IMG/VR virus record: IMGVR_UViG_3300042691_033556
Location: 1 to 29,769 of that record
Length of the DNA: 29,769 nt
Reading direction: 5' to 3' (one strand)
From: a virus
In this document: positions 1 to 29,769 of the stretch, piece by piece
Numbering within the stretch: position 1 is the stretch's first letter
How the letters are laid out: every line of letters starts with the position of its first letter
Notes under the pieces: model-generated
Seen by the model: the letters and a program-made list of their open reading frames with translations, nothing else
Database searches by the model: none
What the model was told of the DNA's origin: nothing
Position numbers and translations under genes: made by a program

Positions 1-222
1 TCGTGTCGAGGTTTTGCGTGCCCGTGTGGGTCGCGCGGTCGCGCAGTTGCGCGTCGGTGGCGTTGGCTGTGGCGCCCGTGGCTACGCCGGCGAGCTTGGT
101 GCGCTCCGCCGAAGTCATGGCCAGCCGCGTGGCGCTGTCCGTCGTCGTGTCGAGGGTTTGCGTGCCCGTTTGGGTCGCGCGGTCGCGCAGTTGCGCGTCG
201 GTGGCGTTGGCTGTAGCGCCTG
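1..222 (-). repeat. 144-bp tandem repeat inside the fiber gene
   Basis: Positions 1-78 recur almost unchanged at 145-222, giving a period of 144 bp or 48 codons. Each unit encodes the motif ATANATDAQLRDRAT followed by TGTQ-LDT. Such units are modular shaft repeats in phage fibers and can change copy number by recombination. Only about one and a half units are visible because the gene is cut by the window edge. Confidence 0.85.
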
Positions 223-664
223 CGGCGATGCCGTCCAGCTTCGACTTGTCGGCCGCGGCCATGAAGCCCGGCGTCGACGGCGTGGCATTGGCGTGGCCGT
301 GTGCGGCGGCGGCGTACTGCGGGTGCGGGTCCGCCGCGCCGGTGTGCGCCGCCATGGTGGCGGCGGCCGTTCCGGCCGCCTCAGCGCCCAGCTCGCCCAG
401 CGTGGGCCGTGCATGCGCGTGGTCTGCGCGGGCGCCCTCGTTGGAGCTGCCAATCGCCGCCGACGCCGCCAAGGCGGCTGGCGTGACCGTCGACGTGAGC
501 GAGCCGCCACCGCCAGTGCCAGGCGGACCCTCGGGCCCCGGCGGGCCCTGCGGCCCGATGAACTCACCGCCTACCGACTCGACCACGATGCTCGGCGGCG
601 ATTGAAGCTCGATGACGTTCGTCGGGGCCGGCTGGACCTCAACGATGGTGATCGGGGTGCTCAC
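1..664 (-). CDS. Collagen-like phage fiber protein, 3' end beyond the left edge
   Basis: The reading frame opens with GTG at 664-662 and stays open to the left edge (about 221 codons), so the C-terminus is missing. The first ~35 residues are a beta-like segment (ITIVEVQPAPTNVIEL). Then come Gly-Pro-Gln/Glu collagen-like triplets, a Gly/Ser linker, His-rich elements such as HTGAADPHPQY, and repeated units with SKLDGIAAGATANATDAQL and a related sequence. These elements are typical of trimeric phage fibers and tail-collar proteins. The GTG start overlaps the TGA of the upstream gene (GTGA), so translation is probably coupled. The gene lies just downstream of portal, where capsid protease or capsid genes are usual in lambda-like phages, so a head fiber is as possible as a tail fiber. 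The family call is firm; the virion location is inference. Confidence 0.8.
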   Translation of the reverse strand, partial: MSTPITIVEVQPAPTNVIELQSPPSIVVESVGGEFIGPQGPPGPEGPPGTGGGGSLTSTVTPAALAASAAIGSSNEGARADHAHARPTLGELGAEAAGTAAATMAAHTGAADPHPQYAAAAHGHANATPSTPGFMAAADKSKLDGIAAGATANATDAQLRDRATQTGTQTLDTTTDSATRLAMTSAERTKLAGVATGATANATDAQLRDRATHTGTQNLDT

Positions 665-1008
665 CGCGTGACCTGGGCGTCGACCGTCACGGTGCCTTGC
701 AGCAGGCGCGTCACTTCACCAGACGGCGCCTCCAGCTCGAAGTCATAGACCGACGGACCCGGCGGCAAACCCGCCGTGGCGGTGGCGGAAAGCACCAGAT
801 CGATGCGCCCCTGCGCGGCGGTGATGGTGATGCCGTTGTTGGCCACCGTCAGCTCGGCGAGCACATCGGCCGAGGTGACCACCTTGCGGATCTGCATGCG
901 CGCCGTGTAGCCCGTGAGGTCGCGGGGCGTGGCGCCATCGCGGACGATCAGGGCGTGCTTCCACGTGGCGCCCTGCTCGATGATGAGAGGCAACCGGGCG
1001 GCAGTCAT
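661..1008 (-). CDS. Small beta-rich phage structural protein (fiber-associated), hypothetical
   Basis: This 115-residue protein reads like small beta-sandwich proteins found next to phage fiber genes. It has the pattern LIIEQGATWKHALIVRDG, then DLTGYTARMQIR, and a C-terminal RLLQGTVTVDAQVTR. Similar proteins are sometimes described as BppU-N-terminal-like or upper-baseplate-like, and I am unsure of the exact family. The ATG at 1008 has a good AGGAG ribosome site that lies inside the end of the portal gene. Its stop overlaps the GTG of the fiber gene, so the two are probably made together and may form an attachment collar. Confidence 0.7.
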   Translation of the reverse strand: MTAARLPLIIEQGATWKHALIVRDGATPRDLTGYTARMQIRKVVTSADVLAELTVANNGITITAAQGRIDLVLSATATAGLPPGPSVYDFELEAPSGEVTRLLQGTVTVDAQVTR

Positions 1009-1012
1009 GGCC

Positions 1013-2518
1013 TTACTCCTGCGTTCCGGCCGAAGCGGCAGACGGCGCCGGCTTGCCGCTCATGAAGCTCATCAGCTCCAGCGCACCGGAGGCGCGCATG
1101 GCGGCGAAGTCGCGGCCGGCCTCGGCGAACACCTTGGCCGGGTCGTAGCCGCGCTGGCGCAGGGATTCGCTCGGGGTGAGCAGGCACGCGCCGATGGCCT
1201 CGACCTCGGCCTTGATGTCCTGGTGCGGGTTGACGTAGTCCCAGCGCGGGGTGGTCCACTCGACGTCGTCGGTGGCCGACTCCGGCACGACGCCCACCGT
1301 CTTCGCGGCATCCACGAACCACGAGTAGATCGGGCTGCACAGGCGCGGCACCAGCACCAGCCACTGCACCTGCTGCACCGACTGGCGGAAGTCGTTCCAG
1401 CGGATGCGCGCCGAGCTGAAGTTCACCTCGCGCATGTCGCCGGTCATCACCTCGTAGGGCACGTCCATGCCGGCGGCGATGAGGTGGAGGTTGAACTTGC
1501 AGGTCTCGACGTAGCCGGGCGCCGCGGTGGGCGCCACGGTGGTGATGTTCATGCCGGGCGGCAGCTGCGTGATGCCGCCGCTGGCCAGGGCGCCGAGGTC
1601 TCCGCTGGCGTCGACGGCAGCCGCATTGGGCGCCGTGCCCACGTTGTCGACGCCCATCCCCCGAGGGACGTCGGACGGGTTCGCCAGGTCGGAGGCCTCG
1701 GCGCCACTGACCAACACCGAAAGCCGGGTTTCGAGGTTCTTGCGCTGCAGCTCGGCGTCCTCGTAGAGCATGAGGTCGCGAGCGCGAGCGATGACGGCGG
1801 CGAGGCGGCTGATGCCACGGCCCTGCCCCGGGCGCTCGGGGGCGAAGAGGTGCAGAATCTCGCTGGCCGGCACGAGGCGGCTGCTGCCACGGCCCACGCG
1901 CTGCGTGTCGCCGGGGTGCTGGTCGAACAGCCAGTAGCCCTGCACGCGGCCGATGGCGTCGTACTGGATGCCGTTCACGATGACGCCGCCCTGCCCGACC
2001 GTGCCTTGGCGGTCGCTGTCGAGCCAGTCGATCTCGAGCAGCTGGATCTGCAGCGGCACGCGCAGGCCATCGCCGGGGCGGCGAGTGCGGCGGCGGATGA
2101 GCACCTCGCCGTCCTGCTCCATGGCGCGGTAGGCCGCGGCCTGCAGGCCGTAGAAGTCGTAGATGCCGTCGGCGTCGGCGCGCTTGACCCAGCGTTCCCA
2201 CTCGCGATCGAGGGTGACGCGGTGCTCGGCGACGGGCGTCTGGCTCTGGCCAGTGATGCCGGTGCCGATGGTGTGGTTCACCAGCCCGTTCAGGCCGCGC
2301 CGGATGTACGGCACGTTCTGCACCAGGGCGCGGGCCCGGAAGCGCAGCATCCGCGCATCGGCGCGGTGGTCGCTGTTGGCGCTGGCGCCGGCGCGGCGCG
2401 GCTTCCAATCGGTGAGCACGGCGCCTTCGTAGGCGCGCTCGAGCAGAGCGCGGGCGCGCTTGCGGCGCAGGCCGGCATCCGGGTTGAAGAAGCCGACAAG
2501 GCGGTCGATGGGGTTCAT
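1013..2518 (-). CDS. Phage portal protein, lambda gpB family
   Basis: This 501-residue protein forms the dodecameric ring at one capsid vertex through which DNA enters and leaves, and onto which the tail connects. The N-terminus (MNPIDRLVGFFNPDAGLRRK) and the segments PYIRRGLNGLVNHTIGTGI, RARDLMLYEDAELQRKNLET and NFSSARIRWNDFRQSVQ match the lambda portal family, and the length fits. Its ATG overlaps the stop of gpW (ATGA at 2518-2515). The order TerL, then gpW, then portal is that of lambda A-W-B, apart from three small inserted genes. No capsid protease or scaffold fusion is visible in the C-terminus. Confidence 0.95.
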   Translation of the reverse strand: MNPIDRLVGFFNPDAGLRRKRARALLERAYEGAVLTDWKPRRAGASANSDHRADARMLRFRARALVQNVPYIRRGLNGLVNHTIGTGITGQSQTPVAEHRVTLDREWERWVKRADADGIYDFYGLQAAAYRAMEQDGEVLIRRRTRRPGDGLRVPLQIQLLEIDWLDSDRQGTVGQGGVIVNGIQYDAIGRVQGYWLFDQHPGDTQRVGRGSSRLVPASEILHLFAPERPGQGRGISRLAAVIARARDLMLYEDAELQRKNLETRLSVLVSGAEASDLANPSDVPRGMGVDNVGTAPNAAAVDASGDLGALASGGITQLPPGMNITTVAPTAAPGYVETCKFNLHLIAAGMDVPYEVMTGDMREVNFSSARIRWNDFRQSVQQVQWLVLVPRLCSPIYSWFVDAAKTVGVVPESATDDVEWTTPRWDYVNPHQDIKAEVEAIGACLLTPSESLRQRGYDPAKVFAEAGRDFAAMRASGALELMSFMSGKPAPSAASAGTQE

Positions 2519-2727
2519 TCGCCGCGCCCCGTGGTGAACCGGAAGCGGAAGGCCGAGCCGCGGCGCGGCGCACCGGCGCGAGCGAGCTCGCCGGCGACGT
2601 GGTCGCGGGCTTTCAGCAGTTCGTCGACGCTGCGGTAGGTGATCTTTCGCCCGGCCAGCTCCAGCGACAGCGCGCCGGAGGCGATGGCTTTGTCGAGCGC
2701 GTCGAGGTCGGAGGGGGAGTAGGCCAT
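2515..2727 (-). CDS. Head-tail joining protein, gpW family
   Basis: This is a 70-residue protein with helices around DLDALDKAIASGALSLELA and a central beta-hairpin around RKITYRSVDELLKARD, the signature of lambda gpW (68 residues). gpW sits below the portal, stabilises packaged DNA and prepares the head for tail attachment. The gene directly precedes portal and overlaps it by four bases. The C-terminal tail is basic and Gly/Arg-rich. The ribosome site is poor (GGGTGAG), so expression may depend on coupling or on the hairpin just upstream. Confidence 0.9.
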   Translation of the reverse strand: MAYSPSDLDALDKAIASGALSLELAGRKITYRSVDELLKARDHVAGELARAGAPRRGSAFRFRFTTGRGE

Positions 2728-2753
2728 GGCCGGCTCACCCTAGGGCGGCCGGC

Positions 2754-2779
2754 GCGGACATTTCAGGGGAAATGTCCGC
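2754..2779. promoter_or_regulatory. Perfect 10-bp inverted repeat between the wHTH gene and gpW
   Basis: The arms GCGGACATTT (2754-2763) and AAATGTCCGC (2770-2779) are fully complementary around a six-base loop. In the minus-strand transcript the loop reads CCCCTG. The repeat covers the stop codon of the wHTH gene and lies just before gpW. There is no T-tract, so a simple intrinsic terminator is unlikely. An RNA-processing or attenuation hairpin, or an operator for one of the adjacent DNA-binding proteins, fits better. Confidence 0.7.
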
Positions 2780-3140
2780 TGGGCGGCGTGCGCCATGGAT
2801 GCTTGACGCCAGTGCGGCCGGTTGGGCGCTTCGGCGCCGGGCAATCTCTGTCCGACCAGCGCGAAGGGTCTGGATCCGCTTGCACGGGCATGCCCACGAG
2901 CAGTGAGCGAATGCCTAACGCATGGCGCCGCGCGACGCCGCTATCGATGTGATGCTCGATCGGAAACCCAGCGGCCTCGAGCGCATCGAGATGTCGGCGA
3001 ACCGTGGATTTCGCCATGCGGCATTCATGGGCGAGATCCTCCACGCGAATCCATCCGCCGGCCCGACGCGGCTTAAGCAACGCAAGGACGAGGCGTGCGA
3101 AGGGATCCTTGTACAGGGCCGGCAACCCCTTCCTGTTCAT
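2763..3140 (-). CDS. Small winged-helix DNA-binding protein
   Basis: This 125-residue protein starts MNRKGLPALYKDPFARLVLALL. Residues ~25-60 form a helix-turn-helix of the MarR/ArsR/DeoR kind: WIRVEDLAHECRMAKSTVRRHL, then DALEAAGFPIEHH as recognition helix and wing. The C-terminal third is Pro/Arg-rich and probably disordered. I chose the ATG at 3140 over upstream starts because it forms an ATGA overlap with the preceding stop and because residues upstream of it in this frame look like antisense translation. It may regulate late gene expression or act in packaging; no specific role can be read from the sequence. Confidence 0.75.
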   Translation of the reverse strand: MNRKGLPALYKDPFARLVLALLKPRRAGGWIRVEDLAHECRMAKSTVRRHLDALEAAGFPIEHHIDSGVARRHALGIRSLLVGMPVQADPDPSRWSDRDCPAPKRPTGRTGVKHPWRTPPSGHFP

Positions 3141-3361
3141 GTTTCGCCCTCGATGAAGTAGTCGTCGCCGTTGCGGCACAGGCCGGTGGCCACATGGATG
3201 CGTATCGGAATGGGCACGCCTTCCGGCCACTCGAGCAGCGCGATGTAGCGCAGGCAGCGGTGCCGGATGCGGCAGGTTTCGTCGTCTGGCCCAAGGCCGA
3301 AGCGGCCTACGCAACGGGCCGTGTCGTCGCTGATGAATCGCCGCGCGGCGACGGTGCTCAC
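3137..3361 (-). CDS. Small Cys-containing protein, function unknown
   Basis: This 74-residue protein starts with GTG at 3361, overlapping the upstream TGA (GTGA), and ends in ATGA with the wHTH gene. It has four cysteines (CVGRF, ETCRIRHRC, GLCRNGD) that could bind a metal, and the phrase GVPIPIRIHVATGLCRNGDDYF suggests a small beta fold. It is clearly part of the translationally coupled run between TerL and gpW. I do not recognise the family. Confidence 0.7.
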   Translation of the reverse strand: MSTVAARRFISDDTARCVGRFGLGPDDETCRIRHRCLRYIALLEWPEGVPIPIRIHVATGLCRNGDDYFIEGET

Positions 3362-3678
3362 AGCCCCTCCGACCGCGGCTTGGTGCGGGGACGGAAGCGC
3401 CGGCAGTGGCGCGGCGTGATGCCGAAGCGCTTAGCCACCACGGCCACGGGCTCGCGCTGGAGCTGCTGCGCGATTGCGGCTTTCTGGCTTTCGCTCAAGC
3501 GCGGCCGGGCGCTGACATACACCACGGTGCCGGCGAAGGCGTGGCGCACCTGCTCGCGGCTGCTGCCGGCCAGGATGTGGTCGACGATCTCGCTGATCAC
3601 GTCGGCCTCGCCAGGCGCGGGCTGGTCGGCGAGCTTGGGCGGTTGCTGGCGGGCGGCGAATCGGCGCATGCGGGTCAC
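3358..3678 (-). CDS. Small HTH protein (Mor-like C-terminus), putative regulator
   Basis: The frame is open far upstream into TerL, but the likely start is GTG at 3678, which overlaps the TerL stop (GTGA) and gives 106 residues. The N-terminal half is helical (ADVISEIVDHILAGSSREQV). The C-terminal half, LSESQKAAIAQQLQREPVAV then AKRFGITPRHCRRFRPR, reads as a helix-turn-helix, reminiscent of Mor-type phage activators or resolvase-like HTH tails. The match is by eye and weak. Position after TerL and coupling to two more small genes suggest a regulatory or packaging-accessory set. Confidence 0.65.
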   Translation of the reverse strand: MTRMRRFAARQQPPKLADQPAPGEADVISEIVDHILAGSSREQVRHAFAGTVVYVSARPRLSESQKAAIAQQLQREPVAVVAKRFGITPRHCRRFRPRTKPRSEGL

Positions 3679-5621
3679 CAGTTGCGGGGCTTGGGACGGG
3701 CGGAGGTACGGGGCGCCGCGCGGGGCGCGGGCGCTGGGGAAAACGGCGAGGCAACGACGGGCGCGGCGGGCGTTGCCTGGGCGGCGTCGACCGGCTCGGG
3801 CGGCAGGCCGGCGCGCTGGCGCAGCACGGCCTCGCGGGTGTCCCAGTCGGTGCGGGTGTAGCGGTAGAGGCGCAGGTCGGGGTGATGGGCTGCGGCGTAG
3901 GCGTACACCCAGGTGTCGAGGGGCTCGTTGCGGGCGCCGCCGCGCTTCTCGAAGCGGTTCTTCGCCGGGTTGTAGGTCTCGCTGATGAGGCCGGTGAAGT
4001 ACTCGCGCGGCAGCTCGCTGCTGAAGTGCACCAGGCGGGCATCGGCCGGCTTCTCGGCGTCGGTGCTGAGGCGGCTGTACAGCAGGTGCTTCGACGCGAC
4101 GGTGCCCACGTGGTGGATGACCACGCCGCGCTTGTCGAGCCGGCCCTTCCAGTTGATGTCGACGGGCTTGCCCTTGCCGAGCACGGGGTGGTTGTTCGGA
4201 ACGGCGCCGAAGATGCACAGCGGGCGCCGCACGCGGTTCTGGGCCTTCGCGTCGCGCACGAAGGTCTTCACGGCTTCAGTGCGGTGGCCGCCGGCGTCGA
4301 TGGCGACGGCCTCGACCACCATGGGCGTGCCGAGGGCCGACTCGATCGGGCGGTTCAGCAGGTCAGTGAGCCGCGCCCATACCTCGGGCTCGGCGGGGTC
4401 GCCGGGCAGCTCGATGTAGTCGAGCACCCAGCTGGCCATGCCGCGGCCCCAGCCGACGATCTGCACGGCGAGGCGATTGTCCTGCGTGTCGACGCCGGCG
4501 GTGATGGCGAGCACGCCGGGCGGCGCGGTGCGAAGCAGGTAGAGCTCGGCGCGGTCGGCGATGACGTTGTGCTTCACCGCCCGCATGGCCGGGTCCTCCC
4601 AGGCTTCGGCGAGGCGGTCGTTCACGAAGGTCTTGAGCTTGGCCGGGTCGCCCTGGGCGTCGAGCCACATGCGCACCAGGTCGAGCCAGCGCGGGCCGAG
4701 GCCGATCGGGTAGTAGAGGCCGTTGACGGTGTAGCCGCGCACGGCCGATTCCGGGTTGCCCGGGATCCAGCGGCCGAGCTCGAGCATGCGCGGCTTGTGG
4801 TGTTCTTGGATGACCGCCCCGCACTCGCGGCAGGTGTACCAGCACTCGCGGCCGTCTGGCGTGTAATGCAGCCCGCCCCACTCCAGCGGCTGCTCGTGGC
4901 CGCAGTCCGGGCACGGCACGTGGTAGCGCCGCTGGTCCGACTTCATCCAGAGCTGCTCGATGCGGCTCAGGCCGCGGATCTGCGGCGTGCTGATGTAGAG
5001 GCGGCGGTAGTTGGCCGGGAAGGCGCTGGTGCGCCCTTCGAGCATGGCCACCGGGTCGTCGCCGCCGGTAAGACTGGTGGCGAACTCATCGAGCTCGTCG
5101 ACGATGAGGTTGCGCACCGTCGTGGACTTCAGGCGCTGCGGGCTGCCGGCGTGCTCGAGGTAGACCTGGCCGCCGGCGAAGTCCTTGAACTCGCGGCGGT
5201 TCGCGCCGTCGCGCGTCGCCGTGGTGGTGAGGGCGCGGCGCACGGCCGGCGTCTCCTCGATCATCGGGTTGAGCTTCTGGGCGATCCACTTGTTCATGGA
5301 CACCTCGCCCGGCAGGCACACCATTGTCGGCCCGGGGTTCTGGTCCATGACGTAGCCGAGAAAGTTCAGCGCGATCTCGGTCTTGCCGAGCTGGATCGGG
5401 AACATGCAGACGACGTCGCGCACCGCGCTGCGGGCGCTCAGGCAGTCCATGGGCTCGCGCAGCACCGGGTTGCGAGCGGTGCGCCAGCGGCCGGCCTCGG
5501 CGCTGCCCTTCGACGACAGCACGCGCTCGGTGTCGGCCCACTGGCTCACGCTCAGGGTCTTGCGCGGGGCGATGGCCCGAGCCGCTGCTCGGGCGATCAG
5601 AGGTGCGGCAGCGACGGTCAT
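3675..5621 (-). CDS. Terminase large subunit, lambda gpA family
   Basis: This is the ATP-driven DNA-packaging motor and nuclease that cuts phage DNA and pumps it into the prohead. Starting at the ATG at 5621 (strong GGAGG site, ATGA overlap with the previous gene) gives 648 residues, typical for gpA relatives. A Walker A-like QLGKTE lies at residues 77-82 and the Walker B region (LIVDELDEF) at ~172-180. A zinc-binding insert has CPDC at 237-240 and a second Cys cluster at 260-267. The C-terminal nuclease domain has acidic motifs in GVDTQDNRL and AIDAGGHRTE. The C-terminus ends in a Pro/Ala-rich tail, where gpA proteins usually contact the portal. Confidence 0.95.
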   Translation of the reverse strand: MTVAAAPLIARAAARAIAPRKTLSVSQWADTERVLSSKGSAEAGRWRTARNPVLREPMDCLSARSAVRDVVCMFPIQLGKTEIALNFLGYVMDQNPGPTMVCLPGEVSMNKWIAQKLNPMIEETPAVRRALTTTATRDGANRREFKDFAGGQVYLEHAGSPQRLKSTTVRNLIVDELDEFATSLTGGDDPVAMLEGRTSAFPANYRRLYISTPQIRGLSRIEQLWMKSDQRRYHVPCPDCGHEQPLEWGGLHYTPDGRECWYTCRECGAVIQEHHKPRMLELGRWIPGNPESAVRGYTVNGLYYPIGLGPRWLDLVRMWLDAQGDPAKLKTFVNDRLAEAWEDPAMRAVKHNVIADRAELYLLRTAPPGVLAITAGVDTQDNRLAVQIVGWGRGMASWVLDYIELPGDPAEPEVWARLTDLLNRPIESALGTPMVVEAVAIDAGGHRTEAVKTFVRDAKAQNRVRRPLCIFGAVPNNHPVLGKGKPVDINWKGRLDKRGVVIHHVGTVASKHLLYSRLSTDAEKPADARLVHFSSELPREYFTGLISETYNPAKNRFEKRGGARNEPLDTWVYAYAAAHHPDLRLYRYTRTDWDTREAVLRQRAGLPPEPVDAAQATPAAPVVASPFSPAPAPRAAPRTSARPKPRNW

Positions 5622-5866
5622 GAATCCTCCCGCGCATGTCGCTCGCTGATGACGGTGTACCGCACCCACGGGTAAGGCTCCTTACGGTCGTCCCTGATTC
5701 GACCAGAGCGCTCAAGCTCGCAAATCAGATTGCGCAGCCAGGCATGCTCGCTGAGGTCGAAGCACGAGATAAGCGGATTCACCTGAAGCGAGCACAGGAC
5801 GTTTTCCGCCGTTCGCTGGCTGGGCTTCAACTCAGAGACCGGCGTAGAGAATGAGCAGAGAATCAC
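5618..5866 (-). CDS. Small coupled protein between TerS and TerL, unknown
   Basis: This 82-residue ORF begins with GTG at 5866 overlapping the TerS stop and ends with TGA overlapping the TerL ATG. It therefore has classic four-base overlaps on both sides. The sequence (SELKPSQRTAENVLCSLQVN, HAWLRNLICELERSGRIRDD, WVRYTVIS) resembles a small winged helix in which the last strand pair forms the wing. An extra DNA-contacting packaging factor or a regulator is possible. No family is recognised with confidence. Confidence 0.75.
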   Translation of the reverse strand: MILCSFSTPVSELKPSQRTAENVLCSLQVNPLISCFDLSEHAWLRNLICELERSGRIRDDRKEPYPWVRYTVISERHAREDS

Positions 5867-6429
5867 GCCCCCTCCCCTGCGATGGCGCCGAGGCGGCGGC
5901 TGGTGTCTTCGAGCAGGAGCTCGACCGCTTCCGAGACGAGGCCCCGGCAGCGCGCCTCGCTTTGCTCCGCGGCGAGCTGCGGCCCGAGGGTGTCGGGCAG
6001 GCGCTCCAGCGCGTTGCGCAGCACCGTCATGGCGTTCGCCACCTGGGCGACCACGTCGTCGACGGCGAGCAGCTTGCCGTCGGCGATCGCGTTCTCTCGC
6101 TCGGCGGCCAACGCCTTCGCCTTCTCCGTGCGCTCGCGCCAGTAGCTGAAGCCGACGCTGGTGCTCTCCGGCTCCGGCCCCGCCTCGTCGACGGGCAGCT
6201 CCGCGGCCGGCAGGGCGCCACCGCGGGCCTCGGCGTGGCGGGCGGCGACGGCGGCCTTGGAGGGGTCGCGCGTGGCCTCGATGCGTGCCAGGGATTCGAC
6301 CACCCGCACCTTGCCGTCGGCGTCGAGCACGAGGCGGCCCGCTTTCTTCAGCGCGGTGACGTAGCTGCGCTGGACGCCGGCGATCGTGGCGAACTCGGCC
6401 TGCGTGGCCAGGGCGGGCAGTGAACTCAC
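5863..6429 (-). CDS. Terminase small subunit, Nu1-like
   Basis: TerS binds the packaging site and hands phage DNA to TerL. The GTG at 6429 is chosen because an AGGAGG site lies seven bases upstream and because it overlaps the previous stop (GTGA). This gives 188 residues, close to lambda Nu1 (181). Residues ~10-40 (TQAEFATIAGVQRSYVTALK) form a winged-helix/HTH similar to Nu1, with VRVVESLARIEATRDP following. The C-terminal half is helical and rich in Glu/Ala, suited to oligomerisation and TerL contact. The longer reading frame upstream is Arg/Ala/Cys-rich and is not likely coding in this frame. Confidence 0.88.
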   Translation of the reverse strand: MSSLPALATQAEFATIAGVQRSYVTALKKAGRLVLDADGKVRVVESLARIEATRDPSKAAVAARHAEARGGALPAAELPVDEAGPEPESTSVGFSYWRERTEKAKALAAERENAIADGKLLAVDDVVAQVANAMTVLRNALERLPDTLGPQLAAEQSEARCRGLVSEAVELLLEDTSRRLGAIAGEGA

Positions 6430-6740
6430 GACACCGCCTCCTGTTTTTCCACGAACAGGGGTGAATGAAGAATGTGCGCGGGCGCGAGCACGGTGCGGCA
6501 TGGCGTGCCGGCTGCGGGCCGCGATGTGCGCCACGTGCGGGGCGTGCGGGCTTGCGCGGGCGTATGCACACACACGCACGCGGGTGCGGGCACACGGGCG
6601 CGCTCGCGCACCTGCGCGCCGCCGCGCATTGCCGCCGAGCCCGGCGCACGGCGCGGGTTTGACCCCGCACAACACCCCGCACATGACCCCGCACGCCACC
6701 CCGCACGCGCCCCACCCCGCACGTCGAAAAGGGCGATCAT
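6426..6740 (-). CDS. Low-complexity coupled ORF carrying iterons, uncertain gene
   Basis: A 104-residue ORF starts at an ATG overlapping the primase stop (ATGA, 6740-6737) and stops at a TGA overlapping the TerS GTG (6429-6426). The double overlap argues for real translation. The product is odd: MIALFDVRG, then Ala/Gly/Arg/Cys/Pro-rich sequence without a recognisable fold, ending LFVEKQEAVS. The DNA may matter more than the protein, since it carries an iteron array and long alternating purine-pyrimidine stretches. It could keep ribosomes moving into terS across a cis-acting site. Confidence 0.5.
   Translation of the reverse strand: MIALFDVRGGARAGWRAGSCAGCCAGSNPRRAPGSAAMRGGAQVRERARVPAPACVCVHTPAQARTPRTWRTSRPAAGTPCRTVLAPAHILHSPLFVEKQEAVS
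6662..6722. repeat. Iteron array, five copies of ACCCCGCAC
   Basis: Exact copies of ACCCCGCAC begin at 6662, 6674, 6686, 6698 and 6714, so the spacing is 12, 12, 12 and 16 bp. Related GTGCGGGGC and GTGCGGGCT units lie in the opposite orientation at 6535-6552. The array sits just upstream of TerS and just downstream of the primase-helicase. It is therefore a candidate for either the terminase-binding packaging site (cosB/pac-like, as upstream of lambda Nu1) or a replication origin. Spacing near one helical turn favours a protein binding on one DNA face. Confidence 0.8.
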
Positions 6741-9169
6741 TCGATGCTCCCGGCGGCGTGGCCGCCCTGCCCGCGGTAGTCGCTCAGGCCCTGGCGAAAG
6801 CGCACGATGTGCTCGCCCCACCAGTTGGCGGCCGTGATCGAACCGTCGTATTCGGCGTTGCCGAAGCGCAGGACGCCATGCGGGCCGTGGGTGGTCTGGC
6901 CCATCAGGTAGCGCACCCGGCCGGCCTCCACGCCCTCGCGGCGCTCCAGCATCGGCACGAACTTCGACATCGGCGCCGGCCGGTGGCCGCTGCGCACGCA
7001 CCAGAGCTTGTAGGCCTCGTAGGCGTCCGCGCTGAGGCACGGCGAGGCCTTCAGGCCGATCAGCTCGCCGGCCACCAGCTCGCGGTGCCAGCGCACGACG
7101 CTGTCGAGCGCGAGGCCGATCAGCGCGTCGCGGGCTTCGGTCTTCGGCGGCGGCGTGCCCGGGTTGAAGTCGGCCAGGTCGACGTGCATCAGGTAGTCAT
7201 GCAGCGCCGCGGTGCCGCCGTTCTCGATCTCGGCCATGACCTCGGCGTAGAACTCGGGGCCCAGCTTCTTCGGGGTCCAGATCACCGCGTGGCGGCGGTC
7301 GTCTTCCTCGAGCACCACGGGCATCAGCTCGTTGGAGAGGAAGACCAGGTTCACGTGGTTCCGCTCGGTGTAGCTGGCCACGTTCTTCGGGTTGATCCGG
7401 ATCTCGGTGCCGGTGATCAGGCCCTTGAGTTTGTTCTTGACGTGGTGCACGTCAGAGCGCGCGATCACCTCGTCGGCGATCAGGAAGAGCTTCTTCGAGG
7501 CCCAGTCGTTGAACTTGTCCTCGATGGCGTCCTGGTCGAGCACCCGGCCGTAGCTGCCGTAGATGCGCATCACGGTCTCGAAGAACAGGTTCTTGCCCGT
7601 GCCCTGGCCGCCGTGGATCACCAGCGTGGTCTTCATCTTCGTGCCGGGCCGCTGGATCGGCATGGCCACCCAGCGCAGCACCCACTGGTACAGGGCCTCG
7701 GCGTTCTGTTCGCCCGAGCACATGTAGCGCAGCAGCTCGAGCAGCTTGTCGCAGCTGCCGGGCGCCGGCTTGGTCGGCCAGCCTGCCCACAGGTTGCAGG
7801 TGATCATCGGGTCGCGCTCGGTCGGATCGAAGCCGACGTTGTCGATGCGCACCATCCGGCGATCGGGGTGCTCCATCCACGCGCGGTGGATGTACTTGTT
7901 CGCGCAGGCGTCGCGCATATCGCCGAGCGACAGCAGCACGCGCAGGTCGTGATCGAACGCCGTGCTGCCGTGCGCGTAGATCAGCGAGTAGCGGCGCAGC
8001 AGGTCGTCGACGGCCTGCAGCGGCTTCAGCGGCGCGGAAGCGCCCCCCTCCCCCTGCGTGGTGGACGGCGCGGAAGGCGCACGGCCCCGCGCGTCCCAGC
8101 CCAGCTCGGCGAGGCGAGCTTCAAGCTGCCGACGGACGACGTGCAGGCCTTCGAGCAGGTGCAGGTCGTTGAAGTCGGCCAGCTTCTGCTGCTTGTCGAA
8201 GAACGCCGAGCGCCGGGCGACGTCATCTGCGAACGCAGGTACGCACCACGCGCCGTTGACGGCGAGCGCGGCGACACTCGCTGCGAGCATCCCTTCGTTC
8301 CTTGCTCCGTGCGCTTGCCCGCAAGACGAACACGTCTCGGGGTCAGCGATGAGATCGACCGTAAGCTTCTTGCACGCTTGGCAGCGGCGGAAGCGGTCGT
8401 CCTCTCCGCAGATCAACAGCTTCGCCCGCTTGTAGCGCTTGGCCAGCGCCTGGGCGACGGGCATCAGGTTGCCGGCGTCCCAAGCCACCACCGTGCACAG
8501 GCCGGTGGCCTCGTGCAGCGAAGCGGCCGTGGCGTAGCCCTCGGCGATCAGGATGACGGCCGAAGCCGCCGGCGAGCCCAGCACGAAGAAGTGGCCCTTC
8601 TTCGCCAGCCCGGCCGGCCAGAATTCCTTGGCGGTACGGCGCGACGCTTCCGCCGCCTTGCCTGCGCGGATGATCTGCAGGCCGTGCACCCGGCCGTCGA
8701 CGTCGAGCAGCGGGATGATCACCTCGCCGGCGCCGCCGAAGCGCACGCCATGCGCGCCGACACCCTTGCGCGCCAGGTACTCGCTCGTGCCCTCGGGCGC
8801 GGCCTTCGCCCAGCCCGCCGCCGCGCGACGCGCCGCGGCTTCCGCCGCCCGTGCACGCTCGCGCTCGGCGGCCTTGCGGTCCTCGGCGATGCGGGCCTTC
8901 AACGCAGCGCGCTGGTCGGCGCTCATCTGCGACTTGCGCACCTCGACCTTCTGCGTGTTGCTGTCGCTGCCACGCCACACGCCGTAGCTGCCGACGATCA
9001 GCAGCTCGCCGCTGTCGGTGCGCAGCTCGTGCAGCGAATACCAGCCCCGCTTCTCGCGGTCGCCCTCCACCTTGCACCGGCGCATGCGCCCGATCTCGAG
9101 GTGGTCGACCTCCAGCCCCGCCTCGTGGAGCTGCTTCAGGACGTCTTCATAGTTGGAGCCCAGCGCCAC
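6737..9169 (-). CDS. Phage primase-helicase (Toprim-like N-terminus, P4-type SF3 helicase)
   Basis: This 810-residue protein probably primes and unwinds DNA at the phage origin. A Toprim-like region has VILIAEGYATAASLHEA at ~205-221 and WDAGN further on. A four-Cys zinc ribbon is inserted at ~263-283 (CQAC, CSSC). The C-terminal helicase has Walker A GGQGTGKN at 520-527, Walker B LFLIADE at ~560 and a downstream LVFLSNELMPV sensor-like motif, typical of P4/D5 or DUF5906-type helicases. Start is GTG at 9169 with a GGGAG site upstream. The canonical N-terminal CHC2 zinc finger is not visible. It sits at the end of the early minus-strand operon, next to the iterons. Confidence 0.9.
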   Translation of the reverse strand: MALGSNYEDVLKQLHEAGLEVDHLEIGRMRRCKVEGDREKRGWYSLHELRTDSGELLIVGSYGVWRGSDSNTQKVEVRKSQMSADQRAALKARIAEDRKAAERERARAAEAAARRAAAGWAKAAPEGTSEYLARKGVGAHGVRFGGAGEVIIPLLDVDGRVHGLQIIRAGKAAEASRRTAKEFWPAGLAKKGHFFVLGSPAASAVILIAEGYATAASLHEATGLCTVVAWDAGNLMPVAQALAKRYKRAKLLICGEDDRFRRCQACKKLTVDLIADPETCSSCGQAHGARNEGMLAASVAALAVNGAWCVPAFADDVARRSAFFDKQQKLADFNDLHLLEGLHVVRRQLEARLAELGWDARGRAPSAPSTTQGEGGASAPLKPLQAVDDLLRRYSLIYAHGSTAFDHDLRVLLSLGDMRDACANKYIHRAWMEHPDRRMVRIDNVGFDPTERDPMITCNLWAGWPTKPAPGSCDKLLELLRYMCSGEQNAEALYQWVLRWVAMPIQRPGTKMKTTLVIHGGQGTGKNLFFETVMRIYGSYGRVLDQDAIEDKFNDWASKKLFLIADEVIARSDVHHVKNKLKGLITGTEIRINPKNVASYTERNHVNLVFLSNELMPVVLEEDDRRHAVIWTPKKLGPEFYAEVMAEIENGGTAALHDYLMHVDLADFNPGTPPPKTEARDALIGLALDSVVRWHRELVAGELIGLKASPCLSADAYEAYKLWCVRSGHRPAPMSKFVPMLERREGVEAGRVRYLMGQTTHGPHGVLRFGNAEYDGSITAANWWGEHIVRFRQGLSDYRGQGGHAAGSIE

Positions 9170-9171
9170 GT

Positions 9172-9357
9172 TCAGTAACTCCCGAGGCCGCTGTGTGCAC
9201 GGTGATCGGGGTCCGAATTACCCGCGTGCGGGGGTGCTAGGAAGGACCCATCAACCGGCCACCGCTGTTCAGTAGGGCTTTGCATGCGTGTCGCGCTCAC
9301 TTCCTTCATGGGGGAGACGGGGCGGTCACGCCGCGTCGGAATAGGTCGACGAGTCAC
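9172..9357 (-). CDS. Short hypothetical ORF before the primase
   Basis: A 61-residue frame ends three bases before the primase start and overlaps the preceding gene by 32 bases if the GTG at 9357 is used. An internal ATG at 9309 (45 residues) would avoid that overlap but has no clear ribosome site. The product is rich in Pro, Arg and Ser with no recognisable motif. It may be a leader peptide that couples translation into the primase, or not a gene at all. Confidence 0.35.
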   Translation of the reverse strand: MTRRPIPTRRDRPVSPMKEVSATRMQSPTEQRWPVDGSFLAPPHAGNSDPDHRAHSGLGSY

Positions 9358-9652
9358 CAGGCAGGGAGTCGCCGATCACGCTGGCGCCCGCCACGCGGGA
9401 AGACCTGGCCTCGTCTGCCGGTGTTGTTTCGTCGTGGGGACACCGCCGGCTGGTCCCCGCTCCACCCTCAACAAACATCTGGCACTGCGGCCCATCGGCC
9501 GGCAGCGGGTTCAGCGGCACGCCGCGCTGGACGCGGCGGCAGTAGTCGGCAGCGAGGCGATCGGCCTCGGCCTTCTTGCGATCGGTCGACGGGCCATACA
9601 GCGCGGCATAGCCAGCCAGCAGGTGGCGCGTGGGCACCTTGCGCTTCTTCAT
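9326..9652 (-). CDS. Hypothetical early protein
   Basis: This 108-residue protein starts MKKRKVPTRHLLAGYAALYG with the ATG at 9652 overlapping the previous stop (ATGA). It has a basic helical first half (DRKKAEADRLAADYCRRVQRG) and a Ser/Thr/Asp-rich second half that is probably disordered. It belongs to the early operon between the DksA-type protein and the primase. No family is recognised. Confidence 0.65.
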   Translation of the reverse strand: MKKRKVPTRHLLAGYAALYGPSTDRKKAEADRLAADYCRRVQRGVPLNPLPADGPQCQMFVEGGAGTSRRCPHDETTPADEARSSRVAGASVIGDSLPGDSSTYSDAA

Positions 9653-9867
9653 CGACGCGACCCTCGGGCGGTGAAGCGCTGGCGCTGCTCGGCCTCGCGC
9701 TGGTGCACCAGGCACAGGCGTGCACCCAAGGCCATGCGGTACTCACCGATCGGCTCGCCGCACTCCTCGCAATGGGAGGCGCCACGCTTGGGCGCCGTGG
9801 CCTGGGCAACGGCAGCGTCGGTGGCGGCTTGCACCGCGTCTTGCACGCGGTCCATGTGGTCTGGCAT
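9649..9867 (-). CDS. DksA/TraR-type zinc-finger protein
   Basis: This 72-residue protein has a short helical N-terminus (MDRVQDAVQAATDAAVAQA) and a C-terminal zinc finger, CEECGEPIGEYRMAL then CLVHQREAE. This matches the TraR/DksA C4 family, except that the fourth ligand is His rather than Cys. Phage TraR-like proteins bind RNA polymerase in the secondary channel and can shift transcription without ppGpp. The protein is short for DksA but normal for phage TraR homologues. It overlaps the next gene by ATGA. Confidence 0.85.
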   Translation of the reverse strand: MPDHMDRVQDAVQAATDAAVAQATAPKRGASHCEECGEPIGEYRMALGARLCLVHQREAEQRQRFTARGSRR

Positions 9868-9870
9868 GGC

Positions 9871-10257
9871 TCAGCGCTTCCTTGGGATATTGGCCGGCGT
9901 AACGCCAGCCGCGCTCATCAGTGCGGGGAGCAGCTTCACCAGCTCGCTGAGCTGGGCCATCGCCTCGGCCTGCTGCACGCCGGGGTCTTCGAGGAAGCGC
10001 TCGACGAGGTAGTAGATGGGCCGGAGGTCGCGGGTCTTCTCGAGGTAGCGCTCGAACTCCTCGATGCCGAGGTCGCGCGGGCGATCATTGCCGCCGGCCA
10101 GCTTCTCGCTTAGCTTCGACGGTGCCATGTCGACCTTGCCGGCCACGGCCGAGAGGCCGCGCTCATAGACGCCGTGGGCCACCACGTCGCGCAGGCTCTG
10201 GTAGCGGGCAGCGAGGCCCGGCTCAAACACCAGGGAAAGCTGGCGGGCCGGGGTCAT
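9871..10257 (-). CDS. Phage regulatory protein, CII/CP76-like
   Basis: This 128-residue protein has RYQSLRDVVAHGVYERGLSA then VAGKVDMAPSKLSEKLAGG at residues ~20-57. This reads as the helix-turn-helix of the phage CII/CP76 family found in P2-like and related phages. The remainder is helical (EEFERYLEKTRDLRPIYYLV and onward), a probable oligomerisation part. It lies in the first part of the early operon behind the Cro-like genes, the usual place for a CII-type lysis-lysogeny or replication regulator. The family call is by motif only. Confidence 0.7.
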   Translation of the reverse strand: MTPARQLSLVFEPGLAARYQSLRDVVAHGVYERGLSAVAGKVDMAPSKLSEKLAGGNDRPRDLGIEEFERYLEKTRDLRPIYYLVERFLEDPGVQQAEAMAQLSELVKLLPALMSAAGVTPANIPRKR

Positions 10258-10400
10258 CGGGAAACACCGTGACGAGGAGTTCCCATTGATTCCCGATGGC
10301 AGGCCAGACGATGGCCGGCATGGACGCCCACATCACCCTCCGCGCGCTGCACGGCCTCGACGGCCGGCTGATCGCGGTGCTGTTCAGCCTTCGCGCGCAT
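10254..10400 (-). CDS. Possible 48-residue coupled ORF
   Basis: An ATG at 10400 opens a 48-residue frame (MRAKAEQHRDQPAVEAVQRA onward) whose TGA overlaps the ATG of the CII-like gene. It begins three bases after the stop of the P-loop gene. The tight fit is the only support; the ribosome site is weak (GGAAG) and the product has no motif. Confidence 0.35.
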   Translation of the reverse strand: MRAKAEQHRDQPAVEAVQRAEGDVGVHAGHRLACHRESMGTPRHGVSR

Positions 10401-10403
10401 CGC

Positions 10404-10598
10404 TCAGGCTTCCGCCATCGCACCAGCGAGGACGCTGGTCTGGCCCAGCACCAAGGCGCCATCCGGCACCGGGCTGCTACCGTCCCAATCGTCGACCACC
10501 GTGGTGCAGCCCAACAGCTGGGCCAGCTCGGCCGCGTTGCGCGACTTCCCTGCGCCCTGGGGCGCGAGCACGTAAACCGCCAAAGGATTGATAGACAT
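10404..10598 (-). CDS. Small P-loop protein
   Basis: A 64-residue protein starts MSINPLAVYVLAPQGAGKSR. It carries an N-terminal beta strand followed by the Walker A motif PQGAGKS and then NAAELAQLLGCTTVVDDWDG, which could supply a Walker B-like Asp pair. Mini-NTPase proteins of this kind are common in the early regions of proteobacterial phages, and their role is not established. The longer frame from 10646 overlaps a plus-strand gene and is less likely. Its ATG overlaps head-to-head with a plus-strand ATG at 10597. Confidence 0.65.
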   Translation of the reverse strand: MSINPLAVYVLAPQGAGKSRNAAELAQLLGCTTVVDDWDGSSPVPDGALVLGQTSVLAGAMAEA

Positions 10599-10854
10599 GA
10601 ACGACCTCGAAGACTTGGGGGAGGAGCAACAGGAGCCGATCACCACGCTCTCGGACGAGGGCGAGGTTTCGTTGCAGGTGCTTGCGGTGACCGCGCTGAC
10701 GCACCTGGCCCTTCAACTCGCCGAGCAAGCCGGCGAAGCCACGCCGCGACCCTTGACCGAAGCCCAGCTCGATCGGGCTTGGCAGGTGATGCGGACAGAG
10801 CGGAACACGCTGGTTCGACTGATTGGCCGGGATCTGGGGTGGGAAACGAGCTGA
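10597..10854 (+). CDS. Small acidic hypothetical protein
   Basis: An 85-residue acidic protein (MNDLEDLGEEQQEPITTLSD onward) has an AAAGGA ribosome site nine bases upstream and a helical core (LTEAQLDRAWQVMRTERNTL). It is on the strand opposite to the early operon and shares the CATG palindrome with the start of the P-loop gene. Amino-acid composition is more protein-like than in the antisense frames, so I favour this strand, but the gene has no recognised family. Confidence 0.6.
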   Translation: MNDLEDLGEEQQEPITTLSDEGEVSLQVLAVTALTHLALQLAEQAGEATPRPLTEAQLDRAWQVMRTERNTLVRLIGRDLGWETS

Positions 10855-11020
10855 GGCCGGCGCCCGTCTCCTCGCGCTGCTGCTCAGGTGCGGCCGTAAT
10901 CGGGAGGCTCATCGGCTCACCCCGCCTTCGCCAGGGGAGCCGGCTCGGCCGCCGGAAAAGTGGCAGCCCCGTGATAGCCTCGGGCTCGCCAGAGCGTCGC
11001 GACCATCACGGAGCCACCCC

Positions 11021-11218
11021 ATGCTTGACCCTGAACTCGAAGTTCCCTGCCCGGGCTGCGGCCGCAAGTTCAAGCAGCGCCTCAGTGGGCTCAACCACCA
11101 CAACCGCATCGCCTGCCCGCACTGCGGCAAGGCCATCGAGATCAGCGGAGACGGCGCAGACAAAGCCCAGGCCGAGCTCAAAAAGCTCGAGGACATGTTC
11201 AAGAAACTCGGCCGCTGA
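11021..11218 (+). CDS. Zinc-ribbon protein, MJ0042-like
   Basis: A 65-residue protein starts MLDPELEVPCPGCGRKFKQ, with a GGAG ribosome site eight bases upstream. Two CPxCG knuckles (CPGCG and CPHCG, about 23 residues apart) form a classic treble-clef or zinc ribbon. They are followed by a charged helix (KAQAELKKLEDMFKKLGR). The pattern resembles MJ0042-type zinc ribbons. It is transcribed against the early operon, perhaps as a separately expressed moron. The preceding 166 bp hold no gene and no convincing promoter. Confidence 0.75.
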   Translation: MLDPELEVPCPGCGRKFKQRLSGLNHHNRIACPHCGKAIEISGDGADKAQAELKKLEDMFKKLGR

Positions 11219-11318
11219 CTCGACGCACGCCACGCTGCGCAAGTCCGCAATGGCGGATGCAAGTGCAGGCGACGAGTGCAACGCGAGCTGCATCGGGAGC
11301 GTTGGCACGTTCATCACC

Positions 11319-11576
11319 TCAGCCCGCCTTGGCCAGCGCGGCGCCGGCTTGCTCGGGGGTACCGAACACATCAGGGCGCAGCTCGTGACGGCTCAGGCCG
11401 GTGTGCTCCTCGACCGTCCGGCAATGCCAAGCCGGGATACGGCCGGAGCGCTTCCAGCGGGTCAGGTTCTGCGGGCGGATGCCGCAGGCGTGGGCCAGCG
11501 CCTTCGAGGCGCCGTGGCTCATCAGCGACAGGGCTTGGGCAATGCGGCTAGCAGTGGGGTCGATGCGCCGGGCCAT
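11319..11576 (-). CDS. Cro/YdaS-like HTH protein (second)
   Basis: An 85-residue DNA-binding protein with the helix-turn-helix SHGASKALAHACGIRPQNLTR then WKRSGRIPAWHCRTVEEHTGL, the layout of YdaS/Cro-like phage repressors. It starts three bases after the previous HTH gene and is co-transcribed with it. It shares a second-half pattern (RxxLRPDVF) with that gene, so the two probably arose by duplication. Likely role: early control of lysis-lysogeny genes. Confidence 0.82.
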   Translation of the reverse strand: MARRIDPTASRIAQALSLMSHGASKALAHACGIRPQNLTRWKRSGRIPAWHCRTVEEHTGLSRHELRPDVFGTPEQAGAALAKAG

Positions 11577-11579
11577 GGC

Positions 11580-11855
11580 TCAGCCCGCCTTCGCGAGGAC
11601 GGGGACGACGTACGCCGTGACAACGCCATCGGCGTCGCGCTGAAACTCCACGTCAGGCCGGAGCTGCTCAGCACGAACAGCTCCTTCAGTCGCGGCCTCG
11701 ATGGCGCCGCAGCGCTCGGGAGGCACAGCTCCACGGGCCAGCCAGTTCGAAACGGCGCTCTGGCGCACACCAAGCCGCCCTGCCAGCTCGGTAACCGAGC
11801 CGGCGGCCTTGATGGCTGCCAGAAGAGGGCTGAGGGAAGGGGTGATCGGGTCCAT
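11580..11855 (-). CDS. Cro-like HTH protein (first gene of early operon)
   Basis: With the ATG at 11855 the protein has 91 residues, starting MDPITPSLSPLLAAIKAAG. The helix-turn-helix is SVTELAGRLGVRQSAVSNWL then ARGAVPPERCGAIEAATEG, typical of YdaS/Cro-type phage proteins. It is the first gene leftward of three operator sites and diverges from the S24 repressor, the arrangement of lambda cro and cI. The ribosome site before 11855 is poor; a TTG at 11867 is an alternative start but overlaps the first operator. Confidence 0.85.
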   Translation of the reverse strand: MDPITPSLSPLLAAIKAAGSVTELAGRLGVRQSAVSNWLARGAVPPERCGAIEAATEGAVRAEQLRPDVEFQRDADGVVTAYVVPVLAKAG

Positions 11856-11867
11856 GGCCGCGATCAA

Positions 11868-11928
11868 ATCACGGAACGTGATCCCAATGCAACACCCAAC
11901 GTGTTAGACGCGCCTCACGCTTTGTGAA
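11868..11928. promoter_or_regulatory. Tripartite operator between cro-like and repressor genes
   Basis: Three 15-bp sites of the form ATCACG-NNN-CGTGAT occur. O1 at 11868-11882 is a perfect palindrome (ATCACG gaa CGTGAT). O2 at 11891-11905 is AACACC caa CGTGTT. O3 at 11914-11928 is CTCACG ctt TGTGAA. Their centres are exactly 23 bp apart, so they present the same DNA face, much like lambda OR1-OR3. The divergent promoters must lie here; the minus-strand one may use TTCACA and TAACAC (16-bp spacer), but the hexamers are weak. Related sites recur at 13522-13561. Confidence 0.8.
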
Positions 11929-11938
11929 GAATGTGCAT

Positions 11939-12664
11939 ATGAGCTTTGCGTCGAACCTCAAAGCGCTGCGCCAAGCCAAGGGACTGACTCAGGAACAGCT
12001 AGCACACGCCTGCGGGTGGCGCGGCCAGAGCCGCGTCGCGAACTATGAGAGCACCGGCAAAAGCGGCAGAGAGCCCAGCGAAGCGGACATTCGCGCCCTC
12101 GCTGCCGCGCTCGAAGTCACGGTCGCTGAACTGTTCGGTGAGTACCCAAGTGCAGAAGACGAATACATCTCGCGCCGACACGAGAGAAGTGTCAGAGAAC
12201 GCGATGAACTCAGGGCTTATGCGGGCCTACCGCCACTCAGCCATGACTTAGTCGAAGTCCCGGTCTTCGACCTCGAGGTCGCCGCCGGCGGCGGAGCAAT
12301 GAACTTCGACATGCCCGCCAAGGGCTCGCTGATGTTTCAGGCCTCCAGCCTTCGGAAAAAGGGCATCAGCGCCAAGACAAGCGCAGTTGGCTACGTGCGC
12401 GGCGATTCAATGCTGCCAAGACTCCGCGACGGCGACGCCCTGCTCTTTGATCGTGCAGACACCACCGTTCGCCCTGGGAAGGTCTACGTCATCCGGAAGG
12501 GCGACGAGGCCTTCGTGAAGCGCCTATTCCCCGAAGGCCTTCGGTATCGCGTCGTCAGCGACAACAAATCCGACCCGCAATGGACCGAATGGTACGTCGA
12601 CGTCCACGACCCTGATCTTGAGATTGTCGGCCGGGTGCGCTGGGTCGCGAGCTGGGAAGACTAA
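11939..12664 (+). CDS. CI-type repressor, XRE HTH plus S24 peptidase
   Basis: This is the prophage maintenance repressor. Residues ~5-70 are an XRE helix-turn-helix (NLKALRQAKGLTQEQLAHA). Residues ~108-241 are a LexA/S24 domain with a predicted self-cleavage site Ala116-Gly117, catalytic Ser157 in GDSM and Lys194 in FVKRLF. RecA-stimulated autocleavage and SOS induction are therefore expected. I chose the ATG at 11939 because the upstream GTG (11924) lies inside operator O3. The ribosome site is weak (GAAG), common for repressors translated from their maintenance transcript. The stop overlaps the convergent gene by three bases. Confidence 0.92.
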   Translation: MSFASNLKALRQAKGLTQEQLAHACGWRGQSRVANYESTGKSGREPSEADIRALAAALEVTVAELFGEYPSAEDEYISRRHERSVRERDELRAYAGLPPLSHDLVEVPVFDLEVAAGGGAMNFDMPAKGSLMFQASSLRKKGISAKTSAVGYVRGDSMLPRLRDGDALLFDRADTTVRPGKVYVIRKGDEAFVKRLFPEGLRYRVVSDNKSDPQWTEWYVDVHDPDLEIVGRVRWVASWED

Positions 12665-13467
12665 GAACGTCCCTCGCTTGGAGCTGACGCATTGCCTTCA
12701 GGCTTAGCAGCTTGCGGTCCGTTGCGCCAACGATCGTTGTCAAAGCCCTTGACGGTGAAATCGAGAGTTACAGGCGGATTCTGGAACAGCTTGATCTGAA
12801 CCCGAGCGCGCTGCGCGCCTCGCATCTGCTCTATGAAACCCCGAGGATTTTGGAAGAACAGCATGGTGCTGTCGTTGCTCTCGGGCTCATTCATCTGCCA
12901 AGAGCGAACGGGGCCATCATCGAATCGCACATCGACAGTGCAGTCGTTGTACCTGCAGAGCATCTGCCCCTTGTATATCGAGATCATGGCGTCGACTCCG
13001 TACCGCGGGTGCTGCCGGATGATCAGCGCACCGTACTGTCTGCCCTCATAAGGGAAACCTAATTCGAATGAGTTCTCCGAACCCACTACAGCGGTTCGAT
13101 TGACTCGATCGCTCATTGCATCCGTGTCTTCTTCGTAGATCCACTGCGGCGGCTTCGCCTCGCGAATCCGTGCAGCCTCAACAGCGTTCGCCTCCCGCGC
13201 AGCAGCGATCTCTTCAGGCGTCGGCGGGACAATGGCCGCAACCGGGGCTGCTACCTCGCTTTCTGCTGCAGGCGGCGAGGCTGGGCTGCTGTTTCCCGAG
13301 CGCGAGCAGGTTCCCAATAGCATCAGGAACGCCACGCCACCGAGCGAGAGAGCAATCAGCAGTCCGCAACCGCTGCTTTTCGCCTTCAGCGGATGCCCGC
13401 AAGCGGGACAAGCTGCAGCGGCTTTGGAGACCGGCACTCCACAAGCCGGGCACTGAGTCAGCGACAT
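12661..13467 (-). CDS. Zinc-ribbon membrane protein, putative lysogenic-conversion gene
   Basis: A 268-residue protein begins with a double-zinc-ribbon-like motif (CPACG at 6-10 and again ~15 residues later) and a basic segment. A single membrane helix (LLIALSLGGVAFLMLLGTC) lies at ~35-54. Then come a Pro/Ala/Glu linker and an extracytoplasmic domain of ~150 residues containing two further Cys (MLCRYNDC). It has a strong AGGAGG site and is transcribed away from the main plus-strand operon, converging on the repressor. That position suits expression in the lysogen, for example in host-envelope modification or superinfection exclusion. The function is inferred from context only. Confidence 0.75.
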   Translation of the reverse strand: MSLTQCPACGVPVSKAAAACPACGHPLKAKSSGCGLLIALSLGGVAFLMLLGTCSRSGNSSPASPPAAESEVAAPVAAIVPPTPEEIAAAREANAVEAARIREAKPPQWIYEEDTDAMSDRVNRTAVVGSENSFELGFPYEGRQYGALIIRQHPRYGVDAMISIYKGQMLCRYNDCTVDVRFDDGPVRSWQMNEPESNDSTMLFFQNPRGFIEQMRGAQRARVQIKLFQNPPVTLDFTVKGFDNDRWRNGPQAAKPEGNASAPSEGRS

Positions 13468-13507
13468 AGGAACCTCCTTGTAGGTCGCGAAAAGACTACC
13501 CCCAGCC

Positions 13508-13563
13508 CGTGATTCATCAAAATCACGCTACGTGTTGACAACCGGAATCACGTTAGGTGATGC
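13508..13563 (+). promoter_or_regulatory. Operator-flanked promoter of the long plus-strand operon
   Basis: A consensus -35 TTGACA lies at 13535-13540. A weak -10 (TGATGC, 13558-13563) follows at 17 bp. Two sites matching the immunity operators flank it: ATCACG cta CGTGTT at 13522-13536, overlapping the -35, and ATCACG tta GGTGAT at 13547-13561, overlapping the spacer and -10. A half-site CGTGAT at 13508-13513 lies 23 bp further upstream. Repressor binding here should block the operon that carries the DGR and integrase. The operator assignment rests on sequence similarity to the three sites at 11868-11928. Confidence 0.75.
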
Positions 13564-13566
13564 TCT

Positions 13567-13647
13567 CCCTGCGGCCTACCCCTGGCCGCAGGGCCACCCG
13601 GCGCCGCACCCCTCGGCGCCGGGGGCCCTCCACCTCGGAGGCCCGCC
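13567..13647 (+). promoter_or_regulatory. Structured leader: two twin hairpins plus an RBS-covering hairpin
   Basis: Hairpin 1: arms CCCTGCGGCC (13567-13576) and GGCCGCAGGG (13584-13593), loop TACCCCT. Hairpin 2: arms CCCGGCGCCG (13597-13606) and CGGCGCCGGG (13614-13623), loop CACCCCT. Both have perfect 10-bp stems and 7-base loops that differ only in the first base, and they are three bases apart. A third stem (13623-13631 with 13637-13644, one bulge) pairs the GGAGG ribosome site of the first gene. The start of transcription is predicted close to 13570. The pair recalls the two-hairpin put antiterminator RNA of phage HK022 in layout, not in sequence. Confidence 0.7.
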
Positions 13648-13890
13648 ATGCACACCGCCGCTGTCCTGCCCTTCCCCGTCCACCGCGCCCGCGACGCCGC
13701 GGCCGTGCGCCAGGCCATCCGGCTGCGCGGCGAGGCCGAGGGCCACGCCCACGAGGCCACACGCGCCGCCGCTGCGGCTGCCATCGACGCCCTGCTGATC
13801 GGCCGCGCGAGCGCCGGCTGGGCCATCCACGTCGGCTGCTGCGCGCTTCGCGGCCGCCCACTGCCGCGCCTGCGGGCGGTGAGCGCATGA
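13648..13890 (+). CDS. First gene of the plus-strand operon, hypothetical
   Basis: An 80-residue Ala/Arg-rich helical protein (MHTAAVLPFPVHRARDAAAV onward). Its GGAGG ribosome site is seven bases before the ATG and is paired in a predicted hairpin. The stop overlaps the next ATG (ATGA). A basic helical stretch suggests nucleic-acid binding, but no family is recognised. Confidence 0.7.
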   Translation: MHTAAVLPFPVHRARDAAAVRQAIRLRGEAEGHAHEATRAAAAAAIDALLIGRASAGWAIHVGCCALRGRPLPRLRAVSA

Positions 13891-14123
13891 GCAGCATCGT
13901 CCCCCTCAGCGCCGGCGAGCTGCTCGCCTTCGCGTTCGTCTGCGCGTGCTTCGGCGTGTCGATCGGCATCGGCTTCGCCGGGTGGATTGCCAGCAGGGAT
14001 CCGAGCACCGAACGCCGCGGGAAGGGCCACGAGCCCACCGAAGAGAACCCGAACGTCCACCACCTGCCGCCGGCGAATGCGCCGCGGCTCACCCCGCACG
14101 AGCGCCGCCGCTTCCGGAGCTGA
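13887..14123 (+). CDS. Small single-pass membrane protein
   Basis: A 78-residue protein has one N-terminal hydrophobic segment (LLAFAFVCACFGVSIGIGF, residues ~11-30) and then a charged, Pro/His-rich cytoplasmic or periplasmic tail. It is coupled by ATGA to the first gene. The family is unknown; a small phage membrane protein affecting the host envelope is possible. Confidence 0.7.
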   Translation: MSSIVPLSAGELLAFAFVCACFGVSIGIGFAGWIASRDPSTERRGKGHEPTEENPNVHHLPPANAPRLTPHERRRFRS

Positions 14124-14124
14124 T

Positions 14125-14421
14125 ATGTCCAACGATTTCGCCACCCCTGAATCCCTCGAGCAGCTCGCCGACGACCACACCTCGGCCGGCCTGCTGATCT
14201 CCGCGGCAACGTTCCGCGCGATGGCCAAGAGCTGGCGCGCCACCGAGCGCGCCCTCGCCGACGCCCAGGCCGAGAACAGCCGCCTGGCACTGTCGCTGCA
14301 GACGGCCAGCGCCACGGCCGCCCGCGTCGAGGTGCTCGCCGCCAGCGTCCTGAACACGCTCTGCGCCGCCGGCGCCCGCCCGCCGCGCCCGGTCGAGTCC
14401 CAGCCCGGGGTGCCGGCATGA
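14125..14421 (+). CDS. Coiled-coil hypothetical protein
   Basis: A 98-residue helical protein (MSNDFATPESLEQLADDHTS onward) has a coiled-coil centre with AMAKSWRATERALADAQAEN. It starts one base after the previous stop with a CCGGAG site, and its stop overlaps the next ATG (ATGA). The pattern resembles small phage proteins of early operons with no assigned function. Confidence 0.7.
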   Translation: MSNDFATPESLEQLADDHTSAGLLISAATFRAMAKSWRATERALADAQAENSRLALSLQTASATAARVEVLAASVLNTLCAAGARPPRPVESQPGVPA

Positions 14422-14558
14422 CCGCCCTGGTGCTGATCCTGTGCGGCGTGGCGGCCGGCTGGTACGCCCGCAAGGCCTACGCCACCTGGCGCGCCGAGCG
14501 GGCCGTGGGGCTCGTCCTGCGCGGCCTCGACCCGAGCATCATCCGGAGGGCGCCGTGA
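14418..14558 (+). CDS. 46-residue membrane protein
   Basis: A very short gene begins MTALVLILCGVAAGWYARKA: one membrane helix followed by an Arg-rich tail. It is accepted because it fills the space between two genes exactly, with ATGA at its start and GTGA at its end. It is too short for most gene callers. Confidence 0.65.
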   Translation: MTALVLILCGVAAGWYARKAYATWRAERAVGLVLRGLDPSIIRRAP

Positions 14559-15331
14559 GCATCGATGTCCGCGTCGACACCAGTGAGCTTCAGGGGCTGG
14601 TGAAGCAACTGCGATCTCTCAATGAGCGGGGCATCAGCTTTGCCACCGGCCGCGCCACGAACAACGTGGCGTTCAAGATCCGCGACGCCTGGAAGACGAA
14701 GGCCGCGCAGGTTTTCGACCGGCCCACGCCGTTCACCCGCAACGCCGTGCTGGTGCGCCGAGCCACCAAAGCGAACCCCATCGCGCGAGTCTTCCTGCGC
14801 GACGAAGCCGGGAACGGCATCGCGCCTCAGGTCTACCTGCAGCAGCAGGTTCTTGGTGGCGAGCGGCGCCTCAAGCGCAGCGAGGTGGCGCTGCGTTCGA
14901 TGGGCTACCTGCCGCCGGGCTTCGCCGTCGTGCCTGGTAACGGCACCCGGCTCGACAGCAGCGGAAACGTTTCGGGCCCAACCATGAAGGCCATTCTTGA
15001 CCAGCTAGGAAAGCGCAACACCGGCGACCGCGGAGTATTCGCCCTTCGCGCACCGCGCGGGAAGCTGCTGCCGGGCATTTATCGGCGACGCAACGAATCC
15101 TCTCGGATTGCGAAGGGGGCGGCTAAGGGCACGTGGGACAGGCAGCGATTCGTCGTGCCGCTCCTGATCTTCGTGAAGGTTCCACGCTACGCCAAGCGCT
15201 TCGAGATCTTCGACTTTGCTCGCGACGTTATGCGGCGCGAAGCCGTTCCCGAATTCCGCGCCGCACTCACCGCCGAGATCGACCGCGCCCTCGCCAAAGC
15301 CGCCCGCGCCGCGGGCAATGGAGCCGCCTGA
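14555..15331 (+). CDS. Phage morphogenesis-like protein (HK97 gp10 / lambda Z-like)
   Basis: The GTG at 14555, overlapping the previous stop, gives 258 residues starting MSIDVRVDTSELQGLVKQL. The layout resembles HK97 gp10-like or lambda Z-like head-tail/tail-terminator proteins: an N-terminal helix, SFATGRATNNVAFKIRDAWK, the basic VLVRRATKANPIARVFLRDE, and a C-terminal amphipathic helix (FRAALTAEIDRALAKAARAA). The match is by eye. Its A/T content is higher than its neighbours, and a virion-type gene within an early or lysogeny operon is unexpected, so it may have been acquired separately or act in another way. Confidence 0.6.
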   Translation: MSIDVRVDTSELQGLVKQLRSLNERGISFATGRATNNVAFKIRDAWKTKAAQVFDRPTPFTRNAVLVRRATKANPIARVFLRDEAGNGIAPQVYLQQQVLGGERRLKRSEVALRSMGYLPPGFAVVPGNGTRLDSSGNVSGPTMKAILDQLGKRNTGDRGVFALRAPRGKLLPGIYRRRNESSRIAKGAAKGTWDRQRFVVPLLIFVKVPRYAKRFEIFDFARDVMRREAVPEFRAALTAEIDRALAKAARAAGNGAA

Positions 15332-15621
15332 TGTTTAGCCTGGTCAAGAAATCCCCGCACTCTGAGGCTGCCGAGCCTCCGCGCGCCAAGGTCTCGCAGC
15401 GCTCCATGGGCGACGACCTCCAGTTCATCGCGCAACACGGCAAGGCGTGGCTGTCGAACATGGGCAGCGGCTGGGCCTGCTCCTGCGACATGGAGTCGAA
15501 GCTGTATGGCGTGAAGATGGAGGTTTGCAGCAATCGCGGCCTCTCGACTCCCGATGAGGCCGCCGCCCAGTGCGCCGACCGCTTGCGTGACGCGCTGCGC
15601 GCGATGGGGGCGAACTCGTGA
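15331..15621 (+). CDS. Hypothetical protein, Cys-containing
   Basis: A 96-residue protein (MFSLVKKSPHSEAAEPPRAK onward) has a conserved-looking core WLSNMGSGWACSCDMESKLY and a helical C-terminus. Its ATG overlaps the previous TGA by one base (TGATG). The core suggests a small beta sheet with a possible Cys pair. No family is recognised. Confidence 0.7.
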   Translation: MFSLVKKSPHSEAAEPPRAKVSQRSMGDDLQFIAQHGKAWLSNMGSGWACSCDMESKLYGVKMEVCSNRGLSTPDEAAAQCADRLRDALRAMGANS

Positions 15622-15947
15622 GCCACATCAACTCCGCGAAGCCGCGCACCGCCGGCACCATCATCGCCGCGCTACGCGCTGAGGCGCTCTCGATGCGCAA
15701 GCCGGAAGGCGACGTCGCCGCCGAGCTGGCCGACGAGCTCGCGGCCACCCTGCACGCCAACAGCAGCGTCGCGCTGCCCGAAGGCGATGCACCGGCCCTG
15801 CTCGGCCTGGTGCAGGCGCTCACGCCGCTCGAGCAGAAACAGTGGTTCGCGGCCAGCGTCGCCGTGAGCCCCGAAACCCACTACCAGGTGCAGGCCGTGC
15901 GCAACGCGCTGGCCATCGCGCGCCGCCAGCTTGGGCTGACCGCATGA
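15618..15947 (+). CDS. Hypothetical helical protein
   Basis: A 109-residue, mostly helical protein starting GTG (MSHINSAKPRTAGTIIAALR) and overlapping its neighbours by GTGA and ATGA. It contains ALTPLEQKQWFAASVAVSPE and a basic final helix. It could be a small DNA-associated protein; no family is recognised. Confidence 0.7.
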   Translation: MSHINSAKPRTAGTIIAALRAEALSMRKPEGDVAAELADELAATLHANSSVALPEGDAPALLGLVQALTPLEQKQWFAASVAVSPETHYQVQAVRNALAIARRQLGLTA

Positions 15948-16273
15948 GCAGCGTCCGGATCCAATTCGGCAACCGCCATGGCCTGCGCACAAGCGCGGAA
16001 GTTTTCGTCGACGGCCAGAAGCTCGACCGCGTCATGAGCCTTAAGGTGATCGCTCATCCGAACGACGTGGTGCGGGTCGTTTTGGAACTTGCGCCCGATG
16101 TTCTCCACATCGAATCGGAGCAGGGCGCCGAGTTTCAGGCTGAGGTTGTTCGGGTCGAGAGCAAAGAGCCCGCGCGCCCGGTTATGCCCCCGTCGCGCGA
16201 CGTTCGAGAGCCTCAGAACGCTCCTGTTGATTGGCTCAAGGGCTTGATGCGCTTCGGAGGAAAGAAGAAATGA
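15944..16273 (+). CDS. Hypothetical beta-rich protein
   Basis: A 109-residue protein starts MSSVRIQFGNRHGLRTSAEV and continues with alternating hydrophobic strands (VFVDGQKLDRVMSLKVIAH, VVRVVLELAPDVLHIES). It resembles small phage proteins of the DUF type with one beta sandwich. Its Pro-rich C-terminus ends in a basic MRFGGKKK. It is coupled to both neighbours by ATGA. Confidence 0.7.
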   Translation: MSSVRIQFGNRHGLRTSAEVFVDGQKLDRVMSLKVIAHPNDVVRVVLELAPDVLHIESEQGAEFQAEVVRVESKEPARPVMPPSRDVREPQNAPVDWLKGLMRFGGKKK

Positions 16274-16605
16274 GCAGCGGCATCACCATCGGCCGCATCG
16301 GCCAGACCGGCGCCGGCCCCACCCGCTTCGCCGAGCGCGCCATCGCCGCCACTGCGGCCATCGGCACGAACGCCAAGACCCTGCTGGCCCTGAACCGCAC
16401 CAGCGGCCGCGTCAGCCTCCACGACCACGACGAGAACCTTCCGGCCGAGGTGTACTTCGCCCGCGGCGTCTCGCGCACGAGCGACCCGGACTGCCTGGCC
16501 GAAGACCTCATGACCGAGGCGGCGAGCGCCGGCCTGCTGTCGATCAGCGCCCTGCGCGAAATGGAGCGGCGCATGAAGGCGGCCCGCGCGGGAGCGGACG
16601 TATGA
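16270..16605 (+). CDS. Hypothetical protein
   Basis: A 111-residue protein (MSSGITIGRIGQTGAGPTRF onward) has an N-terminal Gly-rich part, a beta segment (RVSLHDHDENLPAEVYFARG) and a charged C-terminal helix (ISALREMERRMKAARAGADV). A GGAGGAAAG site precedes the ATG. It is coupled to both neighbours. Unknown family. Confidence 0.7.
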   Translation: MSSGITIGRIGQTGAGPTRFAERAIAATAAIGTNAKTLLALNRTSGRVSLHDHDENLPAEVYFARGVSRTSDPDCLAEDLMTEAASAGLLSISALREMERRMKAARAGADV

Positions 16606-16820
16606 GGGCCAGCACCGACCCCGCCGGCCTCACCGACGACGAGCTGGCAATCGCCGAGCGCTACCACCAGGCGATGGGCGACAGCTACCAGCGCCTTGCC
16701 GCCAAGGACCACAGCCCCGAGCGCGCGAAGGCCTACCGCGACCTCGCAGCGCGGCACCAGAGCATGGCCGACGCGTGCCGCAAGGAAGCCAAGCATCGGA
16801 AGCGTGGGGCCGCCGCATGA
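16602..16820 (+). CDS. Small helical hypothetical protein
   Basis: A 72-residue, highly charged all-helical protein (LTDDELAIAERYHQAMGDSY, then RLAAKDHSPERAKAYRDLAA) ending in a basic tail KHRKRGAAA. Four-base overlaps on both sides support translation. Function unknown. Confidence 0.7.
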   Translation: MRASTDPAGLTDDELAIAERYHQAMGDSYQRLAAKDHSPERAKAYRDLAARHQSMADACRKEAKHRKRGAAA

Positions 16821-17362
16821 CCTCGGCCGCCCGCACCGCGCTGGCGCTCGATTTTTTCCGCCGGCTCGCCGAGATCGTCACCCGCCGGGGCGCGAGCCTG
16901 CGCGTCGGCTTCAAGGGCCGCTTCGCCTACCTGCAGGCGCAGTGGCCGGGCGCCGAGGAAGCGCTGAGCCTGCTGCGCGCCGAGAACTTCGAGGTGGTGC
17001 GCTACCTCACCGAGGCCGAAGAGGCGCAGCACCCCGAAGAACCCAGCACCGAACGCGGCCGCCGCCTCAGCGCCGAACGCGCTGAGCTGGCCTTCACCGC
17101 GCTGGAAATGCGCGCCGAGATCGATGCCCTGGTCGAGGCTATGGCCTGCCGCCCGAGGCTGGCGAACGACGGCAAGCGCGCCTGGCTTTGCGTGCAGGCC
17201 CAGGGCGAGTGGATCCCGGTGCTCCGCTGCCGCAAGGGCGCCGTGCCAGAACGCTTCGACCTCGAGGCAGCGCTCAGTGCCGCACGTCCCGACACCAAAG
17301 CCATTTGCCGCCGCGAGCGGCGAACCACCCCCGCTGCACCCACCACGGAGCAAGCCGCATGA
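16817..17362 (+). CDS. Hypothetical protein upstream of the DGR
   Basis: A 181-residue protein starts MTSAARTALALDFFRRLAEI. It contains VTRRGASLRVGFKGRFAYLQ, an acidic helix (EAEEAQHPEEPSTERGRRLS) and ERAELAFTALEMRAEIDALV. Its TGA overlaps the ATG of the first DGR target (ATGA), so the DGR genes are translated in line with this operon. No family is recognised; a link to the DGR would be guesswork. Confidence 0.7.
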   Translation: MTSAARTALALDFFRRLAEIVTRRGASLRVGFKGRFAYLQAQWPGAEEALSLLRAENFEVVRYLTEAEEAQHPEEPSTERGRRLSAERAELAFTALEMRAEIDALVEAMACRPRLANDGKRAWLCVQAQGEWIPVLRCRKGAVPERFDLEAALSAARPDTKAICRRERRTTPAAPTTEQAA

Positions 17363-17901
17363 ACTCATCCACCGCGAGCGCCATCGTTGGCGCATTGCAA
17401 TCAGTCACCGAGGCGCTGACCACCGGCGCCGCGCTCAGCCTTCAGCAGCCCGAAACGGCCCAGATTGACGTCACTCGCCTGAGCAGCGGCAATGATGGCG
17501 CCGTCGGCGGCCCGCGTTTCGTCGACCAGGGCGACGGCACCATCATCGACACAGTGAACCGCCTCCAGTGGTCGAAGGCCACGCTGACGCCGAAGTGCAT
17601 CAGCCAGCACGACGCGTTGAGGCTCTGCGAAGGGCTGTGCTTGGCCGCGTACGGTGACTGGCGACTGCCCACGCGAGCCGAGCTGATCACGCTGGTTGAC
17701 GACAGCCGCCATCAGCCGGCGATTAACGTCGACGCGTTCCCCGACACCAAGAGCGAATGGTACTGGACCAGCACCGTCTGCGCGTGGTCCTCGTCCCGCG
17801 CCTGGTGCGTCAATTTCTATCTCGGCGATTGCAGCTACGTCGGCCGCGGCAGCAGCTACGGCCTCGTCCGCGCGGTGCGTTCGGTGCCGGCCGGTCAGTG
17901 A
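17359..17901 (+). CDS. DGR variable protein 1, DUF1566 (Lcl-type) domain
   Basis: A 180-residue target of the retroelement. Residues ~50-140 are a DUF1566/Lcl C-terminal domain: RFVDQGDGTIIDTVNRLQWS, DWRLPTRAELITLVD, FPDTKSEWYWTSTVCAW. This is the formylglycine-enzyme-like or C-type-lectin-like fold often diversified by DGRs. Residues 142-179 are the variable repeat, ending GLVRAVRSVPAGQ. A ~50-residue N-terminal extension without charged signal-peptide features precedes the domain. It probably binds a ligand on a cell or virion surface through the diversified face, but the partner is unknown. It is coupled to the upstream gene and followed after 28 bases by a paralogue. Confidence 0.93.
   Translation: MNSSTASAIVGALQSVTEALTTGAALSLQQPETAQIDVTRLSSGNDGAVGGPRFVDQGDGTIIDTVNRLQWSKATLTPKCISQHDALRLCEGLCLAAYGDWRLPTRAELITLVDDSRHQPAINVDAFPDTKSEWYWTSTVCAWSSSRAWCVNFYLGDCSYVGRGSSYGLVRAVRSVPAGQ
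17782..17895 (+). repeat. DGR variable repeat VR1
   Basis: This 114-bp segment aligns without gaps to the template repeat at 18851-18964. There are 15 mismatches, and every one falls on a TR adenine (8 to G, 5 to T... counted by column, with one to C); 15 of 24 TR adenines are changed. The first 16 and last 37 bases contain no TR adenine and are identical. Just beyond the 3' end VR1 reads CAGTG where TR reads GAGTG, a possible IMH versus IMH* difference. The bases GGTCAGTGACC at 17893-17903 can form a short hairpin at this boundary. Confidence 0.95.
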
Positions 17902-17929
17902 CCTTTTCCTTTTGCCCACGGAGATTCCC

Positions 17930-18334
17930 ATGAACAGCGACACCCCCCGATTCGTCGACAACGGCGATGGCACCGTCACCCTGCCCGCGCTGGGACTGAT
18001 GTTCTCGAAGGCCACCATCACTGAGGTCGATGTCACCCAGCACCAGGCGGAAGACCTTTGCCGCGAGCTGCGGCTGGCTGGCCACGCCGATTGGCGCCTC
18101 CCCACCGACCACGAGCTGCTCGCGCTCGTTGATCGCTCGCGCTACAACCCGGCCATCGACACGACGTTCTTCCCCGACACGAAGAGCGACTGGTACTGGA
18201 CCAGCACGGTCTGTGCGTGGTCCTCGTCCCGCGCCTGGGGCGTCTATTTCGATTTCGGCCATTGCAGCTACGACGGCCGCGACGGCAGCCTCGGCCTCGT
18301 CCGCGCGGTGCGTTCGGTGCCGGCCGGTCAGTAA
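17930..18334 (+). CDS. DGR variable protein 2, DUF1566 domain
   Basis: A 134-residue paralogue of the first target, lacking its N-terminal extension and consisting almost only of the DUF1566 domain: PRFVDNGDGTVTLPALGLMF, DWRLPTDHELLALVD, FPDTKSDWYWTSTVCAW. Residues 96-133 are the second variable repeat. A GGAG site seven bases before the ATG supports the start. No signal peptide is visible. The two copies are clearly homologous across the whole domain, and their variable faces have different residues at many positions, so the phage can carry two independently diversified binders. Confidence 0.93.
   Translation: MNSDTPRFVDNGDGTVTLPALGLMFSKATITEVDVTQHQAEDLCRELRLAGHADWRLPTDHELLALVDRSRYNPAIDTTFFPDTKSDWYWTSTVCAWSSSRAWGVYFDFGHCSYDGRDGSLGLVRAVRSVPAGQ
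18215..18328 (+). repeat. DGR variable repeat VR2
   Basis: A 114-bp ungapped match to the TR with 17 mismatches. Sixteen fall on TR adenines (16 of 24 changed), and one is a T-to-G change at 18239 (TR position 18875). VR1 and VR2 differ from each other at ten positions, so they carry separate outcomes of mutagenesis. The 3' 37 bases without TR adenines are identical to TR and VR1, and VR2 also has C instead of G at the base after the repeat. Confidence 0.95.
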
Positions 18335-18356
18335 CTCTGCCCTCTGATTGCCCCGC

Positions 18357-18797
18357 ATGTCCGCCAACCTTCCGCCTATCGTGAATCTTGCCGAGCGCCT
18401 GATGCTTGAGGTGGAGCGTGCTGTACGCGCGTTCCCGCGCTACCACAAGTACAGCCTTGGCCAAGAGCTGCGCCAGCAGTGCCGCGACTTGGTGCGCCTG
18501 TGCTATCGGGCGTGGCGGGCGAGGGACCAGCAGCACGTGCTGCTCCCCGCGCTGGTGGATGGTGTCGACGACATCAAGCTCAGCCTGCAGCTTGGCAGCC
18601 AGCTCCGCGCGTTCCGCAGCTTCGACCAGTTCGAGGCCCTGCTGCGCGTCGCGCTTGATCTTGGCCGCCAAGCTGGCGGATGGCGCAGGCAAGTCCTTTC
18701 GCACCCCAAGGGCCAGAATCCCGAGCCCGCGCCGGCCCGGGAGCGTGCCCACACACTGAGTACCCGCTCCGCCTCAACCCAAGGGGCCAACGCATGA
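18357..18797 (+). CDS. avd: DGR accessory variability determinant, Avd-like (four-helix-bundle)
   Basis: A 146-residue protein whose first ~115 residues are helical: NLAERLMLEVERAVRAFPRY, HKYSLGQELRQQCRDLVRLC, then QQHVLLPALVDGVDDIKLSL and SFDQFEALLRVALDLGRQAG. FP-x-HKYSLG-x-ELR is the signature of Avd-like four-helix-bundle proteins, which in Bordetella phage form a pentamer that binds the RT and TR RNA. The C-terminal ~35 residues are Pro/Arg/Ser-rich and unusual. No clear ribosome site precedes the ATG at 18357. The stop overlaps the RT start (ATGA), linking expression of the two partners. Confidence 0.9.
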   Translation: MSANLPPIVNLAERLMLEVERAVRAFPRYHKYSLGQELRQQCRDLVRLCYRAWRARDQQHVLLPALVDGVDDIKLSLQLGSQLRAFRSFDQFEALLRVALDLGRQAGGWRRQVLSHPKGQNPEPAPARERAHTLSTRSASTQGANA

Positions 18798-20158
18798 CGA
18801 AGCCGCGCCGCCATACAGGCCGTTCGGACGGGTCGCAAGCGAGCGGGGATGCGTGGTCCTCGTCCCACGCCTGGTACGTCAATTTCAATAACGGCAATTG
18901 CAACAACGACAACCGCGACAACAACAACGGCCTCGTCCGCGCGGTGCGTTCGGTGCCGGCCGGTGAGTGTGAGGGTGCCGCGGCCCAGGGCGTGAACCTT
19001 CGCGCCCTGCATGCCGCATGGAAGGAAGCGCGGCGCGGCAAGTCGCCCAGCCGTGACCAGCTCGCGTTCGATGCGCGATGGGCCGAGGGGCTGGCGGCAC
19101 TCGAAAGCGAGCTGCGCAGCGGCACGTGGAGGCCGCGCCCGAGCACCTGCTTTGTCGCGACCCGCCCGAAGGCCCGCGAGATTCATGCCCCGCACTTCGC
19201 CGATCGCGTGGTTCATCACTGGCTGGTGCCCCAGCTCGAAGCCATCTGGGAGCCTCGCTTCATCCACGACAGCTACGCGAATCGCCGTGGCAAGGGCAGC
19301 CATGCGGCCGTGCAGCGCGTTGAAGGCTTCGTCCGCCAGGTAGCGAGCGGCCAGGGCGGGGGCTGGTTCCTGCAGCTCGACATCCACAACTTCTTCGTCA
19401 GCATTCACCGGGCCACCCTGTATGGCTTGCTGCGGCCGGTGACGCGCACGGCCGGCCTGCACCTCGATGCCCAGCGTGCCGCCCATGCGCTGCTCCGCGG
19501 GCCGGCACTGGCCGCCGGAGTGCACCAGGTGGGCACCGATGCGGAGCACGCCGTGGTGCCGCCCCACAAGCGGCTGGCCAATGCGTCGCCCGGCTGCGGC
19601 CTGCCGGTTGGCAACCTCAGCAGCCAGTTCTTCGCCAACGTCTACCTCGATCCGCTGGACCAGTTCATCAAGCGAACTCTGCGCGCGAAGCGCTACGTGC
19701 GCTACGTCGACGACTTCGTGCTGGTGCACCACGACCGCAGCCAGCTCGAGGCGTGGTGGCGCGACATCGAGGCGTTCCTCGGGCGCGTGCTTAAGCTCTC
19801 GCTGAAGCCCGGCGCGATGATCCGCCCGCTCGGCGACGGCATCGATTTTCTGGGCTACGTGATCCGCCCCACGCACACCATCACGCGGCGGCGCGTTGTG
19901 GCCCACCTGCGCGAGTCGCTCGCCGCTTGGGAGGCTCAGCACGTCCGCGAGGGCGCCATCGAGTGCACGCCGCGGGAGCTCGAAGCCGTCAAGGCGAAGC
20001 TGGCCAGCTTTCGTGGCCACCTGCAGCACGCGCGGGCGCATCGCCTGCAGCAAGCCGTTGCGCGCCGATTCCCTTGGGCATTGGCACTGGACGTCCGCCG
20101 CAGGTTTCGGCCGGCACAGCTGGACCACCCCATTTCAATCCGCTGGAGGACGGCATGA
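18794..20158 (+). CDS. DGR reverse transcriptase
   Basis: From the ATG at 18794 the protein has 454 residues. Motifs: LDIHNFF with catalytic Asp196; VGNLSSQFFANVYL at ~272-285, with GNLSSQ at 273-278, the DGR-type motif 4; YVDD at 304-307; LGYVI at 353-357. All catalytic residues are present, so the enzyme should be active in copying TR RNA with adenine-directed errors. The ATG forms an ATGA overlap with avd but places the TR inside the gene, as residues 20-57 (Asn-rich). A GTG at 18992, after the TR, would give a 388-residue protein starting next to the conserved ALHAAWKEARRGK; its ribosome site is poor. The stop overlaps the HNH gene. Confidence 0.95.
   Translation: MTKPRRHTGRSDGSQASGDAWSSSHAWYVNFNNGNCNNDNRDNNNGLVRAVRSVPAGECEGAAAQGVNLRALHAAWKEARRGKSPSRDQLAFDARWAEGLAALESELRSGTWRPRPSTCFVATRPKAREIHAPHFADRVVHHWLVPQLEAIWEPRFIHDSYANRRGKGSHAAVQRVEGFVRQVASGQGGGWFLQLDIHNFFVSIHRATLYGLLRPVTRTAGLHLDAQRAAHALLRGPALAAGVHQVGTDAEHAVVPPHKRLANASPGCGLPVGNLSSQFFANVYLDPLDQFIKRTLRAKRYVRYVDDFVLVHHDRSQLEAWWRDIEAFLGRVLKLSLKPGAMIRPLGDGIDFLGYVIRPTHTITRRRVVAHLRESLAAWEAQHVREGAIECTPRELEAVKAKLASFRGHLQHARAHRLQQAVARRFPWALALDVRRRFRPAQLDHPISIRWRTA
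18851..18964 (+). repeat. DGR template repeat TR
   Basis: This is the invariant copy used as RNA template. It has 24 adenines, all between 18867 and 18927, in ten AAY codons plus CAC, TAC and two GAC when read in the frame of the targets. All these codons end in C or T, so adenine changes can never create a stop. Both VRs align to it without gaps, and homology ends sharply at 18851 because the upstream DUF1566 sequence is absent. It lies at the 5' end of the RT reading frame and in the same frame as the VRs. Confidence 0.95.
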
Positions 20159-20862
20159 AGCGCCCGATGGCCCCGCGCCGCTACTGGACCGCCGCCGAGC
20201 TGCGCAAGCTGCGGCGCAAGTTCCCCACCACGAAGACGGCCGACCTCGCCCGCGAGCTGGGCCGGCACCCGTCCTGCGTCTCGCACAAGGCCTACAGCCT
20301 CGGCCTGCGCAAGGCGCCGGAGTACATGGCCGACGCGCTGCGCTCCGGCCGCACCGACGGCAAGCGCGGCCTCACCACCCGCTTCAAGGCCGGCCAGACG
20401 CCGTGGAACAAGGGCCGCAAGGGCTGGCAAGCCGGCGGTCGGGCCAAGACCACCCAGTTCAGGCCAGGGCGGCCGGCGCACGAGTCGCGCAACTACGTGC
20501 CGATCGGCACCTACCGCATCAACCACGACGGCTACCTCGAGCAGAAGACCACCGACGACCGCAGCCTCGCGCCGGCGCGCCGCTGGGTGGGCGTGCATCG
20601 CCTTGTGTGGGAAGCCGCGCACGGCCCGGTGCCTCCAGGCCATGCCGTGGTGTTCCGCCCCGGCCGTCGCAGCTCGGAACTCGCGCGAATCACCGTCGAC
20701 GGCCTCGAGCTGATCACCCGCGCCGAGCTGATGCGCCGGAACACCCACCACAACCTCCCGCCCGAAGTGAGCCAGCTCATCCAGCTCCGCGGAGCGCTGA
20801 ACCGGAAGATCCGCAACAGGACGAAAGCCCATGACGCAGAACCGAATGCAGAACGTGCGTGA
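20155..20862 (+). CDS. HNH-endonuclease-family protein with HTH N-terminus
   Basis: A 235-residue protein begins with a helix-turn-helix (YWTAAELRKLRRKFPTTKTA, DLARELGRHPSCVSHKAYSL). It then has a basic Gly/Lys/Arg linker with NUMOD-like GQTPWNKGRKGW, and an HNH_3-like core: YRINHDGYLEQKTTDDRS, VHRLVWEAAHGPVPPGHAVV, then ELITRAELMRRNTHHNLPPE. In typical HNH_3 enzymes the segment after the first His block reads D-H-x-N-G; here it reads HAVVFRPG. Catalysis could thus be altered or the protein may only bind DNA. It overlaps the RT stop by ATGA, so it is expressed with the DGR. Confidence 0.8.
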   Translation: MKRPMAPRRYWTAAELRKLRRKFPTTKTADLARELGRHPSCVSHKAYSLGLRKAPEYMADALRSGRTDGKRGLTTRFKAGQTPWNKGRKGWQAGGRAKTTQFRPGRPAHESRNYVPIGTYRINHDGYLEQKTTDDRSLAPARRWVGVHRLVWEAAHGPVPPGHAVVFRPGRRSSELARITVDGLELITRAELMRRNTHHNLPPEVSQLIQLRGALNRKIRNRTKAHDAEPNAERA

Positions 20863-21091
20863 CCACCTGGTCGCGATGATGGAAGAGCTGAAGGACCCGA
20901 AGGTCACGCCCGAGGCGCTCGACCGCGCCCGCGCGATCTCCGGCCTCGCGCAGACGTTCACCAACAACGTGAAGGTCGAGCTCGACTTCCGCCGCGAAGC
21001 CGGCCTGATGAGCGAACTGCCCGAGGTGCTCAAGGCGCCGGCGCTTCCGCCGCCGGGCCGCGGGCAACTGATCGAGGGAAAAGCAGAGTGA
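20831..21091 (+). CDS. Small helical hypothetical protein
   Basis: An 86-residue protein (MTQNRMQNVRDHLVAMMEEL onward) has two long helices and a Pro-rich tail. It overlaps the end of the HNH gene by 32 bases in another frame, and its stop overlaps the next GTG. Similar short proteins accompany HNH or DNA-metabolism genes in phages, but the function is unknown. Confidence 0.75.
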   Translation: MTQNRMQNVRDHLVAMMEELKDPKVTPEALDRARAISGLAQTFTNNVKVELDFRREAGLMSELPEVLKAPALPPPGRGQLIEGKAE

Positions 21092-21600
21092 GCGCCTACA
21101 CGCGACTCGCGGATGCAATCGCCGAGTTCGATGCCTTGCACCCGGCGCTCGCCCCAGATCACGATCCGCATACCGACAAGGTCATCGACGCCGCCCGCGC
21201 CTTCGTGGCCGAGGCGATGCTCGCCGCGCCGCAGGCCGAGCCGCGCGTCGAACGCTACGGTGACGGCGTGCTGGTGCATTGGCCGGACGGCACGACTAGT
21301 CAGTACCTTGAGGCTGGCGACTGTGTGACTGGTGCCCCGCAGCCGCAGGCCGCTCGCTGCCAGAAGTGCAAAGGAACCGGCGACGTTTGCACCGGAACGA
21401 TTGACGGAGTGCCCGAGCTTTTCGACTGCGAACAGTGTGGCGGAACCGGCAAGCAGGCCCCGCAGCCCAGCCCGCAGGCCAGCGCGGAGGATGTCGAGCT
21501 TGTCGGCTTGGCGGTAAAGGAACACGCCGCGAGGTATCCGGGCAGTGTCACCGAAGCCGCATTCGAGCGCATCCGCGCATCGCTGGGGGTGGGCAAGTGA
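21088..21600 (+). CDS. DnaJ-type zinc-finger protein, hypothetical
   Basis: A 170-residue protein starts with GTG (GTGA overlap). A helical N-terminus (TRLADAIAEFDALHPALAPD) is followed by a small beta part (VERYGDGVLVHWPDG). A zinc finger follows at ~93-125 with CQKCKGTGD and CEQCGGTGK, the repeat found in DnaJ. Its role may be structural metal binding. No J-domain is present, so it is not a chaperone. Confidence 0.75.
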   Translation: MSAYTRLADAIAEFDALHPALAPDHDPHTDKVIDAARAFVAEAMLAAPQAEPRVERYGDGVLVHWPDGTTSQYLEAGDCVTGAPQPQAARCQKCKGTGDVCTGTIDGVPELFDCEQCGGTGKQAPQPSPQASAEDVELVGLAVKEHAARYPGSVTEAAFERIRASLGVGK

Positions 21601-21920
21601 ACAAGCGATACGAGGCATATCAGGGCGGCGTGTACCGCCTGAACAAGAACGGCCTGCGCTCCGTGTGGCCGATTGCGCGCGCCGAGGCAGACACCGAAGC
21701 CGAGCGAATCGCGGAGGCAGAGCGCATCGCCGCCGCGCTGAACGCGCAGGCCGAACCCCTGAGCCAAGAGTCGTTGCTTCGCCGAATCGCCGAGCTACAG
21801 GGCGCGCAGGCCGGGGTGGTGGAGGCGTTGGAGTGGATCGCCCGCGTCAATGCCACTGAGGCGGAATATCAGAAGGTCGCACGCGCCGCCCTCGCGGCGG
21901 TGAAGGGGGTGGAGTCGTGA
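21597..21920 (+). CDS. Hypothetical protein
   Basis: The GTG at 21597 overlaps the previous stop and gives 107 residues (MNKRYEAYQGGVYRLNKNGL onward). The protein has a short beta N-terminus, then a coiled-coil-like acidic helix (EADTEAERIAEAERIAAALN) and a further helix. Unknown family. Confidence 0.7.
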   Translation: MNKRYEAYQGGVYRLNKNGLRSVWPIARAEADTEAERIAEAERIAAALNAQAEPLSQESLLRRIAELQGAQAGVVEALEWIARVNATEAEYQKVARAALAAVKGVES

Positions 21921-22147
21921 TTCTCGCCATTCTGTTCTGCGCGCTGATCCTGATTTCCTACGCAAGCGCCAAGGCGCTTGAGAAATGGGTTGCGCGCGCC
22001 TTCGAAATCGACAGGCGCCACCGACTGCTGACCAAGGCGCGTGAGTGCGTGCTGTCCGACCGATGCAATGCGGGCCGATGGGCCGATGCAGCAAGCGGAA
22101 TGGTCAATGCCGTGAACCGATCCGAGCCGCCGGAGGTGAAGCCGTGA
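21917..22147 (+). CDS. Small membrane-anchored protein
   Basis: A 76-residue protein starts GTG (MILAILFCALILISYASAKA). One N-terminal hydrophobic helix is followed by a basic amphipathic tail with two Cys. It is coupled by GTGA on both sides. Function unknown. Confidence 0.7.
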   Translation: MILAILFCALILISYASAKALEKWVARAFEIDRRHRLLTKARECVLSDRCNAGRWADAASGMVNAVNRSEPPEVKP

Positions 22148-22659
22148 AGCCACTGACGAAATGCCAGCCCTACCTGTGGCGTGAGCTTGACGGCACGCCG
22201 TCGATTGTCGTCATCGACACCGAGAGCGGCAGCTACTACAGGGCCAGCGAAGCCGACGCCCGCATTCGCCACTGGCAAGACGAGGCATTGTGCGCCGAGG
22301 AGGCTGCGCTGTCGCACGCCAAGCGCATCGCGGAGCTTGAGGCCGAGCGCGATAGCTTGAAGGTTGACCGATCCTTGGCGCTTGAAGCTGTCGCAACGGC
22401 AGAGGCCGAGCGCGGCGCGGCCCTTCAAGCCGTCGATGACCTGCGAGCCGCGCGCGCGGAGGTGGCCGAGCTTGAGAAGGCGGTCTATACATGGCGTCGT
22501 GACTGCGAAGCGGCGCGGGCGGTTGCGGACGAGCAGCTAAAGCTCGCGCACAAAATGGGCATCGCGCTGGACGTTGTTAGCCGAGGCCCCGACACCTCCG
22601 GCATGACTGTGACGATCAACGCGATGCCGGCCATCGACGCGGCCCGAGGTGCCCAATGA
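22144..22659 (+). CDS. Coiled-coil hypothetical protein
   Basis: A 171-residue protein starts GTG (MKPLTKCQPYLWRELDGTPS) with a small N-terminal beta domain (SIVVIDTESGSYYRASEADA). A long coiled coil of ~85 residues rich in Glu/Ala follows (KRIAELEAERDSLKVDRSLA and on). The C-terminus has a short beta element (GMTVTINAMPAID). Unknown function. Confidence 0.7.
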   Translation: MKPLTKCQPYLWRELDGTPSIVVIDTESGSYYRASEADARIRHWQDEALCAEEAALSHAKRIAELEAERDSLKVDRSLALEAVATAEAERGAALQAVDDLRAARAEVAELEKAVYTWRRDCEAARAVADEQLKLAHKMGIALDVVSRGPDTSGMTVTINAMPAIDAARGAQ

Positions 22660-22886
22660 GCAAGGCGTTCGCGAACCTGCTCCGCCCATCCGCAGAACAA
22701 CGCAACTCCGCCCGCCGCGGCGGCGCCAAGGTGGCCGGCCTGTACCTGATCGAGGGCCAGTACCTCACCGCCGATCAACTCGCCGCACGCATGCGCACCG
22801 AGAAGGCCAAAGCCGTCGCGCGCTACAGCCGCGCGAAGCGCAAGCCGGGCCCGATGACCTGGGCGAAGCTGGGCGTCACCGGCTGA
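22656..22886 (+). CDS. Small basic protein, possible HTH/excisionase-like
   Basis: A 76-residue basic protein contains QYLTADQLAARMRTEKAKAV, which could be a short helix-turn-helix, and ends in GPMTWAKLGVTG. It lies two genes upstream of the integrase and is therefore a candidate recombination directionality factor or regulator, but sequence support is slight. It is coupled to the previous gene (ATGA). Confidence 0.65.
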   Translation: MSKAFANLLRPSAEQRNSARRGGAKVAGLYLIEGQYLTADQLAARMRTEKAKAVARYSRAKRKPGPMTWAKLGVTG

Positions 22887-22887
22887 C

Positions 22888-23097
22888 ATGGTCCGCGCCC
22901 TGGTCACCTTCGACGACCTGAAGGCCACCACCGGCTATGCCCGGCTGGCCGACGTCGAGCGCTGCCTGAAGAAAGCCGGCATCCGGTACTTCTACGGCCG
23001 GGGGGGCGTCTGGACCACCGTTGACCTGATCAACGCCGCCGGCGGCGGGCTGCCGGCCAACGATGGACAGCCCTACAGTCCAGACGACATCGTGTAG
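22888..23097 (+). CDS. DUF4224-like protein upstream of integrase
   Basis: A 69-residue protein with VTFDDLKATTGYARLADVER then CLKKAGIRYFYGRGGVWTTV. This matches the DUF4224 pattern (a short helix-turn-helix-like domain with a tryptophan/tyrosine-rich second half), which is commonly placed directly before phage integrases. By position it may act as the excisionase. It ends two bases before the integrase start. Confidence 0.8.
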   Translation: MVRALVTFDDLKATTGYARLADVERCLKKAGIRYFYGRGGVWTTVDLINAAGGGLPANDGQPYSPDDIV

Positions 23098-23099
23098 CC

Positions 23100-24230
23100 A
23101 TGCCCCGCGCCCGCCAGCACAACCCGAGCATCCCCGCGCACATCGACCAAGCCGCCCTGCCCAAGGGCGTCTACTGGGAGCGCGGCCGCTGGTACGTGCT
23201 GGATCCGCACCCCGAGGGCGGCAGGCCCCGCAAGCGCACCGTGGCGGGCGCTGCGGCGCGCCTGAGCGACCTGCACACCATCATCGAGCAGCGGCGAGGC
23301 GTCGACACCGGCACGCTGCGGGGCGTCTGCGCGCTGTTTCGCGAGTCGCCCGACTTCCGCCAGCTCGCGCCGAGCACCCGGAAGAGCTACGACTACTGCC
23401 GCGACGTGCTGTGCGACTTCAAGACGAAGATCGGCGCGCCGCTCGGCGATCTCGACCTTCGCCGGCTCACGCCACCCGCCCTGCAGCGCGTGGTCGACGC
23501 CATCGGCGCCGAGCACCCGCGCACCGCATCGCAGTCGCTGGGCTACATGAAGCGCGTGCTGCGCTGGGCCGTGAACCGCGGCCATGCCCAGGCAAACCCC
23601 GCCGCCAGCCTCGAGGCGCCGAAGCTGCGGCCGAAGCGCCGCCTGCCGGACCACGACGCCTACGTGGCGCTGCTGAACTTCGCCCGCGAGCGCGGCGCGC
23701 TGCAGGCGCACACAAAGGGCTCGGTCGCGCCGTACCTGTGGGTGGCCATGGAGATCGCCTACCGCTGCCACCTGCGCGGCATCGAGGTGCTCGACCTCAC
23801 CGACGCCGACGCCACGGCGGAACACCTGGTCACGAACCGTCGCAAGGGCAGCCGGTCGACGCGGTGGGAGTGGACACCCGCGCTGCGCGCCGCCTGGGAC
23901 GCCGCCATCGCCTACCGCACGGCCGTCTGGGATGCCTCGCGCCGGCCGGTACCGATGCGCGCCGAGCTGCGCCCGTTGATCGTTTCCCAGGGCGGCGAAG
24001 CGCTCCGGAAGTCCAGCTTCGACACCGCGTGGCAGCGCTTTGTGCACCTCGCCATGGCCGAGGGCGTGATCACGCCAGAGCAGCGCTTCTCGCCGCACGA
24101 CCTCAAGCGCAAAGGCATCACCGAGCGCCCTGGCACTCGCGCCGACAAGCAACTCGCCAGCGGCCATCGGGCGGCCCAGATGCTCGACGTCTACGACCTC
24201 AGCGTGCCGACGGCGAAGCCGATCGAGTAG
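23100..24230 (+). CDS. int: Tyrosine recombinase (phage integrase)
   Basis: A 376-residue integrase. The N-terminal arm-binding part is followed by a SAM-like core-binding domain (~75-165; STRKSYDYCRDVLCDFKTKI) and a catalytic domain. Catalytic residues: Arg226 in CHLRGIEVLDL, likely Lys249 in RRKGS, His333 in SPHDLKRKG, His356 in ASGHRAAQ and the nucleophile Tyr365 in LDVYDLS. Box II reads H-D-L-K-R, where the usual fourth position is Arg; Lys or the next Arg may substitute. It should recombine the tRNA-Lys attP that starts 66 bases downstream with the host tRNA gene. Confidence 0.95.
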   Translation: MPRARQHNPSIPAHIDQAALPKGVYWERGRWYVLDPHPEGGRPRKRTVAGAAARLSDLHTIIEQRRGVDTGTLRGVCALFRESPDFRQLAPSTRKSYDYCRDVLCDFKTKIGAPLGDLDLRRLTPPALQRVVDAIGAEHPRTASQSLGYMKRVLRWAVNRGHAQANPAASLEAPKLRPKRRLPDHDAYVALLNFARERGALQAHTKGSVAPYLWVAMEIAYRCHLRGIEVLDLTDADATAEHLVTNRRKGSRSTRWEWTPALRAAWDAAIAYRTAVWDASRRPVPMRAELRPLIVSQGGEALRKSSFDTAWQRFVHLAMAEGVITPEQRFSPHDLKRKGITERPGTRADKQLASGHRAAQMLDVYDLSVPTAKPIE

Positions 24231-24295
24231 CGCGTAGTTTTCCCAATCGTTTCCCCAATCGCACGCAGTCGACGCGGCTAAGGTACTGATTGAAG
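24231..24295. other. Short non-coding arm between int and attP core
   Basis: These 65 bases between the integrase stop and the attP core contain two near-copies of the motif TTTCCC/CCCAATCG (TTTTCCCAATCG and TTTCCCCAATCG, 13 bases apart). They could be arm-type or accessory sites for integrase or excisionase. No gene or clear terminator is seen. Confidence 0.45.
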
Positions 24296-24340
24296 TGGTG
24301 GGCCGTGATGGATTCGAACCATCGACCAACTAGTTAAAAG
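24296..24340 (-). other. attP core: 3' half of tRNA-Lys(UUU)
   Basis: Read on the minus strand these 45 bases are the anticodon loop CTTTTAA, the 3' anticodon stem, the variable region, a complete T-arm (GGTTCGAATCC within its stem), the acceptor strand ACGGCCC and the terminal ACCA of a tRNA-Lys. Beyond 24340 the sequence no longer pairs with the anticodon stem and no 5' half follows. This is therefore not a functional tRNA. It is the attachment core that restores the host tRNA gene on integration, as in many tRNA-targeting phages. Integrase is immediately adjacent. Confidence 0.88.
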
Positions 24341-24541
24341 GCACCTACAAAATGCCCCTTAATCAGTGCGTTACCGTCGAAAGACTTCCCACCAGTCAGC
24401 CGCCGAACTCTCGTTTTCTGCGGGGGTTTTTCGTCGTTTCCCCACACCTTTCGAAGTGCCCGGCACAGCTTCGACCTTGCTCAAGGGCCGGGGCGGTTGG
24501 GGGGGGGAGCGGCAACCCTTCGGAATTGTCGAACAGTTCGT
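24341..24541. other. Intergenic region right of attP
   Basis: No convincing gene. It holds a GCGGGGGTTTTT stretch near 24420 (terminator-like on the plus strand but without a good upstream arm). An imperfect inverted repeat with outer TCGAAG and CTTCGA arms lies near 24453-24476. A G-rich tract with a run of nine G (about 24499-24507) could form a G-quadruplex. It probably contains right-arm integrase sites and the end of the minus-strand operon. Confidence 0.4.
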
Positions 24542-24757
24542 TCAGCCCTTGCCCGCCAGCGCCTCAAGCGCGTACTGCACGGTGTACGGAGCCGCCCGCC
24601 AGCCATCCGACCCCTCGGCGGCGAGGTAGTAGCGCATTACCCGCTCGCTCACGCCGATACGCTGGGCGGCAGCGCGCTGACTCAGGCCGCTGCGTTCCAC
24701 CAGCGCCCGGAGATACTCCGGGGCTGGGTTGTGCTGGGACGCGTCGGGCTGGTTCAT
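24542..24757 (-). CDS. Small HTH protein
   Basis: A 71-residue protein has an evident helix-turn-helix, YLRALVERSGLSQRAAAQRI then GVSERVMRYYLAAEG. It is the second gene of a two-gene operon (ATGA overlap) behind a promoter with a 15-bp palindromic operator, so it may be an autoregulator. Being next to attP and after the lysis genes, it lies in the usual place for genes expressed in the lysogen. Confidence 0.8.
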   Translation of the reverse strand: MNQPDASQHNPAPEYLRALVERSGLSQRAAAQRIGVSERVMRYYLAAEGSDGWRAAPYTVQYALEALAGKG

Positions 24758-25074
24758 TCTTCGCCAAACACCTGAAAGAGAAGCTCTTCGCGCTCAGCCG
24801 CGTCCTCAAATCCATTGATGAGGCTGCGGGCGTGCTCTGGGTCGGTCGCCGCGATGGCCGCCAGCACGATGCCGCCACCGAGCCCACCGGCAGAGCCGAC
24901 AAGCGCCGCGCCTTCGCATCGCTCAGCGTCGTCGAACTCGACACGAACGGACTTTCCACGATTGAACTTTGCGTCGCCACGCACTTCAACGTGCGTGCGG
25001 TTCCAGCGAGCAACCCACGCCGGGCCAGCGACTTTTTGAACTGCGGCGGTAACTGCTTCCTGAGTGGTGTTCAT
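24754..25074 (-). CDS. Hypothetical protein of the attP-proximal operon
   Basis: A 106-residue protein (MNTTQEAVTAAVQKVAGPAW onward) has a beta part with VEVRGDAKFNRGKSVRVEFD, a Gly/Ala-rich hydrophobic segment (LVGSAGGLGGGIVLAAIAA) that might insert in a membrane, and an acidic C-terminal helix. The AGGAG site before the ATG is strong. No family recognised; together with the HTH gene it might form a regulatory or toxin-antitoxin-like pair, which is only a positional thought. Confidence 0.7.
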   Translation of the reverse strand: MNTTQEAVTAAVQKVAGPAWVARWNRTHVEVRGDAKFNRGKSVRVEFDDAERCEGAALVGSAGGLGGGIVLAAIAATDPEHARSLINGFEDAAEREELLFQVFGEE

Positions 25075-25119
25075 GGTCTATCTCCTGTTTCGCCTCGCCG
25101 GGGTGGCTGGCATGGGAGT

Positions 25120-25148
25120 AGAATAAGGCACAATGTGCCTATGCGCAA
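25120..25148 (-). promoter_or_regulatory. Promoter with a palindromic operator in its spacer
   Basis: On the minus strand: -35 TTGCGC (25148-25143), 17-bp spacer, -10 TATTCT (25125-25120), upstream of the two-gene operon. The spacer contains the perfect palindrome AGGCACA-A-TGTGCCT (25126-25140 as read on the plus strand). A bound dimer would block RNA polymerase, which suggests self-regulation by the HTH protein at 24542-24757. Confidence 0.75.
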
Positions 25149-25172
25149 GTGTTCGCTTATGACTTTTCGTCA

Positions 25173-25433
25173 TCATTTTTCCGGCACCGCCCCGCCCTCG
25201 ATGCGGCGGATGGCGGCCTTGTCGGCGTTGCACGCCTCCAGCTCGGCCTTCCGCGCGGCGGCCACCACCGGGCAATGGCTCAGCGGCCCCTCGGCGATGG
25301 GGTGGGCGTCGGTGAGGGCCGCCGGCACCTCCACGTACACCGTGCGGTCGACGTAGACGATCCGGGGCTCGACCACGGTGCGGCCGCAGCCCACCAGGGC
25401 GAGGGTCAATAGTCCGAGAGCGATGCAGCGCAT
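25173..25433 (-). CDS. Rz1: Outer-membrane spanin, Rz1-like lipoprotein
   Basis: An 86-residue protein starts MRCIALGLLTLALVGCGRTV: an N-terminal signal with lipobox LVGC, so it should be lipidated and placed in the outer membrane. The rest is a periplasmic part with IVYVDRTVYVEVPAAL and an additional Cys pair. It overlaps the 3' end of the Rz-like gene by 28 bases in a different frame, the usual overlapping spanin layout. With Rz it fuses inner and outer membranes at lysis. Confidence 0.85.
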   Translation of the reverse strand: MRCIALGLLTLALVGCGRTVVEPRIVYVDRTVYVEVPAALTDAHPIAEGPLSHCPVVAAARKAELEACNADKAAIRRIEGGAVPEK

Positions 25434-25804
25434 GCGGCCTCCATCTGAGTCAGGGCAATAGCGCAGGACGGCGGCCGGCGGCCCCAGTTCGTGCGGAAGT
25501 CGGCGAGGTCCCGCTCGGCCTTGTCCTTCTCGCGCTCCGCGGCGGCGATAGCGTCTGCGGCCTGCTCGGCCTGCCGTTTGCGGGCGGCTTCGGCCTTTTC
25601 GCGCTCGGCCTCGGCGGCGTCTGCCGCCTCCTGCCAAGCCTCGTTGGCGCCGCGGGCGATCGTGAGCTGGGCCGCGGCGTCGGCGCTTTCTGCCTGCAGC
25701 TTCCACAGCCGGGCCGTCTGCACGCCCGCGGTGAGGGCCAGCACCAGGGCGATGCCGGCGACCACCGTGCCGCGCACCCCAAGGAAAGCGACGATGGCGC
25801 TCAT
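25406..25804 (-). CDS. Rz: Inner-membrane spanin, Rz-like
   Basis: A 132-residue protein with one N-terminal membrane helix (TVVAGIALVLALTAGVQTA, ~13-31) and a long Ala/Glu/Lys-rich coiled coil (~35-100), then a short C-terminal part with two Cys. This is the i-spanin layout. Its partner Rz1 overlaps its 3' end. The start overlaps the preceding stop (ATGA). Confidence 0.87.
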   Translation of the reverse strand: MSAIVAFLGVRGTVVAGIALVLALTAGVQTARLWKLQAESADAAAQLTIARGANEAWQEAADAAEAEREKAEAARKRQAEQAADAIAAAEREKDKAERDLADFRTNWGRRPPSCAIALTQMEAACAASLSDY

Positions 25805-26076
25805 CGGCGGGCCTCCAGGGCATCAAGGCGGCGATTGATCGACTCCAGCCTGGCGTCGATCTCGCGCTGCGTGGGCAGCTGGGCCAGCTGCGTGCGCACG
25901 TCCTTCACCTCGGCCTTCAGTTCGTCCATCGCGACGCGCTGCTCGATCTGCGCGTCATACATGGTCTGCAGGGTGCCCCCCACCCAAATCAGCCCCGCCG
26001 TGATGAGCGCCAATGCGATGGTCTGAAAGTGACGTTCCATGGCCCCTGCCTTTCTCCGGTTGGTTTCGTCGTTCAT
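25801..26076 (-). CDS. Small membrane coiled-coil protein, holin-like
   Basis: A 91-residue protein with a single membrane helix (TIALALITAGLIWVGGTL, ~19-37) followed by a charged coiled coil (KAEVKDVRTQLAQLPTQREI onward). Proteins of this form in phage lysis cassettes are annotated as holins or holin accessories. One membrane span would make it a class III-like holin or an antiholin. It is coupled by ATGA on both sides, between the endolysin and Rz. Confidence 0.65.
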   Translation of the reverse strand: MNDETNRRKAGAMERHFQTIALALITAGLIWVGGTLQTMYDAQIEQRVAMDELKAEVKDVRTQLAQLPTQREIDARLESINRRLDALEARR

Positions 26077-27047
26077 GCCCCTGCCCTCGCCGCCTGCGCC
26101 TCAGCGCGCCGCCGGGCACATAGCCCGGGCCCGTTCTTGGTGTCGTTCGCCCAGACGCTGCAGCTCGCCTGAAGCTGGCGGGCCGTGCACTCGGCGTCGC
26201 CGGCGGGCAGGCACACGTCGCGGATCTCGCGCCGATGCACGCGGCGGCTGCCGGCCATGGCCTCGCCGCGGTTGTAAGTCTCGGAAGTCAGCGCGCACTG
26301 CACGCCCGGCGGAGCGGCGTCGAAGTGGCGGCCGTAGGCGCGCCGAGCAGCTGCTCGGTACCGGGGAATGCTGCTGGCCTCCAGCACGTCGACGGCCATG
26401 GCCCAGGGCACCACGATGTCGCGATAGCGCGGCAACGCAGCCCGGGCCGGCTCGCCGATCACCCCGGCCGTCGTCGAGAGGCGCGGCGCGGCGGCGTGCG
26501 CCGACCACTCGCGCAGGATCGTCGGCGCCGACTGGTGGCCGCCGTCGTACCCCACGCCCCAAGTGATGCCGCTCGCCCCACCCGGCCAGATCGGCGACTG
26601 GTACCGCCGCACGTAGGCCTGCTGGCTGGTGATCTCCCACCGCACCAGCAAGTCGCGCGTGCACTGCGTGGCCGGCGTGGTAGCGCCCGCGAAGCTGCTG
26701 AAGGCGAAGTACAGCACCCCGAACATCACCAGCCATTCGAGGCGATCCTTCACGATCACCCACAGCGCGTTCTTGTTGCCGTTCGCGGCGCGCTCGTGCA
26801 GGTCTTTCTCGGCCTCGGCGTCGAGGTCGTACCAGTACTCCGCTTTGAATCGCCACGCGAGGTAGCCCAGCAGCGCGACCGGCAGCAGGCCCACCAGGTA
26901 GTCGGTGAGGATGGGCCCCACCTCGAGCGCCGGCTGGCCGCGATACCAGGTGAAAGCCCACGCCGCGGCGAGCAGCACCAGCAGCGCGGGGACGATGGCC
27001 GACACCTCGATGTGGCGGCGGAGGAAGGTGAGAAGGCGCATGGTCAC
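26073..27047 (-). CDS. Membrane-anchored endolysin (lysozyme-like) with three TM helices
   Basis: A 324-residue protein has predicted membrane helices at ~15-35, 47-65 and 103-120. A muramidase-like domain follows with WEITSQQAYVRRYQSPIWPG then SGITWGVGYDGGH. The Glu (~138) and the GxTWGxGYD motif match phage lysozyme/GH24-related endolysins of the IWPGG-SGxTxGxGYD type, and LTSETYNRGEAM follows further on. The domain would lie on the periplasmic side if the third helix exports it. A GTG at 27047 or ATG at 27041 may be the start; ribosome sites are weak. Fusion to a holin-like three-helix part is unusual and no separate typical holin is present. Confidence 0.75.
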   Translation of the reverse strand: MTMRLLTFLRRHIEVSAIVPALLVLLAAAWAFTWYRGQPALEVGPILTDYLVGLLPVALLGYLAWRFKAEYWYDLDAEAEKDLHERAANGNKNALWVIVKDRLEWLVMFGVLYFAFSSFAGATTPATQCTRDLLVRWEITSQQAYVRRYQSPIWPGGASGITWGVGYDGGHQSAPTILREWSAHAAAPRLSTTAGVIGEPARAALPRYRDIVVPWAMAVDVLEASSIPRYRAAARRAYGRHFDAAPPGVQCALTSETYNRGEAMAGSRRVHRREIRDVCLPAGDAECTARQLQASCSVWANDTKNGPGLCARRRAEAQAARAGA

Positions 27048-27078
27048 AAGTCCGTAAGCGGCGAAGTCGGAGAGCTAT

Positions 27079-27558
27079 TCAAGGACGCGTAAAGACACGC
27101 GTTTCGCCAGCGGAAGACCACGTTTGACCGGCGACGCTCCAAAGCGTTGTCCAAGCCGCGTTGTCGCTGCTGTATTGAATCTCGAAATCTCGAGGGTATT
27201 GACCTAACAGGCCATCCGACCTTCCCGTGTACGCAACTTCCGCGACGGACACCGGCGATCCGAAATCATAGGAAAGCCAAGCGGGAACGCCTGTTCCACT
27301 GGCGCCGCTCCAGATCGTCGAAGGGTTGCCATCGAACGCGAAAGACGGGACGAGCGAGCCGAAAACGGAGCTAGCCGCGGCTGTTCCCCCGGTTGCGATA
27401 CTCGGCCCTCCAGGCACACTTCTGAACTGGAGTTCAGCGCACGAATGGGCGCTTCCGCCGCCGTCAAGCTGCGTCACGAAGAATCGCCAATAGCGTGCAG
27501 AAACACCGCCGCCGCCCGAAGCGCCGAGGCTCATCATCCCTTGCGTGAGCGCGAGCAT
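27079..27558 (-). CDS. Discoidin (F5/8 type C)-domain tail protein
   Basis: Starting from the ATG at 27558 (TAATG with the upstream stop) it has 159 residues. A Gly-rich start (MSLGASGGGG) is followed by a beta-sandwich domain: YWRFFVTQLDGGGSAHSCAE, LVPSFAFDGNPSTIWSG, AWLSYDFGSPVSVAEVAYTG, RDFEIQYSSDNAAWTTLWS. This is the F5/8 type C (galactose-binding-like) pattern used in carbohydrate binding. Position after tail-tip and DUF2793 genes suggests a receptor-binding or adhesin component of the tail. Confidence 0.82.
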   Translation of the reverse strand: MLALTQGMMSLGASGGGGVSARYWRFFVTQLDGGGSAHSCAELQFRSVPGGPSIATGGTAAASSVFGSLVPSFAFDGNPSTIWSGASGTGVPAWLSYDFGSPVSVAEVAYTGRSDGLLGQYPRDFEIQYSSDNAAWTTLWSVAGQTWSSAGETRVFTRP

Positions 27559-28226
27559 TACGCGGCCACCCCGCGCATGGTGTATTCCCAGCGCGCGCCC
27601 TGGTCGAACGTGGTGATGGTCAGCAGCGTCCACGCGTTGCTCGCGGTCTGGATCGCGGTGTCGCTGCCTGCCGTGGCGCGGAAGCTGGTGGGCAGCGCGA
27701 ACGTGCGGCCGCCTGTCGCGTCCTGACGGATCCGGATGGCCAGCGACACCGCGCGTCCAGTCGCAGGCAGGTTGGTGAACGTGAGGGCCGTGACGTTGCC
27801 CGTCAGGTTCAGGGTGAAGAAATCGCCGAGCGAACAGTCGACGTTTACCGATCCCGAAGTGCTCAGCGCCGTGACGGCATCACGCGCAGCCGCGCCACCG
27901 CCGCCAGTCACCACCACCCAAGCCGAACCGTCGAAGCGGCGCACCTCGGTGCCCACCTGCTTCAACCAGCCGAAGAACGGGGCGAAGCGATACCAAGTGC
28001 CGGAGCGCCACAGAACCACGTCGTTCTGCGCGAAGGTCGACCACGCGCCGGTCGGCGTCGCGCCGAGGATGTGAACCTGGCCATCGGCGGGCGAGGCGGG
28101 CGGCGTGCTGAGGATGCTCGTCGCCCCGCGAGCCAGCACCTCGGTGCGCAGAAAGCTGTCGTTGACGGGCGTGCTGGGCTGGGTCGTGCCCTGAATCCAG
28201 ACGGGCAGCGGGAACATGGCGCTCAA
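27558..28226 (-). CDS. DUF2793-like tail protein
   Basis: A 222-residue protein. The N-terminal ~110 residues match DUF2793: NDSFLRTEVLARGATS, PADGQVHILGATPTGAWSTF, NDVVLWRSGTWYRFAPFFGW, then RRFDGSAWVV. The C-terminal part is a beta domain (FFTLNLTGNVTALTFTNLPA) typical of fiber or spike proteins. A TTG at 28226 with an AGGA site seven bases upstream and overlapping the previous stop (TTGA) is the likely start; an ATG three codons later is the alternative. Confidence 0.82.
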   Translation of the reverse strand: MSAMFPLPVWIQGTTQPSTPVNDSFLRTEVLARGATSILSTPPASPADGQVHILGATPTGAWSTFAQNDVVLWRSGTWYRFAPFFGWLKQVGTEVRRFDGSAWVVVTGGGGAAARDAVTALSTSGSVNVDCSLGDFFTLNLTGNVTALTFTNLPATGRAVSLAIRIRQDATGGRTFALPTSFRATAGSDTAIQTASNAWTLLTITTFDQGARWEYTMRGVAA

Positions 28227-29769
28227 GGGACGATCCTCGTGGCAGGGTCACCCAAGCCCGCGAGCCGGTTGCGGCCGCGGACGGTGACGGTGATGGGGTT
28301 GGCCAAGCCGGCCACGTCGATGGCGACCGAAGGCGTGATCACGGTGGCCGTGCGGGTGGTGCCCCCGCTGGTGGCGTCCACCTGCCAGCCGTCGAAGTGG
28401 CTCGATGCCACCGGGGTCTCTTCGCTGCCGAAGCGGTGGCGCGGCGTCCAAGTCACAGCGAGGCTGTCGCCGGTACGCACCGCGCTCTCGATGATGGGCG
28501 GCCACTCACGCTGGCTGCGGGCCGTCCAGGCGCGGGCCTGCGCCGCGGCCGTGGTGGGGTCGTTGCCGATGCTGTAGGCGCGGTGGCTGAGCGTGGCGCC
28601 GATGCGCTCGCTGCCGGTCTGCACCACCAAGGCGCCATCCAGCAGCACGAACACTGTGCCGGCCGCATGGGCGCTGGCGCCGGAGTTGAGCCGGCCGCGC
28701 TGCAGGCCTGTGAGCCGCCACGTGCCGGGCGTGGTTTCGACGGCCTCGCGGAACTGAACCACCTCGGCCGTGCCGTCGGCGCGCACCAGTGCGGCGGCAT
28801 TGCCGCGGCTCAGCCACTGCTCGCGGCTGATGGCTTCCAGCTCGTCATCGGCCCGGGCGAGCTGCACCACGATGGCGTTCGATTCGTCGGGGTAGAACTC
28901 GCTGGCCAGCGGCAGCGTCGCCGTGAGCGTGCCCATGACGGCGCCGGTGCCATCCGTGGCGATCAGGCCGAACGTGCCGCCAATGTCCGCGCGCTCGATG
29001 GCCGCGCCGCGCCATGCCGGCACCTCGCCGCTGGTCGCCAGGTGGTAGCTCAGGACGTCGCCGGCCTGCGTCAGCGCCGGGATGTCGAGGAACGCGAAGC
29101 GCGTGGCGCCCACGATGGTGGAAGGCGGATTGGTGACCGGCGCCGTCGGGATGGGCTGCACCTCGGCGGTGTAGGCGCTCTGCCGATCGCGCTGGCAGGT
29201 GAGGCGCTGCCAGCCGTCCATCACCTCGACCTTCTTGATGCGGCAGCGCTGCGAGCGGCCGCGGTACTGCACCACCGGCACATCGGCAGCCACCAACCCA
29301 ATCAGACGGTCGCTCACGCCGAAGACCAGGTCGCCACGCAGCTCGTCTTCCATGACCTTGTGATGCACGCGCACCACCCGCGCCGCCGTCTCGGCATCCA
29401 ACACGACCGGCGTCTGCAGCACCGTCGGCGACTCCACGCGCGGGCTGATCTGGCGCTCACTCTGCTGCTTGTCGGTACCCTGCCCGCCGTTGAGGTCGAA
29501 GTAGCTCAGGTGCAGCAGGCGCGGCACGCTGATGCTGTCGCGCGTCGTATCGACCTCGGGCTCGTCCTCACCGTCGACGAAGTCGACCTCGGTGATGATC
29601 GTCGTGAAGTTGCCGCCGCGCGGCACAAAGCGCACGAGGCCATCGACGTCTTGAGCGTCGAAGAAGTAGACCTTGGCCAGCTCCTTGATCGCCTCGGCAG
29701 CGCTGTAGTCGGGCGAGGTGGCGAAGCCAGGAACGAACACCGGCGGCAGCATTGAAACGTCGCACTTCG
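28223..29769 (-). CDS. Tail-tip protein (GTA/J-like), 5' end beyond the right edge
   Basis: The frame is open to the right edge, so the N-terminus is missing; at least 515 codons are present. The segments YFFDAQDVDGLVRFVPRGG, SVPRLLHLSYFDLNGGQGTD, VFGVSDRLIGLVAADVPVVQ and FREAVETTPGTWRLTGLQRG match the C-terminal part of tail-tip proteins of the Rhodobacter GTA gp15/phage-tail_3 type that replace lambda J in many siphoviruses. The C-terminus has fibronectin-III-like features (ITVTVRGRNRLAGLGDPATR). It forms the tip or host-contact hub and leads into the DUF2793 and discoidin genes. Confidence 0.88.
   Translation of the reverse strand, partial: KCDVSMLPPVFVPGFATSPDYSAAEAIKELAKVYFFDAQDVDGLVRFVPRGGNFTTIITEVDFVDGEDEPEVDTTRDSISVPRLLHLSYFDLNGGQGTDKQQSERQISPRVESPTVLQTPVVLDAETAARVVRVHHKVMEDELRGDLVFGVSDRLIGLVAADVPVVQYRGRSQRCRIKKVEVMDGWQRLTCQRDRQSAYTAEVQPIPTAPVTNPPSTIVGATRFAFLDIPALTQAGDVLSYHLATSGEVPAWRGAAIERADIGGTFGLIATDGTGAVMGTLTATLPLASEFYPDESNAIVVQLARADDELEAISREQWLSRGNAAALVRADGTAEVVQFREAVETTPGTWRLTGLQRGRLNSGASAHAAGTVFVLLDGALVVQTGSERIGATLSHRAYSIGNDPTTAAAQARAWTARSQREWPPIIESAVRTGDSLAVTWTPRHRFGSEETPVASSHFDGWQVDATSGGTTRTATVITPSVAIDVAGLANPITVTVRGRNRLAGLGDPATRIVP

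What the first reader, a model, noticed from the sequence alone, without database searches (positions are those of the whole stretch)
6426..6740. Iteron array inside a doubly overlapping, strange ORF between primase and terS
Five ACCCCGCAC copies with 12-bp periodicity, plus inverted relatives at 6535-6552 and alternating purine-pyrimidine stretches near 6560-6610, lie in an ORF that overlaps both neighbours by four bases. The protein is low-complexity. I infer a cis site (packaging or origin) kept translatable so that ribosome coupling to terS is not lost.
Basis: partly seen in the sequence, partly recalled or inferred. Interest (0 to 1): 0.62.

Follow-up and report, generated by a model that had tools for sequence, protein, structure and literature searches.

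The report
Hidden phage replication origin beside primase
The repeats are very probably the phage's DNA replication start site: a two-armed set of short repeats that always sits just after the gene for the enzyme that appears to read it, here tucked inside a stretch kept translatable but not conserved as a protein.

Summary
In detail: five ACCCCGCAC copies, inverted copies at 6535-6551, an alternating purine-pyrimidine stretch, and a 104-aa ORF overlapping both neighbours by 4 bp. Comparison with relatives identifies it as an iteron replication origin of the SaPI/PICI kind, read by the primase-helicase encoded immediately upstream. (1) In 133 of 133 distinct relatives an iteron array lies just downstream of the primase gene: 131 by a blind 7-mer test, 2 by inspection after an extra ORF. 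It stays there when terS is 0.5-3.5 kb away, so it belongs to the primase, not to packaging. (2) The arms point at each other (1209 copies correctly oriented, 35 not) across a ~85-bp spacer. (3) The iteron sequence differs between phages and covaries with the primase's C-terminal winged helix (partial r 0.31, p 0.0005), not with the TerS N-terminus. (4) The predicted fold matches NrS-1 helicase (Z 25.7) and SaPI5 PriRep (Z 17.3). The ORF protein is not conserved, but its frame is kept open and usually ends at the terS start. Unlike PICI origins, the spacer is not AT-rich but alternating purine-pyrimidine. No experiment was available; binding and replication are inferred.

The parts
6737..9169 (-). 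Primase-helicase (Toprim-type primase region, DUF5906/D5-like SF3 helicase, C-terminal winged helix); proposed origin-binding initiator
   Evidence: Pfam DUF5906 1.4e-22; PHROG 2249 DNA primase 8e-153; AF2 model of residues 380-810, pLDDT 90.5, matches NrS-1 CTR and SaPI5 PriRep
6866..7033 (-). Codons for primase residues 713-768: winged helix (two helices, two-stranded wing) carrying most residues that covary with the iteron (714, 735, 751, 762, 764, 765, 767; 698 and 769 flank it)
6662..6722 (+). Iteron arm 1: five ACCCCGCAC (GTGCGGGGT in gene sense) at 6662, 6674, 6686, 6698, 6714
6552..6661 (.). Spacer between the arms: alternating purine-pyrimidine, GC-rich, candidate unwinding region; holds one further inverted copy (6584-6591)
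   Evidence: alternation 0.736, run 23, top 0.3% of the window
6535..6551 (+). Iteron arm 2, opposite orientation: GTGCGGGG 6535-6542 and GTGCGGGC 6544-6551; weaker relative at 6474-6481
6426..6740 (-). 104-codon ORF spanning the origin, ATGA overlap with primase, GTGA overlap with terS; probably a translated spacer, not a conserved protein
5863..6429 (-).
   Evidence: PHROG 57, 2.2e-28; N-terminal region shows no covariation

Best explanation
The array is the phage's origin of replication. The primase-helicase encoded immediately upstream is its initiator: the C-terminal winged helix binds the 7-9 bp iterons, two oppositely facing groups of iterons position two helicase assemblies head to head, the DNA in the ~85-bp spacer (an alternating purine-pyrimidine tract rather than an AT-rich element) is opened, the rings load, and the fused primase starts synthesis. 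Because the origin lies in a polycistronic stretch directly before terS, it is kept free of stops in one frame and bordered by start/stop overlaps, so ribosomes can cross it. Shown by computation: conserved position, two-arm layout, iteron divergence between phages with uniformity within each, covariation with the primase winged helix, frame openness. Inferred: binding, melting, ring loading, origin activity, ribosome coupling.
For: Blind 7-mer test: 131 of 133 distinct post-primase regions hold a repeat count above every control window of their own locus; the two exceptions, L141 and L142, have arrays after an extra ORF. The array stays with the primase when terS is 0.5-3.5 kb away. Orientation: 1209 copies in the expected arm direction, 35 not. 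Iteron sequence changes between phages, 17 core types and 27 parsimony changes, and covaries with primase residues 698-769: partial Mantel r 0.31, p 0.0005 given the helicase core, against r -0.03, p 0.70 for the TerS N-terminus. Residue 751 is Arg in 101 of 102 loci with GTGC iterons and is Ser, Pro, Val, Gln or Lys in 8 of the 9 whose iteron differs there; each trait changes 7 times on the tree, mostly together. Fold: NrS-1 CTR Z 25.7, SaPI5 PriRep Z 17.3. Arrays also follow the D5-type helicase gene of named temperate phages, and are absent after the primases of three phages with a more distant primase. In PICIs and SaPIs the region just 3' of pri-rep with two iteron sets is the proven origin (PMC6092414; PMC7581432).
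Against: No experimental data for any of these phages were found. GC skew of phage S1 shows no switch at the array. The spacer is not AT-rich (GC 0.616 against 0.619 for the loci). Exact dyad symmetry of the two arms is not above chance. In the window itself the second arm is weaker (3-4 copies) than in most relatives. The relatives are not independent: 56 clusters at 80% and 14 at 60% primase identity. L160 breaks the residue-751 rule (iteron GTGA, Arg) and L124 is a second outlier (GTGC, Gly).
Confidence: 0.88

Rival explanations
1. Packaging site (cos/pac): TerS, a Nu1-like subunit of a gpA-type terminase, binds the iterons and packaging starts here, as lambda cosB lies just before nu1.
For: Position directly upstream of terS in the window and in about half of the relatives; the large subunit is of the gpA family.
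Against: The array stays at the primase when terS is up to 3.5 kb away, and no comparable array lies in any other window of those loci. The iteron sequence shows no covariation with the TerS N-terminal region (p 0.70); whole-TerS association is weak (partial r 0.09) and vanishes given the primase C-terminus.
Confidence: 0.04
2. The iterons are an operator or copy-number control site bound by the primase (autoregulation or handcuffing) rather than the initiation site itself.
For: Covariation shows who probably binds, not what the binding does; iterons of plasmids serve both roles (general knowledge).
Against: The site lies downstream of the gene, not at its promoter; the homologous PICI site directly 3' of pri-rep is the origin in plasmid replication tests (PMC6092414).
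Confidence: 0.06
3. The ORF encodes a real small protein and the repeats are low-complexity coding sequence.
For: The frame is open in 62 of 62 near loci; pN/pS 0.71 in the ORF frame against 0.96-0.97 in the other frames.
Against: No family match. In 24 equal-length homologues the nonsynonymous difference is about six times that of primase while synonymous difference is half that of the neighbouring genes, so DNA rather than protein is conserved; in several relatives the array precedes a different gene.
Confidence: 0.02

Closest known systems
SaPI / PICI replication origin (pri-rep-ori)
   Same: Site directly 3' of a primase-helicase initiator gene; two sets of short iterons flanking a central region; iteron sequence differs among elements; initiator helicase of the D5 type whose C-terminal domain binds the origin (PMC6092414, PMC7581432; fold match to SaPI5 PriRep).
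   Different: Full-size temperate phages rather than satellites; spacer not AT-rich but alternating purine-pyrimidine; origin lies inside an ORF kept open between two overlapping genes, next to terS.
Phage P4 alpha protein with its origin and crr iterons
   Same: Primase-helicase initiator that recognises short iterons (general knowledge; mentioned in PMC6092414).
   Different: P4 uses sites separate from each other (general knowledge); here there is one two-armed array directly after the gene. P4 was not compared here.
NrS-1 phage primase-polymerase C-terminal helicase
   Same: Closest solved fold of the helicase and C-terminal part (Z 25.7; sequence E 3.7e-24).
   Different: NrS-1 has two copies of an 8-nt recognition sequence in the genome centre (PMC7102993), not a two-armed array of many iterons.
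Lambda cosB / Nu1 binding sites
   Same: Short repeats next to the small terminase gene of a gpA-type terminase.
   Different: The array follows primase, not terS, and does not covary with the TerS N-terminus.

Membership tests
PICI/SaPI-type replication origin | Lies immediately 3' of the replication initiator (pri-rep) gene | tested here: met
   131/133 by blind test, 2/2 exceptions after an extra ORF
PICI/SaPI-type replication origin | Two sets of iterons flanking a central region | tested here: met
   1209 correctly against 35 wrongly oriented copies; median spacer 85 bp
PICI/SaPI-type replication origin | Central region is AT-rich | tested here: not met
   Spacer GC 0.616 against locus 0.619; alternating purine-pyrimidine instead
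PICI/SaPI-type replication origin | Initiator has the D5/SF3-type helicase fold | tested here: met
   SaPI5 PriRep Z 17.3, NrS-1 CTR Z 25.7
PICI/SaPI-type replication origin | Initiator C-terminal domain binds the iterons | tested here: inconclusive
   Supported by covariation only; binding itself needs an experiment
PICI/SaPI-type replication origin | Initiator gene plus site drives autonomous plasmid replication | not testable with these tools
   needs an experiment
Lambda-type cos / TerS binding site | Site is linked to the small terminase gene | tested here: not met
   Array stays with primase when terS is 0.5-3.5 kb away
Lambda-type cos / TerS binding site | Virion DNA end (staggered nick) at or beside the site | not testable with these tools
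   No virion reads; the S1 genome paper is not held
Small protein-coding gene | Amino-acid sequence under clear purifying selection | tested here: not met
   pN/pS 0.71 with halved synonymous rate; primase 0.06, terS 0.53; only weak protein constraint possible

The most novel reading that the evidence does not exclude
A large, unannotated class of temperate-phage replicons in Proteobacteria uses a PICI-like two-armed iteron origin whose opening region is an alternating purine-pyrimidine (Z-DNA-prone) tract instead of an AT-rich one, with iteron specificity rewritten repeatedly by changes in the wing of the initiator's winged helix (residue 751 read against iteron base 5), and with the origin embedded in a reading frame kept open so that translation can cross it.
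Probability: 0.45. Interest if true: 0.75.

Novelty: new variant of a known kind. Interest (0 to 1): 0.62.

Why it matters
[quoted passage not shown] Finding the same plan in ordinary temperate phages links satellites to full phages, gives an origin for a large group of phages annotated only with 'DNA primase', offers over a hundred natural iteron/initiator pairs from which a DNA-recognition code can be read, and raises a testable question about how an origin opens without an AT-rich element.

Tried and rejected
GC skew as an origin test: S1 shows a one-sided skew with no switch at the array; in the window the cumulative skew peaks near 6-8.5 kb, but the structural genes and primase left of there are on the minus strand and several genes right of there are on the plus strand, so it is not usable. 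Exact dyad symmetry of the two arms: looked striking by eye, not significant against random placement within arms, so only opposite orientation is claimed. Single-strand folding of the region: z -1.9, not distinctive. Close TerS homologues in INPHARED: none. S1 genome termini: paper not held and the review passages shown do not give them. First orientation/spacer script crashed after printing the orientation counts and was redone for the spacer. Literature searches for an earlier description of this origin in temperate phages found none in the open-access library, which is not proof of absence.

Full report
Context. The window is a linear IMG/VR virus record of 29,769 bases. On the minus strand it carries, in order of transcription, a primase-helicase (6737-9169), the 104-aa ORF (6426-6740), terS (5863-6429), a gpA-type terL (3675-5669) and a portal protein.

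Protein or DNA? Stenotrophomonas phage S1 has the same gene order, with gp2 (2454-2804) at the ORF's position; its protein is unlike the window's, but its DNA holds many GTGCGGG direct and CCCGCAC inverted copies. In 24 equal-length homologues of the S1 group the ORF frame has no stop while the other frames have 1-7; pN/pS is 0.71 (primase 0.06, terS 0.53), and synonymous difference is 0.167 against 0.34 in the neighbours. The DNA is constrained, the protein barely. Across 62 loci with terS within 430 bp all have an open frame from the primase stop across at least 280 bp, where about one third would be expected for a given frame (the frame was the best of those with a start codon near the stop, so the true expectation is somewhat higher); 51 of 58 ORFs end within 15 nt of the terS start. 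So the frame seems to be maintained. In loci with terS further away the array often lies in frame with a small conserved downstream gene (motif LFPGLR..ITLTG), whose own ATG probably follows the array.

Which gene does the array belong to? TerL and primase searches gave about 170 loci. A blind test took the 350 bp after each primase stop, found its commonest 7-mer and compared it with all other windows of the same locus: in 131 of 133 distinct regions no control window reached the count. L141 and L142 failed only because an extra ORF follows the primase; arrays of TGTGCAGGG and ATATACCGG type follow it (by inspection). The distance from array to terS ranges from about 0.3 to 3.5 kb, while the array stays at the primase. 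The layout is constant: copies in gene sense at about +15 to +110, a spacer with a median of 85 bp, and copies in the opposite sense from about +165 to +290; 1209 copies are oriented this way and 35 are not.

Who reads the iterons? The iteron differs between phages but is uniform within each: TGTGCGGGN, TGTGCAGGG, TGTGCGGTA, TGTGCGGCA, TGTGCCGGG, TGTGAGGCA, TGTGGGGTA, TGTTCCGCA, TTATTACG and others. Among 50 non-redundant loci, the primase columns with the highest entropy-corrected mutual information with the iteron core lie at 698-769, while the helicase core and TerS sit at baseline. Partial Mantel correlation with iteron distance, given the helicase core, is 0.31 (p 0.0005) for the primase C-terminus, 0.17 (p 0.0035) for the 352-440 linker, 0.09 (p 0.026) for all TerS and -0.03 (p 0.70) for the TerS N-terminus; the TerS signal is -0.06 given the C-terminus. 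Residue 751 is Arg in 101 of 102 loci with GTGC iterons; of nine loci with another base there, eight have Ser, Pro, Val, Gln or Lys and one (L160) has Arg. Both traits change about seven times on a helicase-core tree, mostly on the same branches. Residue 762 is Gly in 71 of 73 loci with G at iteron base 6 and mostly Asn or Gln when it is A or C. An AlphaFold2 model of residues 380-810 (pLDDT 90.5) shows these residues in and beside a winged helix, at helices 713-727 and 734-745 and strands 748-756 and 759-768. Best fold matches are NrS-1 CTR (Z 25.7), ASFV PrimPol (Z 17.3) and SaPI5 PriRep (Z 17.3).

What opens the DNA? The spacer is not AT-rich. It is an alternating purine-pyrimidine tract: alternation 0.686 against 0.532 for the loci, longest run 17.3 against 6.7, individually significant in 92% of 118 loci and 93% of 44 non-redundant ones (run length); 0.736 in the window. 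The iterons themselves alternate, and part of the signal may come from decayed iterons. That this tract is the unwinding element, or forms Z-DNA, is inference.

Range. Related helicases in named temperate phages (Halomonas H4907, Pseudomonas pAN, PG1, Turba, Moraxella Mcat4; unannotated KT1 has a weaker repeat cluster near the gene) are followed by such arrays; three phages with a more distant primase (Mano, Persinger, Murka) are not.

Comparison. The plan matches the SaPI/PICI origin, where the region immediately 3' of pri-rep with two iteron sets is the proven origin and the initiator's C-terminal domain binds it (PMC6092414; PMC7581432). It differs in host element, spacer and embedding in an ORF, so I file it as a variant that works like a PICI origin rather than as a member. 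All functional steps remain to be tested at the bench. Sample dependence is the main statistical caveat: 56 primase clusters at 80% identity, 37 at 70%, 14 at 60%.

Noticed in passing
window 18680-20158 (+): Reverse transcriptase ORF (PHROG 1423, 3.7e-101; PADLOC RT 3.8e-38); whether it belongs to a diversity-generating element or a defence system was not determined. A 15-bp tandem repeat lies inside it at 18876-18927.
   Followed up: partly
L005 about 5785-6785: The terL of a close relative appears to be interrupted in the Walker A region (QLGK|TE) by an in-frame insertion of about 330 residues that reads like an intein (ends FIPTHN); the window's terL lacks it.
   Followed up: no
L018, L031, L111, L120, L123, L128, L135, L149, L157 after the array: A small conserved gene (about 65 aa, motif CTxENAxxxxxxVKxWPxLxxLVxxLQxxxLFPGLRxxxITLTG) follows the origin in many relatives; absent between primase and terS in the window.
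   Followed up: partly
L141 2368-2903, L142 5945-6496: An extra ORF between primase and origin, with a P-loop-like GPQGCGKTT motif in L141.
   Followed up: no
L007 (phage S1) whole record: GC skew is positive in nearly the whole genome irrespective of gene strand, which may point to a mainly one-directional mode of replication.
   Followed up: no
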